From: Planctomycetaceae bacterium
Lineage (GTDB): Bacteria; Planctomycetota; Planctomycetia; Pirellulales; PALSA-1355
Assembly (NCBI GenBank): GCA_003153375.1
Contig: PLYM01000156.1
Coordinates: 1-64,000 of the forward strand
DNA: 64,000 nucleotides
Direction of reading: 5' to 3'
The notes below the pieces were generated by a model that was not told the origin of the DNA, made no database searches, and worked only from the letters and a program-made list of their open reading frames with translations. This document shows positions 1-64,000 of the stretch, piece by piece (the first letter of the stretch is position 1; each line of letters starts with the position of its first letter). Position numbers and translations under genes: made by a program.

Positions 1-555
1 GTTAAATGTTGGGATTGGTATAAGATCGATCTCACGCCGGTCCGCTTTGCCAAAGTTCACTTGGAAGAAAAGTACCTGGACTGCGTCGACAAGAACTACG
101 TCATCGTGGCGCTCGAGCAGCGACTACTGTTAAACGGCTCGACGCTGGCCGCCAAACCTGAGGACGCCGACGTGATTATGCACGTCACCAGCGGCGGAGT
201 GGGAACCGACCGGCAGGAGAAGTTCGTGGGCATCTCGGAGATTCCGCTGCCGCCGCCGTCGCCGATCTCGATTCCCAAGATGGCGCTATTCTCGCGCAGC
301 CGAGCCAACGGCACGGCCAAGCTGCGGATCGTGGCCTTCGACGCCAAGTCGCGGCAGCCGGTGCTGCAGTCGGGCGTCGCACTCGCCCGTAGCGACTTCA
401 AGAGTTGGAAAGTCGTTGGCGCCGGGCCGGTCGAAAGCGGTAGCGTGCCCACCGAACTGGCCGCCGCGACTCGCAAGACGGATTTGCCGACGGCGTCACC
501 GGCCACAGCGCCGACCGCCGTGGCCACTCGACCCACTGCCGCGCCGGTGAGGTAG
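1..555 (+). CDS. DUF6655-like hypothetical protein, 5' end outside window
   Basis: The reading frame is open from the first base, so the gene begins upstream; the TTG at 61 is unlikely to be the true start. The visible 184 residues contain a central region with DADVIMHVTSGGVGTDRQEK and a proline-rich loop (PLPPPSPISIPK), followed by a beta-rich stretch and an Ala/Thr/Pro-rich low-complexity tail. This resembles the planctomycete DUF6655 type of small exported proteins, an assignment made from memory only. No catalytic motif is visible. It faces the kinase gene on the other strand, with 38 bases between the two stop codons. Confidence 0.6.
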   Translation, partial: VKCWDWYKIDLTPVRFAKVHLEEKYLDCVDKNYVIVALEQRLLLNGSTLAAKPEDADVIMHVTSGGVGTDRQEKFVGISEIPLPPPSPISIPKMALFSRSRANGTAKLRIVAFDAKSRQPVLQSGVALARSDFKSWKVVGAGPVESGSVPTELAAATRKTDLPTASPATAPTAVATRPTAAPVR

Positions 556-593
556 CCATTGGGTCCGGCGCTTTCGACCGAGCCCGAGCCAGA

Positions 594-2924
594 CTACGGT
601 TGCGGCTCGTCGGGCGGATTGAAGATGATGGTTCGATCCAGACCAGGCGCGGTCGTTCGAACCGAATCCGCTTGTGCGGGGTCTGAAGCTGCGGAAGTGC
701 TCGCAGGCGGTTTCGTGACGCTGCTTCCGCCAAAGGGTCCAGAGCCCGATGTCCCTCGACCGGCGGATTGCTGGCCGCGCTCGTGGCGACTCCACCAGGA
801 CTCGGCGTCATCGAGCGACCAGATCTGAGCCACGCGTTCGAGCATCGCGGCCAGATCGCGCGCCGTCTGCGGGCGTTTGGCGCGGTTCTTCTCGAGGCAA
901 GCGAGAATGGCGTGCTCCAATTCCTCGGAAACGCTGCGCCCTAATCGCTGCGAGGGAGGATCGGGGATCGCAGTGACGTGTTGCTGGCACAACTCGCCCA
1001 ACGTTCGAGCGTTGAATGCCGTCTGGCCGGTCAACAGAAAGTAACCGACCGCGCCGACGGCGTATAAGTCGCTGCGGGCGTCGACCAGGTCCGGTGTCTG
1101 GATCGCCTCGGGCGACATGTACAACGGCGTTCCCGACAGATCGTTGCCCGACTGCCGGCCTTCCTTCTCATCGTCGAGAGCCTTGACCAGGCCGAAGTCG
1201 AGCACTTTCACGACGTCCGGCTCGGCGCCGCGGCGATTCAGCATGATATTGGCGGGCTTGATGTCGCGATGCACTAGGCCCAAAGAATGCGCCTCGTACA
1301 ACGACGCGCAGACCTGCCGCAGAATGCTGACCACGCGGCCTTCCGGCTGCGGGCCATACTGTTCGACAAGCGCCTGGAGGTCGATTCCGTCGAGGTACTC
1401 CATCGCGTAATAAAACACGCCTTCCGGCGTCCGGCCATAATCGTAGATCGCGACGGTGTGCGGGTTGTTCAGATTGCAGGTGATCTGCACCTCGCGTTCG
1501 AACCGTTGGATCGACGCTTCGTTGACACGATCGACATTGAGCATTTTGATCGCCGTGGGACGGCGGAGCATCGCGTGGTGCCCCTTATAGACGACGCCCA
1601 TGGCGCCAGCGCCGATCTTCTCTTGCAGGCGGTACTGGCCGAGTTGCTTGGCTTCGATGACCGCCTTCTGGGCCTGCCGCTGAAGCCGGGCCACGATCAC
1701 TGTGAAGACAAAAATCGCCGCGGCGCTGGCTCCGAGCAAGCCGAAGAGCGAATAGAACAGCCACTTGAGAATCGTCAGCGGTCGATAAGCTTCGGCCGTA
1801 TCGATCTCGGCGATCATGCCCATTTGATAATCGGGAAGCCACGCGAAGGCCCCGACCGATGGCGAACCGCGATAGTCGCGGTAGGCTTCCATGTGGACGC
1901 CCGAGCCGCCACTCGTAACGGCCGTGGCAATTTGCGTCAGGGGCAGCTCCCGGCGGCGAACGCTGGGCCGGAAGCCTTCCACGATGTTGCCGCCCGGGTC
2001 GCGGGCTTGAATCGTCAAGATCGACGCCGCGCCATCCTGATCGGGCAGCAGCCCCAACAGGACCAGGCTCTCGTCAAACCGGCTGTTGGAAACCATCAGC
2101 CCCTGCTTGTTGACGGCATAGGTCTCGCCGGTGTCGCCGATCCTTCCCAATTGCAGAATGTCGGTGAATTCCTTTTCCGGTCGGATCCGCAAACCCAGTG
2201 CCGCGACGACCTGGAAGTTGTTGTCTCGCACCGGCACGCAAACGAACATCGTGGGGGTTCCGGTCCGCACTCGACCCATCTCGTCCTTCACCATGGCAAC
2301 GCTCTTGAACGGCGGGCAGACGGTCGACTTGCCGTCCAATGCCCGCGTCAAGAAGCCCTCGTACTCCGGCACGACTTGCCCGATGAGCTCGGGATTGTTC
2401 GACGCCACGATCCGCTGCTGTTTGTTTGCCACGATGAAGCCGACGAAATCGTGTGGCGACAAGCCGGGCTCCAACTCCTTGGCGAGCCGCGCGTGCAGGT
2501 CGGCCGCGATCGGATCGCCTTGCGGTGCTGCTTGCGGGTCGGTCCCTTTCGTGGTGTCGGTAGCGGCAGTCAGAAGTTCGGTCACGGTCTGGCGAATTTG
2601 TTGATTATTGGCCAGCGTCAAGGCGCTGGATTCCTGCACCTTGAACCATTTTTCCAACATCGATCGTTCGACGGTTAACAGCGTCTGCAATTGCGACCGC
2701 AGCGTATCCTCCATCGTCCGATGGATCGACGCGCTCACGGTATAGCCGACGATCGCCATAAGCACGACGGCGACAATCGGCCAAATCCAGAGTTGCTTCT
2801 TCAGCAACAGACCGGTCCGCGAAACGGTGCGCCCAAACGACGTTTGGCCGAATGTCATGTGGGCATGTGCGGCATCGCGACCGTTGCCTGCCCTGCCGAT
2901 CAGTCGAGCGAGCCACTTGGACAT
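594..2924 (-). CDS. Transmembrane sensor Ser/Thr protein kinase
   Basis: This 776-residue protein has a short cytoplasmic N-terminus, a membrane segment at about 45-65, and an extracytoplasmic region at about 70-380 that looks like a double-Cache ligand sensor. A second membrane segment lies at about 386-412, followed by a cytoplasmic Hanks-type kinase domain. Kinase landmarks are the glycine loop IGAGAMGVVYKG, the ATP lysine K460, HRD at 552-554 in VHRDIKPANIML, DFG at 576-578 and a GTPLYMSPE activation segment. The tail is Ser/Pro-rich. It probably phosphorylates Ser/Thr in response to an extracellular small molecule; neither ligand nor target can be read from the sequence. It is transcribed alone, and the start is the first ATG, with only a weak Shine-Dalgarno sequence. 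Confidence 0.93.
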   Translation of the reverse strand: MSKWLARLIGRAGNGRDAAHAHMTFGQTSFGRTVSRTGLLLKKQLWIWPIVAVVLMAIVGYTVSASIHRTMEDTLRSQLQTLLTVERSMLEKWFKVQESSALTLANNQQIRQTVTELLTAATDTTKGTDPQAAPQGDPIAADLHARLAKELEPGLSPHDFVGFIVANKQQRIVASNNPELIGQVVPEYEGFLTRALDGKSTVCPPFKSVAMVKDEMGRVRTGTPTMFVCVPVRDNNFQVVAALGLRIRPEKEFTDILQLGRIGDTGETYAVNKQGLMVSNSRFDESLVLLGLLPDQDGAASILTIQARDPGGNIVEGFRPSVRRRELPLTQIATAVTSGGSGVHMEAYRDYRGSPSVGAFAWLPDYQMGMIAEIDTAEAYRPLTILKWLFYSLFGLLGASAAAIFVFTVIVARLQRQAQKAVIEAKQLGQYRLQEKIGAGAMGVVYKGHHAMLRRPTAIKMLNVDRVNEASIQRFEREVQITCNLNNPHTVAIYDYGRTPEGVFYYAMEYLDGIDLQALVEQYGPQPEGRVVSILRQVCASLYEAHSLGLVHRDIKPANIMLNRRGAEPDVVKVLDFGLVKALDDEKEGRQSGNDLSGTPLYMSPEAIQTPDLVDARSDLYAVGAVGYFLLTGQTAFNARTLGELCQQHVTAIPDPPSQRLGRSVSEELEHAILACLEKNRAKRPQTARDLAAMLERVAQIWSLDDAESWWSRHERGQQSAGRGTSGSGPFGGSSVTKPPASTSAASDPAQADSVRTTAPGLDRTIIFNPPDEPQP

Positions 2925-3211
2925 ACAGCTGAATACCGGTGCGGAGAGAAGCGGTTCCCGCGAGACGCGGGCCAGATTGGCAGGTTCGATGCTAATATCG
3001 GTCGAGGTGCCAAGGCAAGTGCCGAGGGCCCGCCTCGCCTGCGATCAACGTGCGCCAAACCGCACAGCGCCGCACGGATCGTCGGATTCCGAGGCCGATT
3101 TCGCCGCCAGCGGTTGAATCGCTCCGCCCCGGTTCCGCATCTCACGAGCGATTTTTCCGGAATTCGAGGCGATTTGTCTCTGTGCGGCGGCCTGCCATGA
3201 GGAAAAGCCCG

Positions 3212-3433
3212 TTAGTCGAAGAGCGAGCCCTGCGTCTTCCCGGCGACGGCGGGCTCGAGGCATTGCGGGGTATCGTTGGCGGGGCTGCTGACCGCCCGAT
3301 GGCTCGGATCGGCGATCATGCTCGCCACCGGCGCTATATTGAATCGCGTTCCGAATGACAGCTCGAGCTGCGCCAGTTCGAACAACTTGACCACATCCTT
3401 TAGCGGCGTCTGCAATGTGAACCGACCACACAT
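3212..3433 (-). pseudogene. SRAP (YedK/HMCES) remnant with internal deletion
   Basis: A 73-codon frame starts with MCGRFTLQTP, the hallmark N-terminus of SOS-response-associated peptidases, whose Cys2 crosslinks abasic sites in single-stranded DNA. Residues 31-37 (FNIAPVA) match the conserved RYNIAP block. At about residue 48 it jumps to SSPANDTPQCLEP, which resembles the extreme C-terminal VNxPxNDxPECLEP block of a family normally about 220 residues long. Roughly 140-150 residues are missing, including the catalytic Glu and His regions, yet the frame is kept through to a TAA. The start has a good ribosome-binding site (AAAGGAAAG) and lies 31 bases after oligoendopeptidase F. It is most likely a pseudogene; a retained micro-protein is possible. 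Confidence 0.75.
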
Positions 3434-3464
3434 CGCGATCGGCTTTCCTTTCGCGTCCTGGTCT

Positions 3465-5282
3465 TCAGCCCTTGATCGCTTCGAACCTGCGCACCTGTTC
3501 CTCAATGATCCCCAAGCTCGCGCGCCAAAAGTCAGGCCGCGTGATGTCGATGCCGAACCGCGCGGCCAGGGGCGCCGCGTAGTCCTGGCCGGTCGAACGG
3601 AGCAGTTCTTGATAGCGGGGGACGAAAGTCCGGCCTTCGCGGCGAAAGATGGCGAACAGGCCCAGGGCGAACAAGTGTCCGAAAGCGTAGGGAAAGTTGT
3701 AGAAGTTCGACTCGAAGGCGTAGTAGTGCGGCTTCCACAGCCACATGTAGCGATGATAGGTCGAGGGATCGACCGCGTCGGCATAGGTGTCGCCTTGTGC
3801 CTCGAGCATCAACTGACAGAAATCGTCGGCGCTCAGTTCGCTGTCGGCGCGGCGCTCGAGCACGGCCGACTCGAATTGGAACCGCGACGTGATGTCGAGG
3901 CATACCTGCGTGGCGCCACACAGCTGGGCCTCGAGAATCGCCAGTTGCTCGGCGGGCGAGGCAGTTTCGAGCGTCGATTCGGCGATCAGCGTCTCGCAAA
4001 AGATGCTGGCCGTTTCCGCCAAGGTCATCGGAGCGCCGCGCACCAAGGGGGCCAACCCCTTTTGGCAATGGTTGTGATAGCCGTGCCCCAGCTCGTGGGC
4101 CAACGTGCTCACCTGCTCGAAGCTGCCGTCGAAATTGGCGAGGATGCGGCTCTCTTCGTTGCCCAGGATTTCCATGCAAAACGCCCCGCCGCGCTTGCCA
4201 TCGCGTGGCTGCGCATCGATCCAGCGCTGCTCAAACGCCGTGGCGGCAAAGCGGCCCAGATCGTCGTCAAAGGTGTTGAACTTTTCGACGATGAACGCCG
4301 TGGCCTCGCCCCAAGTGAAATTGCGATGCGAACTCGGTAGCGGTGCGAACAGGTCCCACCAACGCAGTCGCTCGATCCCCAGCTTGCCCGCTTTGGCTCC
4401 CAAATAGCGACGAAACATGGGCAATTCGTCGCGAATCGAGTCCAGCATGGCGTGCAGCGTCTGCTGGTCGATATGGTTATCGTCGAGAGCGGCGGACAGC
4501 ACGCTGGAGCGGCCCCGGCGGCGGGCCAACGTGAGCGCGGTTCCCTTGACGCCGTTGAGGCAGGCCGCCACGGTCGTGCGAATCGAATCCCAGCCTTGGA
4601 CTTCGGCGTGATAGGCCTGCTCGCGCACTAGCGGGTTGGGATCGAAGCACAGATTGCGGACCACCGTGATGGGCAACTCCTCGCGCTTGCCGTCACGCTC
4701 AAGCGGCACGCGGAGTTGGCTGGTGACATTGCCTTGCAGCTTACCCAAGGCCACCCCCGAATCGAGCACCAGTTCGGCGGCCAGGTTTTCCAGCTCCTCG
4801 CTCATCAAAAACTGGCTTTGTCGTGCCGTCTCGTACAGGTAGAAGGTGTGCGCCGACAGATCGGGTCGCGTGGCGAGCAGTTGCGGCAGTCGCGAGGCGA
4901 GACTGCCGATCCAACCTTGCAAGCGGACGCGCAGCTTGGCGGCCTGAGTGCCGGCGATTTCCAGTTTCGACAACTCGCGCGCGGCCTCGGTGTTGTAGCT
5001 GTCGGTGCTGACAAACGTGTAGGCAAACGAGTGCAGCGTGCTCCACCGTCGCACGAGTTCGTTGGCCCGCTCGATCACTTCGACGAGGGTGTCGGCCACG
5101 GCGGCGTCGGGCTCGCTATTCGTGGCCGTGCGGCGAATTCCATGGGCATCGACGAAGGATTCGAGTTCAGCAATCCGCGTGTGCAGCAGCTCGACCGCTG
5201 CGCGATAGTCATCGCCGGTCAGTGAGGAATAGATGGTCGTGGTGTCCCAACGCGGCAGCGTGTCGGTGAGCGAAGGTGTCAT
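3465..5282 (-). CDS. pepF: Oligoendopeptidase F (M3 family metallopeptidase)
   Basis: This 605-residue cytoplasmic zinc peptidase belongs to the M3B family, which cleaves short oligopeptides. The gluzincin signature HELGHGYH is at 396-403, with zinc ligands H396 and H400 and catalytic E397; the third ligand is in the downstream LAETASIFCETL segment. Length and the helical N-terminal half match PepF-type enzymes. It lies downstream of trpD and a small membrane protein on the same strand, 30 bases from the latter, and may share their transcript. Nothing is odd in the frame. Confidence 0.95.
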   Translation of the reverse strand: MTPSLTDTLPRWDTTTIYSSLTGDDYRAAVELLHTRIAELESFVDAHGIRRTATNSEPDAAVADTLVEVIERANELVRRWSTLHSFAYTFVSTDSYNTEAARELSKLEIAGTQAAKLRVRLQGWIGSLASRLPQLLATRPDLSAHTFYLYETARQSQFLMSEELENLAAELVLDSGVALGKLQGNVTSQLRVPLERDGKREELPITVVRNLCFDPNPLVREQAYHAEVQGWDSIRTTVAACLNGVKGTALTLARRRGRSSVLSAALDDNHIDQQTLHAMLDSIRDELPMFRRYLGAKAGKLGIERLRWWDLFAPLPSSHRNFTWGEATAFIVEKFNTFDDDLGRFAATAFEQRWIDAQPRDGKRGGAFCMEILGNEESRILANFDGSFEQVSTLAHELGHGYHNHCQKGLAPLVRGAPMTLAETASIFCETLIAESTLETASPAEQLAILEAQLCGATQVCLDITSRFQFESAVLERRADSELSADDFCQLMLEAQGDTYADAVDPSTYHRYMWLWKPHYYAFESNFYNFPYAFGHLFALGLFAIFRREGRTFVPRYQELLRSTGQDYAAPLAARFGIDITRPDFWRASLGIIEEQVRRFEAIKG

Positions 5283-5312
5283 CGTGATCCTGAATCGGCG
5301 GCCGGCGGCCGG

Positions 5313-5891
5313 TTACCGCGGTTTGGAAAAGCGCCCGGTCGCGGGATCGCAGTTGCGCAGCGCCTCGCCCAACGCGGCGCGGGCGACGGAAATGAACGCG
5401 CTGACCGTGAAGCCGACGAACCCGCCGAGCACGGCCGCCGACACGACGCCAAGCACCAGCGCCGCGATGCCGGCCTCGGGATAAAGACGAGCCGACAACG
5501 TTCCTCCGAAGGCGCCGCCGACAATCGCCCCGCCGGCAGTCATGAGCAGCGTGACCCGATTGAGTCGTGAACTTTTGGTGAGCTGGCCCGGAACGGGGGC
5601 CTCGGGCCGGGCCAGTGCGATCGGATTGGCTAGCAGACGCTCGCGGCGCTCATCGGCCGCGTGGCGCGTGGCCTGATCGCGCAGCGTGGTGCCCAACGAA
5701 TTGCCGGCCACGTGGGCAAAGATTAGACAGAGTATCATCAGCATGCCCATCGACCACATCGTGCCCAGCGCCGACATCACTCCAAACAGGCAGCCGGCCA
5801 GGGTCACGATCAACAACAACGTGCGAAGTGTGAATCGTGGTGGTCCGATTCCCACCGGTTGATCGTCGGGTTGTGGGCGGCGGATGATCAT
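5313..5891 (-). CDS. Small multi-pass membrane protein
   Basis: This 192-residue protein has about four predicted membrane segments: roughly residues 24-45, 49-66, 117-135 and 142-170. A charged loop at about 70-110 contains RDQATRHAADERRERL. The RFTLRTLL stretch before the first segment is a motif seen at the N-terminus of many planctomycete membrane proteins. No catalytic motif or known family is recognised. It lies between trpD (39 bases upstream) and pepF (30 bases downstream) on the minus strand, so co-transcription is likely. Function is unknown. Confidence 0.75.
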   Translation of the reverse strand: MIIRRPQPDDQPVGIGPPRFTLRTLLLIVTLAGCLFGVMSALGTMWSMGMLMILCLIFAHVAGNSLGTTLRDQATRHAADERRERLLANPIALARPEAPVPGQLTKSSRLNRVTLLMTAGGAIVGGAFGGTLSARLYPEAGIAALVLGVVSAAVLGGFVGFTVSAFISVARAALGEALRNCDPATGRFSKPR

Positions 5892-5930
5892 GAAATGTTG
5901 GCCGGCTTGTCGCGGGCCTGGCTAATTATT

Positions 5931-6947
5931 TCATTGGTTGCTCAATTCGACCAACCGGCGAAGCAATTCGCGGGCCGCGCCCGAGTCGATCGCCGTGGCG
6001 GCCATCCGCGCCGCGGCGGCCGGGGTGTCGGCCGCACCGGCGGTCCACAGGGCGGCGGCGGCGTTGAGAATCACGATATCGCGCGGCGGGCCGAACGCGC
6101 CGGCCAGCACCTGGCTGATCACCGCCGCACTCTCGTCGGGGCCGCCGACCGCTAGCAGTTCCAGAGTGCTGGTCGCCAACCCAAAGTCGGCCGGGATCCA
6201 AGTAAAATTTCGCAGGCCGCCGCTGGACACTTCCGTGACCCGCGTGGGACCGTTGAGCGTGACTTCGTCGAGGCCGTCCTCCCCCTGCACGACCAGCGAA
6301 CGGGTTGTGCCCAGCAGCAAGAGCGCCTCGGCCAGCAGCGGCCTCAACTCAGCCGCTCCGGTGCCAACGACCTGAAACGGCGCGCCGGCCGGGTTGGAAA
6401 GCGGTCCCAGGAAATTGAAGATTGTGGGCACGCCTAGCTTTTTGCGAACTTCGCCCACGCGTTTCATCGACGGGTGCAGCAGGGGGGCGAAGCAGAAACA
6501 GATGCCCAGCTCGTCGAGACATTGTTCGACGCGCGCCACACTGGCCTGCACATTGACGCCCAAGGCGGCCAGGGCGTCGGCCGAGCCGGTCTTGCTCGTG
6601 ATACCCCGATTGCCATGTTTGGCCACAGGCACGCCCGCGGCCGCAACCACCAGGGCGGCGGCCGTGCTGATGTTGAACGTGCCCGAACCGTCGCCGCCGG
6701 TGCCGCAGGTGTCGATCAGGCCGGTTCGGCCGCTGCGAATCGGGGTCATGTGATTGCGCAGAGCGCGGGCAGCGCCGGCCAATTCCTGGGCCGTTTCGCC
6801 CTTGGCACGGAGGGCCATGAGCAGGATGCCCACCTCGCCGTCGCTCAACTGTCCGGCCATCACCGCCTCGATGGCGGTCGCCATTTCTTCCATCGACAGG
6901 TCTTCGCCGGCCGCCAGCCGGCCCAACATCGGCTCGATCACGTCCAT
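5931..6947 (-). CDS. trpD: Anthranilate phosphoribosyltransferase
   Basis: This 338-residue protein is of normal family length. It transfers phosphoribose from PRPP to anthranilate, the second step of tryptophan synthesis, in the cytoplasm. Diagnostic features are the PRPP loop DTCGTGGDGSGTFNIST, the anthranilate/phosphate loop KHGNRGITSKTGSADALAALG region, and FLGPLSNPAG. The N-terminal helical domain carries the typical EEMATAIEAVMAG repeat region. No other trp gene is present, so the pathway is dispersed. The two genes that follow on the same strand (membrane protein, pepF) have no obvious link to tryptophan. Confidence 0.97.
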   Translation of the reverse strand: MDVIEPMLGRLAAGEDLSMEEMATAIEAVMAGQLSDGEVGILLMALRAKGETAQELAGAARALRNHMTPIRSGRTGLIDTCGTGGDGSGTFNISTAAALVVAAAGVPVAKHGNRGITSKTGSADALAALGVNVQASVARVEQCLDELGICFCFAPLLHPSMKRVGEVRKKLGVPTIFNFLGPLSNPAGAPFQVVGTGAAELRPLLAEALLLLGTTRSLVVQGEDGLDEVTLNGPTRVTEVSSGGLRNFTWIPADFGLATSTLELLAVGGPDESAAVISQVLAGAFGPPRDIVILNAAAALWTAGAADTPAAAARMAATAIDSGAARELLRRLVELSNQ

Positions 6948-7141
6948 CGCTCCCGGTGGCTTGCAGTTTCGATCGATTGTAACTCACCGCCGCGAACGAG
7001 AATATGAGCTGGCAGCCAACGGTCGCGGCAGGGCTCGGCCGCCATCGGCCTGCGCGGCCCACCCTTGTTTCAGGCCGCCGGCGGCCCTACAATCGCCGCG
7101 CTTGGCGGCGCCGGTGGCCCCCACTCGCAAGAGCATGATTT

Positions 7142-8101
7142 ATGATGAACGGCAAGAAGATTCTGCTCGACGTCGATCCGGGCATTGATGACGCGGTGGC
7201 GCTAATGATGGCGCTCTTCGACCCGCAACTGGAAGTTGTGGCGGTGACGGCCGTGGGCGGCAACGTGCCGCCGGATCAGGCCACGCGGAATGTGCAGGCG
7301 ATCATCGAGCAGCTGGATCCGCCTCGTTGGCCGCGAATCGGCCGGGCCTCGATGCCCGAAATGGGGCTGCCCACCCGCAATGTCCAACTGCACGGACCCG
7401 ACGGCTTGGGAAACGCCAATTTTCAGGTTTCCGAGTTGCAACACCGCCATGCCTCGGAAAAGGTGATCTGCGACGAGGTGCGTGCCGCGCCGGGCGAAGT
7501 GACGATCGTGGCCTTGGGCCCGTTGACCAACCTCGCCCGGGCGCTGGCCCGCGATCCGGGGCTGGTGAGCCTCGTGGGGCAGATCGTGATCATGGGCGGC
7601 ACGCTTTCCGGATCGGGCAACATCACGCCGGCCGCGGAGTTCAACATCTATTGCGACCCCGAGTCGGCGCGGGCCGTGTTTCGCTGCGCCGCAACCAAGA
7701 CCCTGGTGCCGATCGACATCACGAGCCAGGTGGCTTTCGGTTACGATCTGCTGGACAACTTGCCGAGTGAGACCAGCCGAGCCGGGCGATTTCTGCGGCG
7801 CGTGTTGCCGTTTCTTTTCCGCTCCTACCGCCAGGAGCTGGGCTATGAAGACATTCGCCTGAACGACGCCACGGCCCTGGTGGCCGCGCTGCACGCCGAG
7901 TTATTCGACGTCGAACTGGCGGCCGCGGACGTCGAACTTTCGGGCGAGCTGACAACCGGGGCGACCGTGTTCGACCGCCGGAGAATCCGCGAGTGGCGCA
8001 CCAATGTGGCCGTGGCCACGAAAGTGGACGTTGCGGCCGTGCGTGACACGATCTTGCGCGGCATCGCCGCCGCCGGCGAGGCCTCGGAAGACGCCAAGTA
8101 G
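7142..8101 (+). CDS. Nucleoside hydrolase (IunH/Rih type)
   Basis: This 319-residue enzyme hydrolyses the N-glycosidic bond of ribonucleosides, releasing ribose and base for salvage. The N-terminal calcium-binding aspartate cluster DVDPGIDDAVALMMA is at about residues 9-23. ALGPLTNLA and the PAAEFNIYCDPESA substrate and metal segments follow. The start is the first of two tandem ATG codons. It stands alone, convergent with the HtrA-type protease 10 bases away. Whether it prefers purine or pyrimidine nucleosides cannot be told from the sequence. Confidence 0.93.
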   Translation: MMNGKKILLDVDPGIDDAVALMMALFDPQLEVVAVTAVGGNVPPDQATRNVQAIIEQLDPPRWPRIGRASMPEMGLPTRNVQLHGPDGLGNANFQVSELQHRHASEKVICDEVRAAPGEVTIVALGPLTNLARALARDPGLVSLVGQIVIMGGTLSGSGNITPAAEFNIYCDPESARAVFRCAATKTLVPIDITSQVAFGYDLLDNLPSETSRAGRFLRRVLPFLFRSYRQELGYEDIRLNDATALVAALHAELFDVELAAADVELSGELTTGATVFDRRRIREWRTNVAVATKVDVAAVRDTILRGIAAAGEASEDAK

Positions 8102-8111
8102 GGTTGGGCCC

Positions 8112-9377
8112 TTATTGCTTGGGCGCTGCTTTGGCGGGCGGCTGCTTCTTGGGCGCCGCGCGAATCGACGGGTAGCTGCCGACCGTGACATTGAGGTGAA
8201 TCACCTGCTTGTCGCGCATCACGGTCAGCGGCACTTCGCGGCCGATGTCGGTCAGACCGACGAGGCTGATCAGGTGCGTGTCGCTATCGACAGTCACGGT
8301 TCCATACTTCAAGACGATATCGCCCGGCAGCAACTTGGCCGCCGCGGCCGGCGACCCGGGCGTGATTTCCTTGATCCGCGCCCCATGCGGTTTGGTCAAG
8401 CCGACATTGATCGCCGTCGCGGGGTCGAAACTACCATCGAGTGCCACGCCCAGGTAGGCCCGGGCGACGCTGTCGTGGTCGACCAACTGACGGGCGACGC
8501 TCATCACCATATTGATCGGAATCGAGAAACCGATCCCCTCGTTGGCGCCTGAACTGCTGGCGATCGCGGTGTTCATGCCCACCACCTCACCCCGCAGATT
8601 GATCAATGGACCGCCGCTGTTGCCGGGATTGATGGCCGCGTCGGTCTGGATGAAATCCTGAAACTTGACCCCCTCGCCCAGTTTCAGATCGTGCCGGCTG
8701 GTCGCACTGACGATGCCAAAAGTGATCGAATGGCTGAGGTTGAAGGGGCTGCCCACGGCCAGGACAAAGTCGCCGATTTCGAGCTCGTCGCTGTTGCCCA
8801 GTCGCGAGGCGATGAGGCCCGGCGCGGTGACGGCCATCACGGCCACGTCGGTTTCCTGGTCGCTCCAGACCCGGGTCGGATGAATCTGGCGACCGTCGTC
8901 GAAACGAATCTTGATGTCCTTGGGCTGCGAGGCCCGGATGACGTGGCCATTGGTCACGACAAAATCACGATTGCCCAATTTGACGACGTAGCCCGAGCCG
9001 GCTTCCTCGACTCGATCGCGCCGCGGGTAGTGCAGGGTGCTGACTTCGGTCTTTTCGGCTTCGATGTGCACGACTGTGGGCCGCACCAGCTTGACGACCA
9101 TCTTCAGTACGTTTCCTTGCCGCTCGAGCGCCGCCACCTCGCGGGTTAGGGCCTCGTAGAGCTTATTGCGAGCCGCTTCGGCCACCCGCTCCGATTCGGA
9201 CGGCTCGGGCTGCTGGGCTTTGACGGCGTCGAGTTGCGGACGCAGAGGCTCCTGCAGCGGGGCTAGCGGCTCGTCGTCCTCGGCCCGCAAAGGCCGCGAC
9301 GAGGCCAGCAGCCCGGCGATGGCCAGCACGGCGGCGGCGAGAGCGAGACCGCTGACAGAAGTCCGACGGCAATTCAT
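8112..9377 (-). CDS. HtrA/DegP-type periplasmic serine protease
   Basis: The 421-residue precursor has a Sec signal peptide (residues 1 to about 32, ending RPLRA). The trypsin-like domain shows the triad H145 (TNGHVI), D177 (ETDVAVMAV) and S254 (NPGNSGGPLI). A single PDZ domain follows at about 305-400 (ITPGSPAAAAKLLPGDIVL), and the protein ends in a Lys/Pro/Ala tail. One PDZ and a short N-terminal helical insert make it a DegS/HtrA-like rather than a two-PDZ DegP. It probably degrades or senses misfolded envelope proteins. It lies downstream of the DksA-like gene, separated by a strong hairpin that probably ends the upstream transcript. Confidence 0.93.
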   Translation of the reverse strand: MNCRRTSVSGLALAAAVLAIAGLLASSRPLRAEDDEPLAPLQEPLRPQLDAVKAQQPEPSESERVAEAARNKLYEALTREVAALERQGNVLKMVVKLVRPTVVHIEAEKTEVSTLHYPRRDRVEEAGSGYVVKLGNRDFVVTNGHVIRASQPKDIKIRFDDGRQIHPTRVWSDQETDVAVMAVTAPGLIASRLGNSDELEIGDFVLAVGSPFNLSHSITFGIVSATSRHDLKLGEGVKFQDFIQTDAAINPGNSGGPLINLRGEVVGMNTAIASSSGANEGIGFSIPINMVMSVARQLVDHDSVARAYLGVALDGSFDPATAINVGLTKPHGARIKEITPGSPAAAAKLLPGDIVLKYGTVTVDSDTHLISLVGLTDIGREVPLTVMRDKQVIHLNVTVGSYPSIRAAPKKQPPAKAAPKQ

Positions 9378-9500
9378 TCGATCGCTCCCCAGGGCTCGGG
9401 CGAAAAACAGCAGGTCACGCCCGTACGTTTACCATAAGGAGGCGTCTCGGGCTTGGCAACAGGTGTTCAGGTTTTGTCGGCTGGTGTGCGGTGAAAACGA

Positions 9501-9578
9501 AAACGCACCGGCGAGCCACGGTCGAGTTGCAATCTCCCAGGGGAGCTTGCCACCCATTTCGGGTCCACCAGTGCGTTT
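9501..9578 (-). terminator. Branched hairpin element, probable terminator of the DksA-like gene
   Basis: A perfect 8-bp outer stem (9501-9508 with 9571-9578) encloses two further hairpins. One has GCAA/TTGC and CTCCC/GGGAG arms (9529-9550, one mismatch between the two helices); the other has ACCC/GGGT arms (9552-9564). On the minus strand the outer stem is followed by a U-rich run (GTTTTCGTTTTC). This fits a terminator 36 bases after the DksA-like stop, but the multi-branched shape is richer than a simple terminator needs and could also be a small structured RNA. Confidence 0.5.
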
Positions 9579-9614
9579 AGCGCTCTCTGTTATACGGTCC
9601 TTATTCCGGGGGGA

Positions 9615-10058
9615 TTAGACGTCGATCTCGATGTCGTTGATCGAGACGTCGCCATCGCCGCTGGTGTCGAGCACGCGGCCCCAGTCGGCATCGCCACCTG
9701 CGCCCTTGCCGAAACGTTCACTCTCACGCTGGCACTCGATGCACAACGTGGCATAGGGCAAGGCATTCAGGCGGGCCATCGGGATCGAGCAACTGCAGCC
9801 TTCGCAGACGCCATACTGGCCGTCGCGCATCCGCTGCAGGGCGTTTTCAATGCTCGCCAATTCGCGACTTTCGACCTCGGCGAGTTGCGAGCTGATCTCG
9901 TCTTGGGCCGAATCGAGGGCGGCGTCAACGACGTCTCCGGCCGTTTGCGCCCGCAGTTCCTTCAATAGACTCAAGTCGCCCGCTAGCGCCGTTCGCAGCG
10001 CGTCACGCCGCATGATCAAGATCTGCCGCATGCTCAGGATTGCATCTTTGCGTGCCAT
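9615..10058 (-). CDS. DksA/TraR-type C4 zinc-finger protein with EF-hand-like tail
   Basis: The 147-residue protein has a long helical hairpin at residues 1-80, then a C4 zinc finger with C85, C88, C106 and C109 (CxxC-x17-CxxC), the arrangement of DksA/TraR proteins. These bind the RNA polymerase secondary channel and modulate initiation. The tail after about 125 reads DWGRVLDTSGDGDVSINDIE; residues 131-142 fit the EF-hand loop pattern (D at 1, S at 3, D at 5, G at 6, hydrophobic at 8, D at 12). Whether it binds calcium is unknown. It is divergent from the FHA/coiled-coil gene across a long gap, and the first ATG follows a GGTGAACGG-type leader. Confidence 0.85.
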   Translation of the reverse strand: MARKDAILSMRQILIMRRDALRTALAGDLSLLKELRAQTAGDVVDAALDSAQDEISSQLAEVESRELASIENALQRMRDGQYGVCEGCSCSIPMARLNALPYATLCIECQRESERFGKGAGGDADWGRVLDTSGDGDVSINDIEIDV

Positions 10059-10700
10059 GTTCCGTTCACCTTCTTTGGTCCGGTCGTGCCGCGGCCGAAA
10101 GGTTGAAGCCCCCCAGCGAGCCGCTGTCGAATTTCGGAAACTGTAATATTTTGAACGCCCAAAAAAACGCCAAGTCCGGCCAGTTTTCGTCCCTAATTCC
10201 GCCGGTTTTTCGCTTCCTCGCGCTGCGCAGCAAACAAACTATAGTACGCAGCAAGTTCACGTGGGGTCACAAATTTTCGCAGACTTTAGCCCATCTGGGA
10301 CGGGTGACGCATTTTTTTCTAAATTGCTCCGCGGGAGAGCTTTCCGCGCAACGAACCACCTGCCAGGGTGCAAATTGCCTGCCGAAGCCGCGGCACTCTT
10401 CGCGATTTGACCACCTGCCGGAGTCGGCAATCGAAATCCCGCGCCGCCAGTCGAATTGCCAGGCGACTGGCGCGATTCGCTTTTGGTTATCGGATAATCG
10501 ACAAAACCGGCAGAGTTGTGCAGCTTTTTCCCAAATTGAGGACCCCTGGCCTGGGATATCCGTCCGCTCCGGCCGGTCCGTTTGACGACCTTCGTCACGT
10601 AACCTAAATCACCTGTGGGTCTTCCGGCGCGCCCAAGGGGGTAGTCCGCCGGCCCGAGGCCCAAGGGAATGGTTCAGACAAATTGTCGAGGACGAACACG
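10059..10700. other. 642-base intergenic region between divergent genes
   Basis: No convincing gene was found in this divergent promoter region. It is AT-richer than its surroundings at about 10140-10340. It contains a 9-bp perfect inverted repeat (10445-10472) and runs such as TTTTTTCTAAATTG near 10312. The only open frames are short and have no recognisable protein character. It presumably holds the promoters of both flanking genes, but I cannot assign -35/-10 boxes with confidence. Confidence 0.5.
10445..10472. repeat. 9-bp inverted repeat in divergent promoter region
   Basis: CGCCAGTCG (10445-10453) and CGACTGGCG (10464-10472) are exact reverse complements separated by 10 bases. The spacing (about 19 bases centre to centre) suits either an RNA hairpin or an operator for a dimeric regulator. 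It lies 228 bases before the likely start of the FHA/coiled-coil gene. Confidence 0.4.
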
Positions 10701-13037
10701 ATGGTCGTTTTTGCTCGGAAGCACGCGGCTCCATGGGTCCAAGGCCGGGCCGCCGAAGACTTATGCCTGCGGGTTGTGAACACGGCACGTCGCGGCCAGG
10801 TCGTGCGACTGTCCAGCCCCAAGTGCACGATCGGCTCGGCCCGCGGTTGCACCCTGCGGTTGCAAGCAGTTGGTGTGCGGCCGCTGCACTGTCTCATTCT
10901 TCGCGGCGCCCGCGGCACCGTGGCCCGTTGCTGGTCCGGCGGCACGCGGCTTAATGGCGAGCGGTTTGTTGACGCCCGACTGTCGGCCGGCGATCGCCTG
11001 GCCGTTGGCCCGATCGAACTGGAAGTGATCACGGCCGCCGAAGCCGACGCATTGCGTCACGAGGCCTCCGACGATGCGGGCCCAGAAACGCGAGCGCCTG
11101 AACAGGGTCATACGGACGAACAAGGACTGCCAGCAGCTCGCCAGCGGGCGCGCCGATTGATTGCCACGATTCGCGACCTGCGGACGGAACTCGAACAGCT
11201 TCGCCGGCAGCCGCCCGCACCAGAAGCGGCCTCGGCTGAAGTGCCGACGCTTGAAGCGAACGTCGACAGCCGCCTGGAAGCCTTTCAACGCGGTTGTCGG
11301 CAATGGGAAGAATCGCGCAGCGCGCGCGAGGCGGAACTCGACGCCCGAGCCCGCGGCCTGGAGGCTGACTTGCGGGATCTCGAGGCGGCTCGCGGCGCGC
11401 TCTCGGCTGAACGAAAACGGTGGGAGCAAGACCATGAGCTGTCGCGGCGAATTCGCGAAGAGCGTGACGCCGCTAGCGCCGAGGCGCAGCGGCGGCTCAC
11501 CGAGGCACGCCATGCCTTCGATCAACAACAGCGGGAACTGGACGCCCAGCGCGAGGAGCTGTCGCGATGCACCCACGAACTCGAACAACAGCGGGCCGAG
11601 TTGCCGGCGCGGTTTGCGGCTCAACTGGCCGAGCTCGAACGGGAGCAAACCGGTTGGAATGCCCAGCATGCCGAGTCGGTCTCAGAGTTGGCAGCCGCGC
11701 GGCAGAGCCTGGAACAAGAGCGGTCCGAATGGCGGCAGCGCGCCACGGAACAGGACGTAGTTTATCAGCAGCGTCTGCGGGAAATGGCCGAGCAAGGCGC
11801 ACAACTAGCGGCAGAGCGCGAGGCGCTCGCCCAAAGGGAGGCACACGTGGCAACTTCAGAAGCTCAATACCTGTCCGAGCGCGAGGAGATTCAGCAATTG
11901 CGGGCCGAACTCGATCGTCGCCCGGGCGGAGAGCACCAGCAAATTGACAGCGAACGCCAGCAGCGACTCGAAGAGTTGGAGCGGCTCGGCAGTCAACTTG
12001 CCGAACAGCAGGCGCAGGCACAACAGCAGCAAGACGCCCTGGCCGCGGCCCAGGACCGGCTCGAGCGGGCGCTGGCCGATCTCGAGGTTCAGCGCGAAAA
12101 GCTCGACGCCGAGCGACTCGCGGCTGCCGATCGCCTGGCCCGCGAGTCCGCGGAATTGCAGCGGCAACGAGCCGAACTCGAGCAGCAGCAAGCCGCGCTC
12201 GAAGGCGAGCGTGCCGCGGGAACGGTCGAAGCGGTCGAGCCAGCCCGCGTGGAGGAAGACGACGAGGAAGAGAAAGTCAAAGAGCTGGTCAGTAGTCTGC
12301 GCAGCCGACTGGCCGCGGCGGCCGAAGAAGACGACGACGAAGAGGAAGAAGCGGACGACGAGCCGCGTGCCCGCCTTCAACCCGCCGACGAAGACGAGGA
12401 TGAAGAGGACGAAGACGATGACGCCATGGGTCAGCACCAGTCGGCTGGTCGCGGCGGCGATACCAAGACTGCCGATGACGACATGTCGGTCGAAGAGTAC
12501 ATGAAGGGCTTGCTGTCGCGTGCGCGAGGCGGCCAGCCTGCCGTGGCTTCCTCACAGGCCCCACCCCCGCAGCGCCGCAACAAACGAAAATCCGACGCGC
12601 CAGCCAAGGCCGTGGAAGCCAAGCCGGAAGCGACGCCCGAACCGGTCAGCGTCGCGCAAGTGATCGACATGCCCGAGGCTCCGTTGCAATTGGTTCGCCG
12701 CGTCCCGGTGCAGCAGACCGCCGACTTTGGCGCGATGCGCGAACTGGCGAATACCCAGGCGCGGATTGCGATCGATCTGCACGGCAAGAAGCGGTTGCTG
12801 CGGATTGCTGTTGGCAGTATCACGGGGGCGGCTTTGGCCATGGCCGTGACGCTGACGGTGCTGTTCGTGGTTTCGGACGACGTGGCCTTGCGCACCGGTT
12901 CGATGGTGGGCATCGTGGCGGCCGTCTATTGGATGTATGGCGGCACCACGGCCTTGCAGAAGATGATGGGCTTGCAGCAGACGTCGCGCGCCGAGCTTTT
13001 GGCGCAGCTTGCCCAGGCCGAGGCGCGCAAGTCGTAA
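10701..13037 (+). CDS. FHA-like, long coiled-coil, membrane-anchored protein
   Basis: The 778-residue protein has an N-terminal beta-rich domain (about 10-115) resembling a degenerate FHA fold (CTIGSARGCTLRL, GGTRLNGERF, LSAGDRLAVG). A very long Glu/Arg/Gln-rich coiled coil runs from about 135 to 525, followed by an acidic region with uninterrupted Asp/Glu runs (about 545-575). Two membrane segments lie near the C-terminus (about 700-730 and 735-755). It would form an elongated cytoplasmic rod tethered at its C-terminus. No enzyme motif is seen. I start at ATG 10701 because GAGGA lies 8 bases upstream; an in-frame TTG at 10683 has no such site. Its function is unknown; a scaffold reading phosphothreonine is an inference. 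Confidence 0.85.
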   Translation: MVVFARKHAAPWVQGRAAEDLCLRVVNTARRGQVVRLSSPKCTIGSARGCTLRLQAVGVRPLHCLILRGARGTVARCWSGGTRLNGERFVDARLSAGDRLAVGPIELEVITAAEADALRHEASDDAGPETRAPEQGHTDEQGLPAARQRARRLIATIRDLRTELEQLRRQPPAPEAASAEVPTLEANVDSRLEAFQRGCRQWEESRSAREAELDARARGLEADLRDLEAARGALSAERKRWEQDHELSRRIREERDAASAEAQRRLTEARHAFDQQQRELDAQREELSRCTHELEQQRAELPARFAAQLAELEREQTGWNAQHAESVSELAAARQSLEQERSEWRQRATEQDVVYQQRLREMAEQGAQLAAEREALAQREAHVATSEAQYLSEREEIQQLRAELDRRPGGEHQQIDSERQQRLEELERLGSQLAEQQAQAQQQQDALAAAQDRLERALADLEVQREKLDAERLAAADRLARESAELQRQRAELEQQQAALEGERAAGTVEAVEPARVEEDDEEEKVKELVSSLRSRLAAAAEEDDDEEEEADDEPRARLQPADEDEDEEDEDDDAMGQHQSAGRGGDTKTADDDMSVEEYMKGLLSRARGGQPAVASSQAPPPQRRNKRKSDAPAKAVEAKPEATPEPVSVAQVIDMPEAPLQLVRRVPVQQTADFGAMRELANTQARIAIDLHGKKRLLRIAVGSITGAALAMAVTLTVLFVVSDDVALRTGSMVGIVAAVYWMYGGTTALQKMMGLQQTSRAELLAQLAQAEARKS

Positions 13038-13059
13038 CGCGCCCAAAGGCCTGCCGGCG

Positions 13060-14082
13060 CTAGAACCCGCGGCTGGCCCGCAGGTCCTCGAAGTCGCGCA
13101 GGTGATAGTCGATGTCGACGTAGTCGAGCACTTTGCAGAGGGCTCGCAGCGCAACGCCCATGCCGTCGGGGCCGCTGTAGCCGCCGTATTGGCCGCCGGC
13201 TTTGACGTGCGGCTCCAGATCGAGAAACACGCCGGGAATGCCGCGGCGCTCGAGCTTCTGGTTCAGCTTGGGCAACATCTCGCGCAGCTCGCGGAAGATC
13301 GCCTCGTGGCCGCTATCGCCCTGATCGGCGGGCACGAAATGCTTGAGGGTCTCTTCGTCAACGTGCGTTTGCCGCCGGCTGGGCTCCGGATGGCGGTAAT
13401 CCTTGACGTGCATCCAGCCCAGGCCGTTCTTCATCACGCGAAACTGATCGAGCACCTCGCCGGCGCTGAAGCCCTGGCAAGTAAGATTGCCGGCGTCGAA
13501 GACCAACACGAGCGCCGGGTTGTTTACCTGGCGATGGATCTCGGCCAGGATGTCGCCGTTTTGGCCCACCAGGTTGGCTTCGAGCTCGACGCCATAGGTC
13601 AGATCGCTGCGCAGGCAAGTCTCGGCCACCTGGCCGAGTTGATCGACCGCTTGCGGGATGTGCTCTCTCGGGTCGGTGCCTTTGGGATGGTAGAAGGAAA
13701 AGCCGCGAATCAGCTTGGTCTCGAAAGCGTGGGCCATCTCGCAGGCTTTCTTGACGTCCTTCTCCAGATACTTCTTGAACGGCACGTAGCTGTTCTGGGT
13801 GCCGTCTTCGATGTCGAGCAACTTGACCTTGCCGATGGGCGAACCGATCGAGGCGACGTTCAGTCCATATTCGTCTTCCAGGTGGCGGATCGTCTGGATC
13901 TCGGTCTTGCCCAGCTTCATTACGTTCTTGATGCCTTCGCCGGCATCAATGAACCGCAGGCTATAATACTGCAAGCCTAGCGCGGCCATCGCGGCGAATT
14001 GCTGCACGGCCGTTTTCTGATTGGCGGCCTCGTCGGCAAAACCGCTCAGCGTGACTTGAGGCTTATCGAGGTTGTCGGACAT
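13060..14082 (-). CDS. Sugar phosphate isomerase/epimerase family protein
   Basis: This 340-residue TIM-barrel protein belongs to the xylose-isomerase-like family, which interconverts sugars, inositol derivatives or their phosphates using a divalent metal. Visible segments are LQYYSLRFIDAGEGIKNV near the N-terminus, GVELEANLVGQNGD, LVFDAGNLTCQG (metal-binding Asp) and WMHVKDYRHPEP (metal-binding His/Lys segment). The ATG at 14082 (MSDNLDKPQ) is chosen because family homology starts there; upstream in-frame codons encode Pro/Ser-rich filler. No signal peptide is present. The substrate cannot be inferred. Confidence 0.88.
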   Translation of the reverse strand: MSDNLDKPQVTLSGFADEAANQKTAVQQFAAMAALGLQYYSLRFIDAGEGIKNVMKLGKTEIQTIRHLEDEYGLNVASIGSPIGKVKLLDIEDGTQNSYVPFKKYLEKDVKKACEMAHAFETKLIRGFSFYHPKGTDPREHIPQAVDQLGQVAETCLRSDLTYGVELEANLVGQNGDILAEIHRQVNNPALVLVFDAGNLTCQGFSAGEVLDQFRVMKNGLGWMHVKDYRHPEPSRRQTHVDEETLKHFVPADQGDSGHEAIFRELREMLPKLNQKLERRGIPGVFLDLEPHVKAGGQYGGYSGPDGMGVALRALCKVLDYVDIDYHLRDFEDLRASRGF

Positions 14083-14230
14083 GTCCACCACCGGCGGGAA
14101 TGAGGAAGTACCAGGCGGCTCGCATTTCGACGGTGACCGACGAAGGCGAGGCAAGAGGGCCATTGTCGAAGAGCCCGCTGGATGTGGCAAGGGGGTGGCG
14201 GCCTCCGCGGCGCGATCTGCCGGCGCGGCG

Positions 14231-14398
14231 TCAATCGATCGGTGGGCGGCGGCCCGTCACCAGCGAGATCACCAGCAGCACCACGAAAATGATCAGCAGG
14301 ATGCGAGCGATATACATCGCCGTGCCTTCGAGCCCGCCCAGTCCCAGAGCGCCCGCCAGCAGTGCGATGATCAGAAAAATGAGGGCCCAGCGCAACAT
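14231..14398 (-). CDS. DUF1328 small membrane protein
   Basis: This 55-residue protein consists of two hydrophobic helices separated by a glycine-rich turn: LRWALIFLIIALLAGALGLGG, then IARILLIIFVVLLVISLV, ending in a basic GRRPPID tail. This is the DUF1328 (YtjA-type) pattern. The ATG at 14398 is preceded by AAGGAAG at good spacing; longer in-frame extensions lack family similarity. The function of the family is unknown; in enterobacteria relatives are stress-induced membrane peptides. Confidence 0.88.
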   Translation of the reverse strand: MLRWALIFLIIALLAGALGLGGLEGTAMYIARILLIIFVVLLVISLVTGRRPPID

Positions 14399-14595
14399 CG
14401 TGACTTCCTTTGCGGAAAGGGATCGGGGACTTGGAACCGGGACGGGACGCGGCCACATTCTAGCATCGAACAGTTTGCGACTGCTCATGAAAAAGGTGCG
14501 GCAATAACGGTTTGGCGAGGCGACCACCGGGCGGATCTCGGGTGCTGCTTTGGGGCCGGTGGCAATGGGTAGGGGGCTCGGATATTCTGGTTTTC

Positions 14596-15897
14596 ATGAA
14601 CAAGGGGCCTACTTCAAGAGCTGCCACGGTCGAAATTCACCGCCTGCGGGCCGGCATGGTCGGCATGGGCATGATTTTCGACGAGACCTACCGCCCATTC
14701 TTCGAGGGCGTTTTTGCCCAGCCGCTGTTCGAGCCGGGTGTGGGCGTCTGCGAGGTCGCGCTGGCAGCCGTGGCCACCCGGACCGGCCAGCGCGCCGATG
14801 TCTACCGACAGTCGAGCGCCGGCCGCTTGGGGGCCTGGCAAAGTTTTCGCGAGCCGGGGGCGATCGAGAAACTCGTGGCCGGCGATGCCGACTTCGTTTG
14901 CGTCGCCTCGCCCGATGATCGGCACTTTGCCGCCGCCCGCGCGGCGTTGGCCGCCGGCAAGCACGTGCTGATTGAAAAGCCCTCGGTGCTATCGCTCGCG
15001 GAGCTCGACGAGCTGGATCGGCTGGCGCGAGCCCAGGGCGTGCTGGCCAAGGTGGTCTATCACAAATTGCTCGACCCGGATCACAAGAAGCTGCGCACGC
15101 TGGTGGCCGACGGCGAGTTGGCGCACATTAACAACGGCTATTGCACGCTGCTGGAGCCCAAGAGCATCGCCCTGGGCCAGTTTGCCCAGTGGATCGCAGG
15201 CCGTAATCCGGGCACCTACGTGGCCGTACACTACATCAAGCTGATCGATTTCACGTTCGGGCTGAGGCTCAAGAGCGTGCAGTGCACCGGGCAGCGAGGC
15301 ATCGTGGGCGCGGCCGACGGGCCGACCTGGGACTCGACCCAACTGCGAATGATCTATGCGCACGAAGACGGCCGGGAGGCCAGCTTCGATATCCACACCT
15401 CGTGGGTCACGCCCGACAATTTTCCGGGCTATGTCGAGCAGGAGGTGCAGTTCCGTTTCGACAACGGTGTTTGGAACGGGCACAGCCGCAAACGGGGCGT
15501 TGAGTGTACAGTCGAGGGCCGCACGCCACTGGAGCGGAAGATCACGATCAACAACCACTACAACGGCACGTTCCTCGAACCCTGGAACGCACGGTCGCAG
15601 CGTGGCTACGGTATCGAAGTGCTCGAACGGTTCGTGCGCGAGGTGGCCCAGGTCGAATTTGGCGGACCGTCCGCGGAGCGCGACGCGCGGCTGACCAAGG
15701 CGCGATCGCTGACTTACAATGATCTGGCAGCCGATCGTCAGACCGTGGCCACGGTGCAAGCCATGGAAGCCATCCTGGCCCGGCACGCGGCCGGTCAGCC
15801 GAACTGCGTGGTTCAAGTGAACGACCAGCACGGCGGATTGGTGCTGTATGTGCCGGGAGTCGCCGAGCCGGAAGTTTTGTATGAGCTGCGGGTCTGA
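14596..15897 (+). CDS. Gfo/Idh/MocA family oxidoreductase
   Basis: This 433-residue NAD(P)-dependent oxidoreductase has a Rossmann N-terminal half starting AGMVGMGMIFDETYRPFFEG, with CVASPDDRHFAAARAAL and the family signature HVLIEKPSVLSL (conserved EKP). The C-terminal alpha/beta substrate domain follows. It probably oxidises or reduces a sugar, amino sugar or inositol. It ends 9 bases before a class III aminotransferase on the same strand, so the two probably act in sequence: a ketone made here could be aminated by the neighbour. The start is ATG 14596; upstream in-frame codons look non-coding. Confidence 0.9.
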   Translation: MNKGPTSRAATVEIHRLRAGMVGMGMIFDETYRPFFEGVFAQPLFEPGVGVCEVALAAVATRTGQRADVYRQSSAGRLGAWQSFREPGAIEKLVAGDADFVCVASPDDRHFAAARAALAAGKHVLIEKPSVLSLAELDELDRLARAQGVLAKVVYHKLLDPDHKKLRTLVADGELAHINNGYCTLLEPKSIALGQFAQWIAGRNPGTYVAVHYIKLIDFTFGLRLKSVQCTGQRGIVGAADGPTWDSTQLRMIYAHEDGREASFDIHTSWVTPDNFPGYVEQEVQFRFDNGVWNGHSRKRGVECTVEGRTPLERKITINNHYNGTFLEPWNARSQRGYGIEVLERFVREVAQVEFGGPSAERDARLTKARSLTYNDLAADRQTVATVQAMEAILARHAAGQPNCVVQVNDQHGGLVLYVPGVAEPEVLYELRV

Positions 15898-15906
15898 AGT
15901 GGACCA

Positions 15907-17364
15907 ATGACTTCCCCTGTCACCACAGTTTCCGTGCCATCACAATCGACAAAGGCTTTCAGGAAAGCCATGGGGCCGATGACCGAGACCAGCACGCAAT
16001 CCGCCATTCAACACCCGGGCGAAGATCGCTCGAACGATCTGCGCCGGCGGTCGGCCGCGGTCGAACCGGCGGCGTTGCGGACCTATACGCCCAGCCAGGC
16101 GGTGCTCGCTCGCAGCCAGGGTTGCTATCACTGGACGCCTGAGGGACGGAAGCTGGCCGACTTTACTTCGGGGGTGCTGGTGGCCAACTTGGGCCATAAT
16201 CCTACGCGGTGGTGGCAGCGTGTGTTGAAGTATCTGGGGCTCGACGCGCTGCCGGCGGGGGGTGATTTCTTCTCGGCCTCGACGTTGACTGCCTACAACG
16301 CCTTGACGCCGTTGGAAGTCGAGGCGTCGGAGCGGCTGGTTGCCAGTTTGCAAAGTCAGCCGGGTGGCAAACGGTTGGAGCAAGTCATGTGGGCGGGCAC
16401 GGGCAGCGAGGCCGTGCAAAAGGCGATCTGGGCGGCGCTCGAACAGCGGCCAGACGCCAACGTCATCCTGGCCACGCGCAACGGCTTTCATGGCAAGAAG
16501 GGCTTGGCCGGCGCGGTGACCGGCAGCGAGTTGGACCACGATCGCGACCCGCGGGTGCGATTTATCAGCTTTCCAACTGTGGAGTGCAAGAGCGTCGCTC
16601 GGCGTCGTGAGCCGTTGGATTTGACGCCCTATCGCAACGAGTTGGCTGGCCTGGTCGGCGAGTATGGCCGGCGGCTGTGTTGTCTGGTCACGGAGCCCTA
16701 TCTGGGCGGCGGCGGGTCGTTTCACCCACAAAAGGAATATCTGCAACTGCTCGAGCGGTTCTGTCGCGAGCAGGATATGGTGTTCATCCTCGACGAGGTG
16801 CAGGCGAACTTTGGCCGCACCGGGTCCCTGTATGCCTTCAGCGAATACGGGGTTGAGCCCGACATCGTCGTGCTGGGCAAGGGCCTGGGCAACGGCGTGC
16901 CGGTTGACGCCGCTGTGGGTCGGGCCGATCTGTTCGCCAAGATGCACTATGGTCAAGGTTCCGACACCTGGAGTGGCTCGCCATTGGGTTGTGCCGCGGT
17001 GCTGGCCACTCTCGACGAATTCGAGACCACCGACGTCCTGGCTCACGCGCGGAAGCTCTCAGCCGTGATCGAAGGGGGGCTGTGCCGGTTGACCGAATTG
17101 CCGACCGTGGCCCAGGTGCGCGGCGAAGGCGTGGTGTGGGGCGTCGAATGCGCCGCCGCCGGGGGCCGCACGGCCGAGCAGATTGCCGTCGCCTGCGTCG
17201 AAGCCTGCTACCTGGGCGACACAAAAGGCCGCGCCATCCACCTGCTGGGTCCGCTGGCCGGCAAAGTGTTGCGAGTCAGCCCGCCGCTGGTGATGCCGCT
17301 GGACGAGGCGCGCGAATATCTCGACGTGATGTATCAGATTTTTGCGCGAGTTGCATCAGGCTGA
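15907..17364 (+). CDS. Class III aminotransferase (PLP-dependent)
   Basis: The 485-residue protein has the class III signature: GTGSEAVQKAIWAA (PLP phosphate site), the FILDEVQANFGRTG segment with the PLP-binding Asp, and VVLGKGLGNG with the Schiff-base lysine K325. It transfers an amino group between an amino donor and an aldehyde or ketone; the substrate is unknown. The pairing with the MocA-type oxidoreductase suggests amino-sugar or aminocyclitol chemistry, which is an inference. ATG codons at 15970 and 15979 are alternative starts, the former close to an AGGAAAG. The stop codon lies inside a 23-bp inverted repeat shared with queF. Confidence 0.9.
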   Translation: MTSPVTTVSVPSQSTKAFRKAMGPMTETSTQSAIQHPGEDRSNDLRRRSAAVEPAALRTYTPSQAVLARSQGCYHWTPEGRKLADFTSGVLVANLGHNPTRWWQRVLKYLGLDALPAGGDFFSASTLTAYNALTPLEVEASERLVASLQSQPGGKRLEQVMWAGTGSEAVQKAIWAALEQRPDANVILATRNGFHGKKGLAGAVTGSELDHDRDPRVRFISFPTVECKSVARRREPLDLTPYRNELAGLVGEYGRRLCCLVTEPYLGGGGSFHPQKEYLQLLERFCREQDMVFILDEVQANFGRTGSLYAFSEYGVEPDIVVLGKGLGNGVPVDAAVGRADLFAKMHYGQGSDTWSGSPLGCAAVLATLDEFETTDVLAHARKLSAVIEGGLCRLTELPTVAQVRGEGVVWGVECAAAGGRTAEQIAVACVEACYLGDTKGRAIHLLGPLAGKVLRVSPPLVMPLDEAREYLDVMYQIFARVASG

Positions 17365-17437
17365 AGACTGAAGGCCGAAGGCTGAAGGGGGGAGCCGAAT
17401 TCTTTTCCTTCGGTCTTCGGCCTTCAGTCTTCAGCCT
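17358..17437. terminator. 23-bp perfect inverted repeat, bidirectional terminator
   Basis: The left arm (17358-17380) and right arm (17415-17437) are exact reverse complements, separated by 34 bases. The arms are built from the degenerate unit CTGAAG-ACTGAAGGC. The aminotransferase stop (TGA, 17362-17364) is in the left arm and the queF stop (17424-17426, minus strand) is in the right arm, so both coding regions run into the stem. The position between two convergent genes fits a bidirectional terminator. Confidence 0.7.
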
Positions 17438-17783
17438 GCGTACTCACCGTCACTTCCGTCGTAATGCCGCCGCGAGCCGTAAAGGCCGCGTGCAGGATCA
17501 GCCGTCTTGGCTCGAGCACGGCCACCAGATCGTCGAAAATGCGGTTGGTGACGTGCTCGTAGAAGATGCCTTCGTTGCGGAACTGTTGCAGGTAGAGCTT
17601 CAAGCTCTTGAGCTCCACGCAGCGGGCGGCCGGGCTGTAGGTGAACGTCAGCACGCCGAAGTCGGGCTGGCCGGTTTTCGGGCAGACGCTGGTGAATTCG
17701 GGACAGCGGATCTCGATCCGGTAGTCCCGTTGGGGGAACTGGTTGGGAAATGTTTCCAGAATCTCGCGGAATTTGTCGCTCAT
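17424..17783 (-). CDS. queF: NADPH-dependent preQ0 reductase (QueF)
   Basis: The 119-residue protein matches the short unimodular QueF type. It reduces the nitrile of 7-cyano-7-deazaguanine (preQ0) to preQ1 on the way to queuosine. The signature [15 protein letters not shown] carries the catalytic Cys at residue 34, and the downstream [21 protein letters not shown] segment contains the family's QueF motif and substrate Glu. ATG 17783 is chosen because AAAGGA lies 7 bases upstream; a GTG six codons earlier is less likely. It is divergent from queC-queE, with a shared 179-base promoter region containing a CACGCC-TCGT-GGCGTG hairpin at 17894-17909. Confidence 0.95.
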
Positions 17784-17962
17784 CGTCGGTCCTTTCGCCA
17801 CTCGGTCTGTTCTGGCATCATAGAATCAGACCGGCCAACTAGGATAGCCGAGCGGCGGAAACGCGGGAAAATCCACCCTGGCGGTTCCCTGCCCACGCCT
17901 CGTGGCGTGCGGATTCCACCGCGCCGGCAACTCGATTTCTTTTGCTCTCACTCGTTTGCAGC

Positions 17963-18664
17963 ATGTCAAAACCGGCAGTCATTTTGCTATCCGGCGGCCT
18001 CGATTCGGCCACGACAGCGGCCATTGCGCGCTCGCAAGGCTTCGAGTTGCACGCCCTGTCGTTCGACTATGGCCAGCGCCATCGGGGCGAGCTCGACGCG
18101 GCGCAAGCCGTGGGGCATAGCCTGGGCGTGCGGCGACACGTGACGCTGGCGATCGATCTCAGGCAGTTTGGCGCCAGTGCGTTGACCGCGGCCATCGACG
18201 TGCCCAAGGGGCGCAGCGACGCGGAGATGTCGGAGGGGATTCCGATCACCTATGTGCCGGCGCGCAATACCGTGTTTCTGTCGCTGGCGCTGGGCTATGC
18301 CGAGGTGCTGGGCGCGGCCGATATCTTCATCGGCGTCAACGCGGTCGATTACAGCGGCTATCCCGATTGCCGGCCCGAATACATCGCGGCCTTCGAACGA
18401 CTGGCCAACCTGGCCACCAAGGCGTCAGTCGAGGGGCGCTTGAAGTTCGAGATTCACACGCCGCTCATCTTGTGGAGCAAAGCCGAGATCATTCGCTGCG
18501 GCACGCGGCTGGGCGTCGACTATGGCTTGACGCGCAGTTGCTACGATCCCGATAGCTTGGGCGCTGCCTGCGGGGCCTGCGACTCGTGCTCGTTGCGGCT
18601 GAAGGGTTTTGCCGAGGCAGGCCTGACCGATCCGGCGCCGTACCGTGCGAAGGACGAAGGATGA
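17963..18664 (+). CDS. queC: 7-cyano-7-deazaguanine synthase (QueC)
   Basis: This 233-residue ATP-dependent enzyme converts 7-carboxy-7-deazaguanine to preQ0. The PP-loop ATPase motif [13 protein letters not shown] is at about residues 9-21, and FDYGQRH is present. The zinc site near the C-terminus is [19 protein letters not shown] (four cysteines). The start is ATG 17963 (MSKPAV); an in-frame upstream codon gives an unlikely extension. The TGA stop overlaps an ATG that opens a five-codon frame leading into queE. No queD is seen in the window. Confidence 0.96.
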
Positions 18665-18678
18665 AGGCGGAAGGATGA
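18661..18678 (+). other. Five-codon bridging frame between queC and queE
   Basis: An ATG at 18661 overlaps the queC stop (ATGA) and opens the frame M-K-A-E-G-stop, whose TGA overlaps the queE ATG at 18675 (ATGA). The sequence is a GAAGGATGAAGG-type direct repeat, so each ATG carries its own AAGG upstream. This would allow re-initiating ribosomes to pass from queC to queE. It is visible in the sequence; its use is an inference. Confidence 0.35.
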
Positions 18679-19361
18679 AGGTCGCCGAGATTTATCGCAG
18701 CGTGCAGGGCGAGGGTTTTTTGACGGGCGCCACCAGCACGTTCGTGCGCACCAGCGGCTGCAACCTGCGCTGCTGGTATTGCGACACGCCGCACACTTCC
18801 TGGATGCCCGAGGGCGAGGACCTGTCGGTTGACGAGATCCTGGCGCGCGTCGCCGAGTTGGATGCCGAGCACGTCGTCCTCACCGGCGGCGAGCCGATGC
18901 TGTTTGCCGAGCTGATCCCGTTATCGGCACGCTTGCGCAAGGCCGGCCGGCACGTCACGATCGAAACCGCGGGCACGCTGTACCTGCCGGTCACCTGCGA
19001 CCTGATGTCGCTCAGCCCCAAGCTGGCCAACTCGACCCCCAGCGAGGATCGCGCGGGACCGTGGAGCGACAGGCACCAGCGCACGCGGCACGCGCCGGAT
19101 GTCGTGCGCCGCCTGGTGAGCGAGTATGCCTATCAAGTGAAGTTCGTCGTTGGCAGCCCAGACGATTGTCGCGAAGTTGAAGAATATCTGCGAGCGATGC
19201 CCGAGATCGACCGCGAGCGGGCGATGCTGATGCCCGAGGGAATCGACTCGGAAGCGTTAGCTCGTCACGCCGAGTGGCTCGAAGTGTATTGTCATGAGCA
19301 CGCTTTGCGTTTCTGCCCGCGCCGTCAGATCGAATGGTTCGGGTACGTGCGCGGGACTTGA
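18675..19361 (+). CDS. queE: 7-carboxy-7-deazaguanine synthase (QueE), radical SAM
   Basis: This 228-residue radical SAM enzyme converts 6-carboxytetrahydropterin to 7-carboxy-7-deazaguanine. The 4Fe-4S motif CNLRCWYC (CxxxCxxC) follows YRSVQGEGFLTGATSTFVR near the N-terminus, and VVLTGGEPML is the SAM-binding GGEP motif. ATG 18675 begins MKVAEIYRS, where family homology starts, and GGCGGAAGG is immediately upstream. It is translationally close to queC and probably forms one operon with it. Confidence 0.95.
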   Translation: MKVAEIYRSVQGEGFLTGATSTFVRTSGCNLRCWYCDTPHTSWMPEGEDLSVDEILARVAELDAEHVVLTGGEPMLFAELIPLSARLRKAGRHVTIETAGTLYLPVTCDLMSLSPKLANSTPSEDRAGPWSDRHQRTRHAPDVVRRLVSEYAYQVKFVVGSPDDCREVEEYLRAMPEIDRERAMLMPEGIDSEALARHAEWLEVYCHEHALRFCPRRQIEWFGYVRGT

Positions 19362-19417
19362 TGCTTCTGCTTCGTCCCCGGGAGTACGGCCTACTTGAGA
19401 CAGTCGGGCGGGACAGC

Positions 19418-19780
19418 CTACTCCTCATCCGGAAAAAACAAATCGTCGTCGGCGATGTCGGGTACGCCGATCACCAGCACGCGCATGCGGCCGCGGGCGC
19501 CGTGGATGACGCCGGGGGGGATGTGGACGATCGTGCCTTTGCGAACCGGATGGGCCTGGCCGTCGAGCAGCACCAAGCCTTCGCCCTCGAGCACGTAATA
19601 AATCTCGGCCGAGCGGCGGTGGTAGTGTTCGCGAGCGCCGTCGATGTCGACCGCGTGGGCCCAGGCGGCGGTGTGGCCGTCGTCCTCGCGGCTGATCAAC
19701 CGGTCGCGCCAGCCGCAAGTGCTTTGCTCACGGGGTGCTTCGCCTTCATGCCGAACCAAGGTGGCCCATTCGCTTGACAC
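19418..19780 (-). CDS. Cupin domain protein
   Basis: A 120-residue single-domain cupin. Motif 1 is EHYHRRSAEIYYVLEGEG (metal-binding His, His, Glu) and motif 2 is PGVIHGARG (metal-binding His), spaced as in small Cupin_2 proteins. The tail is acidic. It probably binds a metal and a small ligand; no reaction can be assigned. I chose the GTG at 19780 because GAGGG lies 7 bases upstream; an in-frame GTG at 19813 adds 11 residues. It is convergent with queE and divergent from the formylmethanofuran dehydrogenase genes. Confidence 0.85.
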   Translation of the reverse strand: MSSEWATLVRHEGEAPREQSTCGWRDRLISREDDGHTAAWAHAVDIDGAREHYHRRSAEIYYVLEGEGLVLLDGQAHPVRKGTIVHIPPGVIHGARGRMRVLVIGVPDIADDDLFFPDEE

Positions 19781-20012
19781 GTGTTGGCCCTCGCCATTTT
19801 GGGGGCCGGCCACGCGAGGGCAGCCGGCGGAAGGAACTGGATTCGCGCCGGATTATAGTCCCGCCAGCGGGGCCAGGACATCGCAATGCCAGCGGAGTTT
19901 GCCGCAGTCGGGCCGCTCTGGCTTTTGGCCCGCGGGGCTGTCAGAATGGAGAGTCTGCCGGTTTCCGCCCGCCTTTGAGTGCTGTCAACTTTCCGACCGT
20001 CGACGTGCCGCG

Positions 20013-20357
20013 ATGAGCGAGACCTTTATTCTGATCCCCGGCCGCACCAGCAAACAGGGCTGTGGCATCAGCGAAGGCAAGTTCACCGAGGGCTACCAGT
20101 CCGAAATCAACCTGTTGCAAGTTTCGCCCCGCGACATGCAGCGGCTCGCTCTGGCCGAAGGTGAACGGGTGCGGCTGACCAGTGAGACCGGCGCGATTGA
20201 AGTGGCCGTGACGGCCGCCAAAGGTGATGAACTGCCCCCAGGCCTGCTCTTCATCGCTTACGGCGACCTCTCCAGCCGATTAATGGGTGGCGATACCCAC
20301 GGCTCCGGCATGCCCACCAGCAAGGGGCTGGACGTGGTGTTGGAAAAGATCGGATGA
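20013..20357 (+). CDS. Formylmethanofuran dehydrogenase subunit D-like, molybdopterin-dinucleotide-binding
   Basis: The 114-residue protein corresponds to FwdD/FmdD: a single molybdopterin-dinucleotide-binding barrel that completes the pterin pocket of subunit B. Visible features are the N-terminal LIPGRTSKQGCGI, the SPRDMQRLALAEGERVRLTSETG segment and the terminal DTHGSGMPTSKGLDV motif, all in the order found in the archaeal subunit. It is the first gene of the D-B-A group and is separated from subunit B by 73 bases. Its presence argues for a pterin-containing complex. Confidence 0.85.
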   Translation: MSETFILIPGRTSKQGCGISEGKFTEGYQSEINLLQVSPRDMQRLALAEGERVRLTSETGAIEVAVTAAKGDELPPGLLFIAYGDLSSRLMGGDTHGSGMPTSKGLDVVLEKIG

Positions 20358-20430
20358 AATTCGCGGAATGTGGGCGGAAGGTATCTGGGCTGCTAGGGGA
20401 CAGAGCAACAGCTAAGCGAGTCAAACGACG

Positions 20431-21777
20431 ATGAGCATTGCCACCAAGAAAAATACCGCCCCCGATCCGTCGCTCAAGATCGTGCAGGATGCGACGTGTA
20501 CGTTCTGTGGATGCGTGTGCGATGATATCGATCTGTCGGTGAAGGACGATCACATCGTCGAGGCGAAGCGTGCGTGCGTGCTGGGCAAGTCCTGGTTCTT
20601 CAACCATCACACCGACACGCGGCCCAATTGCTTGATCTCGGGTCAGCCCGCCACGATCGCCGATGGCGTCGAGCGGGCGGCGCAGATCCTGGCCGGCGCC
20701 AAGTATCCGATCATCTACGGTCTGAGCGATACGACCTGCGAGGCGCAGCGCGTCGCGGTGGGCATCGGCGATTGGATCGGCGGCAACGTCGATACCACGA
20801 CCAGCGTCTGCCACGGGCCCTCGGGCATGGCCTTTCAAGGCGTGGGCGAGGTCACCTGCTCGCTGGGAGAAATTGCCAACCGGGGCGATCTGATTATTTT
20901 CTGGGGCTCGAACCCGGCCGAAAGCCATCCGCGGCATTTCACCAAGTACAGCCTGATGCCCAAGGGCATGTTTCTGCCCAATGGCCGCAAGGATCGAACC
21001 TGCGTGCTGGTCGACGTGCGCAAAACCAAAAGCGCCAAGGCGGCCGACATTTTCTTGCAGATCAAGCCGCGCAAGGATTTCGAGGCCCTGTGGGTGCTGC
21101 GGGCGCTGGCCCAGGGGCTAGAACTCGATGCGGCATCAATCGAGGACGAAACCGGCGTGCCGCTGTCGGCCTGGCAGGATCTAATGGACCGGATGAAACG
21201 GGCCAAGTTCGGCGTGATCTTGTTCGGCATGGGCCTGACCATGACGCGCGGCAAGCATCTCAACAGCGAAGCCGTGCTGGCGCTGGTGCGCGACATGAAC
21301 GCCTACACGCGGTTTGTGGCCAAGCCGATGCGGGGACACGGCAACGTGACCGGGGCAGATAACGTCGTGTCCTGGCAAACCGGCTACCCGTTCGGGGTCA
21401 ACTTGTCGCGCGGCTATCCGCGGTTCAATCCGGGGGAATACACGACGGCCGACACGCTGGCCCGCGGCGAGGCCGACGCGGCGATGATCATTGCCAGCGA
21501 TCCGATGGCCAATTTCAGCCAGGCTGCCCGCACCCGGCTGGCCGCGATTCCTTACATTGCGCTCGACCCCAAAGAGACCCCCACCACGCGTGCCGCGACC
21601 GTGGCCTTTACTACCGCGACCTACGGCATCAACACGCCGGGCACGGTGTATCGCATGGACGACGTGCCGATTCCGCTGCGGCCCGCCTTCGATTCGCCCC
21701 ACCCCAGCGACTTCGAAGTCCTTTCGCAACTGGAGCGCCGCGTCAAGCAACTCAAGGCGGCCGTGCGGATCGGATGA
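20431..21777 (+). CDS. fwdB: Formylmethanofuran dehydrogenase subunit B
   Basis: The 448-residue catalytic subunit belongs to the molybdopterin oxidoreductase family. In the archaeal enzyme this subunit handles CO2/formate redox chemistry; in bacteria it belongs to the tetrahydromethanopterin-linked C1 pathway. The N-terminal iron-sulfur cysteines are present (C23, C26, C30 and C49 in TCTFCGCVCDD and RACVLG). The metal-ligand cysteine position is also kept (C127 in TTSVCHGPSG). Other conserved segments are WGSNPAESHPRH, DVRKTKSAK, MRGHGNVTGADNV and ASDPMANF. Keeping these ligands is notable because, as I recall, the FhcB subunit of Methylorubrum has lost its redox ligands. Its neighbours are subunits D and A. 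Confidence 0.93.
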   Translation: MSIATKKNTAPDPSLKIVQDATCTFCGCVCDDIDLSVKDDHIVEAKRACVLGKSWFFNHHTDTRPNCLISGQPATIADGVERAAQILAGAKYPIIYGLSDTTCEAQRVAVGIGDWIGGNVDTTTSVCHGPSGMAFQGVGEVTCSLGEIANRGDLIIFWGSNPAESHPRHFTKYSLMPKGMFLPNGRKDRTCVLVDVRKTKSAKAADIFLQIKPRKDFEALWVLRALAQGLELDAASIEDETGVPLSAWQDLMDRMKRAKFGVILFGMGLTMTRGKHLNSEAVLALVRDMNAYTRFVAKPMRGHGNVTGADNVVSWQTGYPFGVNLSRGYPRFNPGEYTTADTLARGEADAAMIIASDPMANFSQAARTRLAAIPYIALDPKETPTTRAATVAFTTATYGINTPGTVYRMDDVPIPLRPAFDSPHPSDFEVLSQLERRVKQLKAAVRIG

Positions 21778-21820
21778 GATCGCTCGCAACCTCTTCGTCT
21801 CCCGCGTTCATTTTGAGTGC

Positions 21821-21839
21821 CATGGGCGTTCCGCCCGTG
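21821..21839. repeat. GC-rich hairpin before subunit A
   Basis: CATGGGCG, a TTC loop and CGCCCGTG form an 8-bp stem with one G-U pair, 63 bases before the subunit A start. A related GCCCGTGG string follows at about 21870. It may be a member of a short intergenic repeat family; no function is evident. Confidence 0.35.
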
Positions 21840-21901
21840 CTGTTCCCCCTCGCAACCGTTCACGAGCGTGACGCCCGTGGCGCCCACGATCCAAACGTTT
21901 C

Positions 21902-23566
21902 ATGACTAGCTCCCTTTTCAAAATCGCCGGCGGAACGGTCTACGACCCCACGAACGGCGTCGACGGGCAGGTGCGCGATCTGTGGATTGCCGACGGCAGG
22001 ATCGTCGCCGCGCCGACGGATCCGACGGTGCGGCCCGAGCGCACGCTGGACGCTTCGGGCATGGTCGTGATGCCCGGTGGCATCGACATGCACTGCCACA
22101 TCGCGGGTCCCAAGGTCAACGTGGCGCGCAAGATGCGTCCCGAGGAGAAGCGCGTGGCCGAGAAGGTCATGCGCACCGCCACCACGCACAGCGGCACGAT
22201 GGGCAGCGTGCCCAGCACGTTTGCCACCGGCTATAAGTACGCCGGGATGGGCTATACCACGGCCTTCGACGCCGCGATTCCGCCGCTGGCAGCCCGCCAC
22301 GTCCACGAGGAATTCGACGACACGCCGTGCATCGACAAGGGCTTTTATGTCCTGGTGGGCAACAACCACTACATCATGCGGGCCATCCAGGAGCAGGAGC
22401 CCGAGCGGCTGAAGGCTTTCTTGGGCTGGCTGCTGTCGGCGGCCAAGGGGTATGCGCCCAAGATCGTCAATCCGGGTGGAGTCGAAGTTTGGAAGCAGCA
22501 CCAAGGTGGCAACGTCCATTCGCTCGATTCGGTGGTCGAGCACTTTGACGTCACCCCCCGCCAGATCATCCGCGGCATCGCCCTCGCTGCTGAAGAGCTG
22601 AAGCTGCCGCACCGGATGCACATCCATGCCAACAACCTGGGTCTGCCGGGCAACTGGACGACGACGCTGGAAACGATGAAGGCGCTGGAAGGCCATGGCG
22701 GGCACCTGACGCACATTCAGTTTCACAGTTACGGCGGCGGCGATGGCGACGAGGATACGTTCAACTCCAAGGCCCGCGAATTGGCCGAGTACGTGAACAG
22801 CCACCCGAACATCACGATCGACGTGGGTCAGGTGATGTTCGGCAAGACCACGAGCATGACCGGCGACGGGCCATTGGGTTACTACCTGAGCAACGTCTAC
22901 AAATCGAAATGGTTCTCCTCCGACACCGAGATGGAGGCCGGCTGCGGCATCGCGCCAATCGAATATAAAAACAAAAGCCTGATTCACTCGCTGCAATGGG
23001 CCATTGGGCTCGAGTGGTATCTGATGGTCGAGGACCCCTGGCGCGTGGTGATGAGCACCGACCATCCGAACGGCGGCTCGTTCATGGCCTATCCGCAGAT
23101 CGTGAGGCTGCTGATGGACCGCACCTGGCGCAATGACGTGCTCAAGACCGTCAATCCGCTGGTCCTTGAGCGATCCTCGCTGGGCGACCTGGACCGCGAG
23201 TATACGCTCAACGAGATTTGCATCATCACCCGAGCGGGCCCGGCCAAGATCCTGGGCCTCAAGCACAAGGGGCACCTGGGCGTTGGCGCCGACGCCGACA
23301 TCACGATCTACACGCCCCACGACAACAAAGAGGTGATGTTCGAGCTGCCGCGCTATGTGATCAAGGCTGGCCAGATGATCGTCGAACTGGGCGAAATTCG
23401 CGACCCCGTGCGCGGCAAGACGCTGCACGTTTCGCCCGACTACGACCACGGCGTCGAGGCCGACATCGCCGACTGGTTCGAAAAGTACTATTCCATTCGC
23501 TTCCGCAACTATCCGGTCACCGAAGACTACATGCACGAGCACGAGACGATCGCGTGCGAAGAATAG
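21902..23566 (+). CDS. fwdA: Formylmethanofuran dehydrogenase subunit A, amidohydrolase
   Basis: The 554-residue metal-dependent amidohydrolase is the subunit that interconverts formate and formyl-methanofuran. The metal motif GGIDMHCHIAGPK has H64 and H66, and the APKIVNPGG segment holds the lysine expected to be carboxylated. The later STDHPNGGSF segment supplies the catalytic Asp and His. Length and motif order agree with archaeal FwdA and bacterial FhcA. It follows subunit B by 124 bases. Subunit C lies beyond an opposite-strand mobA gene. No formyltransferase, cyclohydrolase or methylene-tetrahydromethanopterin dehydrogenase is present, so the rest of the pathway must be elsewhere. Confidence 0.95.
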   Translation: MTSSLFKIAGGTVYDPTNGVDGQVRDLWIADGRIVAAPTDPTVRPERTLDASGMVVMPGGIDMHCHIAGPKVNVARKMRPEEKRVAEKVMRTATTHSGTMGSVPSTFATGYKYAGMGYTTAFDAAIPPLAARHVHEEFDDTPCIDKGFYVLVGNNHYIMRAIQEQEPERLKAFLGWLLSAAKGYAPKIVNPGGVEVWKQHQGGNVHSLDSVVEHFDVTPRQIIRGIALAAEELKLPHRMHIHANNLGLPGNWTTTLETMKALEGHGGHLTHIQFHSYGGGDGDEDTFNSKARELAEYVNSHPNITIDVGQVMFGKTTSMTGDGPLGYYLSNVYKSKWFSSDTEMEAGCGIAPIEYKNKSLIHSLQWAIGLEWYLMVEDPWRVVMSTDHPNGGSFMAYPQIVRLLMDRTWRNDVLKTVNPLVLERSSLGDLDREYTLNEICIITRAGPAKILGLKHKGHLGVGADADITIYTPHDNKEVMFELPRYVIKAGQMIVELGEIRDPVRGKTLHVSPDYDHGVEADIADWFEKYYSIRFRNYPVTEDYMHEHETIACEE

Positions 23567-23574
23567 GCAGGAGC

Positions 23575-24219
23575 TTAGGAAGTTGGCTTGGCGAACAGTT
23601 TGATGAAGTCTGGTGGAGGGGTGAACCCGGCTTGGGCCAGGGCAGCCAAATAGTCGGCCGGATGGTTCAGGTTTTTCAGCGTGTCGAGACGCGGATCGAC
23701 GTCGACGAGTTCGCTTTCCTCGACGCGGCGGGTGGAGACGATATCAAACAGATAGGCGGGACGCAGGCGGTTCGTGGCCAGGAGCTCGTTGACCACGTCG
23801 ACCACGCCGCGGCGATAGACGGCAGCCAGCGGATGGTGATAGCCCCCGCTCACCGGCACCGCCGCGCGATAATCGCCGAGCAGCTCGAATATCCGTCGCA
23901 CGAAGGCCGGCACCATCAGCGGCACGTCGCAGCTTGTGGCATACGCGGCTTCAACGTCTTCTCCGAGCGCAGCCAGCCCAGCCGACAGTCCCTCCAGCGG
24001 GCCGCGCTCGGGATGCAGATCACGGGCGACGATCACGCCGGCGGGCAGGGCGGGCAGCTCCTGTCCGGCGGCGGCCACGACTACAATTGGCTGGCACGCT
24101 TCAGCCAGCAATCGCACAATCCGCTCGAGCATCAACTCGGGACCAAAGGGCAGCGCCAGCTTGGCCGTGCCCATCCGGCTGCTCCGCCCGCCGCACAAGA
24201 TGATGCCGCCTGTTTGCAT
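23575..24219 (-). CDS. mobA: Molybdenum cofactor guanylyltransferase (MobA)
   Basis: The 214-residue nucleotidyltransferase attaches GMP to molybdopterin, making the dinucleotide form. The N-terminal GTP-binding signature GIILCGGRSSRMGTAKLAL is intact, followed by RDLHPERGPLEGLSAGLAAL and the metal-binding TSCDVPLM. It sits antisense between subunits A and C of formylmethanofuran dehydrogenase. The location suggests that it supplies the pterin dinucleotide for that enzyme, which is an inference from context. The stop lies 8 bases from the subunit A stop. Confidence 0.93.
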   Translation of the reverse strand: MQTGGIILCGGRSSRMGTAKLALPFGPELMLERIVRLLAEACQPIVVVAAAGQELPALPAGVIVARDLHPERGPLEGLSAGLAALGEDVEAAYATSCDVPLMVPAFVRRIFELLGDYRAAVPVSGGYHHPLAAVYRRGVVDVVNELLATNRLRPAYLFDIVSTRRVEESELVDVDPRLDTLKNLNHPADYLAALAQAGFTPPPDFIKLFAKPTS

Positions 24220-24324
24220 CGTTCGACACCTTGCCTATTCCATCACCTGGGGCTCGATTATACTCGACGCGCCGCGTGGAAAGCGCGGCCTTCGCATCTT
24301 CCGCCTCCTACGTTCCCACCCGCC

Positions 24325-25152
24325 ATGCTCCGACTCGTCTATCAAGGTCAAACCAGCGTGCCCGTCGAGGTCGAAGGGTTCGTACCGCAGACGATCCGCG
24401 CGATGTCGCTGGCCGAGATCGAGCGCTTCGAGGTGTTTCACGGCAACAAGAAGCGGCCGCTGGCCGATTTCTTCGCCGTCAGCGGCAGCGCGGCCGATGA
24501 GCGGATCGAGTTCGAAGGCCAACTGGCTGGGGTACACTGGATCGGCGCGGGCATGTCCTCCGGCTCGATCCATGTCAGTGGCGATGCCGGCCGGCACCTG
24601 GGCAGCGAGATGAGCGGCGGCGAGATTCACGTCGCGGGCACTGCCGGTGATTGGGTCGGCGGCGAAATGAAGGGGGGGCTGATCCACGTGCGCGGCCGGG
24701 CGGGCCATCTGATCGGCTCGGCCTATCGCGGCAGCCGGCACGGCATGACCGGCGGCACGATTCTGATCGGCGGCGAAGTCGGCAACGAAATCGGCCACAC
24801 CATGCGCCGCGGGCTGCTGGTCGTTGGTGGCGGCTGCGGCGATTTCGTGGGCCTCAATATGATCGCCGGCACGATCCTGGTCTTTGGCGAGTGCGGCATC
24901 CGTCCCGCCCCGGGCATGCGCCGCGGCACGATCGGCCTGTTTGGCAGCCCCGCGCCCAAGTTGCTGCCCACCTTCCGCGCCGGCAGTTGCGACAAGCCGC
25001 TGGTGTTGCAACTGTTGTTTCGCGAGCTGCGCCGTCTCGATTTTCACTTCGACGACGCGCTCGTCAACGCCAACTACCGCATGTACCACGGCGACATGGT
25101 GACTCTTGGACGCGGCGAGTTGCTGGTGCCGGAAGGAGTGGTTAGTGGTTAG
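24325..25152 (+). CDS. fwdC: Formylmethanofuran dehydrogenase subunit C
   Basis: The 275-residue protein is almost entirely a right-handed beta-helix built from repeated G-x-x-G-x-x-x-G turns (GDAGRHLGSEMSGG, GTAGDWVGGEMKGG, GRAGHLIGSAYRG, GEVGNEIGHTMRRG), the fold shared with the glutamate synthase alpha C-terminal domain. It is a structural subunit of the dehydrogenase complex. The ATG at 24325 starts MLRLVYQGQ, where the family begins. It is separated from subunit A by the antisense mobA gene, so it probably has its own promoter within 24220-24324. A short GTGGTTAGTGGTTAGTGG-type repeat lies at and after its stop. Confidence 0.94.
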   Translation: MLRLVYQGQTSVPVEVEGFVPQTIRAMSLAEIERFEVFHGNKKRPLADFFAVSGSAADERIEFEGQLAGVHWIGAGMSSGSIHVSGDAGRHLGSEMSGGEIHVAGTAGDWVGGEMKGGLIHVRGRAGHLIGSAYRGSRHGMTGGTILIGGEVGNEIGHTMRRGLLVVGGGCGDFVGLNMIAGTILVFGECGIRPAPGMRRGTIGLFGSPAPKLLPTFRAGSCDKPLVLQLLFRELRRLDFHFDDALVNANYRMYHGDMVTLGRGELLVPEGVVSG

Positions 25153-25201
25153 TGGCTAGTGAAGAGGGAGCTTTGTTCGCTCTCGCGTCACGCTCCAGAC
25201 G

Positions 25202-26236
25202 TCAGCCTGCGGGCTTGCCTTTTGTTTCCAGTTTCACGCGCACCAGGAAATTGTTGGCGGTGATGTAGAGGGTGTGGCCGTCGTCGCCCCAGGCGCAGTT
25301 GGCGGTGGGCTGATCGGTGTCGAACGTGCCCAGGTGGGTGCCGTCGGCGGCGAAGACGTGGACACCGCCGGGGCCGGTGGCAAACAGGTTGCCGGCCTGG
25401 TCGACTTTCATGCCGTCGGGCAGTCCCTTTCTGCCGGCCTTGGCCCAGGCCGTGGCGTCAAAGAACACGCGGCTCTTGCCCAGCGTGCCGTCGCTGTTGA
25501 CTTCGAACGCCCGCCAAATGGCGGCTTCGGGATCGCTTTGCGCGACGTACAGCGTACGTTCGTCGGGCGAAAAGGCGATGCCGTTGGGTCGCGTCATCTC
25601 TTTGGTCAGCAGCGTCACCTGGCCGTCTTTGGCCAGCCGATAGACGCCGCAGAAGGCCAGCTCGCGGCGCGGGTCGTCAAAGTTCTTGGGCAGACCATAG
25701 GGGGGATCGGTGAAGTACATGTCGCCGTTCGACTTGAACGTCACGTCGTTGGGGCTGTTGAGCCGCTTGCCCTGGTAGTTGTCGACCAGCGTTTTCTTGC
25801 CGCCTTCTTTTTCCAATCGTGACACGCGGCGATCGCCGTGCTCGCAGAACACGACGCGACCTTGCGGATCGAGCGTCAGTCCGTTGGAGCCCGGCTCGCG
25901 GCCATAGTCGACCACGCCGGTGTAGCCCGACGGTTTCATGAACAGCGTGATCCCCTCGCCGTCCTTCCACTTCATCACCGAGTTGCGGGGAATGTCGGAA
26001 AACAGCAAGTAGCCGCCATCCTTGATCCACACCGGGCCTTCGGACCACTCAAAACCCTCGGCCAGTTGCTCCATGTGGGCGTCCTTGGACACCAGCTTGT
26101 CGAACCGCGGATCCTTGCGCTCGATCTTGCCGAAGCTGGCATACTTTTCGGCGCCAGTCGCCAATAGATTTCCAAACAGCAGTGGGGACAGCAACGCTGC
26201 AGCTGCGACGAATGATGCACGACAAATGCGCGACAT
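25202..26236 (-). CDS. Exported SMP-30/gluconolactonase family protein
   Basis: The 344-residue precursor has a signal peptide (about 1-29, ending LLATGA) and a six-bladed propeller of the SMP-30 family, which hydrolyses sugar lactones with a bound divalent metal. Metal and active-site segments visible are EGPVWIKDGG (Glu), NSPNDVTFKSNGDMYFTDPPYG (Asn and Asp) and RPNGIAFSPDE. The ATG at 26236 follows GAGG and opens directly into the signal peptide. A second lactonase of this family, without signal peptide, lies 4 kb away, with a sulfatase between, suggesting sugar catabolism. Confidence 0.92.
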   Translation of the reverse strand: MSRICRASFVAAAALLSPLLFGNLLATGAEKYASFGKIERKDPRFDKLVSKDAHMEQLAEGFEWSEGPVWIKDGGYLLFSDIPRNSVMKWKDGEGITLFMKPSGYTGVVDYGREPGSNGLTLDPQGRVVFCEHGDRRVSRLEKEGGKKTLVDNYQGKRLNSPNDVTFKSNGDMYFTDPPYGLPKNFDDPRRELAFCGVYRLAKDGQVTLLTKEMTRPNGIAFSPDERTLYVAQSDPEAAIWRAFEVNSDGTLGKSRVFFDATAWAKAGRKGLPDGMKVDQAGNLFATGPGGVHVFAADGTHLGTFDTDQPTANCAWGDDGHTLYITANNFLVRVKLETKGKPAG

Positions 26237-26354
26237 GGGAAGCCTCGGAATGCGAAAGGAACGCTTGGGCCACTGGGTGCGATTCATACGCTAGCCGGTG
26301 GGAACTGGCAGCGTCAAGTATTTTGGTCGTCAGTACGAAGCAGACGAAGATTGG

Positions 26355-26490
26355 GCCACCGAGGACACAGAGGGCACCGAGACAGGAGGAAGAGTCGGAG
26401 AAAGATGAAATGGTGGAGATCGGATGAGGCCATGAAAAACCGATCGTGCGCCCTCTGTCATTTCTCGGTGTCCTCTGTGTCCTCGGTGGC
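26355..26490. repeat. Long inverted repeat of the CCGAGGACACAGAGG type
   Basis: Arms of 28 bases (26355-26382 and 26463-26490) are reverse complements at 27 of 28 positions, the exception being a G-U pair, with an 80-base loop. The arms are made of the unit CCGAGGACACAGAGG. Similar units occur between genes in many unrelated bacterial genomes, as I recall. It lies between the rhomboid stop and the SMP-30 start, both on the minus strand, so it would be transcribed as a large hairpin in the rhomboid 3' region. Confidence 0.7.
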
Positions 26491-26531
26491 AAATCGTTTT
26501 CTGTGGAAAATCTGCTGCCTTCTCCCGCGGC

Positions 26532-27374
26532 CTATCGCAGCAGCCGGCGCAGCTCGGGCAGGTAGCCGATCGCGGCACCCATCGCCAGTCCGCCGCCATG
26601 CGCCCAATTGGCGACGGAGCCGATGACGTTGAACCAGCAGAGGAAAAAAAAGCCCATCATCCAAAAGACGACGTCGGGCCGCAGATAAAGACCCGATGTC
26701 GGATCGAGCCGGCCACGCACCCAGGCATAGCCGAACAGGCCGAAGACGACCCCCGACATACCGACGAAGTTGGGTCCCACGGCAATGAACTGGATCATGT
26801 TCGAGACGAAGGCGATAACCAACACCATCAGCAGATAGCGAAAGGTCTTCAGTCGCGGCTCGATCATTCCACCCAGATCGAACAGCCACCACATATTGAA
26901 GAGCAGGTGCAGGATACTCCCGTGCAGAAAGATCGGCGTGATCAAACGCCAGATCTGCCCCTCGAGAATCAGCGGCCAACTGAACATCAGGTCGGCATCC
27001 GCTCCCTCGAGCAGGCCGGACGTGGCCAGGGCGCTGGCGACGATCAGAGTCGTCGTCACCGGGCGGCGGCGCGCGGGGTTGTTCCAGACATCGCGCATCT
27101 CGACGTAGTTCTTCTGGAACTGCTTGCGCTTCTCGGCCTCTTCCTTGTGCACCAGCTTGGCCGTCTTCTCCGCCGCCAGATAGCGACCATCGTTGGGATC
27201 GCGCTCGAACTGTTCCAGCTCCTGCTTGCTGCGCGGAATCTGATTTTCGTCGTGAATCCAAATCGCCCAGGCGTCGCCGGCCGGATCGACTTTCGAGCTG
27301 ATGCCGAGCGAGAGCAGATAGTTCGCGAACCGCTGCGCGTCGGTCTTCGAGGTCAGGGTGCCGGCTTGCCGCAT
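26532..27374 (-). CDS. GlpG-like rhomboid intramembrane serine protease
   Basis: This 280-residue protein has an N-terminal cytosolic domain at residues 1-70 (DAQRFANYLLSLGISSKV and DPNDGRYLAAE) that closely resembles the soluble domain of E. coli GlpG. A rhomboid core of about six membrane helices follows. The catalytic serine is S207 in VGMSGVVFGL and the histidine is H259 in NWAHGGGLAMG; the HGSILHLLFNMWWL loop is also typical. It cleaves membrane-protein substrates within the bilayer; the substrate is unknown. The start is the first ATG. Confidence 0.95.
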   Translation of the reverse strand: MRQAGTLTSKTDAQRFANYLLSLGISSKVDPAGDAWAIWIHDENQIPRSKQELEQFERDPNDGRYLAAEKTAKLVHKEEAEKRKQFQKNYVEMRDVWNNPARRRPVTTTLIVASALATSGLLEGADADLMFSWPLILEGQIWRLITPIFLHGSILHLLFNMWWLFDLGGMIEPRLKTFRYLLMVLVIAFVSNMIQFIAVGPNFVGMSGVVFGLFGYAWVRGRLDPTSGLYLRPDVVFWMMGFFFLCWFNVIGSVANWAHGGGLAMGAAIGYLPELRRLLR

Positions 27375-27437
27375 GAAAAAGTGTCGCAGGTGGTGTTGGT
27401 TGAAGTCCGAGGTGGGAGCGGCGGGAAGGGCGACGAC

Positions 27438-27737
27438 TCAGGGGGCAAGACGCACGTGCTGCACGTTATGGGCGATCAGCCATTCCAGCCACTTCTCTTG
27501 TTCCTCGGTAATCTCGGCCTCGGCCTTGTTTTCGCTGTCCAGGGGCGAAACGAGCGTTAGGATGCCCTCGTCGAGCCAATGCTGCGCGTCGGACAGCGTG
27601 ATCCAATACTCGCCCGAGGGCAGCGCCGGAGCCCCGCGCTCGCCCGGCGGGGTCATGAAGTAGGCGATGTCGCGCTTGAATCGCGACGACATCTCCAACG
27701 GCGGCAACTCGGGATGATCGACGGCATACACTCGCAT
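27438..27737 (-). CDS. Hypothetical protein, about 99 residues
   Basis: A compact soluble protein starting MRVYAVDHPELPP, with a tryptophan-rich acidic C-terminal half (ITLSDAQHWLDEG, EEQEKWLEWLIAHN). No membrane segment, signal peptide or known family is recognised. ATG 27737 is favoured because upstream in-frame codons read as Gly/Arg-rich filler. It lies between the rhomboid and sulfatase genes on the same strand. The coding assignment rests on its normal amino-acid composition and protein-like pattern. Confidence 0.6.
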   Translation of the reverse strand: MRVYAVDHPELPPLEMSSRFKRDIAYFMTPPGERGAPALPSGEYWITLSDAQHWLDEGILTLVSPLDSENKAEAEITEEQEKWLEWLIAHNVQHVRLAP

Positions 27738-27845
27738 CAAGGTCTCGGCCCAAGTGGCAGGTGGTCTGCCCCCAAGGTTACCAAAACCGGCCTCGCGTCG
27801 CCACGGACCGCGACCGGCGAGAGATGCCGCGGCGTACAACGGAGT

Positions 27846-29273
27846 CTACTTCTCGGCCTTTACCTGCGCCTTTTCGTCGGCAAAGGTTTTGGCCAGCAGC
27901 CCGCGCATCTCGGCCACCACGGCGGCATATTGAGGATCGTGCGCCAGGTTCTTGAATTCGCGCGGGTCGTGGTCGTGATCATACAGCTCGGCCCCCTTAC
28001 GGCCGTGATCCCACTCGGTATAGCGCCAGCGCTCGACGCGCACCGAGCGACCTGGGAAGCCCGCACGCTGCACCTGAGTGAACGCCGGGCGATTCCACGC
28101 CGCTTGGGGATCGTTGAGCAGTGGTCGAAGGCTGGCGCCTGCCAGATCCTTGGGCGGGGCGATCGCGCTCAAATCGGCCAGCGTGGGATAGATGTCGACG
28201 GTCTCCACGATGCGCTGGCAGAGCTGGTCGCGGGCCTTGGTCATGGGCGCGGCGATGATCAGCGGCACGCGGGCCGACTCCTCGAACAGGCTCTGCTTCA
28301 TCCACTGGCCGTGTTCGCCGAGCAGATAGCCGTGGTCGCCCCACAGGACGACGATCGTCCGGTCCGCCAGCTTCAGCCGGTCGAGCGCGTCGAGCAGGCG
28401 GCCCACCTGGGCGTCCATGAACGAGATCGATGCGAAGTAGGCCCGCTTGCACTCGCGGCACTGCTCGTCGGTCAGACCATAGTTGAACGGCTGAATCTGC
28501 AAGGCCGGCTTGGGAATGTCGTCCTGGTCGTCAGCCGGATTGTCGGGCAGCTTGATCGTGTCGAGCGGGTACATGTCGAAGTAGCGGCGCGGCGCGACGT
28601 AGGGCGTGTGCGGCCGATAAAAGCCGACACCCAGGAAGAAGGGCTCGCCCTGATGGGCCTCGAGCAGGCGAATCGCTCCCGTGGCGCTCTTGCCATCGGT
28701 TTGCTCTTCGTCGGTGCCGTCGGCGATATAAAAGCACATCGCCGAGCCCAGGCCACGGTCGGGCGTGTAGTTGATGACTTTCGACTCTTCGTCCTTGTCG
28801 CGGCCACGTGGATTGACCACCTGGTTCCACGAGCGGGCGTCGTCCAGGCCGTTGGTGCCGATGTCGCCCGGCACGCCGTAGTGAAAGATCTTGCCGACGC
28901 GGGCCGTGAAGTAGCCGTTCTGCTTGAACGCCTGCGGCAGCGTGATCGCATCGGGGAGGATCGTGCGGAAGTCGGTCTTCAGCTCGAAGATACGCGTTCG
29001 ATCGGGCCGCAAGCCGGTCAGCATCGACACCCGGCTGGGGCTGCAAAGCGGAAACTGGCAGTAGGCGTGATTGAATCGCACGCCCCGCGCCGCCAGGCGA
29101 TCGATGTTGGGCGACTTCACCTGCGGATCGCCAAAGCAGCCCAGGCAATCATTCAAATCATCGACGGCGATGAACAACACGTTCGTCTTTTCGGCGGCCA
29201 GAGCCGAATGGGAGGCGGCGCACATTGCGACGAACAGGAACGAGAGGGTCGGCAGCCAGCGAGGGTGATTCAT
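27846..29273 (-). CDS. Exported sulfatase, iduronate-2-sulfatase-like
   Basis: This 475-residue type I sulfatase hydrolyses sulfate esters of polysaccharides. The signal peptide spans about 1-26 (ending SALA). NVLFIAVDDLND provides the metal-binding aspartates, and the CSPSR motif at 77-81 carries the cysteine converted to formylglycine. GVGFYRPHTPYVAP and VVLWGDHGYLLGEHGQW are the family's later active-site blocks. The latter, with CQFPLCSPSR, points to the iduronate-2-sulfatase subgroup. No maturase gene is nearby. It lies between two SMP-30 lactonases, consistent with use of sulfated glycans. Confidence 0.94.
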   Translation of the reverse strand: MNHPRWLPTLSFLFVAMCAASHSALAAEKTNVLFIAVDDLNDCLGCFGDPQVKSPNIDRLAARGVRFNHAYCQFPLCSPSRVSMLTGLRPDRTRIFELKTDFRTILPDAITLPQAFKQNGYFTARVGKIFHYGVPGDIGTNGLDDARSWNQVVNPRGRDKDEESKVINYTPDRGLGSAMCFYIADGTDEEQTDGKSATGAIRLLEAHQGEPFFLGVGFYRPHTPYVAPRRYFDMYPLDTIKLPDNPADDQDDIPKPALQIQPFNYGLTDEQCRECKRAYFASISFMDAQVGRLLDALDRLKLADRTIVVLWGDHGYLLGEHGQWMKQSLFEESARVPLIIAAPMTKARDQLCQRIVETVDIYPTLADLSAIAPPKDLAGASLRPLLNDPQAAWNRPAFTQVQRAGFPGRSVRVERWRYTEWDHGRKGAELYDHDHDPREFKNLAHDPQYAAVVAEMRGLLAKTFADEKAQVKAEK

Positions 29274-29331
29274 GGTGAGAGGAGCAATGGGTGGTTAGTG
29301 GTTGGTGGTTAGAACGAGCGAAGGATAACCT

Positions 29332-30273
29332 CTACAAGGTTGGATAAAGCGAGTATCCGCTGACGTTGGTCTGGAAGCTGAACAGGGTTTTGCCGGCGGT
29401 GACGTAGACGGTTTTGAAATCGGGGCCGCCGAAGGTGAGGTTGGTCAGCACGTCCTCGGGAATCGGCACGCGGCCCAGCAGCTTGCCGTCGGGTGAGATC
29501 ACGTGGATGCCGGTTTGCACGTCGCCGGTTTCGTTCGCGTGGCGCGGCTTGAGCACGCCGGCCGCGACCCACAGGTTGCCTTGGCGGTCCAAACGCATGC
29601 CGTCGCCACCTCGGCCGCGACCAAAGTCGAATACCAGCCGTTGCTTGTGGAGCGATCCGTTGGCCTGCACGTCGAAGGCCCAAATCTTGCGATTGCCGCC
29701 GGGGCGCGAGTCGCTGTCGATCACATACAGCGTTTTGTCGTCGGGCGTGATCGCCAGACCGTTGGGCCGGCCGATGTCGGGCTGCGAAACCGCGCGACGC
29801 ACGACGCCACGATCGATGCAGTACACGGCCTCGGCTCCCATCTCGAGGCTGGCATGATCGGTCCAATAGTACGGATCGGTGAACCAGATCCGCTCCTGAT
29901 GATCGACGCAAACGTCGTTGGGAGCGTTGTAGCGCTTGCCCTCGAAACGATCGGTGAGCACTTCCACTTCGCCCGTCTCCACATTCGTGCGCACCATCCG
30001 CCGCCGGCCGCCGGGCCCGAACTCGGCCCCCTCGCAACTGATCAGCCGCCCCTGGGCGTCGAACGTGTTGCCGTTGGTGCGTCCGCTGTCGGCGCGAAAC
30101 ACCGACACGGCTCCGGCAGGTGACATCTTCAAAATACGGTTGCCCGTGATGTCGCTGAAATACAAGTCGCCGCTGGCGTGCCACGCCGGCCCTTCAAGAA
30201 AGCAAATCGTGGCCGCCGTTTTGGCCTTTGTTTCCTGGGCGACCAGACCGGGGGGTAGTTCGACGTTGACCAT
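29332..30273 (-). CDS. SMP-30/gluconolactonase family protein, cytosolic
   Basis: The 313-residue beta-propeller protein has SMP-30 metal-site segments: FLEGPAWHASGD, YNAPNDVCVDHQERIWFTDP and GRPNGLAITPDDKTLYV. No signal peptide follows the ATG at 30273 (MVNVELPPG), unlike its paralogue at 25.2-26.2 kb. It probably hydrolyses a sugar lactone in the cytosol. An in-frame upstream extension to 30405 lacks family similarity. It lies upstream of the sulfatase on the same strand, about 60 bases away. Confidence 0.92.
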   Translation of the reverse strand: MVNVELPPGLVAQETKAKTAATICFLEGPAWHASGDLYFSDITGNRILKMSPAGAVSVFRADSGRTNGNTFDAQGRLISCEGAEFGPGGRRRMVRTNVETGEVEVLTDRFEGKRYNAPNDVCVDHQERIWFTDPYYWTDHASLEMGAEAVYCIDRGVVRRAVSQPDIGRPNGLAITPDDKTLYVIDSDSRPGGNRKIWAFDVQANGSLHKQRLVFDFGRGRGGDGMRLDRQGNLWVAAGVLKPRHANETGDVQTGIHVISPDGKLLGRVPIPEDVLTNLTFGGPDFKTVYVTAGKTLFSFQTNVSGYSLYPTL

Positions 30274-30440
30274 CGGATGAGACCTCGAAGTGATTTGCCG
30301 CAGTCCGCCGTTAATCTGGCAGGGGCGCGAGCGAAAATCAAGCAATCTTCCGACGTCGTTCCCCTTGCACAAGGCGCGGCGCGACCACGAAGATGAGTAA
30401 TCCAACAGCCTTGATTAACACTCTACCGAGCTCCATTCCC

Positions 30441-31283
30441 ATGCAGCCCCTCCAAGGCACACGCGTCGTTACCATCGCCTTCAACTTGCCGGGGCCGGCG
30501 GCGGTGTCGCGGTTGGACCGTTGGGGGGCGACCGTCATCAAGGTCGAACCGCCGGGCGGCGATCCGATGGCTCGGCATTGTCCTGATTTCTATCGCTACC
30601 TACTGGGCAACCAGACCGCCGTGCGGCTCGATCTGACGCAAGAGGCCGCGCGGCGCGAGCTCGACGCGCATCTGGGCGAGGCCGATCTGCTGGTCACCTC
30701 CTCGCTGCCCGATTCGCTCGAGCGATTGGGACTGGGGTGGGACCGACTTCATGAACGGTTTCCTCGGCTGTGTCAGGTAGCCATCGTCGGGCACGCGCCG
30801 CCCGAGGAGAACCGGCCCGGGCACGACCTCACTTACCAGGCCACGGTCGGGCTGGTTGCGCCACCGGCGATGCCGTTGACGTTGCTGGCGGACATGGCCG
30901 GAGCACAGACGGCGGTGACTCATGCGCTCGGCGCGCTGCTCGAACGCTCGCGCACCGGCATGGGCGTACTCAGTTATGTGCCGATTGCCGAGGCGGTCGA
31001 CTTCTTCACGCTGCCCTTGCGCTATGAGTTGACCATTCCCGGCGGCCGGCTGGGCGGGGCGTTCCCCTATTACAATCTCTATCCCACGGCCGACGGTTGG
31101 CTGGCCGTGGCGGCCCTGGAGCCGCAGTTTTGGGCTCGGATGCAGGCGCTGTTGAACCTCAAGGAATCGACCTACGAAGAGCTCAAGGCGATCTTCTTGA
31201 CCAAGCCGGCCGTGCACTGGCAAGCCTGGGCAGCGGAAAACCGCTTGCCCATGGCCGCCGTGCGCACCGTGCCCACGGCCTGA
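30441..31283 (+). CDS. CaiB/BaiF-type CoA transferase (short form)
   Basis: This 280-residue family III CoA transferase or racemase has the N-terminal block GPAAVSRLDRWGATVIKVEPPGGDP, and the catalytic-aspartate segment GHDLTYQA is present. FPYYNLYPTADGWLAVAALEPQFW matches the later domain. The family is usually 360-400 residues; the protein ends at AAVRTVPTA and lacks the usual C-terminal helices. It may be a genuine minimal form or 3'-shortened. It precedes an acyl-CoA synthetase and a thiolase on the same strand. Confidence 0.85.
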   Translation: MQPLQGTRVVTIAFNLPGPAAVSRLDRWGATVIKVEPPGGDPMARHCPDFYRYLLGNQTAVRLDLTQEAARRELDAHLGEADLLVTSSLPDSLERLGLGWDRLHERFPRLCQVAIVGHAPPEENRPGHDLTYQATVGLVAPPAMPLTLLADMAGAQTAVTHALGALLERSRTGMGVLSYVPIAEAVDFFTLPLRYELTIPGGRLGGAFPYYNLYPTADGWLAVAALEPQFWARMQALLNLKESTYEELKAIFLTKPAVHWQAWAAENRLPMAAVRTVPTA

Positions 31284-31430
31284 TGGGCCGCGGCCACGCT
31301 CCGCGATCGTTCGATCCCTCGCGGGGTATTGCGGCCTTCCTTGCTGGACTACAATGACGCGCCGGACCTTTCGGACCGCACCGACCCGTTCCCAACCCTT
31401 CGCACCGCGCCCACCCCAGGACTGTTCGCC

Positions 31431-33062
31431 ATGCGTGGCCTGATCATGGACTTCCAGTTGACGATTCCCGCGATGCTTCGCCGGGCGGAGCAGTTGCACC
31501 ACGATCGCGAAATCGCCACGCGCCTGGCCGACAAGTCGATTCACCGCTACACGTATCGCGAGATGATCAGCAGGGCCAAACGCCTGGTCGTGGCACTGAA
31601 GAAGTTGGGCGTGGCCGACGGCGATCGCGTGGCCACGTTCTGCTGGAATCACTATCAGCACCTCGAGGCCTACGTGGCCATTCCCTGTGCCGGCGCGGTG
31701 CTGCACACGCTCAACCTGCGACTGCACCCCAACGATCTGTCATATATCGCCGGTCATGCCGGCGATCGCGTGGCGATCGTCGATGAGGTGCTGTGGGATT
31801 TGTTCAAGGAGTTTCGCGATCAGGTCCGTTTCGAACACGTGATCGTGGTGCGCTCGAGCGATCGACCGCTGCCCGAGGGCACGCTCGATTACGAAGCCCT
31901 GCTGGCCGCGGCCGACGAGTCGCAATTCGTCTATGCCGAAATTGAAGAGCACCAGGCGGCCGCGATGTGCTACACCTCGGGCACCACGGGCATGCCCAAG
32001 GGGGTGTTGGCCTCGCACCGGGCCATCGTGCTGCACTCGCTGGCCAGCGGCATGACCGACACGCTGGGCGTCGGCAGTTGCAGCACGGTGATGGCCGTGG
32101 TGCCGATGTTCCATGCCAATGCCTGGGGATTGCCGTACACGTGCCTGTTGGTCGGCGCCAAGCAGGTGTTTCCGGGCCAGCACCTCGATCCGCCGAGCTT
32201 GCTCGATCTGCTGGTGCGCGAACGGGTGACGATCACGGCCGGGGTGCCGACGATTTGGCTGGGGATGTTGGAGATACTGGACGCGAATCCAAAGAAGTAC
32301 GATCTGTCGAAGCTGCGCACGATCGTGACCGGCGGCTCGGCAGCCCCTCCCAGCATGATTGCTGGCTACCAGGAGCGGCACGGCCTGCACATCTTGCACT
32401 CCTGGGGCATGACCGAGCTGTGTCCGGTGGGCACGATCGGCACGATGCCGCACCGAATTGCCGAGGCGCCGCGGGAAGAGCAGTACGCATTTCGAGCCAA
32501 GCAGGGACGTCCATGCCCGTTTGTCGAGGTCCGCGCCCGCAACGAAAATGGCCTGGTCCCCTGGGATGGGCAATCGATGGGCGAGTTGGAAGTGCGCGGA
32601 CCATGGATTGCCAGCGGCTATTACGACCGTCCTGACGCGGCGACGTCCTTTACCGAAGACGGCTGGTTCCGCACGGGCGACATCGTGGCGATCGATCGCT
32701 TTGGCTGCTTGCAACTGCAAGACCGGGCCAAGGACGTGATCAAGAGCGGGGGCGAGTGGATCAGCTCCGTGGCGTTGGAGAACGCCTTGATGGGCCACCC
32801 GGCCGTGGCCGAGGCGGCGGTGATTCCGGCGAACCATCCGAAGTGGGCCGAGCGGCCGCTGGCGATCGTGGTGCTAAAAAAGGAACGCACGGCCACGCCG
32901 CTCGAGCTGATCGATTTCATCCGGCCGCAGTTCGCCAAGTGGTGGCTGCCCGACGCCATTGAATTTGCGGCCGAGATCCCGCGCACGTCGGCCGGCAAGT
33001 TTTTGAAGACCGCCCTGCGAGAAAAATACGGCGCTTACTATGAGCAGAAGGACAAGACGTAA
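31431..33062 (+). CDS. Long-chain fatty acid-CoA ligase (AMP-forming)
   Basis: The 543-residue protein is an ANL-superfamily adenylating enzyme that activates a carboxylic acid to acyl-AMP and then acyl-CoA. The P-loop is CYTSGTTGMPKGV, HSWGMTELCP is the A5 motif, WFRTGDIVAID is A7, and RAKDVIKSGGEWIS is A8. A catalytic lysine lies near the end (RTSAGKFLK). The ATG at 31431 follows AGGA at good spacing. Medium/long-chain fatty acids are likely substrates given the thiolase neighbour 54 bases downstream. Confidence 0.94.
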   Translation: MRGLIMDFQLTIPAMLRRAEQLHHDREIATRLADKSIHRYTYREMISRAKRLVVALKKLGVADGDRVATFCWNHYQHLEAYVAIPCAGAVLHTLNLRLHPNDLSYIAGHAGDRVAIVDEVLWDLFKEFRDQVRFEHVIVVRSSDRPLPEGTLDYEALLAAADESQFVYAEIEEHQAAAMCYTSGTTGMPKGVLASHRAIVLHSLASGMTDTLGVGSCSTVMAVVPMFHANAWGLPYTCLLVGAKQVFPGQHLDPPSLLDLLVRERVTITAGVPTIWLGMLEILDANPKKYDLSKLRTIVTGGSAAPPSMIAGYQERHGLHILHSWGMTELCPVGTIGTMPHRIAEAPREEQYAFRAKQGRPCPFVEVRARNENGLVPWDGQSMGELEVRGPWIASGYYDRPDAATSFTEDGWFRTGDIVAIDRFGCLQLQDRAKDVIKSGGEWISSVALENALMGHPAVAEAAVIPANHPKWAERPLAIVVLKKERTATPLELIDFIRPQFAKWWLPDAIEFAAEIPRTSAGKFLKTALREKYGAYYEQKDKT

Positions 33063-33116
33063 ACCTTCGCGTCTGTCGTCCTTCCGCCTTCAACCATCGA
33101 TTTCAGGAGAAATGTC

Positions 33117-34268
33117 ATGCCACAACCGGTTGTGATCGAAGCGGTGCGGACGCCGTTCGGACGCAAGGGAAGCGCGTTTCGCGAAATTCGGCCCGACTCG
33201 TTGCTGGCGGGCGCCTTGTCCGGCCTGATGCAGCGCGCCAAGGTGCCCTCGGCCAAGGTCGAGGACGTCGTCACCGGCTGCGTCAGCCAGGCCGGCGAGC
33301 AGGGCGCCAACATCGGTCGCCTGGCCGTGCTGCTGGCCGGCTTTCCGGTCGAAGTGCCGGCCGTGACGCTCAACCGCATGTGCGGATCGAGCCAGCAGGC
33401 GGTTCATTTCGCCTCGCAGGAAATCGCGGCGGGCGATGCCTATTACACGATTGGCTGCGGCGTCGAACACATGACGCGCGTGCCGATGTTCAGCGACGTG
33501 GGTTCGCTCGACAAATTCAATCCCGAGTTGGCCAGGTTCAACCTGATTCACCAGGGCCAGAGCGCCGAGCTGTTGGCCGAGAAATACAAGATCACGCGCA
33601 AGGACGTTGACGAGTACTCGATGGAGAGTCATCGTCGCGCCAGCGCCGCGGCGCGCGACAAGCGAAACAAGGAGATCCTGCCGACGCAGGGCATCGACGC
33701 CGCGGGCATCGTGGCCACGTTCGCCCGCGACGAAGGAATTCGCGATACCTTGGATCCGGCCAAAATCGGCTCGCTGCCGACCGTTTTCCGGCCCGACGGC
33801 AACGGCGTGGTGACGGCGGCCAACTCGAGCCAGATCTCCGACGGCGCCGCGGCCGTGCTGATTGCCGACCGCGAGGTGGCCCTGAGCGATGGACTCAAGC
33901 CGCGCGCCCGGTTTCTGGCCCGCGTGGCCGTGGGCGACGATCCGACGTTGCAACTGGCCGGCGTGATTCCGGCGACGCAGAAGGCGCTCAAGCGAGCCGG
34001 CCTGACGATCGACGACATCGATTGGATCGAGATCAACGAAGCTTTCGCCACGGTCGTTATCTCCTGGGCCCGCACGTTGAAAGCGAACATGGAAAAGGTC
34101 AACCCGTGGGGTGGAGCCATCGCCCACGGCCACCCGCTGGGTGGCACCGGCGCCGGTTTGTTCGCCAAAATGCTCGTGGGACTGGAATCGACCGGCGGCA
34201 AGTTGGGCTTGCAGACCATGTGCATCGGCCATGGCATGGCGACTTGCACGATCATCGAGCGGATTTAG
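33117..34268 (+). CDS. Thiolase (acetyl-CoA acyltransferase)
   Basis: The 383-residue thiolase has the nucleophilic C89 in [10 protein letters not shown], the conserved NEAF segment, [15 protein letters not shown] (His) and the second catalytic cysteine in the CIGHGMATC segment. It cleaves 3-ketoacyl-CoA, or condenses two acyl-CoAs, in fatty acid metabolism. CAGGAG lies close before the ATG. With the ligase and CoA transferase upstream it forms an acyl-CoA utilisation group; hydratase and dehydrogenase genes are not in the window. Confidence 0.95.
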
Positions 34269-34277
34269 GCGACGCGT

Positions 34278-35465
34278 TCAGTTGGCGCGGGGGCTGACGA
34301 CGAACGGCAGGGAGATCGTCTCAGACTCGGTGCGCCGTGCCGTGGGATCGTCGAGATCCACGTCGAAGGCGCGACCAAGCGAGTTGCCGGCCAGGTCTTC
34401 GAGTTTGGTCTGGGCTACCAGGAGGTAGTCGCCCGCCGCCCAAGGCTTTGGTGGGGTGAATCGCCAGCGAGTTTCCTGGTCGGTGATCGCGATCGCGCCA
34501 TCGACCAGGGCGCCGCTGACTTCGTGGACTGCCAGGCATGAGTTGAGCAACTCGTGGTCGAGCGGCTGCGGAAATCGCACGACCAGGGGCTCGCGTGTGC
34601 CAGCGCGCGGCAGTTCGATCTTCCAAGTGGCCGGATCGAGGGGCGTCACAATCGGCGGGCCGACCCGAAAGGTTTTTCGCACGCTCTCGGCCAGCGGCTG
34701 CCCCTCGGCATCGGGCCACGCGGAGTCGACGACAAGCGTATAGTGCCCGCCTGATTCGAGCACGCCGCCCAATTCCTCGCGCGGCTTCAGTCCGCGTTTC
34801 ACTCGGCCCGGATCGCAGAGCAATGTAAAACGTAGTTGATCTCGATCCCACAGTTCTTCGTCGAGTTCGAGAAACGCGCCTTCGACTTCTTTTTCGTCCG
34901 CATCGAGCAGGTGAATGTGCCCGTAGGCCTGACCACGACCCATCGGCGCGGAGAACTGGAAGTAGAATTTGAGTTGATTTTCTGGCAGCTCGTCGCTGCT
35001 GGGATAAACCTGCGTGACGCGGGTCAACTCGCGCGCCGCGCGGGGCGGCATTTGCAGTTCGACCGCCACGTCATTGCTCGCCGGCTGTCGACTGCCGTCA
35101 GCCGTTAGTCGATGCAGCACGGCGCGGTAACGCAAGCCCGGCTCGAGCGGATAGCGAGGCGTGAAGCGCAACGTGTCGCCGTCAAGTGACGTCGTGCCGG
35201 CCAAGGGCAAGGGATGCGCCAACTCGCTCGCCACAAAAACGTCCAGCAGGGCGGCTCGTTGTTCTTCGTCTAGTCGGCCCAGCGACGCCAACTCTGGCTT
35301 GCCAAGCCCGCGAACCACGATGCTCGCGGGCGCGGCGTCCAAACCCTTGACTGCCTCGCGCCCCGCATCCAACTCGATGCACGGCCCCGACGCCGGCGCG
35401 CATCCACCCACGTGCAGTGCCATGAACAACACCGCATGCCGCCAGTCGGAAAGGATGCACGGCAT
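34278..35465 (-). CDS. Putative lipoprotein with Ig-like domains
   Basis: The 395-residue protein has an N-terminal hydrophobic stretch ending HVGGC, a plausible lipobox. At least two SbsA-type Ig-like domains follow, recognised by phrases such as LRFTPRYPLEPGLRYRAVL, QLKFYFQFSAPMGRG and WRFTPPKPWAAGDYLLVA. It is probably an envelope protein binding or presenting something at the cell surface. The start ATG lies 2 bases after the stop of the preceding gene, so translation is probably coupled. No catalytic motif is seen. Confidence 0.75.
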   Translation of the reverse strand: MPCILSDWRHAVLFMALHVGGCAPASGPCIELDAGREAVKGLDAAPASIVVRGLGKPELASLGRLDEEQRAALLDVFVASELAHPLPLAGTTSLDGDTLRFTPRYPLEPGLRYRAVLHRLTADGSRQPASNDVAVELQMPPRAARELTRVTQVYPSSDELPENQLKFYFQFSAPMGRGQAYGHIHLLDADEKEVEGAFLELDEELWDRDQLRFTLLCDPGRVKRGLKPREELGGVLESGGHYTLVVDSAWPDAEGQPLAESVRKTFRVGPPIVTPLDPATWKIELPRAGTREPLVVRFPQPLDHELLNSCLAVHEVSGALVDGAIAITDQETRWRFTPPKPWAAGDYLLVAQTKLEDLAGNSLGRAFDVDLDDPTARRTESETISLPFVVSPRAN

Positions 35466-35467
35466 GA

Positions 35468-36553
35468 TTACGGCAGCGGAACGGCTTGCAAATTGAGCGT
35501 GGTCTTATCGGGCGCGATCAGCACCAGGGCATGATCCTTGTCCAGGCGGTCGAGTTGCTTGACGCCCTTGAGGCCTTCGATCGTTTCGTAGGGCAGACCG
35601 GCAACGCTTTTCACGTGCGCGGTGATGCCGTCGATCTTGTCGACACTCGACAGGTCCACCTTCATCAGGCCCCGCGCGCTGTTGGACATCAGCAGGCAAT
35701 CCTTGCCATCTTTTTGATAGACGATCATGTCCAGGGGACGATTCATGTTGCCCAACTCGGCGACGGTCGTCCCCTTGACCTTCGAGCCCGGCTTCAACTC
35801 CGACACCGGGAATTTGACCAGCGGCGTGCAGGTGTAGGCAGCCAGCACGTTGGGCTCGCCGCCGATGTCGAACACCGCGAAAGTGCGGATCGGCGAGCGG
35901 GTTTCATATTTGCCGTGCGAGCCGTGATAGATCTCCACGCTGGCGCCGCGGCCGACTTCGGCAAACGGAAACGGGATGGTCCGCAGTTGCGAGGCGAACT
36001 CTTCGTTCGACAGGCCGGCCACCAACACCTGGCCGCCGGTGAATTGCAAGTCGGTGGTCACGTCCTGCCGACCCTTGTTGTCGGTGGGGGCGTTGGGAAT
36101 CGGGGCCGAGGAGAAGAGCACGTCCTTGAGCGAGAACTCGCTGAGCTTGCCGTTCGAATCGACGCGCACGATCACCGGCTTGGCGTCGGGGCCGGTGCCG
36201 CGCGAGACGGTGAGAAACGCGCTCTGCGTGAGCGGATTGACCGCCAGATCGTTGATCAGAATCTGTTGCGGCGTGGTGCCCAGCAGCGCCGCGATCTGCT
36301 CGTCGATCTTTTCGACCTTGAGTGCCGTGGCCGGAGTGCCCGCGGCGGTGTCGGCCGTGGCGATGGCGAAGATCGTGGCGTTGGCGGTGTCGCCCACCAG
36401 CAGAATACCTTGTGGGGCGAAGGTCGCAGGTCCGGCGCTCTTCAACTCGGGCGTGCCTTTCTGCATGCCGGCGGTCAAGTCGGCGGCGCGGCTAGCCAAT
36501 GGCAGCGAGGCGGCCAACAACGTGGCAATGAACAGCAGCGTTCGGCGGGACAT
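35468..36553 (-). CDS. Exported hypothetical protein, likely beta-propeller
   Basis: The 361-residue precursor has a clear signal peptide (1-23, ending ASRA) and a repetitive beta-rich body with propeller-like phrases (GILLVGDTANATIFAIA, DLAVNPLTQSAFLTVSR, NVLAAYTCTPLVKFPVSEL). It contains few cysteines and no catalytic motif. ATG 36553 is preceded by AAGGAG at good spacing. It is followed with a 2-base gap by the lipoprotein gene and preceded, 82 bases away, by a broken secreted-protein gene. Function is unknown. Confidence 0.75.
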   Translation of the reverse strand: MSRRTLLFIATLLAASLPLASRAADLTAGMQKGTPELKSAGPATFAPQGILLVGDTANATIFAIATADTAAGTPATALKVEKIDEQIAALLGTTPQQILINDLAVNPLTQSAFLTVSRGTGPDAKPVIVRVDSNGKLSEFSLKDVLFSSAPIPNAPTDNKGRQDVTTDLQFTGGQVLVAGLSNEEFASQLRTIPFPFAEVGRGASVEIYHGSHGKYETRSPIRTFAVFDIGGEPNVLAAYTCTPLVKFPVSELKPGSKVKGTTVAELGNMNRPLDMIVYQKDGKDCLLMSNSARGLMKVDLSSVDKIDGITAHVKSVAGLPYETIEGLKGVKQLDRLDKDHALVLIAPDKTTLNLQAVPLP

Positions 36554-36635
36554 GGCAAACTCCTTGAGCTGGTAGGCCGTAACTCACGTAACTCAGTGGT
36601 CCGAATCAATCGTTCGCGCGGGCTGTGGGGCTCGC

Positions 36636-37037
36636 TTACTTCTTCTCGCGCGTGGGCTTCCAATCGAAGCTGCGGGTTTCGCCGACCAGCTCGATTTCAA
36701 TCTTGCCGTTGATCGCGTCGCCTTCGACCTTGCCTTTGTACTTGGAAACGAACTTCTGGCCGTTGCGCTCGCGCTCGACGTTGAAAGCGACTTCATCGTT
36801 CTTGAACGTGCCGTCGGTGATGTCGGTGCTCTGATCGTTGCGGCTGACCTTGCCAGTCAGCTTGTCGCCTTCCGCTTTCAGGGTCGCTGTGATCTGAATC
36901 TCTTGGCCGTTCTGCGTCGTGAACGTCCACTTCCAAGTGCCGTTCGGATCGGCCGCGGCCCGCGCGGCGCTAGTCGCTCAGACGATCATCAACAGGGCCA
37001 GCGCCGCAGTCTTGAGGACGAAGGTGGGGTGGGTCAT
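36636..37037 (-). pseudogene. Small secreted lipocalin-like protein with UGA in its signal peptide
   Basis: A strong ribosome-binding site (AAGGAG, 10 bases before the ATG at 37037) opens MTHPTFVLKTAALALLMIV. UGA follows at codon 20 (36978-36980). The same frame then continues unbroken for 113 codons: ATSAARAAADPNG, TWKWTFTTQNGQEIQI, the ERNGQKFVSKYKGKVEG block and a RSFDWKPTREKK end before TAA. The part after the stop completes the signal peptide (cleavage after ARA) and matches a common planctomycete type of small secreted beta-barrel protein. No alternative ATG, GTG or TTG start exists in the first stretch after the UGA. It is either a nonsense mutation or a base error. Confidence 0.8.
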
Positions 37038-37181
37038 GGTCGGACGACTCCTTGAAAAAGGCGTGAACGCTCAGGTGGGCCGAAAGCGGCTCGATGGTTA
37101 CCAGAGCCATCGGCGGCGTTCGCGTATCTTGACACTCCGCGCAGGGGCCGTCAACAAAATCGCTATCGCGCTCGTGGCACA

Positions 37182-37546
37182 TTAGGCCCGCAGTCCACCC
37201 GGCTCGTGAATTTCGATGCGGTTGCCGAAGGGGTCGTGGACGTAGAACCGTTTCCACGGCGCGGGCCGGCCCTCGTCGGTTGCGACGCTGGCGGCCGTCA
37301 ATCGGCTCCGCAGGCCGTCCAGGTCGTCGCACTCCAAACCAAAGTGACGTTGAGCGTCTTTTTGCGTCCGTCCCTCTTCGACGGATAGATGCACGTCGTA
37401 GCCGCCGGCGTCAAACCAAACGCCGCCCGGACGCGCAGCGACTCCGGCTTGGGAATCTCGGGCAACCCTAACAGGCCGGTGTAGAACGCTCTCGCCAGGT
37501 CTTCACTTCCCGCCGGCATCGAAATGTTGACGTGGCTCAGCCGCAT
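37182..37546 (-). pseudogene. VOC/glyoxalase-like protein, frameshifted
   Basis: The first frame (from ATG 37546) reads MRLSHVNISMPAGSEDLARA, then FYTGLLGLPEI up to LRVRAAFG. A different frame continues with VWFDAGGYDVHLSVEEGR and ends YVHDPFGNRIEIHEPGG. Together these make one normal VOC-fold protein of about 120 residues, with metal-ligand positions His5, His in DVHLSV, and Glu in RIEIHE. The frames join at about 37422-37430; one missing base in the GCCGCCCGG run would explain it. It is a pseudogene or base-call error. Confidence 0.75.
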
Positions 37547-37556
37547 GCTTGACAGG

Positions 37557-38864
37557 TCACTTTTCGGGCTGGGGGTGGTCGGGCGGTTGGTGCGTGATCA
37601 AACGGGCCGAGCGATCGCGGGTGAAGTAGCAATAGGCCCACTGCACGAACACCAGCACCCGATTTTGGAACTGCACCAGGTACATCAAGTGCACGAACAG
37701 CCAGGTGAGCCAGGCCAGATAGCCGGAGAGGTGCAGCCAACCCAGGTCGGCGACGGCCGAGGCACGCCCGATCGTGGCCATGTTGCCCCGATCGTGGTAG
37801 TGAAAGGGACCGGGGGGCGGCTGTCCTTCGAGCCGGCGAAGGATCACGTCGGTCACGTATTGGCCTTGCTGCATCGCCACAGGCGCCACGCCTGGCAGGG
37901 GCTCGCCGGTTTGGTGACTGCAATTGGCCAGGTCGCCAATCACGAAGATCTCGGCATGTCCGGGCAGCGAAAGATCGGGCTCGACCATCAGGCGACCGGC
38001 GCGGTCCGTGGACAGACCGATGGCCTTCGCCAGGGCCGTGCCCAAGGGCGAACCGACCACGCCGGCCGTCCACAACACCGTGCGCGCGGCAATCGACTCC
38101 TGTCGTTCGCCGACCTTCATGGTCACGCCGTGCTCATCAATCTGAGTGACCAGCACCTGCACACGGACCGTAACGCCCAATCGCGCCAGCGATGCGGTCG
38201 CCTTCTGGCGCAAGTCGGGTGGAAACTGCCCGAGCACGCTGACTTGCCCCTCGCAGAGGATGATCTGGGCGTCTTGCGGTCGGATGCGGCGAAAATCGCG
38301 GGCCAGCGTGTGATGCGCCACCTCGGCCAAAGCACCGGCCAATTCCACGCCGGTTGGACCGCCGCCGACGATGACGAACGTCATCCAGGCCTGTTGCTTG
38401 CTCCGATCGGTTTCCAACTCTGCCTTCTCGAACGCCCCCAACACGCGGCGACGAATCGTCGTGGCATCGTCGATCGACTTAAGAGGCGGCGCGATCCGCT
38501 CCCACTCGGGGTGACCGAAGTAATTATATTGCGAGCCCGTGGCGACGATCAGCGTGTCGTAGTTGATCCGGGGGAAGTCCGCGTTGGCCAGCACCACATG
38601 CCGGGAACCAACGTTGATGTCGGTCACTTCGGCCATCACCACGTCGGCGTTCTGCTGTCGGCTCAACAAGCCGCGCAGCGGCGCGGCGATGTTGGCTGGC
38701 GACAGCCCGCCGGTGGCCACCTGATAGAGCAGCGGTTGAAACAGGTGATGATTGTGGCGGTCGATCAGCGTGACCCGCACCGCTGCGTGTCGCAGCGCGC
38801 GGGCTGCATAGAGCCCGCCAAAACCGCCGCCGACGATCACGACATGATGGAGAGCTGCTGGCAT
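37557..38864 (-). CDS. Type II NADH dehydrogenase (NDH-2-like)
   Basis: This 435-residue FAD-dependent NADH:quinone oxidoreductase has an N-terminal FAD site HVVIVGGGFGGLYAARAL and a second NADH site FVIVGGGPTGVELAGALAEV. VLWTAGVVGSP and EIFVIGDLANC are the C-terminal FAD motif region. A hydrophobic C-terminal stretch (WLTWLFVHLMYLVQFQNR) probably anchors it to the inner face of the membrane. It transfers electrons from NADH to quinone without pumping protons. ATG 38864 lies 11 bases after the stop of a putative NAD-biosynthesis fusion protein, so the two are probably co-transcribed. Confidence 0.92.
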   Translation of the reverse strand: MPAALHHVVIVGGGFGGLYAARALRHAAVRVTLIDRHNHHLFQPLLYQVATGGLSPANIAAPLRGLLSRQQNADVVMAEVTDINVGSRHVVLANADFPRINYDTLIVATGSQYNYFGHPEWERIAPPLKSIDDATTIRRRVLGAFEKAELETDRSKQQAWMTFVIVGGGPTGVELAGALAEVAHHTLARDFRRIRPQDAQIILCEGQVSVLGQFPPDLRQKATASLARLGVTVRVQVLVTQIDEHGVTMKVGERQESIAARTVLWTAGVVGSPLGTALAKAIGLSTDRAGRLMVEPDLSLPGHAEIFVIGDLANCSHQTGEPLPGVAPVAMQQGQYVTDVILRRLEGQPPPGPFHYHDRGNMATIGRASAVADLGWLHLSGYLAWLTWLFVHLMYLVQFQNRVLVFVQWAYCYFTRDRSARLITHQPPDHPQPEK

Positions 38865-38875
38865 GGCGCTGGATG

Positions 38876-40009
38876 TCACTCGCCGTGGCTCTTGGCCCGG
38901 AGGTTCGTGGAAGAAATGTCGTCGCGAAAAACGCTCTCCGGCACTTCCCTGCAAATCGCCGCGAGCGTCTCGGGCAGGTTCAGGTCGGCCAGTTGTCGGA
39001 ACTTGCCAGCCGTGACGCGCCCGAAGACCAGGAAGCGACAGCCGGCCGCCGCGATCGCGGCCAGGGCCTCGTTCATGGCTCCGGCTTCACCGCCGTAATA
39101 GCGCGGCTGCCCGACCCGCTCGATCGTGTCGGCGCCGACAATGAATGTGGCGCCGGGAAACAGCCGTGCTTTCTCGCTGAAGTGTGGGGCGCGCGACAGC
39201 CACACCTCGTCATGGGCGGCGAAGAGCCGCGTGCGCTGCTCGATGTCGATAAAGTCGAGCGGCGGCTTGTCGACATTCACGATCGAAATCTCATAAGCCA
39301 CGGGGCAGCCGAGGATCTGCGCGGCCACGGCTGCCATTTTCTTGTGGCCTTCGTGCAACGGGTTGAACGCGCCGGGAAACAGCGCCCGCGGTTTGATCGG
39401 GTCGGCGGCCTGGTGGTGCGGAATGCAATCGGTGCGTCCAGCGAGCAGATCCTGATGCTCTTGAGGGGCGACAACGTGTCGCGATTCGAGCCGCTCGTTT
39501 TCGATCAGCGGCACGGCCACGCGGCTCGCGGCGCAGCAAGCCTCGGCGATCAGATTGAGCAGGGCCGCCGCCACCACGGCTTCTTCCTCTGCCCGCGTGC
39601 GGTGTCCCTTGGCCAGATTGATTTCCAACGTGGCGGTCGTGGTGGCGCTCTGCCAGGCGAAATGGGCCCGATGGTCTCCGCGCTTGGGTCGGTCACTGGC
39701 CAGGCTGGCGGTGCAGGCGACTCCGCAGGTGACCGCGCCGGCGGCATAATTTTGGGCTTTCAGATAAGCGGCCATCGCCATCGCGCGGGCCGTCGCGGCC
39801 GAACAATACTCCTCGGGTTCGGCTCCAATCCACTCCACGAGGGCCTCGGCGGCGTAGGGAACCGCGGCCGCCAGGATGGATCGCGACGCGCCGGGGGTGG
39901 TTAGCAGGGCCGAGATTGCCTGGCTTCCACCCCCCGTGACCGCGATCACCAGGCGCACGCCCCCAGCGTGAACTTCTTCGGCAAGTTGGACGGCAAGAAC
40001 GCTTGGCAC
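38876..40009 (-). CDS. CinA-like/NadD-like fusion protein, probable NAD metabolism
   Basis: About 377 residues in two domains. The N-terminal half (RLVIAVTGGGSQAISALL, LTTPGASRSILAAAVPYAAEAL) resembles the CinA C-terminal/PncC nicotinamide-nucleotide deamidase fold. The C-terminal half (ALFPGAFNPLHEGHKK) is a nucleotidyltransferase with the NadD-like HxGH variant HEGH and the ISSTNLR signature. Deamidation of NMN and adenylylation of the mononucleotide are adjacent NAD-salvage steps, so the fusion makes biochemical sense; the activity is an inference. I recall the same architecture in plant proteins. I prefer GTG 40009 because similarity begins there; an ATG at 40132 gives a Pro/Ser-rich extension. 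Confidence 0.82.
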   Translation of the reverse strand: MPSVLAVQLAEEVHAGGVRLVIAVTGGGSQAISALLTTPGASRSILAAAVPYAAEALVEWIGAEPEEYCSAATARAMAMAAYLKAQNYAAGAVTCGVACTASLASDRPKRGDHRAHFAWQSATTTATLEINLAKGHRTRAEEEAVVAAALLNLIAEACCAASRVAVPLIENERLESRHVVAPQEHQDLLAGRTDCIPHHQAADPIKPRALFPGAFNPLHEGHKKMAAVAAQILGCPVAYEISIVNVDKPPLDFIDIEQRTRLFAAHDEVWLSRAPHFSEKARLFPGATFIVGADTIERVGQPRYYGGEAGAMNEALAAIAAAGCRFLVFGRVTAGKFRQLADLNLPETLAAICREVPESVFRDDISSTNLRAKSHGE

Positions 40010-40274
40010 TGTAGATCTCGAAAACGGATGGGTGTTTGCTGGCGGTCCCGGCCGCTGGCCGCCAATGTAGCCGAAACCCGTGGGGCGGGAAGCACTTTCA
40101 GCGGGTGCGGGGCGATGGCTAACGCCTGTCACGAGCGCCGATTCAAACCAAAAAGGAAAAATCGTCCCAGACGGTCAAGATCCACCCGGCAGCGGCGAAT
40201 TATCCCTGGAGCGGCGGTTCTCGGTTGGCCGTCGGGCAGTGTTTCGAGTGGCAACGTGTGGGAGGATTCGAGCC

Positions 40275-41084
40275 ATGATCAAGAAGGCATTGGTGGGGGT
40301 AGGCGGCCTGGGCACGCTTGCCGTGTTGTTTTTCGGCTGGGATGCGGCCAGCTACATTCGTACCTCGTTCGGCCGGGTGAAGGACTCGGTCAAGTCGCAG
40401 GTGCCGATCGAGTTTGAAATTGAACGCGCTCGCAACATGGTCAAAAGCCTGGTGCCCGACATTCGCAAGAACATGCACGTCATCGCGCAGGAGGAAGTCG
40501 AGATCGAGCGGCTGGACAAGCAGATTGCGCAAACTTCGGCCACGATGGACAAGGACCGGGCCGAGATCATGAAGCTCAAGAGCGACCTGGTGACCGAACA
40601 GCCGGTCTATCACTACGCCGGCCGGGGCTACACCGTGCAGCAAGTCAAATTGGACCTGGCCCACCGCTTCGAGCGCTACAAGACGCACGACGCCACGCTG
40701 GCCAGCTTGCAGGAGATTCAGGCCGCGCGGCGCAAGGGTTTGGATGCGGCCCGGCAGAAGCTGGAAGGCATGATCGCCGCCAAACGCCAATTGGAAGTCG
40801 ACGTCGAGAATCTGGAAGCCCGGTTCAAGATGGTGGAAGTCGCGCAGACGGCCGCGCCGTTTAACCTCGATGACAGCCAATTGGGTCGCGTCAAGGATTT
40901 GCTGGCCGAAGTGCGCACGCGGCTGAATGTGGCCGAACGGCTGGTCAACACGGAGACTGACTTCGACGGCGAGATTCCGCTGGCGGCTCCGCAGGCCGAG
41001 AACATCGTCGACCAGGTGACCGAGTACTTTGGCTCGGCCGGCACGGCCAAAGTCGCCGAAACACCCGCGGGAGCGGCCCACTAA
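40275..41084 (+). CDS. Membrane-anchored coiled-coil protein
   Basis: The 269-residue protein has one N-terminal membrane segment (about 4-22), then a long helical region (about 45-215) with strong heptad patterning (EEVEIERLDKQIAQTSATMD, LEVDVENLEARFKMVEVAQ). The tail is Ala-rich. It looks like a PspA-shaped rod but I do not claim that family. GGAGG lies 9 bases before the ATG. It is the first gene of a six-gene same-strand island with FHA, kinase and sigma-factor genes, 109 bases before the FHA gene. Confidence 0.78.
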   Translation: MIKKALVGVGGLGTLAVLFFGWDAASYIRTSFGRVKDSVKSQVPIEFEIERARNMVKSLVPDIRKNMHVIAQEEVEIERLDKQIAQTSATMDKDRAEIMKLKSDLVTEQPVYHYAGRGYTVQQVKLDLAHRFERYKTHDATLASLQEIQAARRKGLDAARQKLEGMIAAKRQLEVDVENLEARFKMVEVAQTAAPFNLDDSQLGRVKDLLAEVRTRLNVAERLVNTETDFDGEIPLAAPQAENIVDQVTEYFGSAGTAKVAETPAGAAH

Positions 41085-41193
41085 CAAGGCCGTTTGGCAA
41101 GAAGGATTTAGCCGTCCCCCTCGTGGTCGCTCGCCCGGGGGGGCCCCCGATTTCGAGCCTGGTTTCCTCGGTCCGAGGGCAGGAAAACTGCGT

Positions 41194-41859
41194 ATGTTCG
41201 ACTTCTTCCGGCCACTGTCAACGGACTCGGCAGCCTCGGTACAATGGATCGATAGTGCCGTGAAAAACTCAGCTTCCAGAAACCGTCTGTTGTTGTGGGT
41301 CGATGCGGTGGGCGGGTTTTTCGTCTGCCAGGGAAACGAGGTGCGATTGGGACAAGCCGTGCCGGGCAGTGAGGTCGAGGTTCCGCTGTTGGCCGACCTG
41401 TCTCGGCACCATGCCACGATTCGTCGCGACGAGGAAGGCTATACGATCGAGCCGATTCGTGACGTGTGGTTGAACCATCAGAAGATCGAACGCGTCTCTT
41501 GGATTAACGACGGCAACTTGATTCAACTGGGACCGGCTTTGCAGATGCGATTCACTCGCCCCCACCCGCTGAGCGCCACGGCGCGGCTCGATTTTGTCAG
41601 CAACCATCGCACGCAGCCCTCGGCTTCGGCGGTGCTGCTGATGGCCGACACGTGCATCCTGGGGCCGGGTTCGAGCAACCATGTCGTGTGTCGCGCGTGG
41701 CCGCACGACGTAGTGCTCTATCGGCAGCATGGAGGCTTATATTGCCGTGCCGGGGGAGCCTTGGAAATTGACGGCAAGCCGTGCGATGGCCAGGGGCCGT
41801 TGACCCCGCAATCGCGCGTCAGTGGTGACGAGTTTTCGTTCAGCCTGGAGGAAATCTAG
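41194..41859 (+). CDS. FHA domain protein
   Basis: This 221-residue protein has an FHA domain at about residues 35-115, identified by RLGQAVPGSEVEV, the hallmark LSRHHATIRRDEEGY (Ser-Arg-x-His) and WLNHQKIERVSWINDGNLIQLG. FHA domains bind phosphothreonine peptides. The second half (about 130-220) repeats a similar beta pattern and may be a second, degenerate FHA. The ATG at 41194 is the first in frame with an AGGA upstream. It lies immediately before a Ser/Thr kinase gene, which suggests that it reads that kinase's phosphorylation. Confidence 0.88.
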   Translation: MFDFFRPLSTDSAASVQWIDSAVKNSASRNRLLLWVDAVGGFFVCQGNEVRLGQAVPGSEVEVPLLADLSRHHATIRRDEEGYTIEPIRDVWLNHQKIERVSWINDGNLIQLGPALQMRFTRPHPLSATARLDFVSNHRTQPSASAVLLMADTCILGPGSSNHVVCRAWPHDVVLYRQHGGLYCRAGGALEIDGKPCDGQGPLTPQSRVSGDEFSFSLEEI

Positions 41860-41970
41860 GACAGTCGGACGGCCGGGGAGCAGAAGCCGCGCATGGATTT
41901 GCGACAAGCGGCTCTCCAAGCGACGACCGCGACACGTGTTGGAGCTGAGGACCAGAACAGAAGGTGGGCC

Positions 41971-44091
41971 ATGCTCACGTGGATTGAAAACCCGCTCTTC
42001 AAGCCAGAACCAACTGACGAATCGATGGAACCTCACGCCACACAACTCGACCAGAATGCGCCGCGCGGCGGGCCGGTGAAGTTCACCTATGCCAACGGCG
42101 CGCGGCCCTTGGCCGGCTATACGATCAAGCGGGGCGTCGGCCGTGGCGGCTTTGGCGAGGTCTACTTCGCCGTCAGCGACGGCGGCAAGGAGGTCGCGCT
42201 CAAGTTGATTCGCCACAACCTCGACATCGAGCTGCGCGGCGTCACGCATTGCTTGAATCTCAAGCATCCCAACCTGATCGCGCTCTACGACGTCAAGCAA
42301 GACGAGCAGGACAATAGCTGGGTCGTGATGGAGTATGCGACCGGTGAGTCGCTGGAGGACGTGATTCGCCGCCATCCCCAGGGCATGCCCGCCGATCAGG
42401 TGGCCGATTGGATGCACGGCATCGCCGCGGGCGTCGCCTATTTACACGATCATGGCATTGTTCACCGCGATCTCAAGCCAGGCAATATCTTTCGCGATGA
42501 CGGCCAGGTGAAGTTGGGCGACTATGGACTCTCGAAGTTCATCTCGTGCAGCCGCCGTAGCGGACAGACCGAGAGTATCGGCACCGTACACTACATGGCG
42601 CCGGAAATCTCGAATGGCCGCTATGGCAAGGAAATCGACATTTACGCGTTGGGCATCATTCTCTATGAGATGCTCACCGGCCGCGTGCCGTTCGAGGGCG
42701 AAAGCGTCGGCGAAGTGCTGATGAAGCATTTGACCGCCGAGCCGTCGCTGGCCGAAGTGGCGGCCGACTATCGTGACGTCATCTCCCGTGCCCTGGCCAA
42801 AGACCCGACGCGCCGTTTCGAGAGCATAGGCCAGCTAGTCAGCGCCCTGCCGGCTGTCGCGGGTGCCGCCTACCGTGCGCCGCTTGTCGAAACCCTCGCC
42901 GCGGATGCGCCTTTGGCTGCGAATGTCGAACGCTTGCCACCGCCGCAGGCCGTCTACACGCCGCAAGCTGCCAACGCGCCGCAGGGCCAACTGGCGCAGC
43001 AGGCGCCCCCGCCGTCTGGCGGGCTGTTTCCCGACGATGAGCCGATCTGGCGCGCCGTTCGCGATGGCTGGCGCTCGACGCGCGACTCCTGGGACAACTT
43101 GGGCACTCCGAGCAAGATCGGCGTAGTGGTGCTGGGGGTCATGCTGATCTCGAACAGCTATACCTGGGACTTTGCGATCAACGTCGTGCCGCCGTTGATC
43201 TCGCTCTACATCTGTTATCGCGTGGCCCGTTTCGTGCTGATGCAACAGGCTGGGCATTCGGCCGCGACCGTCTCGGCCCCGCCGAGACCCGAGCCGATTC
43301 CGCGACCGACGGCCGCCGGTCCCAGCGAGCCGGCCGCGACGATGTATCAGGCCACGTCTTCCGATGCCCGACGCCCCGAGTGGCGCCACGTGGGCAAGCG
43401 CGGCCGGCGAGGCTCGGGCCGGCATTGGCGCGAGCAAGCGGCTGCGGCGCTGGTGGTGAAGTCGCCCCGCGAGCGATTGGCCGATTTGGCCGGCTCGATG
43501 ATCTTTGCCGCCGTAATTTGCGCCGTGATGTGCGTGGTGGCGATCTTGTTGCGCGGCGGCGAATCGATTGTGAAGGAACAGTATGCGTGGCTGGCCCTGG
43601 TCAGCCTGTTGGGGTCGTGGGCGATCTTGATCCCCTCGAAGCTTTGGGAAGGTACGCTGGGCGATCAAACGCTTCGCCGCGTGGCGCTGTTGATCGTCGG
43701 ACTGGCCATGGGCGCCGTCGCCTACCTGGCTGCCGACATGTTGATGATCACCTTTCCTGATACGCCTAGCCTGCATGCGGTCAGCTCGAATCTGGGCGGC
43801 CGATTCTATGACGCCAAGGGGGCCCCGCTGTTGTACGCCTACCTGGCGTACTTCGGTGGTCTATTCGCCACGGTGCGCTGGTGGAAGCAGGCCGACCCGC
43901 TCAGGCACACGCGGCTGAGTTTGTGGAACACGGGCTGGTCGGTGTTCGCGGCCTGGGTGATCGATTGGATCTGGGCCTTTCCGCAGCCGTGGGGCTTGAT
44001 GGTGGCGGCGATTATTTCGATTTCGGTGCAACTGGTCAGTCCGTTCGTGCCGCAGCATGATCGCGTGGCACGCACGGCGGGCATGGAGTAG
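41971..44091 (+). CDS. Multi-pass transmembrane Ser/Thr protein kinase
   Basis: The 706-residue protein has an N-terminal Hanks-type kinase domain at about 50-315: glycine loop GVGRGGFGEVYFA, ATP lysine K78, HRD at 165-167 and a DYG variant of DFG at 184-186, with GTVHYMAPE following. A Pro/Ala/Gln-rich linker follows, then about six or seven hydrophobic segments from about 385 to 700. The topology (kinase first, many helices last) differs from the sensor kinase at the start of the window. ATG 41971 has AGAAGGTGG upstream. The gene is followed with a 6-base gap by a membrane protein and then the sigma factor. Confidence 0.93.
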   Translation: MLTWIENPLFKPEPTDESMEPHATQLDQNAPRGGPVKFTYANGARPLAGYTIKRGVGRGGFGEVYFAVSDGGKEVALKLIRHNLDIELRGVTHCLNLKHPNLIALYDVKQDEQDNSWVVMEYATGESLEDVIRRHPQGMPADQVADWMHGIAAGVAYLHDHGIVHRDLKPGNIFRDDGQVKLGDYGLSKFISCSRRSGQTESIGTVHYMAPEISNGRYGKEIDIYALGIILYEMLTGRVPFEGESVGEVLMKHLTAEPSLAEVAADYRDVISRALAKDPTRRFESIGQLVSALPAVAGAAYRAPLVETLAADAPLAANVERLPPPQAVYTPQAANAPQGQLAQQAPPPSGGLFPDDEPIWRAVRDGWRSTRDSWDNLGTPSKIGVVVLGVMLISNSYTWDFAINVVPPLISLYICYRVARFVLMQQAGHSAATVSAPPRPEPIPRPTAAGPSEPAATMYQATSSDARRPEWRHVGKRGRRGSGRHWREQAAAALVVKSPRERLADLAGSMIFAAVICAVMCVVAILLRGGESIVKEQYAWLALVSLLGSWAILIPSKLWEGTLGDQTLRRVALLIVGLAMGAVAYLAADMLMITFPDTPSLHAVSSNLGGRFYDAKGAPLLYAYLAYFGGLFATVRWWKQADPLRHTRLSLWNTGWSVFAAWVIDWIWAFPQPWGLMVAAIISISVQLVSPFVPQHDRVARTAGME

Positions 44092-44097
44092 TCCACG

Positions 44098-45096
44098 ATG
44101 TCGGCGCTGGGAATCTTGACGTTCGTGTTCGTGGGTTGGCTGGTGTGCTCCATCGGCCACAAGCTGTTGTGCGTTAGCTGCCGGCTGGCGCCGCTGACGC
44201 TGCTGTTGCTCGTCCTCGTGGCCAGTTCGAGCATGTTCGGCCACGGCTGCGAAGGCCGCCGCGCGCGGGCGAAGCGCGCCGTCGCCGAAGCTCGTCGCGA
44301 AGCGGCCCAAAAGGCCCAGGCGGCGGTCGAAGAAGCGGGCGATGACGCGATCATTCCTCGGATGCCCAAGCGGGCCGGCGAAGTGCCTGTCGCGGTCGAA
44401 CTGGCCAAGAACGAAACGCAGCCGCCGACGGCAGCCGTTCCGTCCATTCCCGAGACGCCCGCGGCTCCGATAGTCTCCACGCCACCCGTGGCTCCTCTGA
44501 CGCCCGCGGCATCCGTGACGCCTGCGCCTCCCGTGGTTCCTCCGCTCCCTTCCGGGTCGAATGAGCGTCCGGCTTGGGTCGACGCGCCGGCGCGACTGGC
44601 CAACAGCACGTACTCGATCGCAGTCAAGTCAGGGCTCTACGCTTCGCTGCCCGAATGTCAGCGCGCGATCGACGTCGAAATCAAACGCGAAGCCGATCAT
44701 TACATCAACGAATACCTGGGTGATCCAGGAGCCGCGCAGCGGGTTGATATTCCGATTGACTATCTGAAGACGAACGTGAAGAAGGCGGAATTTGGCGAGT
44801 CGGTAACATCGGAATCGGTCGGAACGATGTATCAGATTCACGCGTTGATGGAATTCGACGACAACGCGCGGGCCGATTTTCATCAGCGGCGGCACGATTC
44901 GCTGGTGACCGAGCGGCTGTGGGTTGCCGGATCGGGAGCAGCGGTGGTGCTGGCGCTGCTGGGCACGCTCTACGGCTACTTGAAACTCGACTTGCGCGGC
45001 GGCCAGGCGCGCGTGGGCCGCCTGCAGCTGGCCGCGACCCTGGTGGCGATGCTGCTGACGGTTGGCGCGCTCGTGGCCCGCTGGGCCGTGCCGTAG
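44098..45096 (+). CDS. Membrane protein of the kinase/sigma island
   Basis: The 332-residue protein has two N-terminal hydrophobic segments (about 4-20 and 30-48), a basic helical stretch, a Pro/Ala-rich linker (about 110-155) and a folded domain (about 160-270) with LPECQRAIDVEIKREADHYIN and DIPIDYLKTNV. Two membrane helices lie near the C-terminus (about 278-298 and 308-328). No known family is recognised. It starts 6 bases after the kinase stop, so expression is tightly linked, and it may be the kinase's membrane partner. Confidence 0.78.
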   Translation: MSALGILTFVFVGWLVCSIGHKLLCVSCRLAPLTLLLLVLVASSSMFGHGCEGRRARAKRAVAEARREAAQKAQAAVEEAGDDAIIPRMPKRAGEVPVAVELAKNETQPPTAAVPSIPETPAAPIVSTPPVAPLTPAASVTPAPPVVPPLPSGSNERPAWVDAPARLANSTYSIAVKSGLYASLPECQRAIDVEIKREADHYINEYLGDPGAAQRVDIPIDYLKTNVKKAEFGESVTSESVGTMYQIHALMEFDDNARADFHQRRHDSLVTERLWVAGSGAAVVLALLGTLYGYLKLDLRGGQARVGRLQLAATLVAMLLTVGALVARWAVP

Positions 45097-45156
45097 TCGA
45101 CAGGGCTGTGCTAGAATGTCGAACGGCTTCGCACTGAGTCCTTCCACGGTTCGACC

Positions 45157-45798
45157 ATGGCCCCCTCGGCACAATCCGATCAGTTGCTCGTGAGCCGCAT
45201 TCGCGCGGGCGAGCCGGAAGCGTGGAACGAATTGATCGCGCGCTTCGAGGGCCGGCTGTTGGCTTTTGTCGAGAGCCGCCTGGGGCGCCGTTCGGCTGGC
45301 GAGGACGTCGTGCAGGAAACCTTTCTCGGCTTCCTGACCAGCTTGCCGAACTACGAAGACTTGCGTCCGCTGGAGAGTTATCTGTTTTCCATCGCCGCGC
45401 ACAAGTTGACCGATCACTTGCGTCGCGAGGGGCGCCGGCCGGTGCTTCCGCTGGCCAGCGGCACCAGCGGCGACGACTGGGAGCCTCCGGCCCGGGGCCG
45501 CGCGGTGTCGAGCGTGCTGCGCAGCGGCGAGCGACGCGGCCTGGAAGAAGCCGCCATCGAACAGGCCCTGACCGAGCAGATCGACCGCATGCGCAGCCGC
45601 GCGGAATGGCAGAAGCTGGCCTGTCTCGAGCTGTTGCTGGTGCGCGGTTGGGCCAATCGCGACGTGGCGACACAGCTCAAGATGTCGGAGCAGACCGTGG
45701 CCAATTTCAAATTCGATTTCCTCGCCCGGCTTCGCACGCTGGTGCGCAAGCAGGGTTTGAACCAGGACGTGTTTCCCGAGTTGCACGAGGCCAGTTAG
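45157..45798 (+). CDS. ECF-type RNA polymerase sigma factor
   Basis: The 213-residue protein has sigma region 2 (about 18-80, AWNELIARFEGRLLAFV, GEDVVQETFLGFL and SYLFSIAAHKLTDHLRRE) and sigma region 4 (about 150-200). The latter has a helix-turn-helix NRDVATQLKMSEQTVANFKF. It directs RNA polymerase to a specific promoter set. It lies downstream of FHA and kinase genes and 33 bases before an anti-sigma-like gene. Planctomycete ECF factors are known to be associated with Ser/Thr kinases, so control by phosphorylation is plausible. Confidence 0.92.
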   Translation: MAPSAQSDQLLVSRIRAGEPEAWNELIARFEGRLLAFVESRLGRRSAGEDVVQETFLGFLTSLPNYEDLRPLESYLFSIAAHKLTDHLRREGRRPVLPLASGTSGDDWEPPARGRAVSSVLRSGERRGLEEAAIEQALTEQIDRMRSRAEWQKLACLELLLVRGWANRDVATQLKMSEQTVANFKFDFLARLRTLVRKQGLNQDVFPELHEAS

Positions 45799-45831
45799 TT
45801 TTTTCGATCCGCTCGGCCAAATTGAATTCTC

Positions 45832-46239
45832 ATGTCCAAGTCATTCACCGCCACCGATCTCGAAGCGTATTTGGACGAGGCCCTGCCGGCGGCCAGGATG
45901 GCTGAAGTCGAGCAGGCGTTGCGAGACGATCGTGAGCTGGCCGCGCAATTGACGACGATCAATGCGCGTCGCGACGCCGGTGTCCATTCGCTGGGCGAAA
46001 TCTGGCGGCGGCATCGCTTGAGTTGTCCCTCGCGCGAGCGGCTTGGCAGCTACTTGCTGCGGGTGCTCGACCAGGACGAGGCCGGCTACATTCAATTTCA
46101 TCTGGAAGTCACCGGCTGCCGTATCTGCCTGGCGAATTTCGAAGACCTGAAAAGCCGCCAGACCGACGAGCCCGCCACTGTCGACAGCCGTCGCAAGAAA
46201 TACTTCCAGTCGAGCGCTGGCCACCTGCGGCGGCGTTGA
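45832..46239 (+). CDS. Anti-sigma-like small protein
   Basis: The 135-residue soluble protein has an N-terminal helical segment (TATDLEAYLDEALPAARMAEVEQAL) typical of zinc anti-sigma domains, and a His/Cys cluster HLEVTGCRICLANFE (H-x5-C-x2-C). The spacing between His and the first Cys is two longer than the usual HxxxCxxC. No membrane segment is present. It follows the ECF sigma factor by 33 bases. It probably binds that sigma factor, though the changed spacing makes zinc binding uncertain. Confidence 0.78.
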   Translation: MSKSFTATDLEAYLDEALPAARMAEVEQALRDDRELAAQLTTINARRDAGVHSLGEIWRRHRLSCPSRERLGSYLLRVLDQDEAGYIQFHLEVTGCRICLANFEDLKSRQTDEPATVDSRRKKYFQSSAGHLRRR

Positions 46240-46385
46240 TGTCAGGGGGTGGCGCTCCGCTGCGTGCCCCATGTCTGCTTTGAAGTCCGCCCGATTCGCC
46301 CATTCGGCGGCTTGCCCGCGATGTTCTGGCTGGTCAAAATAGGGGTCTTCAACCCCCGCGCCGTCGCACCCCGGATCAGCCCGCC

Positions 46386-48764
46386 ATGTATCGCGCCGCC
46401 ATCTTGCTGAATGCCTTCTTGCTGCTCTCCCCCGTTTGCCTGGCCGCCGATCTCACCGGCGCCGTCGTGGTCACGCCCGAGGGGCTGTCGCGGCAGGAAG
46501 AGAAAGCCGTGGCGATGCTGGTTGACGAAGTGCAGAAGCGAACGCAAGTTCGCTGGCAGGTGAAGCACGCCTGGCCGGCGGGCGATCAACCGGTCGTGGC
46601 CGTGGGGCCGGCCGCGTCGCTGGCAAAGTTTGCGGGCAAATTTGCCGACTCGCTGGCGAAGGAGGCGGACCAGGCCGCGACCAAAGCGCCCGAAGGATTT
46701 CGTATTCGCGGTCAGGGATCGCAGGTAGTCATCGCGGGAAATGACGCGCGGGGCGTGCTGTTTGGCATCGGCTATCTGTTGCGGCACTTGCACTTGAATC
46801 CCGGCCGCATCACCGTCGCCGACGAATTGAACATCACGACGGCGCCCAAGTATCCGCTCCGCGGTCATCAGCTTGGCTACCGACCCAAGACCAACAGTTA
46901 CGACGCCTGGGACTTGGCGCAGTGGGAGCAGTACTATCGTGACCTGGCGGTGTTTGGCTGCAATGCGGTGGAATTAATTCCCCCGCGCAGCGACGACGAC
47001 GCCACGAGCCCGCATTTTCCGCTGCCGCCGCTGGAGATGATGGTTGGCATGTCGCGGGTGGCCGACGAGTATGGGCTCGACGTCTGGATCTGGTATCCGG
47101 CGATGGACAAGAACTACGGCGATCCCAAGGTCGTTGAGTTCGCGCTGCACGAGTGGGAGGAAGTCTATAAGAAGCTGCCACGGATCGACGTGATCTTCGT
47201 GCCCGGCGGCGATCCGGGCCACACGCAGCCCAAGCATTTGATGGCGCTACTGGAAAAGCAGACGGCGCTACTGCACAAGTATCACCCGAAGGCCCAGATG
47301 TGGGTCAGCCCGCAGAGCTTCAATAATGCCTGGCTGGCTGAGTTCTACGACATCGTCAAAGCCGAGCCCGAGTGGCTGGGTGGCATTGTCTTTGGCCCGC
47401 AGGTGCGCGTAAGCCTGCCGGAGTTGCGCAAGGCGATTCCAGCTCGCTACCCGATTCGCCACTATCCCGACATCACGCACAGCCGCCAGTGTCAGTATCC
47501 GGTGCCCGATTGGGACGTGGCCCACGCGATGACGTCGGCTCGCGAGTGCATCAATCCGCGCCCCTTGGGCGAGGCCTCGATCTTTCGCCTGTTGCAGCCC
47601 TACACGATTGGCTTTCTCACCTATTCCGAAGGCTGCAACGACGACGTGAACAAGGCGGTTTGGAGCGGCTTGGGCTGGAACCCCGATGTCCCGGTGGTCG
47701 ACATCTTGCGCGAGTTCGGCCGCTACTACATCGGCGACTCGTTTGCCGACGATTTTGCCCAAGGGCTGCTGGCGCTGGAGCGCAATTGGCAGGGCTCGCT
47801 GCTGACGAACGAGGGCGTGTATTCGACGCTTGCCCAGTTTCAGGCGATGGAACGACGGGCCCCGCCCGAGACGCTGAAGAACTGGCGGTTTCAGCAGGCC
47901 GCGTATCGGGCCTACTACGACGCCTATGTGCGGGCCCGGCTGATCTACGAAACCAATCTGGAAGAGCGGGCGCTCGAACAATCGCGCGGGGCCGAAAAGA
48001 CCGGCTCGCTGGCCGCGATGGAACAGGCGGAAAAGATTCTGGACTCGGCCGAAAACCGCGTGGCTACCGACTGGCGCGATCGCGTGTTTCAACTGGCCGA
48101 CGACCTGTTCGCCAGCATCAAGATGCAAACCAGCGTGCCCCGCTATAAAGCGATCAGCGTCGATCGCGGCGCAACGCTCGACACGATCGACATCCCGCTC
48201 AACAATCGCATATGGCTCAAGGAACGATTCACTGGCTTGCGGAAATTGTCGGTCGAAGCCGAGCGGTTGGCGGGGCTCAGCGAGATCACCCATTGGACCG
48301 ATCCCGGGCCGGGCGGTTATTACGATGACCTGGGCAAGCTGGCCAGTCAGCCGCATTTGATTGTCGGCCCCGGCTTCGAGAAGGACCCGGCGTTTCTGCA
48401 ATCGTCGCACACCGGGTTCGCTGGTTTTGGTCCCACCCGCAACTCGTGGAAGGACCATGCCGAGTCCATGCTCGACAATCCGCTGCGGCTGCACTACGAC
48501 AAGCTCGATCCGACGGCGCGCTACAAGATGCGTATCACGTATGGCGGCGACGCTCCGCAAAAGAAGATTCGCTGCATGGCCAACGATACGATCGAAGTGC
48601 ACCCGCTGATCGCCAAAAAGGTGCCCACCGCGCCGGTCGAGTTTGACATTCCACCAGCCGCGACGGCCGGCGGCGAGTTGAATCTGAGTTGGTTCCGCGA
48701 ACCGAACCTGGGCGACAACGGCCGTGGCTGCCAGGTCTCGGAAATCTGGCTGATCAAGAAGTGA
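46386..48764 (+). CDS. Exported glycoside hydrolase-like protein (GH20/GH67-type N-terminal domain)
   Basis: The 792-residue precursor has a signal peptide (1-20, ending VCLA). The N-terminal alpha/beta domain (about 25-150: VVVTPEGLSRQEEKAVAMLV, GVLFGIGYLLRHL) has the zincin-like fold found before GH20 and GH67 barrels. A TIM barrel follows (LRGHQLGYRPKTNSYDAWDL, WIWYPAMDKNYGDP, DVIFVPGGDPGHTQP), then a helical and a beta-rich C-terminal region. It probably acts on a polysaccharide outside the cytoplasm; the catalytic residues and substrate cannot be assigned by eye. It heads a three-gene operon with the ceramidase-like and heme-protein genes. Confidence 0.82.
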   Translation: MYRAAILLNAFLLLSPVCLAADLTGAVVVTPEGLSRQEEKAVAMLVDEVQKRTQVRWQVKHAWPAGDQPVVAVGPAASLAKFAGKFADSLAKEADQAATKAPEGFRIRGQGSQVVIAGNDARGVLFGIGYLLRHLHLNPGRITVADELNITTAPKYPLRGHQLGYRPKTNSYDAWDLAQWEQYYRDLAVFGCNAVELIPPRSDDDATSPHFPLPPLEMMVGMSRVADEYGLDVWIWYPAMDKNYGDPKVVEFALHEWEEVYKKLPRIDVIFVPGGDPGHTQPKHLMALLEKQTALLHKYHPKAQMWVSPQSFNNAWLAEFYDIVKAEPEWLGGIVFGPQVRVSLPELRKAIPARYPIRHYPDITHSRQCQYPVPDWDVAHAMTSARECINPRPLGEASIFRLLQPYTIGFLTYSEGCNDDVNKAVWSGLGWNPDVPVVDILREFGRYYIGDSFADDFAQGLLALERNWQGSLLTNEGVYSTLAQFQAMERRAPPETLKNWRFQQAAYRAYYDAYVRARLIYETNLEERALEQSRGAEKTGSLAAMEQAEKILDSAENRVATDWRDRVFQLADDLFASIKMQTSVPRYKAISVDRGATLDTIDIPLNNRIWLKERFTGLRKLSVEAERLAGLSEITHWTDPGPGGYYDDLGKLASQPHLIVGPGFEKDPAFLQSSHTGFAGFGPTRNSWKDHAESMLDNPLRLHYDKLDPTARYKMRITYGGDAPQKKIRCMANDTIEVHPLIAKKVPTAPVEFDIPPAATAGGELNLSWFREPNLGDNGRGCQVSEIWLIKK

Positions 48765-48822
48765 TTCGCTTGGCGCATCGGATCGGCCCCAGAGACGTAT
48801 CATGACATCAGGAGCAAACACG

Positions 48823-50163
48823 ATGAAAGTGTTGATGGTGTGCGCGGCGTTGTGCGCTTTGCCGGCGACGGTGTTGGCGGCGAGCGATTTGCGGGTCGGG
48901 GCAGCAGCCGTCAATCTCGTAGCCGACGATTCGATGGTCGTTGGCGGCGGCATCGGGCCAGGCAAGGCCACGGGCCAGGAGGGCGAGTTGCGAGCCGTGG
49001 CCGTGGTGCTCGAAAAGCCAGGCAGTCCGAAAGTTGCCATCGTGGCCTGCGACGTGCTCTTTCTGACACGCGATTTTGTCGACGCGGCCTTGGCGCAGAT
49101 CGCAAAGTCGACCGGCATCCAGCCCGATCATGTGCTGGCCAATGCCACGCACACGCATCACGCGCCATCGACGGGCACGATCCATGGCTATCAGCGCGAC
49201 GAAGCGTTTACGCACCGGGTACAAGATGCGATCGTCCAATCGGTCGAGCAGGCCAACAGCCGCCTGGAGGGGGGCGATTGCGAGTTTCTGTATAAGCTGG
49301 GCGAAGAGAACACCGTGGGCGCTAACAGCCGCGTGCTGTTGTCGGATAACACAATCTGGTGGACCGGCCCGCTCAACGATCCTCTCCGCCACACGGGTCC
49401 GTTCGATCCCCAATTGCCGGTACTGGCCTTCCGCACACCCGAGCAAAAGCTACGGGCCCTGATCTATAACCACTCGACCCACACGATCGGGGCCCGCAAT
49501 CCGGGCGTGCGCTCGCCGAGCTTCTATGGCCTGGCCGCGCAGGAACTCGAATCGCAGTTGGGTTGCACGGTCGAGTTTCTGGAAGGCGCCTCGGGTTCGA
49601 CACACAACATTACCGGCGTGACGCCCGACGAGGCGGTGCGGCGGATGAAGAAGGCGATCACCGAGGCCCTGGCCGAAGCCCAGCGGCACGAAGTCACGAA
49701 GTTAGTGTCAATCAAACGGACGTTCGAGTTCAAGGTCCGCACGTTCGACGAGTCGGTCGAAGACGAGAAGGTGTCGAGCTACTGCCGCAAGCGCATTCCC
49801 CAGGGAGCCGACGGCGTGATCGACGTCTTTCGCAACATGCGGCGCGTGCTCAAGGGCGAACAGGGCAAAACGCGCGAGACGTTCCTGCAGGCCATCTTGA
49901 TCGGCGACGTGGCCGTCGTGGGCGTTCCGGCCGAATACTTCACGATCTTTGGGGTCGACATCAAGAAGCGTTCGCCGTTCCCCAACACGGTCGTGGCCGA
50001 GCTGGCCAATGATTGGATCGGCTATCTGCCCAACCGCGAAGGCCACCAGCTCGGCGGCTATCAAACCTGGATGGGGCTGCACAGTTATGCCGAAGTTGGC
50101 ACCGGTGAGCGTGTGACCGATACGATCGTCGAGATGCTGAACGAACTGGCCGCCCAGAAATAG
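48823..50163 (+). CDS. Exported neutral/alkaline ceramidase-like protein
   Basis: The 446-residue precursor has a signal peptide (1-20, ending VLAA). The body resembles the N-terminal domain of neutral/alkaline non-lysosomal ceramidases: DLRVGAAAVNLVADDS, VAIVACDVLFLTRDFVD, NATHTHHAPST (zinc-binding HTHH), YNHSTHTIGARNP and LEGASGSTHNI. In planctomycetes this domain occurs in many proteins of uncertain substrate, so true ceramide cleavage is not implied. ATG 48823 follows AGGAGC; an earlier ATG at 48802 only lengthens the signal. It lies 58 bases after the glycoside hydrolase gene. Confidence 0.88.
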   Translation: MKVLMVCAALCALPATVLAASDLRVGAAAVNLVADDSMVVGGGIGPGKATGQEGELRAVAVVLEKPGSPKVAIVACDVLFLTRDFVDAALAQIAKSTGIQPDHVLANATHTHHAPSTGTIHGYQRDEAFTHRVQDAIVQSVEQANSRLEGGDCEFLYKLGEENTVGANSRVLLSDNTIWWTGPLNDPLRHTGPFDPQLPVLAFRTPEQKLRALIYNHSTHTIGARNPGVRSPSFYGLAAQELESQLGCTVEFLEGASGSTHNITGVTPDEAVRRMKKAITEALAEAQRHEVTKLVSIKRTFEFKVRTFDESVEDEKVSSYCRKRIPQGADGVIDVFRNMRRVLKGEQGKTRETFLQAILIGDVAVVGVPAEYFTIFGVDIKKRSPFPNTVVAELANDWIGYLPNREGHQLGGYQTWMGLHSYAEVGTGERVTDTIVEMLNELAAQK

Positions 50164-50167
50164 CCCG

Positions 50168-53125
50168 ATGCGCTGCGACTTGCGACAATCCCTCGAAAGG
50201 TCATTGGCGACGCTGTTCGCCGCGGCGGCAATCGTGATCGTGGGCTTATCGCAAGACTCGCGGGCAGCAGAAACTCCCCGCGAAACGCCTCTCTCGCCGG
50301 CGGACGAACTGGCAACGTTTCAGTTGGCCGATCCACGACTGACCGTGGAACTGGTGGCCAGCGAGCCCGAGTTGGACAGCCCCGTGGCCGTGTCGTGGGA
50401 TGCCGACGGAAAGCTGTACGTCGCCGAGATGATCGACTATCCGGTCGGTCCAACCTCCGGCCGGGTGCGGCTTTTGGAAGATCGCGACGGGGACGGCCGT
50501 TATGAGCACGCCAGCGTGTTTGCCGCTGGATTGAATTTTCCGAACGGTGTGCTGGCCGCGCGCGGCGGCGTGTTCGTCACGGCCGCGCCCGACATCTTGT
50601 TTCTCAAGGACAACGACGGCGACGGCCAAGCCGATGAGAAGCGAGTCGTCTTCACCGGATTCGGCGAGGGCAATCAACAGCTTCGAGCCAATGGGCTGAC
50701 GTGGGGTTTGGACAATTGGATCTACGGCGCCAATGGCCGCAGCGACGGCAACGTGCGTCGACCAACCGATCCACCGGAAAAGGCCGTCTCGATTCGCACC
50801 CGCGACTTTCGTTTTCGTCCCGACGGCAGCCAGTTCGAGGCCACGAGCGGCCAGAGCCAGTTTGGCCAAGCCCACGACGATTGGGGCAACCGGTTCTTGT
50901 CGTGGAACACGATCCCGATTCGCCAGGCCCTGTTCGACCAGGCGTTTCTCGATCGCAATCCGCGGCTGAGCGGTTTCGGAGTTCGCGACCTGGCCGACGA
51001 GTTGGATACCGGGCAGGTGTTTCCGCTCAGCCCGCGTCCGCAGACGTTCAATCGCGAACGGACTGACTTTTATAACGCGCTCTGCGGACTGACGATTTTT
51101 CGCGGCGACGCCCTGGGGCCTGACTACGTCGGCAATGCCCTGGTGGGAGAGTCGCTGACCAACCTGGTGCATCGCCGCGTGCTCACGCCCGAAGGGCCGA
51201 CCTTCATCTCACGGCGCGGCGAACACAATCGCGAGTTCCTGGCTGCCAAGGATTCCTGGTTTCATCCGGTGTACATGGCCACTGGGCCGGACGGCGCACT
51301 CTACATCGTCGACTTCTATCGCCGCTGGGTCGAACACCCGGCCTTCGTGGCCGAATCGCTCCGCCCGGGCGTCGACTTTCGCAAAGGGGCAGGGCACGGG
51401 CGACTGTGGAAGGTCAGCCGTCGCGAGAACACCTGGCCGCCGCGTCCCACACCGCGCATGAGCCGTGAGACAACGGTCGAACTGGTCAAACATCTCGAGT
51501 CGCCCAACGGATGGCGGCGCGACACCGCCCAGCGACTGCTGGTCGAGCGGCAGGATCCGGCCGCCGTGACGTTGCTGCGCGGGTTGCGCACCAGCCGCTC
51601 GACGCTCGCCCGGCTGCACGCGCTGTGTACCTTGGACGCTTTCGGCCAGGTGGATGAAGGCACGCTGCTGCGCGCTCTCGACGAAGGTGAGGTGCGGCTG
51701 CGCGCCTTCGCCTTGCGATCTGCCGGCGGACAATTGGCCGCCTCGCCCCGCTTGCGCGCTTCGGTGATGCGGGCCGCTGACTTTCCCTCGTCGCTGTTGC
51801 GATTCCAAGTGGCGCTGTCGCTGGGGGCCATGGACGGGCCTGAGAAAATCGCCATGCTGGCCAAGCTGGCCAACCTCGAAGTTCGCGATTCATTGATTCC
51901 ACTGGCGATTGTCGGCGGCCTGGGGCGCGATGTCAGTGGATTTCTCAAGCAGTTGACCGCTGGTGCTCCCAACTGGCGGCACAAGCCCACGGCGGAGCAG
52001 ATGCGGTTCTTGTCGCAGGTAGCCGAGGGCGCCGGAGGGGACAATCAGCAGATCGATGCGTGTCTGGCGCTCATCGCATCCACGAATGCACAGGTCGTCG
52101 GGCCCGGCGACCTGGCGATTCTGGCCGGGCTCGCTCAGGGACTCGCGGACATCGGGCAATCCCCCCGCGTTTTGCTCGATGCCAGCGGGCCGGCAAAGTC
52201 GCGCGTGGCGACTGTGCGCACGCTGCTGGCCGCGGCCCGCCGCATCGCGGTGACTGACGTACAACTGCTCGCGCATCGGCTGACGGCGATCGACGTCTTG
52301 GGCCAACTCGACGCGGGCAGTGGCCCGATCCTGCTTGCTCTGCTCGATGCCGGTAATGTTCAGGAATTGCAGTCGGCCGCCGCGACCGCGTTAGGGCATG
52401 CCGACGGGCAAACGGCCGCGGCCATGTTCAAGGCGTGGCCGCAACTCACGACGACGACGCGCCGCACGTTGGTTTCCTCCGCCTTGCGTTCGAGCGTCAC
52501 GACGGCCGCCCTCGTCGACGCGATGGAAGCCGACGAGATTCTGCCCCGCGAACTCGAGACCAGCGCCCGCGACGGCCTGCTCGTCGTGCGCGATCCGGCT
52601 TTGCAGGCCCGCATCAAACCGCTTGTGCAGGCCGGCGCCGCAGCTGAGGATCGCCAGGCGATCGTCGACCGGTTCGCCCCGCTGGCCAAAGGCGACGGCG
52701 ATCGGCAGCGTGGCGCCGCGGTGTTCGAAAAGCAGTGTTCGATTTGCCACAGCGTGCAGGGACGTGGCCAACGCGTGGGACCCGATCTATCGGGCATCGG
52801 CGCCCGGCCGAAGGAGACGCTGCTGGTCGACCTGTTCGATCCCAGCCGGCAGGTGCCTGGTGAATATGTTGCTTATACGCTCGTGACCCGCCAAGGCCAG
52901 GTCCTCACCGGGCTCGTCATTTCTGAAACAGCTGGCAGCGTCACCCTCAGACGGGCCGAGGGGGCACAGGACGTCGTCCTGCGCGATCAGGTCGAAGAAT
53001 TGCGGCGGACCGGCAAATCGCTCATGCCCGAGGGATTGGAACAAAGCTTGAGCGAAGAGAACGTGGCCGACCTGTTGGCCTTTCTGGCCCTGCCCGACGC
53101 GCGGCTGTTTTCGCAGCCGAAATAG
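50168..53125 (+). CDS. PVC-type exported dehydrogenase with C-terminal heme domain
   Basis: This 985-residue protein has an N-terminal export signal, then a propeller similar to soluble quinoprotein glucose dehydrogenase (DPRLTVELVASEPELDSPVAV, ATGPDGALYIVDFYRRWVEHP). A HEAT-repeat-like helical middle follows (about 450-850), and the C-terminal cytochrome-c-type domain binds heme through C857, C860 and H861 (CSICH), with a likely Met ligand in KSLMPEG. This architecture is characteristic of Planctomycetes and Verrucomicrobia. It probably oxidises a sugar or other periplasmic substrate and passes on electrons. It starts 4 bases after the ceramidase-like stop, so the genes are coupled. Confidence 0.93.
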   Translation: MRCDLRQSLERSLATLFAAAAIVIVGLSQDSRAAETPRETPLSPADELATFQLADPRLTVELVASEPELDSPVAVSWDADGKLYVAEMIDYPVGPTSGRVRLLEDRDGDGRYEHASVFAAGLNFPNGVLAARGGVFVTAAPDILFLKDNDGDGQADEKRVVFTGFGEGNQQLRANGLTWGLDNWIYGANGRSDGNVRRPTDPPEKAVSIRTRDFRFRPDGSQFEATSGQSQFGQAHDDWGNRFLSWNTIPIRQALFDQAFLDRNPRLSGFGVRDLADELDTGQVFPLSPRPQTFNRERTDFYNALCGLTIFRGDALGPDYVGNALVGESLTNLVHRRVLTPEGPTFISRRGEHNREFLAAKDSWFHPVYMATGPDGALYIVDFYRRWVEHPAFVAESLRPGVDFRKGAGHGRLWKVSRRENTWPPRPTPRMSRETTVELVKHLESPNGWRRDTAQRLLVERQDPAAVTLLRGLRTSRSTLARLHALCTLDAFGQVDEGTLLRALDEGEVRLRAFALRSAGGQLAASPRLRASVMRAADFPSSLLRFQVALSLGAMDGPEKIAMLAKLANLEVRDSLIPLAIVGGLGRDVSGFLKQLTAGAPNWRHKPTAEQMRFLSQVAEGAGGDNQQIDACLALIASTNAQVVGPGDLAILAGLAQGLADIGQSPRVLLDASGPAKSRVATVRTLLAAARRIAVTDVQLLAHRLTAIDVLGQLDAGSGPILLALLDAGNVQELQSAAATALGHADGQTAAAMFKAWPQLTTTTRRTLVSSALRSSVTTAALVDAMEADEILPRELETSARDGLLVVRDPALQARIKPLVQAGAAAEDRQAIVDRFAPLAKGDGDRQRGAAVFEKQCSICHSVQGRGQRVGPDLSGIGARPKETLLVDLFDPSRQVPGEYVAYTLVTRQGQVLTGLVISETAGSVTLRRAEGAQDVVLRDQVEELRRTGKSLMPEGLEQSLSEENVADLLAFLALPDARLFSQPK

Positions 53126-53305
53126 CGGCTCGGCGAGTCGTGACGGCGCGCCGCGCGCGATTGTAGCGATTGTAACGCCGATAGCGGGCTTTAATTTTGC
53201 GGAATTAGTCCAAAGCGACCGGCGGGGGTCTGGATTCATAACCTATCATTCGGTACACCTCGTGATGTGCTGCATTCGCAGACGGACAACTGGGAGATGA
53301 CAACA

Positions 53306-53689
53306 ATGTTGAGCCACTGGGCCGCGGTGTTCTTTGCGCTCGCCACGACGGCAGGCACGGGCGGCAAGGAAGTCACATCCTTAGCGAATGGCCAATTGGC
53401 CGCCGGGCGGAACTTCGAAATTCAGACCGCGGATCACATTTTCCGCGGCCAGATGATCGATCCGGCCAAGGGCGAGTGCCAGATGGCCGTCTCGACCGAT
53501 GGCCACTCGTTCGGCTCGTCGCGGACCGTCTATCTTCTGGGCGCCACCGCCGGCCGCCAGGAAAACCAACTGTTCGTCGTGATGCGCGAGGTGCGCGTCG
53601 GCATGCGCATGGAGTTGGGCCTGGGCGACCTGGAACATCGTCATCGCCATATCACGGGCGAAGTTACTTCGATCGTTCTGGGCGATTGA
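53306..53689 (+). CDS. Small exported hypothetical protein
   Basis: The 127-residue precursor has a signal peptide (MLSHWAAVFFALATTAGTG) and a small beta-rich domain (QTADHIFRGQMIDPAKGE, GSSRTVYLLGATAGRQ), with a His/Arg-rich DLEHRHRH near the end. ATG 53306 is chosen because GGGAG lies 9 bases upstream; ATG 53297 is only three codons earlier but too close to that site. No family is recognised. A 180-base gap separates it from the heme-protein gene. Confidence 0.65.
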   Translation: MLSHWAAVFFALATTAGTGGKEVTSLANGQLAAGRNFEIQTADHIFRGQMIDPAKGECQMAVSTDGHSFGSSRTVYLLGATAGRQENQLFVVMREVRVGMRMELGLGDLEHRHRHITGEVTSIVLGD

Positions 53690-53721
53690 ACGGCTCACGC
53701 CCGGCGACGCGGTTGTGACGC

Positions 53722-54909
53722 CTAATGCGCCGCGCTGGAGCGACTCACACCAGCCAGACGGTTCGCCGCGCCTACGATCCGCTCGATGGCCTCGTCGACG
53801 TCTTCGACCGTGGTTGTAGCACCCAGGCTGAAGCGAAGCGAGCTGGCTAGTATGGCCTCGGAGCAGCCCATCGTCCTCAACACGCTGGAGGGCTCGCTCG
53901 AGCCGCTGGCACAGGCCGAGCCGGTTGAGCAGGCCACGCCGGCCAGATCCAGGGCCATCAGCAACGCTTGCCGGTCGATGCCCACAAAGGCCACGTTCGA
54001 GGTTTGCGGCAGGCGATCGGCCGCGCCGCCGTTGACGATCAGTTGCCCGGCGAAACCGGCCGCCAGTCCCGCTTCCAGCCGGTCGCGCAGCGCTCGCATG
54101 CGTGAGGTGCGTTCGGCGCCCTCGCGCTCCCAGGCGGCTAGCGCCGTATGGAATCCGACCGCCAGGGCGACCGATTCGGTGCCGGGCCGCAAGCCAGACT
54201 GCTGAAAGCCGCCAAAGAACAGCGGCGGCAGTTCGACGTCGTGGCGCAAGATCAGGGCACCCGTGCCCAGCGGTCCATGGAACTTGTGCGGGGCCACGGC
54301 GAGCGAGCTGGCGCCCAGCGCCGCGAAATCGACCGGCAGTTTGCCCGCCATTTGCACCGCGTCGGTGTGCAAGGGCACGCCCAGCGCGCGGCAGAGACGG
54401 GCGATCTCAGCGACGGGCTGCACGACGCCTGTTTCGTTATTGGCGAGCATCACGCTGACAAATCGGGTTCGCCCGCTGAGCCATGCGTCGAGTGGCGTCA
54501 GATCGACCACGCCGTCGGATGCTGCGCTCAGGCGATGGATCGTCCAGCCGCGGCGCTCCAGATACTCGACTGGCCCGGACACGCTGGGGTGCTCGATGCC
54601 GGAAACAATGGCCTCACCAGGCACCGCGGCCGGATCGAGAGCCGCGGCCAGACCCAGCAGCGCGAGACTGTTGGCTTCGGTGCCGCCGCTGGTGAAGACA
54701 ACTCGGTGGGGCTGTCTCCCTGAAAGCCGTGCTCCGAGCAAGTGGCCAATCGCGTCGCGAGCGTGCTCGAGCGTTTGCCGCGCGCGGCGGCCGATCTGAT
54801 GTTGGCTGGCCGGGTTGCCGAACTGACCGGTTTGGCATTCGGCCATGGCGCGCGCAACTTCAGGGAGCAGCGTCGTCGTCGCATTGTGGTCCAGATAGAT
54901 GACACGCAT
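53722..54909 (-). CDS. Cysteine desulfurase (NifS/IscS family)
   Basis: The 395-residue PLP enzyme removes sulfur from cysteine for iron-sulfur cluster or tRNA thiolation. The N-terminal YLDHNATTTLLPEV is typical, and GTEANSLALLG is the PLP phosphate region. HTDAVQMAGKLPVDF carries the PLP-binding Asp, K209 in APHKFHGP forms the Schiff base, and C333 in STGSACASGS is the persulfide cysteine. The short active-site loop marks it as group I (IscS/NifS). No scaffold gene is adjacent, so its partner is elsewhere. Confidence 0.95.
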   Translation of the reverse strand: MRVIYLDHNATTTLLPEVARAMAECQTGQFGNPASQHQIGRRARQTLEHARDAIGHLLGARLSGRQPHRVVFTSGGTEANSLALLGLAAALDPAAVPGEAIVSGIEHPSVSGPVEYLERRGWTIHRLSAASDGVVDLTPLDAWLSGRTRFVSVMLANNETGVVQPVAEIARLCRALGVPLHTDAVQMAGKLPVDFAALGASSLAVAPHKFHGPLGTGALILRHDVELPPLFFGGFQQSGLRPGTESVALAVGFHTALAAWEREGAERTSRMRALRDRLEAGLAAGFAGQLIVNGGAADRLPQTSNVAFVGIDRQALLMALDLAGVACSTGSACASGSSEPSSVLRTMGCSEAILASSLRFSLGATTTVEDVDEAIERIVGAANRLAGVSRSSAAH

Positions 54910-55083
54910 GGCGGGATCATTCGGTGGCGGCGGGAAGCCTGGTCGTGCTGGAGCAATTTTACCAAGCCACGGCCTCGCACTGGGTCCCTTGGGACTAAAT
55001 CGCCGGAAAATCGTGCCCCGCGGCGATCGCCGGCGGCCGCTCGGCTATTATGGAAGGCGAGCCCCAAGCTGGGAGTGGCCGAG

Positions 55084-56415
55084 ATGGAATTTGACGCGGC
55101 GCCAAAAAAGAAAGGCCTCGCTTGTCCGCGCTGCGGCAACCGGCTGCGGGTGCGCCCCGAGCAGGTTGGCACGCAGGTGATGTGTCCGAAGTGCGAGTCG
55201 ACGTTCACCGTCGGCCAATCGGCCGCGCCGCCCTCCGCGCCCAAGGCTGTGGCGCCTCCGACTGTTGGCTCATCCGCTCCGCTTCCCTTGGCCGCAGCGC
55301 CCTCGGTCCATGATGACGATGCCTACGAGCCGGAGATTCCGCTGACGCGACCATTGGCCGAGGCCGAACCGCAAATGGTCGACCTCAGCCCGTCGGCCAA
55401 TCGGCAAGTTGGCTACGAAGTCGATTGGGACCAGGCCGACGACATTGAGGTCGAAGCCCCGCACGAGCGCCCCACGCGCGACGAAGGCGAGTATCTGGCG
55501 CTGGCCGAAGCCCGTGGCATGGTGCGCAGCCAGGTCTTCGAGAAGCCGCCCGAGTTCACCTTTTTCTCGGGCGTGTTCAGTTTTCCTTGGCGGGGACCGA
55601 ACATCACCCGTTGGGTTGCGATTTCGTTCGGAATGACTTGCACGGGCGAGTTGATGGTCGCGACGGTCGATTTCTTGCGCGGCGGCGTCGGCTTGGGGAC
55701 TCTGGCCGGGCCGATTCTGGCGCTGTTCGTGTCGATCATGGCCCTGCTCACCGGAGCCTTCACGGCACCGTGCTTTCTGGCCGCGGTGCAAGACACGGCC
55801 GACGGCTTTGACGAGGTGCAGGAGTCGACGCTGCCCGATTGGGACCAATGGTTCTTCTCGCTGCTGAGCGTGCTGTCGGTGTGGCTGCTTTCCGGCACGC
55901 TGGGCGTTCCGTTGACGCTCATCCCCGAGATTGGCCCTTCGGGCGTGTTGATCGGAAACCTGTTGTTCGTTCCGATTCTGATCCTCTCGGCGCTGGAGTG
56001 CGAATCGTTCTTGTTGCCCTATTCGCCCGCTGTGCTCTCCAGCCTGCGCCGCAATGCCGGAGCCTGGCTGGTGTTCTATCTCGTCTCTAGCGTGCTGGTC
56101 GCCTGTTGGTTCGGACTGAGCCTGCTGGCCACGCTGGCGCCGTACTTGTCGGTCGTGGTACTGGCGCCGACTTTTGCCGCGGTGGTGTTGATCTATGCGA
56201 GGCTGCTGGGACGACTGGCCTGGGTCATTACCGGCTCGCCGCTGTCGCGGGTCGAAGATCGCGGAGGCCCCGGCCGTTCGGCGGCAATGCGGCCGGCCAA
56301 GAAGAAGGGGCGGCGGCGGGGGCTGAAGATGCCCGAGGACCTGGATGCCGGAGCCGAGATGCTGGCCGAGCGACGCCCGCCAGTCGGGCCATCGAACACT
56401 GATCGTCGTCGGTGA
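55084..56415 (+). CDS. Zinc-ribbon multi-pass membrane protein
   Basis: This 443-residue protein has an N-terminal zinc ribbon with C14, C17, C34 and C37 (CPRC and CPKC), as in the MJ0042-type finger common in this phylum. A variable Pro/Ala-rich acidic linker runs to about 165. At least five membrane segments follow from about 180 to 385, and the tail is Lys/Arg-rich (KKKGRRRG). The start ATG has GGGAG 8 bases upstream. No enzymatic motif is visible. Its stop codon directly abuts that of the convergent cyclase gene. Confidence 0.82.
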   Translation: MEFDAAPKKKGLACPRCGNRLRVRPEQVGTQVMCPKCESTFTVGQSAAPPSAPKAVAPPTVGSSAPLPLAAAPSVHDDDAYEPEIPLTRPLAEAEPQMVDLSPSANRQVGYEVDWDQADDIEVEAPHERPTRDEGEYLALAEARGMVRSQVFEKPPEFTFFSGVFSFPWRGPNITRWVAISFGMTCTGELMVATVDFLRGGVGLGTLAGPILALFVSIMALLTGAFTAPCFLAAVQDTADGFDEVQESTLPDWDQWFFSLLSVLSVWLLSGTLGVPLTLIPEIGPSGVLIGNLLFVPILILSALECESFLLPYSPAVLSSLRRNAGAWLVFYLVSSVLVACWFGLSLLATLAPYLSVVVLAPTFAAVVLIYARLLGRLAWVITGSPLSRVEDRGGPGRSAAMRPAKKKGRRRGLKMPEDLDAGAEMLAERRPPVGPSNTDRRR

Positions 56416-57303
56416 TTAGCCTTTCACGCCCAGCACGGCGAACACGCGGGCGGGGCCACCGCTGCCGGTTTCGATCTTCATCGGCGCGACGAATAGATAG
56501 AAGCCCGTGGCCGGCAGCTTGTCGAGTTGCGACAGGTTTTCCAGGCCATAGCATCCCGCCTTTCCCAGCGTGTGGTGTACCACAAAATCGCGCGACAATC
56601 CGTAGTCGACGCTCATCGTGTCGAGTCCTACCCCCCGCACACGACGTTCGTCGATCAGGAACTTAACGGCCTCGGACGAAAAGCCGGGGAAGTGCAAGCG
56701 ACTCATCACGTCGCGATTTTGATAGCGAGGCGCGTTGTTCCAGAATTGACCCCAGCCGGTGTGAGCCAGTACAACCGCACCGGCCGGGATCGGACCATGC
56801 GCTTGTTCGAATTTTCGGATGTCATCGACGCTGACTCGATAATCGGGGTCGGCGTTGACAGCCCCCCGCACGTCGATCAGCACGCCGGGGGAGAACAGCT
56901 TCTCGCTCTCGATGCGATCGACCGAGGGGCGATCGCGCTCGAAGTGATTCGGCGCGTCCAAGTGGGTGCCCAAATGCTCGGGCGAACTGAAAGCCTTCGA
57001 TAGCACGCCGTCCTTTTCCAGCGTTGCGATCGTGTGCAGCTCAAACGGCTTGTAGTTGTCGGCCGGCCAATACGCGCTTTGGGGGTTGAGGGGCCAGGCC
57101 AGGTCGACGATTTGGAGCTTGCCGGCAGCCAGGTCGGAAAGCGTGGGGCCGGTGCCGGCTGGCGAAGCATCACCGGCGCCAGCAGCCCGGACCGGCTGTG
57201 TGCTGAAAGCCCGCTCGATTGCGGAAAACACGTGGAATTCGATGGCCAAATTCATGAGCACGCCGCCCAGGAGTGCCAAGGCGGCCAGCAGCCAGCGTCG
57301 CAT
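56416..57303 (-). CDS. Cyclase/kynurenine formamidase-like metal hydrolase
   Basis: The 295-residue protein has an N-terminal membrane segment or signal (residues 1-20) and a Cyclase family domain. Its metal-binding motif is HLGTHLDAPNHF (HxGTHxD), with further segments AVVLAHTGWGQFW, FPGFSSEAVKFLI, GVGLDTMSVDYG and HHTLGKAGCYGLENL. Family members include kynurenine formamidase and isatin hydrolase, all manganese- or zinc-dependent amidases or lactonases. The substrate here is unknown. The export signal is unusual for a formamidase and suggests a periplasmic role. Confidence 0.88.
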   Translation of the reverse strand: MRRWLLAALALLGGVLMNLAIEFHVFSAIERAFSTQPVRAAGAGDASPAGTGPTLSDLAAGKLQIVDLAWPLNPQSAYWPADNYKPFELHTIATLEKDGVLSKAFSSPEHLGTHLDAPNHFERDRPSVDRIESEKLFSPGVLIDVRGAVNADPDYRVSVDDIRKFEQAHGPIPAGAVVLAHTGWGQFWNNAPRYQNRDVMSRLHFPGFSSEAVKFLIDERRVRGVGLDTMSVDYGLSRDFVVHHTLGKAGCYGLENLSQLDKLPATGFYLFVAPMKIETGSGGPARVFAVLGVKG

Positions 57304-57648
57304 TTCTTGCCAAACCCTCGGTGGTTTATCTCGCCCAACCCGGGGAAAGTCTAGCTTTTGCCCGGCGGCGCTTTCGGGGGATGCCTGGGGAGATCATGAC
57401 GATTGTGCCAATTGCGAGGCTTGCCTGACGGGGCACAGCCCAAGGCGCTCCAGTTGGGTCGCACGGAGCAGTGTGCTCGCGAACGGAGAGTCCCTCGGCC
57501 ATTCCCCCGCCGGGCGGATGCGGTAGACTAGTTGACGGGCGCCGAGCCGGTCGTCAAAATTCCGTTATTCGTCGGCGTGCGGCGGCGTGGTGCGCCACCA
57601 GCGTAAAGGCGTCCCGGGTAACACAGTTTTTCGCAAAGGGGTTCAGGT
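57304..57648 (+). promoter_or_regulatory. 345-base region upstream of infC
   Basis: No gene is supported here. It must contain the promoters for the ribosomal cluster and for the divergent cyclase gene. Near infC it is GC-rich with hairpin potential (GTGG-TGC-GCCAC at about 57589). The ribosome-binding site AAAGGGG is at 57635-57641. Autoregulatory leaders are known for this operon in other bacteria; I cannot identify a specific binding fold. Confidence 0.4.
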
Positions 57649-58149
57649 ATCGACCGCAATCAGAGGATCAACGAGCAGATCCGCATTTCACCCGTTCGGG
57701 TAATCACGGCTGACGGCGAACTGTTGGGCATCATCAACACGGACGAGGCACTGGCGAAGGCCCGTGAGGCGGATCTGGATCTCGTCGAGGTGGCCCCCAA
57801 CGAGCGGCCGCCCGTCTGCCGCATCATGGACTATGGCAAGTTCAAGTACCAGCAGAAGAAGCGGCAGGGCAAAGGGCACACGCATCAGAGCAAAATCAAG
57901 GAAATTCGCGTTCGCCCTAAGACCGGAGAGCACGACATTGCCTTCAAATTGAACCAGGCCCGCACCTTCTTGCAGCACAAAGACAAGGTGGTCGTCTCGG
58001 TCATCTTTCGCGGCCGCGAAATGGCGCACGTGGAAGAAGGCCGCAAGGTGATCGACCACATCATCAAAGAGCTCGAGGACGAGGGCAAGCTCGAGTCGCC
58101 CCCCTCGCACCAGGGCAAGCGCATCGTCTGCATCCTGGCGCCGAAGTAA
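57649..58149 (+). CDS. infC: Translation initiation factor IF-3, AUC start
   Basis: The 166-residue factor binds the 30S subunit and enforces initiator tRNA and codon selection. The N-terminal domain starts [12 protein letters not shown]. The linker follows [14 protein letters not shown], and the C-terminal domain contains [13 protein letters not shown] and [12 protein letters not shown]. The frame upstream of ATC 57649 contains no ATG, GTG or TTG before an in-frame stop at 57619. AAAGGGG lies 7 bases before the ATC, so AUC must be the start. Rare AUU/AUC/AUA starts in infC are known to serve autoregulation, because IF-3 itself discriminates against them. The first ordinary ATG-like start in frame is 25 codons in and would delete conserved residues. 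Confidence 0.95.
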
Positions 58150-58428
58150 GTCGGCAGAGCGTCCAGCGTTTTTCGATATTCAAGGCGTCGGCCCGTGCGC
58201 CGGACGCGCGTGACTTTGCTTGCGCTTCCGGTCTGGATCAGCCCTTTGAGCGCATGATCGCCAAGGGGTGCGACGTGCTCTGCCCGGTGGACTGGGCCGG
58301 ACCGGCCGGAAATCGGTCCATTTCCCGCGGATAAGTACTCTTTTGTTTTGGCCGAGCGGCCCTATAATGACGGGTTCTGTTTCGTGACCGGGAATCTCAT
58401 GGGGGCCAGACGGCCCAGAGAATCGAAA

Positions 58429-58632
58429 ATGCCAAAGCAAAAGACTCACAAGGGCGTCAAGAAGCGGTTTCGCACGACCGCCAAGGGTAAGGTCAAGCAT
58501 CGCCAGGCCGGCACCAGCCATCTGGCGGCGCGCAAGACCCATAAACGGAAGCGCAATCTGCGCGGCACGACGACCCTGAGTGATCAATTCACGAATCAGA
58601 TCGTGACGATGTTGGCTGGCAACAGCTACTGA
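58429..58632 (+). CDS. rpmI: 50S ribosomal protein L35
   Basis: This 67-residue, strongly basic protein starts [15 protein letters not shown] and contains [19 protein letters not shown], the L35 signature. It is part of the large ribosomal subunit. ATG 58429 is the family start; upstream in-frame ATG codons give non-family residues. It stands in the standard infC-rpmI-rplT order, 279 bases after infC. Confidence 0.96.
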
Positions 58633-58662
58633 ATCAATTTACCGGCTGAATTATTTGACCGG

Positions 58663-58764
58663 AGTACCGGTACTGAGCCGAATGACAGGGAAACCTGTGA
58701 CTGGCCGACGGTCCTTGGTTCTTTCTGGGACTGATTGGCCGATAGCGACCCACCGCGGTGGGTC
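58663..58764 (+). promoter_or_regulatory. Palindrome-rich leader of rplT
   Basis: The 218-base gap between rpmI and rplT holds three strong inverted repeats: a 12-base palindrome AGTACCGGTACT (58663-58674), a hairpin ACAGG-GAAA-CCTGT with a GNRA tetraloop (58685-58698), and an 18-base perfect palindrome (58747-58764, GACCCACC arms). L20 represses its own operon by binding leader RNA in several bacteria, so a regulatory RNA is plausible here. The fold itself is unverified. Confidence 0.45.
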
Positions 58765-58850
58765 GATCGACGCGCGCGGGCGGGACAACGCTTGCCCAGA
58801 CTGTTGGGCGGGGGCCTTGACGTGCGGCAGATGGGAGTAAGTGAAGTACG

Positions 58851-59213
58851 ATGAGAACTGTCAAAGGTGCCGCGCGCAATAAAGCCAAGCGCCGGCTGTT
58901 CAAGAAAGTTAAGGGCTATCGCGGTGGACGGAGCGGTCTTTACCGCACGGCCAAGGAAACGCTGGTTCGCGCCGGCGTGTTCGCATTTCGCGACCGTCGG
59001 GTGCGCAAGCGCGAGTTCCGCAAGCTGTGGATCATCCGCATCAATGCCGCGGTCCGCGAGCGAGGGCTGCGCTATAGCGAGTTCATTCACGGCCTCGATT
59101 TGGCCAAGCTGGGCTTGGACCGCAAGTCGCTGTCGGAAATGGCGATCCACGATCCCGCCGGTTTCGACGCCGTCGTGGCCCGGGTCAAAGACGCGCTGGC
59201 TGCCGCGGTCTAA
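58851..59213 (+). CDS. rplT: 50S ribosomal protein L20
   Basis: The 120-residue basic protein is essential for early assembly of the large subunit. Typical segments are [21 protein letters not shown] (20 of these residues form the RNA-binding extension), [40 protein letters not shown] and the [13 protein letters not shown] tail. It is of normal length. It follows rpmI through a palindrome-rich leader and precedes pheS by 32 bases. Confidence 0.96.
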
Positions 59214-59245
59214 CGTCTCGCGTTCGACTCCCGGACGAACCGGCC

Positions 59246-60283
59246 ATGGCCCTTGCCGAATTCCTGGCGGAACTCGAATCCCTGGAAGCCGCCGCTCGGC
59301 AATCGCTGGCCGCGGCTGCCGATGCCAGCGCGCTCGAAGCGGCCCGCGTTGAATTCCTGGGCGCCAAAAGCGGCCGGTTGAAGAGCGTGCAAAAGCAGTT
59401 GGGCACCATTCCCGGTCCCGACAAGCCGGCCGCCGGCAAGCGTTTCAATGAAGCCAAGCTGGCCATTGAGGCCGCGCTGACGATGGCGCAGGAGCGCCTC
59501 GAACGGTCGGCCACTCAGGCGGCCGCCGCGCCCTTCGATCCCACGCTGCCCGGACCGCGCCCGCGCTTGGGTCATTTGCACCCTTTGACGCAAACGATCG
59601 AAGAGCTCAAGGACATCATGGGCCGGTTGGGCTTTACCGTGGCCACGGGTCCCGAGATCGAAGACGAGCGGCACAACTTCGAGGCGCTCAACATTCCGGC
59701 CTCGCACCCGGCCCGCGACCCGCTGGAGAATTTCTATCTCTCGGTCGCCGGCGTGGCCACGGGCGAGCCCTTGTTGCTGCGTAGCCAGACCAGCACCGTG
59801 CAGATTCGCGTCATGGAGAGCACGCCGCCGCCGGTGCGCATCATTTCACTGGGCCGCGTTTATCGTCCCGACACGGCCGATGCCACGCACTATCCGATGT
59901 TCCATCAGATCGAGGGGCTGCTCATCGACCGCAAGGTGACGATGGCCGATCTGAAGAGCGTGCTGCGACTGTTCGCTAGCAGCTTTTTGGGCGGAGACGT
60001 CCACATCCGCTTCCGCCCCTCGTTCTTCCCCTTCACCGAGCCGAGTGTCGAAGTCGACATGAGCTGGCACGACACGCACGCCGGGGGCGCCATCCGTTGG
60101 ATCGAGATGGGCGGGGCCGGCATGGTCGATCCGCACGTGCTGCGCGCGGTCGGCTACGACCCCGAAGAAGTGACCGGCTTTGCCTTTGGCCTGGGGGTCG
60201 AGCGCGTCTGCGCTCGGCGTCATGGCGTGAGTGACATTCGCGAGTTTTATCGCAACGACGTCCGGTTTCTGCATCAGTTCTGA
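59246..60283 (+). CDS. pheS: Phenylalanyl-tRNA synthetase alpha subunit
   Basis: The 345-residue class II catalytic subunit forms an alpha2-beta2 enzyme with PheT. An N-terminal coiled coil (about 1-85) contacts tRNA-Phe. Catalytic motifs are visible in [19 protein letters not shown], motif 2 [24 protein letters not shown] and motif 3 [18 protein letters not shown]. It is of normal length and sits in the usual rplT-pheS-pheT order, 18 bases before pheT. Confidence 0.97.
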
Positions 60284-60301
60284 TTTTTCGCGCGAACGCC
60301 G

Positions 60302-62758
60302 ATGATCGTTTCCTGGGATTGGCTGAAACAGTACGTGGCGCTCGACATGACGCCGGCCGAATTGGCCGAGCGGCTGATGATGGCCGGTCTGAACCACGAG
60401 GATACGCACCAGGTTGGTGACGATTGGGCCATCAATCTCGAAGTCACGAGCAATCGGCCCGACTGCCTGGGCCACATCGGCATCGCCCGCGAGGTGGCCG
60501 TGTTGTTCGAGCGTGAGCTGAAACTGCCCGCGGCGCTTCCGGCTTCGAGTGGCGAACGCGTCACGGAACTGACCGACGTGACGGTCGAAAACCCCAAGCA
60601 ATGTCCGCGCTATACGGCCCGCGTGATTCGCGGCGTCAAAGTGGCTCCCAGCCCCCGCTGGCTGGTGAATCGGCTGGCCACCGTGGGCATTGGGGCCATC
60701 AACAACGTGGTCGACATCACGAATTACGTGCTGCTGGAGTGCGGCCAGCCGCTGCACGCCTTCGACCTGGCCCGACTGGCCGGCCGGCGGATCATTGTCC
60801 GCCAGGCTCGCGAGGGCGAAACTTTCCTGGCAATCAACCACAAGAGCTACGTGCTCGATCCGAGCATGTGCGTGATTGCCGACGCGCAGCGAGCCGTGGG
60901 CTTGGGGGGCGTGATGGGCGGAGCCGAATCCGAGGTCTCGCCGCAGACGAAGGAACTGTTGATCGAGGCGGCCGAGTTCGATCCCATGTCGATTCGCAAC
61001 ACCGCCCGCAAGTTGAGCCTGCACAGCGACTCGTCCTATCGCTTTGAGCGGGGCGTCGATCCCTCGGGCGTCGATTGGGCCAGCCGCCGCACCTGCGAAC
61101 TGATTCTGGAACTGGCCGGCGGCGAACTGGCCGCAGGTGTGATCGACGTCGGCCAGCAACCGGCCGAGCGGCAGCCGATCACGTTGCGGTTCGATCAGTT
61201 GCCGCGCATCTTGGGCATCGAAATCGACGGTCGCGTGGCCCGCCGCATTCTGTCGGCGCTTGGCAACCAGGAGTTGCGAGCCGACGCCCGGCAGGTCGAG
61301 GTGATTCCACCTTCGTGGCGGCGCGATTTGTCGCGTGAGATTGACCTGGTCGAGGAAGTGGCCCGCATCTACGGCTATGACAAGATTCCCGAGGACGCCA
61401 GCGTGCCCATGGCCCCCTCGCATCGCACCGAGACCGATCGCGTGCTGGGCAAGGTGCGACAGGCGCTGACCGCGGCCGGCTTTGACGAAGCCATGACGCT
61501 GAGCGTCGTCGAGGAGCCCTGGTCCGAAGCCTTCAGCCCCTGGACCACCGCGGCGCCGTTGCGGTCGTCGACGCCCGTGCTGCGCCGCGCCGATCGCTTG
61601 CGGCGCAGCTTGGTGCCCAGTTTGCTCGGGGCCCGGCAGACGAACGAGTCGTTGGCCAATCCGGTGATCGAGCTGTTTGAAATCGCGAACGTCTATTTGC
61701 CGCGCGGCAGCCAGTTGCCAGAGGAAGAGTTGGTGGTCAGCCTGACGAGCGGCGGCGACTACTTTGCTGTCAAGGGTGTGATCGAAGGCGTCCTGGTGGC
61801 GCTGAATCCGGCGGCTGAACTTCTGGTGCGTCCGATATGGAATGATTTGCTAGAAAAGGAACGCAAGGCCCATCCGGATTCACAGGTGAGGGCAATCAGC
61901 GACCACGAGTTCTCTGCTCTTCGACGTGCCATTGAGATCGGGATTGCGGCCCTGGCGTCTCATGAACGTCACGACTTGTTTGAGAGATGGCGCAGAGCTG
62001 GTGACGCAGAAGACTTGTTTGTTGCTGAGTTCTTGTTTCAAGCTGGATTTTCAGTTCTGACTGCGCAAGATCGCCAAAGTTTATCTTTGATGCTGGGCGG
62101 TGCGAAGGACAACTACCTCGACTTTGAAGCGATCAGAGTGAGATTGGTCGCGCTCGGTCTAGCGGACCGCCGGGAATTACTCATGCCATTGGCCACGGGC
62201 GAGGAGTCGTTTGCTCTAACGGCCGAGAATTCGCCTTCTCCCTATGTTGCGACTTCGGCCCGCCGACACCAGTTGCTCGACGCGCAACAAGCCGCCGAGC
62301 TATGGGTTCGCGTCGCCGACGATGATGAGCTGCTACTCGGTTACTTGGGCCAGGTGAGTGCCGACGGGCTCCAGCAATTCGAACTTCGTGGCGGCACGAC
62401 CGTGGCCGAATTGAATCTGTCGGCGCTAGCCGCGATTGCGAATCTGATTCCACAATACGTGCAGCCGCCGGTCTTCCCCTCGGTCGCTCGCGATCTGAAC
62501 CTGGTCGTCGATGAAGGCGTGCTGTGGGCCGAGCTGGCTGGCACGGTGCGTCTGGCGGCGGCGCCCTTTGCCGAGTCGCTAACGTTTCAGGATGTCTACC
62601 GCAATCCCGAGCGATTGGGACCCGACAAGAAGAGCTTGCTGTTCACGCTCACGCTACGTTCGCCGGATGGCACGTTGACCGGCGAACAAGCCGACCTGGT
62701 GTGCTCGAGCGTGGTCAATGCCTGTCATGCCGCCCACGGCGCTCAGTTGCGGGCGTAA
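60302..62758 (+). CDS. pheT: Phenylalanyl-tRNA synthetase beta subunit with in-frame insertion
   Basis: This 818-residue protein lacks the extra N-terminal EMAP domain of long PheT forms and starts MIVSWDWLKQYVALDM. B3/B4 (editing) segments include GIGAINNVVDITNYVLLECGQPLHAFD; B5 follows with a motif around RRDLSREIDLVEEVARIYGYD. The catalytic-like fold is split: GDYFAVKGVIEGVLVALN ends at 511, and the expected continuation RRHQLLDAQQAAELW begins only at about 654. The ferredoxin-like anticodon domain ends the protein (YPPVFPSVARDLNL-type segment, LTGEQADLV). The roughly 140 intervening residues are foreign to the family. The frame is unbroken across them. Confidence 0.94.
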   Translation: MIVSWDWLKQYVALDMTPAELAERLMMAGLNHEDTHQVGDDWAINLEVTSNRPDCLGHIGIAREVAVLFERELKLPAALPASSGERVTELTDVTVENPKQCPRYTARVIRGVKVAPSPRWLVNRLATVGIGAINNVVDITNYVLLECGQPLHAFDLARLAGRRIIVRQAREGETFLAINHKSYVLDPSMCVIADAQRAVGLGGVMGGAESEVSPQTKELLIEAAEFDPMSIRNTARKLSLHSDSSYRFERGVDPSGVDWASRRTCELILELAGGELAAGVIDVGQQPAERQPITLRFDQLPRILGIEIDGRVARRILSALGNQELRADARQVEVIPPSWRRDLSREIDLVEEVARIYGYDKIPEDASVPMAPSHRTETDRVLGKVRQALTAAGFDEAMTLSVVEEPWSEAFSPWTTAAPLRSSTPVLRRADRLRRSLVPSLLGARQTNESLANPVIELFEIANVYLPRGSQLPEEELVVSLTSGGDYFAVKGVIEGVLVALNPAAELLVRPIWNDLLEKERKAHPDSQVRAISDHEFSALRRAIEIGIAALASHERHDLFERWRRAGDAEDLFVAEFLFQAGFSVLTAQDRQSLSLMLGGAKDNYLDFEAIRVRLVALGLADRRELLMPLATGEESFALTAENSPSPYVATSARRHQLLDAQQAAELWVRVADDDELLLGYLGQVSADGLQQFELRGGTTVAELNLSALAAIANLIPQYVQPPVFPSVARDLNLVVDEGVLWAELAGTVRLAAAPFAESLTFQDVYRNPERLGPDKKSLLFTLTLRSPDGTLTGEQADLVCSSVVNACHAAHGAQLRA
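61835..62254 (+). other. Low-GC in-frame insertion inside pheT
   Basis: Codons 512 to about 651 of pheT encode a helical, family-foreign block (DLLEKERKAHPDSQVR, ALRRAIEIGIAALASHERHD, AEDLFVAEFLFQAGF, DFEAIRVRLVALGLADRREL). Counted by hand, 61981-62100 has 58 G+C in 120 bases, against 40 in 60 at 62461-62520. Codons rare elsewhere here (AGA, TTA, TCA, GTT, TTT) are frequent. No intein splice motifs (N-terminal Cys/Ser block, C-terminal His-Asn) and no stop are present. Confidence 0.75.
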
Positions 62759-62759
62759 G

Positions 62760-63365
62760 CTACTCGAGCCACGCGAAGCGCTTGATGCGGTCCAAAAAGT
62801 TGGGCCGCAGCGGGCCGCGGGCCGCGGGACTGAGGAACGGGGGCAAGCCGCGATCGACGCGGGCGACGATGTCGGCGGCTTGCTCGAGTCGGAAGTGATC
62901 GAACGTCGAGCGTCGAATTACCTGAAAGCCGCGCTCGCCGCCGCGCGGAGCGGTCCAGGCCTTCAGCCGTTCGCTCCACCGCTCGTCAATCGACGAGAGC
63001 CAGTGGGCATGCGCGGCCAGGCGGCGTCCACAGTCGCGCATCTGCCACAGCATCCGCAAGTCGTCGGGAGCCAGCGAATAGGCGTCGCCGCTGAAGAGCA
63101 CGAACTCCCCATCGGTGTTGTCCAAGCCGGTTTGAATGGTCTCGGCCAGGCCGAGTCGTACCGGATGCCGAATCACGCGGATCTGCGGAAAGCGATTGGC
63201 CAGCAAGCTGGTCGCCTCGCCCGTGTCGTCGGTCGAGCCGTCGTCGACGATGCAGAGTTCAAACTGGTCGCTGATTTCGGCCAGAACGTCGAGAATCTCG
63301 ACGACGTCGTGCTCGAACTTGCGGTGGGCGTTGTGGACGGGCAGTAGCACGTGCAGCGTATTCAA
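62760..63365 (-). CDS. Family 2 glycosyltransferase
   Basis: The 201-residue GT-A fold protein transfers a sugar from a nucleotide-sugar. The N-terminal LHVLLPVHNAHRKFEHDV, the CIVDDGSTDDTGE motif, and GEFVLFSGDAY at the DxD position (GD) are visible. It is shorter than typical processive enzymes and has no membrane helix. I prefer the TTG at 63365 because GAAGGA lies 8 bases before it; an ATG at 63398 gives a basic extension. The stop is 1 base from the pheT stop region, on the opposite strand. Confidence 0.88.
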   Translation of the reverse strand: MNTLHVLLPVHNAHRKFEHDVVEILDVLAEISDQFELCIVDDGSTDDTGEATSLLANRFPQIRVIRHPVRLGLAETIQTGLDNTDGEFVLFSGDAYSLAPDDLRMLWQMRDCGRRLAAHAHWLSSIDERWSERLKAWTAPRGGERGFQVIRRSTFDHFRLEQAADIVARVDRGLPPFLSPAARGPLRPNFLDRIKRFAWLE

Positions 63366-63675
63366 GAACGTTCCTTCAACTCGATGCCGGGGCGCCATGC
63401 AGCGGGAAGACGGCTTCCGTTGCCATGGGCGTCAGTCCGGTAATGATCGGACCTGACGCGGGCTCAACTCCAGCGAGGCAAGCCGAAATACCGCCTGTGC
63501 CCCCTATAGCGGCCGAGCCCGAAAATGGCATTTTGCAAGTGTTTGCACGCTGGGAGGCGCGCCAGCAATTTCCTGAGGCGGTCGGGAATTTCAATGCCAG
63601 TGCCAAGAGGAGGGCGAGGCCGGGCTGTTGACCTGGTTGAGGGTCCGTTCGGCCGGCCAAACGGTCACGCAGGAT

Positions 63676-64000
63676 TTATCGTGCCGGCTCGATAGAAACG
63701 GTATAGTCGCGCCCTTCCCAGCGGTTGTCACCCGGCCAAAAGAGCGTGAATCGCAGCGGCGATTGCTGGCCTGGGGTCGTGGACAGGTCGACAAAATGCA
63801 GGCCCAAAGGGCTGGCTTTGGATCGCGTGTCGTCGATCTGCTGCCAATTGTTGGCGGACCAGTGCACGACGAATTCGCGATCGGTCAGGATTCGGAGCGT
63901 GCCGCCGGCCGGCACGGATCGGGCATGCCGGTTGGGCTTCCAGATCTCGACGGCGGATCGTGGCCGGCCCGTAAGATACCGATCGGCCACGTGCGGTATC
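63676..64000 (-). CDS. C-terminal end of a glucoamylase-like (GH15) protein
   Basis: The frame is open to the window edge, so only about 107 C-terminal residues are visible. They contain TLRILTDREFVVHWSANNWQ, SPLGLHFVDLSTTP and RFTLFWPGDNRWEGRDYTV, a beta domain I recognise from the C-terminus of bacterial glucan 1,4-alpha-glucosidases. The catalytic domain lies outside the window, so the enzyme assignment is tentative. The gap of about 310 bases between this and the glycosyltransferase start holds no supported gene. Confidence 0.6.
   Translation of the reverse strand, partial: IPHVADRYLTGRPRSAVEIWKPNRHARSVPAGGTLRILTDREFVVHWSANNWQQIDDTRSKASPLGLHFVDLSTTPGQQSPLRFTLFWPGDNRWEGRDYTVSIEPAR

Follow-up and report, generated by a model that had tools for sequence, protein, structure and literature searches.

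The window analysed here, a 64,000-nt stretch of contig PLYM01000156.1 from Planctomycetaceae bacterium GCA_003153375.1 to which all positions refer, carries four fwd genes and a mobA-like gene. The gene fwdD (20013-20357, plus strand) encodes a separate molybdopterin-dinucleotide-binding subunit of 114 aa, recognized by PF01568 (E 2.6e-10) and, below that model's cut-off, by NF042908 (E 1.4e-16); the protein matches the solved FwdD 2ki8 (E 1.5e-15), as well as 8rja, 9sfi, and 5t5i. It is followed by fwdB (20431-21777, plus strand), whose 448-aa product, the predicted catalytic Mo/W and [4Fe-4S] subunit, scores 497 bits against TIGR03129 and aligns over its full length with archaeal FwdB (E ~1e-114), and by fwdA (21902-23566, plus strand), which encodes the amidohydrolase subunit (TIGR03121, 756 bits; alignment to 5t5i_A). 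The mobA-like molybdenum cofactor guanylyltransferase gene lies on the minus strand at 23575-24219 (PF12804, E 4.4e-32), and MobA models matched its product with E-values of 3.5e-33 to 5e-20, every one of them below cut-off. The fourth fwd gene, fwdC (24325-25152, plus strand), encodes the GXGXG-repeat subunit (TIGR03122, 257 bits) and matches archaeal FwdC and 6s6y_C. FwdB, FwdA, and FwdC all score above the curated cut-offs of their families (328, 393, and 131 bits for TIGR03129, TIGR03121, and TIGR03122, respectively). An earlier reading of this DNA, made from the sequence only, had placed a separate subunit D and a MobA gene at the locus, and both are there.

We compared the locus with its 80 nearest named relatives, which are 73-82% identical to it, nearly all titled Planctomycetota, and share its gene order. 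A fwdD match was found in 64 of the 80 relative loci and nearly always directly precedes fwdB, and mobA is located between fwdA and fwdC in many. In all four fwd frames, third codon positions are the main site of variation against the relatives; this, together with the invariance of the ligands described below, argues that the gene set is not a product of chance. Because this draft assembly comprises 291 contigs and has an estimated contamination of 4.18%, we considered the possibility that the locus is a contaminant or a recent, isolated transfer. However, it sits within a 109-kb contig, and of 398 genomes sampled from the host's class, FwdD was detected in 162 (~40%; threshold E < 1e-20, table counted by hand). 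The class-wide distribution refutes this explanation, which we rejected as extremely improbable.

Ligands, FwdD, and probable selenocysteine in planctomycete B proteins

The four N-terminal cysteines of FwdB, C23 (20497-20499), C26 (20506-20508), C30 (20518-20520), and C49 (20575-20577), align with C9, C12, C16, and C35 of archaeal 5t5i_B and are the presumptive [4Fe-4S] ligands. Likewise, C127 and the adjoining H128 (codons at 20809-20814) correspond to C118 and H119 of 5t5i_B, the former being the predicted Mo/W ligand, and R301 corresponds to R288 (the 5t5i_B numbers were obtained by counting along its alignment row). The arginine forms part of the motif PMRGHGNVTG, in which R301-G-H303-G-N305 is encoded at 21331-21345 (plus strand, as are all codons given here). 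The five cysteines stand where the sequence-only reading had put them and, along with H128 and R301, are invariant in 81 of 81 planctomycete sequences (the 80 relatives and the window). H303 and N305 never vary in archaeal FwdB, and Fhc-like copies have lost both. In FwdA, the metal-site residues H64, H66, K187, H242, and D387, whose roles are assigned in part from what is generally known of this family, are intact and invariant in 40 planctomycete FwdA; K187 sits at the position of the carboxylated lysine, and the gate lysine, K71, is also kept.

To place these residues in a wider context, we sampled 392 genomes of the phylum and followed up 44 with stronger FwdB/FhcB matches. Every B protein examined in these 44 genomes keeps the four N-terminal cysteines. 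The ligand position is more varied: eight genomes have a cysteine in SVCHGP, as in the window; in nine, the ligand codon itself is an in-frame TGA, in the context SLUHGPT; a further class has Cys, Gly, or Ser with changed surroundings and has lost H303 and N305; and the remainder lack the position or carry some other replacement there. A small ORF for FwdD is present in 17 of the 17 genomes with a window-type or TGA-containing FwdB and in 0 of the 27 others, an association that follows one clade and does not represent independent events, a limit that applies to its Fisher value too. In the 27 other genomes, matches to the FwdD model were confined to C-terminal domains of large oxidoreductases. 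A second B copy occurs in 7 of the 17 genomes, and none of the five such copies seen with wide flanks has A, C, or ftr next to it.

The TGA codon very probably specifies selenocysteine (Sec), because SelB is found above cut-off in all nine TGA genomes (vs. 4 of the 35 others) and a hairpin lies 3′ of the TGA in all nine genes. Folding z-scores for the putative SECIS elements are weak (-0.5 to -2.7); we regard the shared position of the hairpin, where coding constraint overlaps, as the better evidence for them. Sec-type and window-type FwdB are 55-59% identical.

The sequence-only reading had stated that FhcB of Methylorubrum has lost its ligands. This fits the structure 6s6y_B (361 aa), whose weak alignment to an FhcB-like query begins only at about query residue 58, and the N-terminal Fe-S domain is therefore missing from Methylorubrum FhcB. 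Three proteobacterial FhcB proteins, all from plasmids, keep the four N-terminal cysteines, but in the ligand position they have A, A, or G; their fhc loci have the order B-A-fhcD-C, with fhcD/ftr inside and without fwdD. Since the four cysteines persist in ligand-less FhcB-like proteins of both Planctomycetota and these three Proteobacteria, we rejected them as a test of redox function. The sequence-only reading had itself named such sharing as evidence against it; the N-terminal cysteines are indeed shared, but the ligand C127 is not. The features that do discriminate the window enzyme from Fhc are the Cys or Sec ligand in its context, R301-H303-N305, and the separate FwdD. Two hallmarks of Fhc, a B subunit without metal ligand and an A/B/C operon that includes ftr and lacks FwdD, are not seen here: C127 is present in SVCHGPS, ftr is on another contig, and FwdD is encoded.

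In a 64-row tree (unrooted, with long outgroup branches and archaeal rows taken from HMMER output), archaeal FwdB and the redox-type planctomycete FwdB, both Cys and Sec, are separated from all Fhc-like proteins with support of 100/99, and the redox-type planctomycete set is itself supported at 96/94. The outgroups are long branches, so we make no rooted statement on the origin of FwdB.

Cofactor genes and the predicted C1 pathway of the host

The loci of the 80 relatives, many of which are on contigs that end nearby, include molybdenum cofactor genes: moeA in 26 and moaD in 27, both named by sequence inspection rather than family search, and mobA in 19. A lack of molybdopterin synthesis, which the sequence-only reading had considered fatal to its proposal, is excluded by the finding of moaA and moaE elsewhere in the window genome. 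The pathway genes it had suggested looking for are all present as well. These are ftr, mch, which is followed by an MptN-like ligase, and fae, which adjoins the methylene-H4MPT dehydrogenase gene (mtd); a homolog of RFAP synthase falls just below cut-off.

The genome encodes a single FwdB. A search for formate dehydrogenases, which covered types other than the metal-free NAD enzyme, gave no protein above cut-off; PF00384 matched three proteins, one of the YdeP type, an unassigned molybdopterin oxidoreductase, and, judged by its neighbours, NuoG. There are two COX1 genes (heme-copper oxidases), and the host is probably able to respire oxygen, while archaeal Fwd are enzymes from anaerobes. This counts against a genuine redox enzyme. 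An electron-transfer partner (FwdF/FwdG, ferredoxin, F420 reductase, or NuoEF-like) is conserved beside none of the 80 Cys-type and 8 Sec-type loci, and this absence of an electron-transfer subunit from the relatives' loci also counts against such an enzyme.

Proposed function and rival explanations

Weighing this evidence, we put the probability that the locus encodes a genuine Mo- or W-dependent formylmethanofuran (or methylofuran) dehydrogenase at roughly 80%. The sequence-only reading had reached the same proposal. Its argument from the N-terminal cysteines fell, and the proposal is now carried by the tree, FwdD, the active-site histidine and arginine, the Sec-containing relatives with SelB, and the linkage to moeA, moaD, and mobA. 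FwdB and FwdD would jointly hold a bis-pterin-dinucleotide Mo/W centre with C127 as a ligand, beside a [4Fe-4S] cluster on C23, C26, C30, and C49; the metal site of FwdA would hydrolyse or condense the N-formyl bond, FwdC would be a shared structural subunit, and MobA is the probable supplier of the dinucleotide cofactor. Flow through the enzyme is probably oxidative, from formyl-methanofuran to CO2. Formaldehyde would be converted via Fae, Mtd, and Mch to methylene-, methenyl-, and formyl-H4MPT, and Ftr would pass the formyl group to methanofuran. FwdA would then release formate, presumably handed on internally to FwdB, which would oxidize it to CO2 and two low-potential electrons. With formate oxidation built in, the host would not need a separate formate dehydrogenase.

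It might be argued that the locus is in practice an Fhc formyltransferase/hydrolase, in which B is a scaffold and formate the sole product released. The A, B, and C families and the H4MPT pathway genes are common to methylotrophs, the four N-terminal cysteines prove nothing, given that ligand-less proteins have them, and the electron partner is absent from the locus. However, the ligand, H128, R301-H303-N305, and FwdD are all retained, relatives have Sec at the ligand, and molybdenum cofactor genes cluster at the locus. These are not features that we would expect to be maintained in a scaffold, and we consider this explanation very unlikely. An enzyme that does use Mo or W could also run mainly in the reductive direction, from CO2 to formyl-H4MPT for biosynthesis, as archaeal homologs reduce CO2 and, in principle, both the A and the B site can work in reverse (PMC11656701). 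Against this, fae beside the methylene-H4MPT dehydrogenase gene points to an input of formaldehyde, the genome has heme-copper oxidases, and CO2 reduction by Fwd requires an electron donor near -0.5 V (PMC11656701), for which the locus shows no source. A mainly reductive role is therefore unlikely.

Returning to an oxidative dehydrogenase, we lean slightly toward extending it to a large part of the host's class, in which archaeal-type Fwd may carry formaldehyde to CO2 with formate dehydrogenase built in, in some cases alongside a second, FwdD-less B paralog. The phylum may then present a graded series from redox FwdB to a ligand-less scaffold, as a living record of the origin of Fhc.

Comparison with published views and known systems

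The usual scheme of H4MPT-linked C1 oxidation in bacteria has a metal-free FhcB and ends at formate. According to a 2016 overview by Chistoserdova, Planctomycetes have no fwdD (PMC5020050); its presence in the sampled class genomes contradicts this. In a metagenome study, none of the Planctomycetota covered had FDH, yet reads were recorded for H4MPT-pathway genes of Rhodopirellula sp. NAT69, which expressed them (PMC9874027). A contig of that strain carries D, B, A, mobA, and C, with the C127 ligand motif. If active, the enzyme would explain the formation of CO2 in H4MPT-pathway planctomycetes without formate dehydrogenase (PMC9874027), and would make a Mo/W Fwd from oxygen-respiring bacteria available for study. 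In the literature searched, we did not find the joint pattern of FwdD, ligand, and SelB, the class-wide spread, or the linkage to molybdenum cofactor genes stated.

The window enzyme resembles archaeal Fwd/Fmd (5t5i, 8rja, 9sfi, 9sw6, 7bkb) in its subunits A, B, C, and D, its four Fe-S cysteines, its Cys/Sec ligand with histidine and arginine, and its intact amidohydrolase site. It differs in having a bacterial host with heme-copper oxidases, a locus without FwdF/FwdG or other electron module, and ftr, mch, mtd, and fae scattered over other contigs. Bacterial redox-type Fwd are themselves already known, from Rhodopirellula P2 and from the Hakuba actinobacteria. For Rhodopirellula P2, Kim et al. 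(2016) described a Sec fmdB within a D-B-A-C gene order, and they reported glycine variants from three planctomycetes (PMC4807772); the window shares this gene order and a redox-type B, and the two fall into sister sets in the tree, but P2 has Sec at its ligand, whereas the window has Cys, and mobA between A and C. The Hakuba actinobacterial fwdDBA-ftr-fwdC (PMC7325909) likewise combines a bacterial FwdB, with the Fe-S domain and the Cys118 equivalent, with FwdD and no FwdFG. These organisms belong to another phylum, have ftr within the operon, and reportedly lack methanopterin-biosynthesis genes (PMC7325909). A survey describes bacterial FwdB that was acquired from Archaea (PMC10100899). Fhc of Methylorubrum extorquens (6s6y) has homologous A, B, and C subunits and works in the same H4MPT pathway, but its FhcB is without the Fe-S domain and, according to PMC10100899, without a metal cofactor. 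The well-studied methylotroph relatives stop at formate, with a dead metal subunit, whereas the redox Fwd described here probably carries C1 units on to CO2.

Neighbors of the fwd locus and of other C1 genes

Immediately upstream of the fwd locus lie queF-, queC-, and queE-like genes (window 17424-19361), which were named by inspection. Elsewhere in the same genome, ftr is followed, as the next gene in order, by a 5-formyltetrahydrofolate cyclo-ligase-like gene, also named by inspection (L001 1480-3021), and the pair represents a possible link between two C1 carriers. The mtd and fae genes adjoin one encoding an MsrP/sulfite-oxidase-like domain fused to pentapeptide repeats (L015 6052-7083), which is possibly another molybdoenzyme.

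FwdB-like paralogs and FhcB-like proteins

Seven other planctomycete genomes encode an extra FwdB-like paralog (L136 7126-8403, L140, L142, L144, L145, L165, and L166) alongside redox-type FwdB. These second paralogs retain the four Fe-S cysteines and the ligand cysteine and are missing the active-site residues H303 and N305 (window numbering); none of the five viewed with wide flanks has A, C, or ftr genes next to it.

In the FhcB-like proteins of L125-L129, L153, L155, L157, and L158, the SVCH residues of the metal-ligand region are deleted. Since the four N-terminal cysteines remain, an Fe-S cluster may persist in these proteins without a Mo/W site.

Probable selenocysteine at the metal-ligand position

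In nine planctomycete genomes (L108-L116), a single in-frame TGA occupies the metal-ligand codon of fwdB, with a hairpin located 3′ of it, and SelB is present in all nine. Judged from sequence, we conclude that these genes encode a predicted selenocysteine FwdB, found across several planctomycete families, which would extend its range past the single published case, fmdB of Rhodopirellula P2 (PMC4807772).
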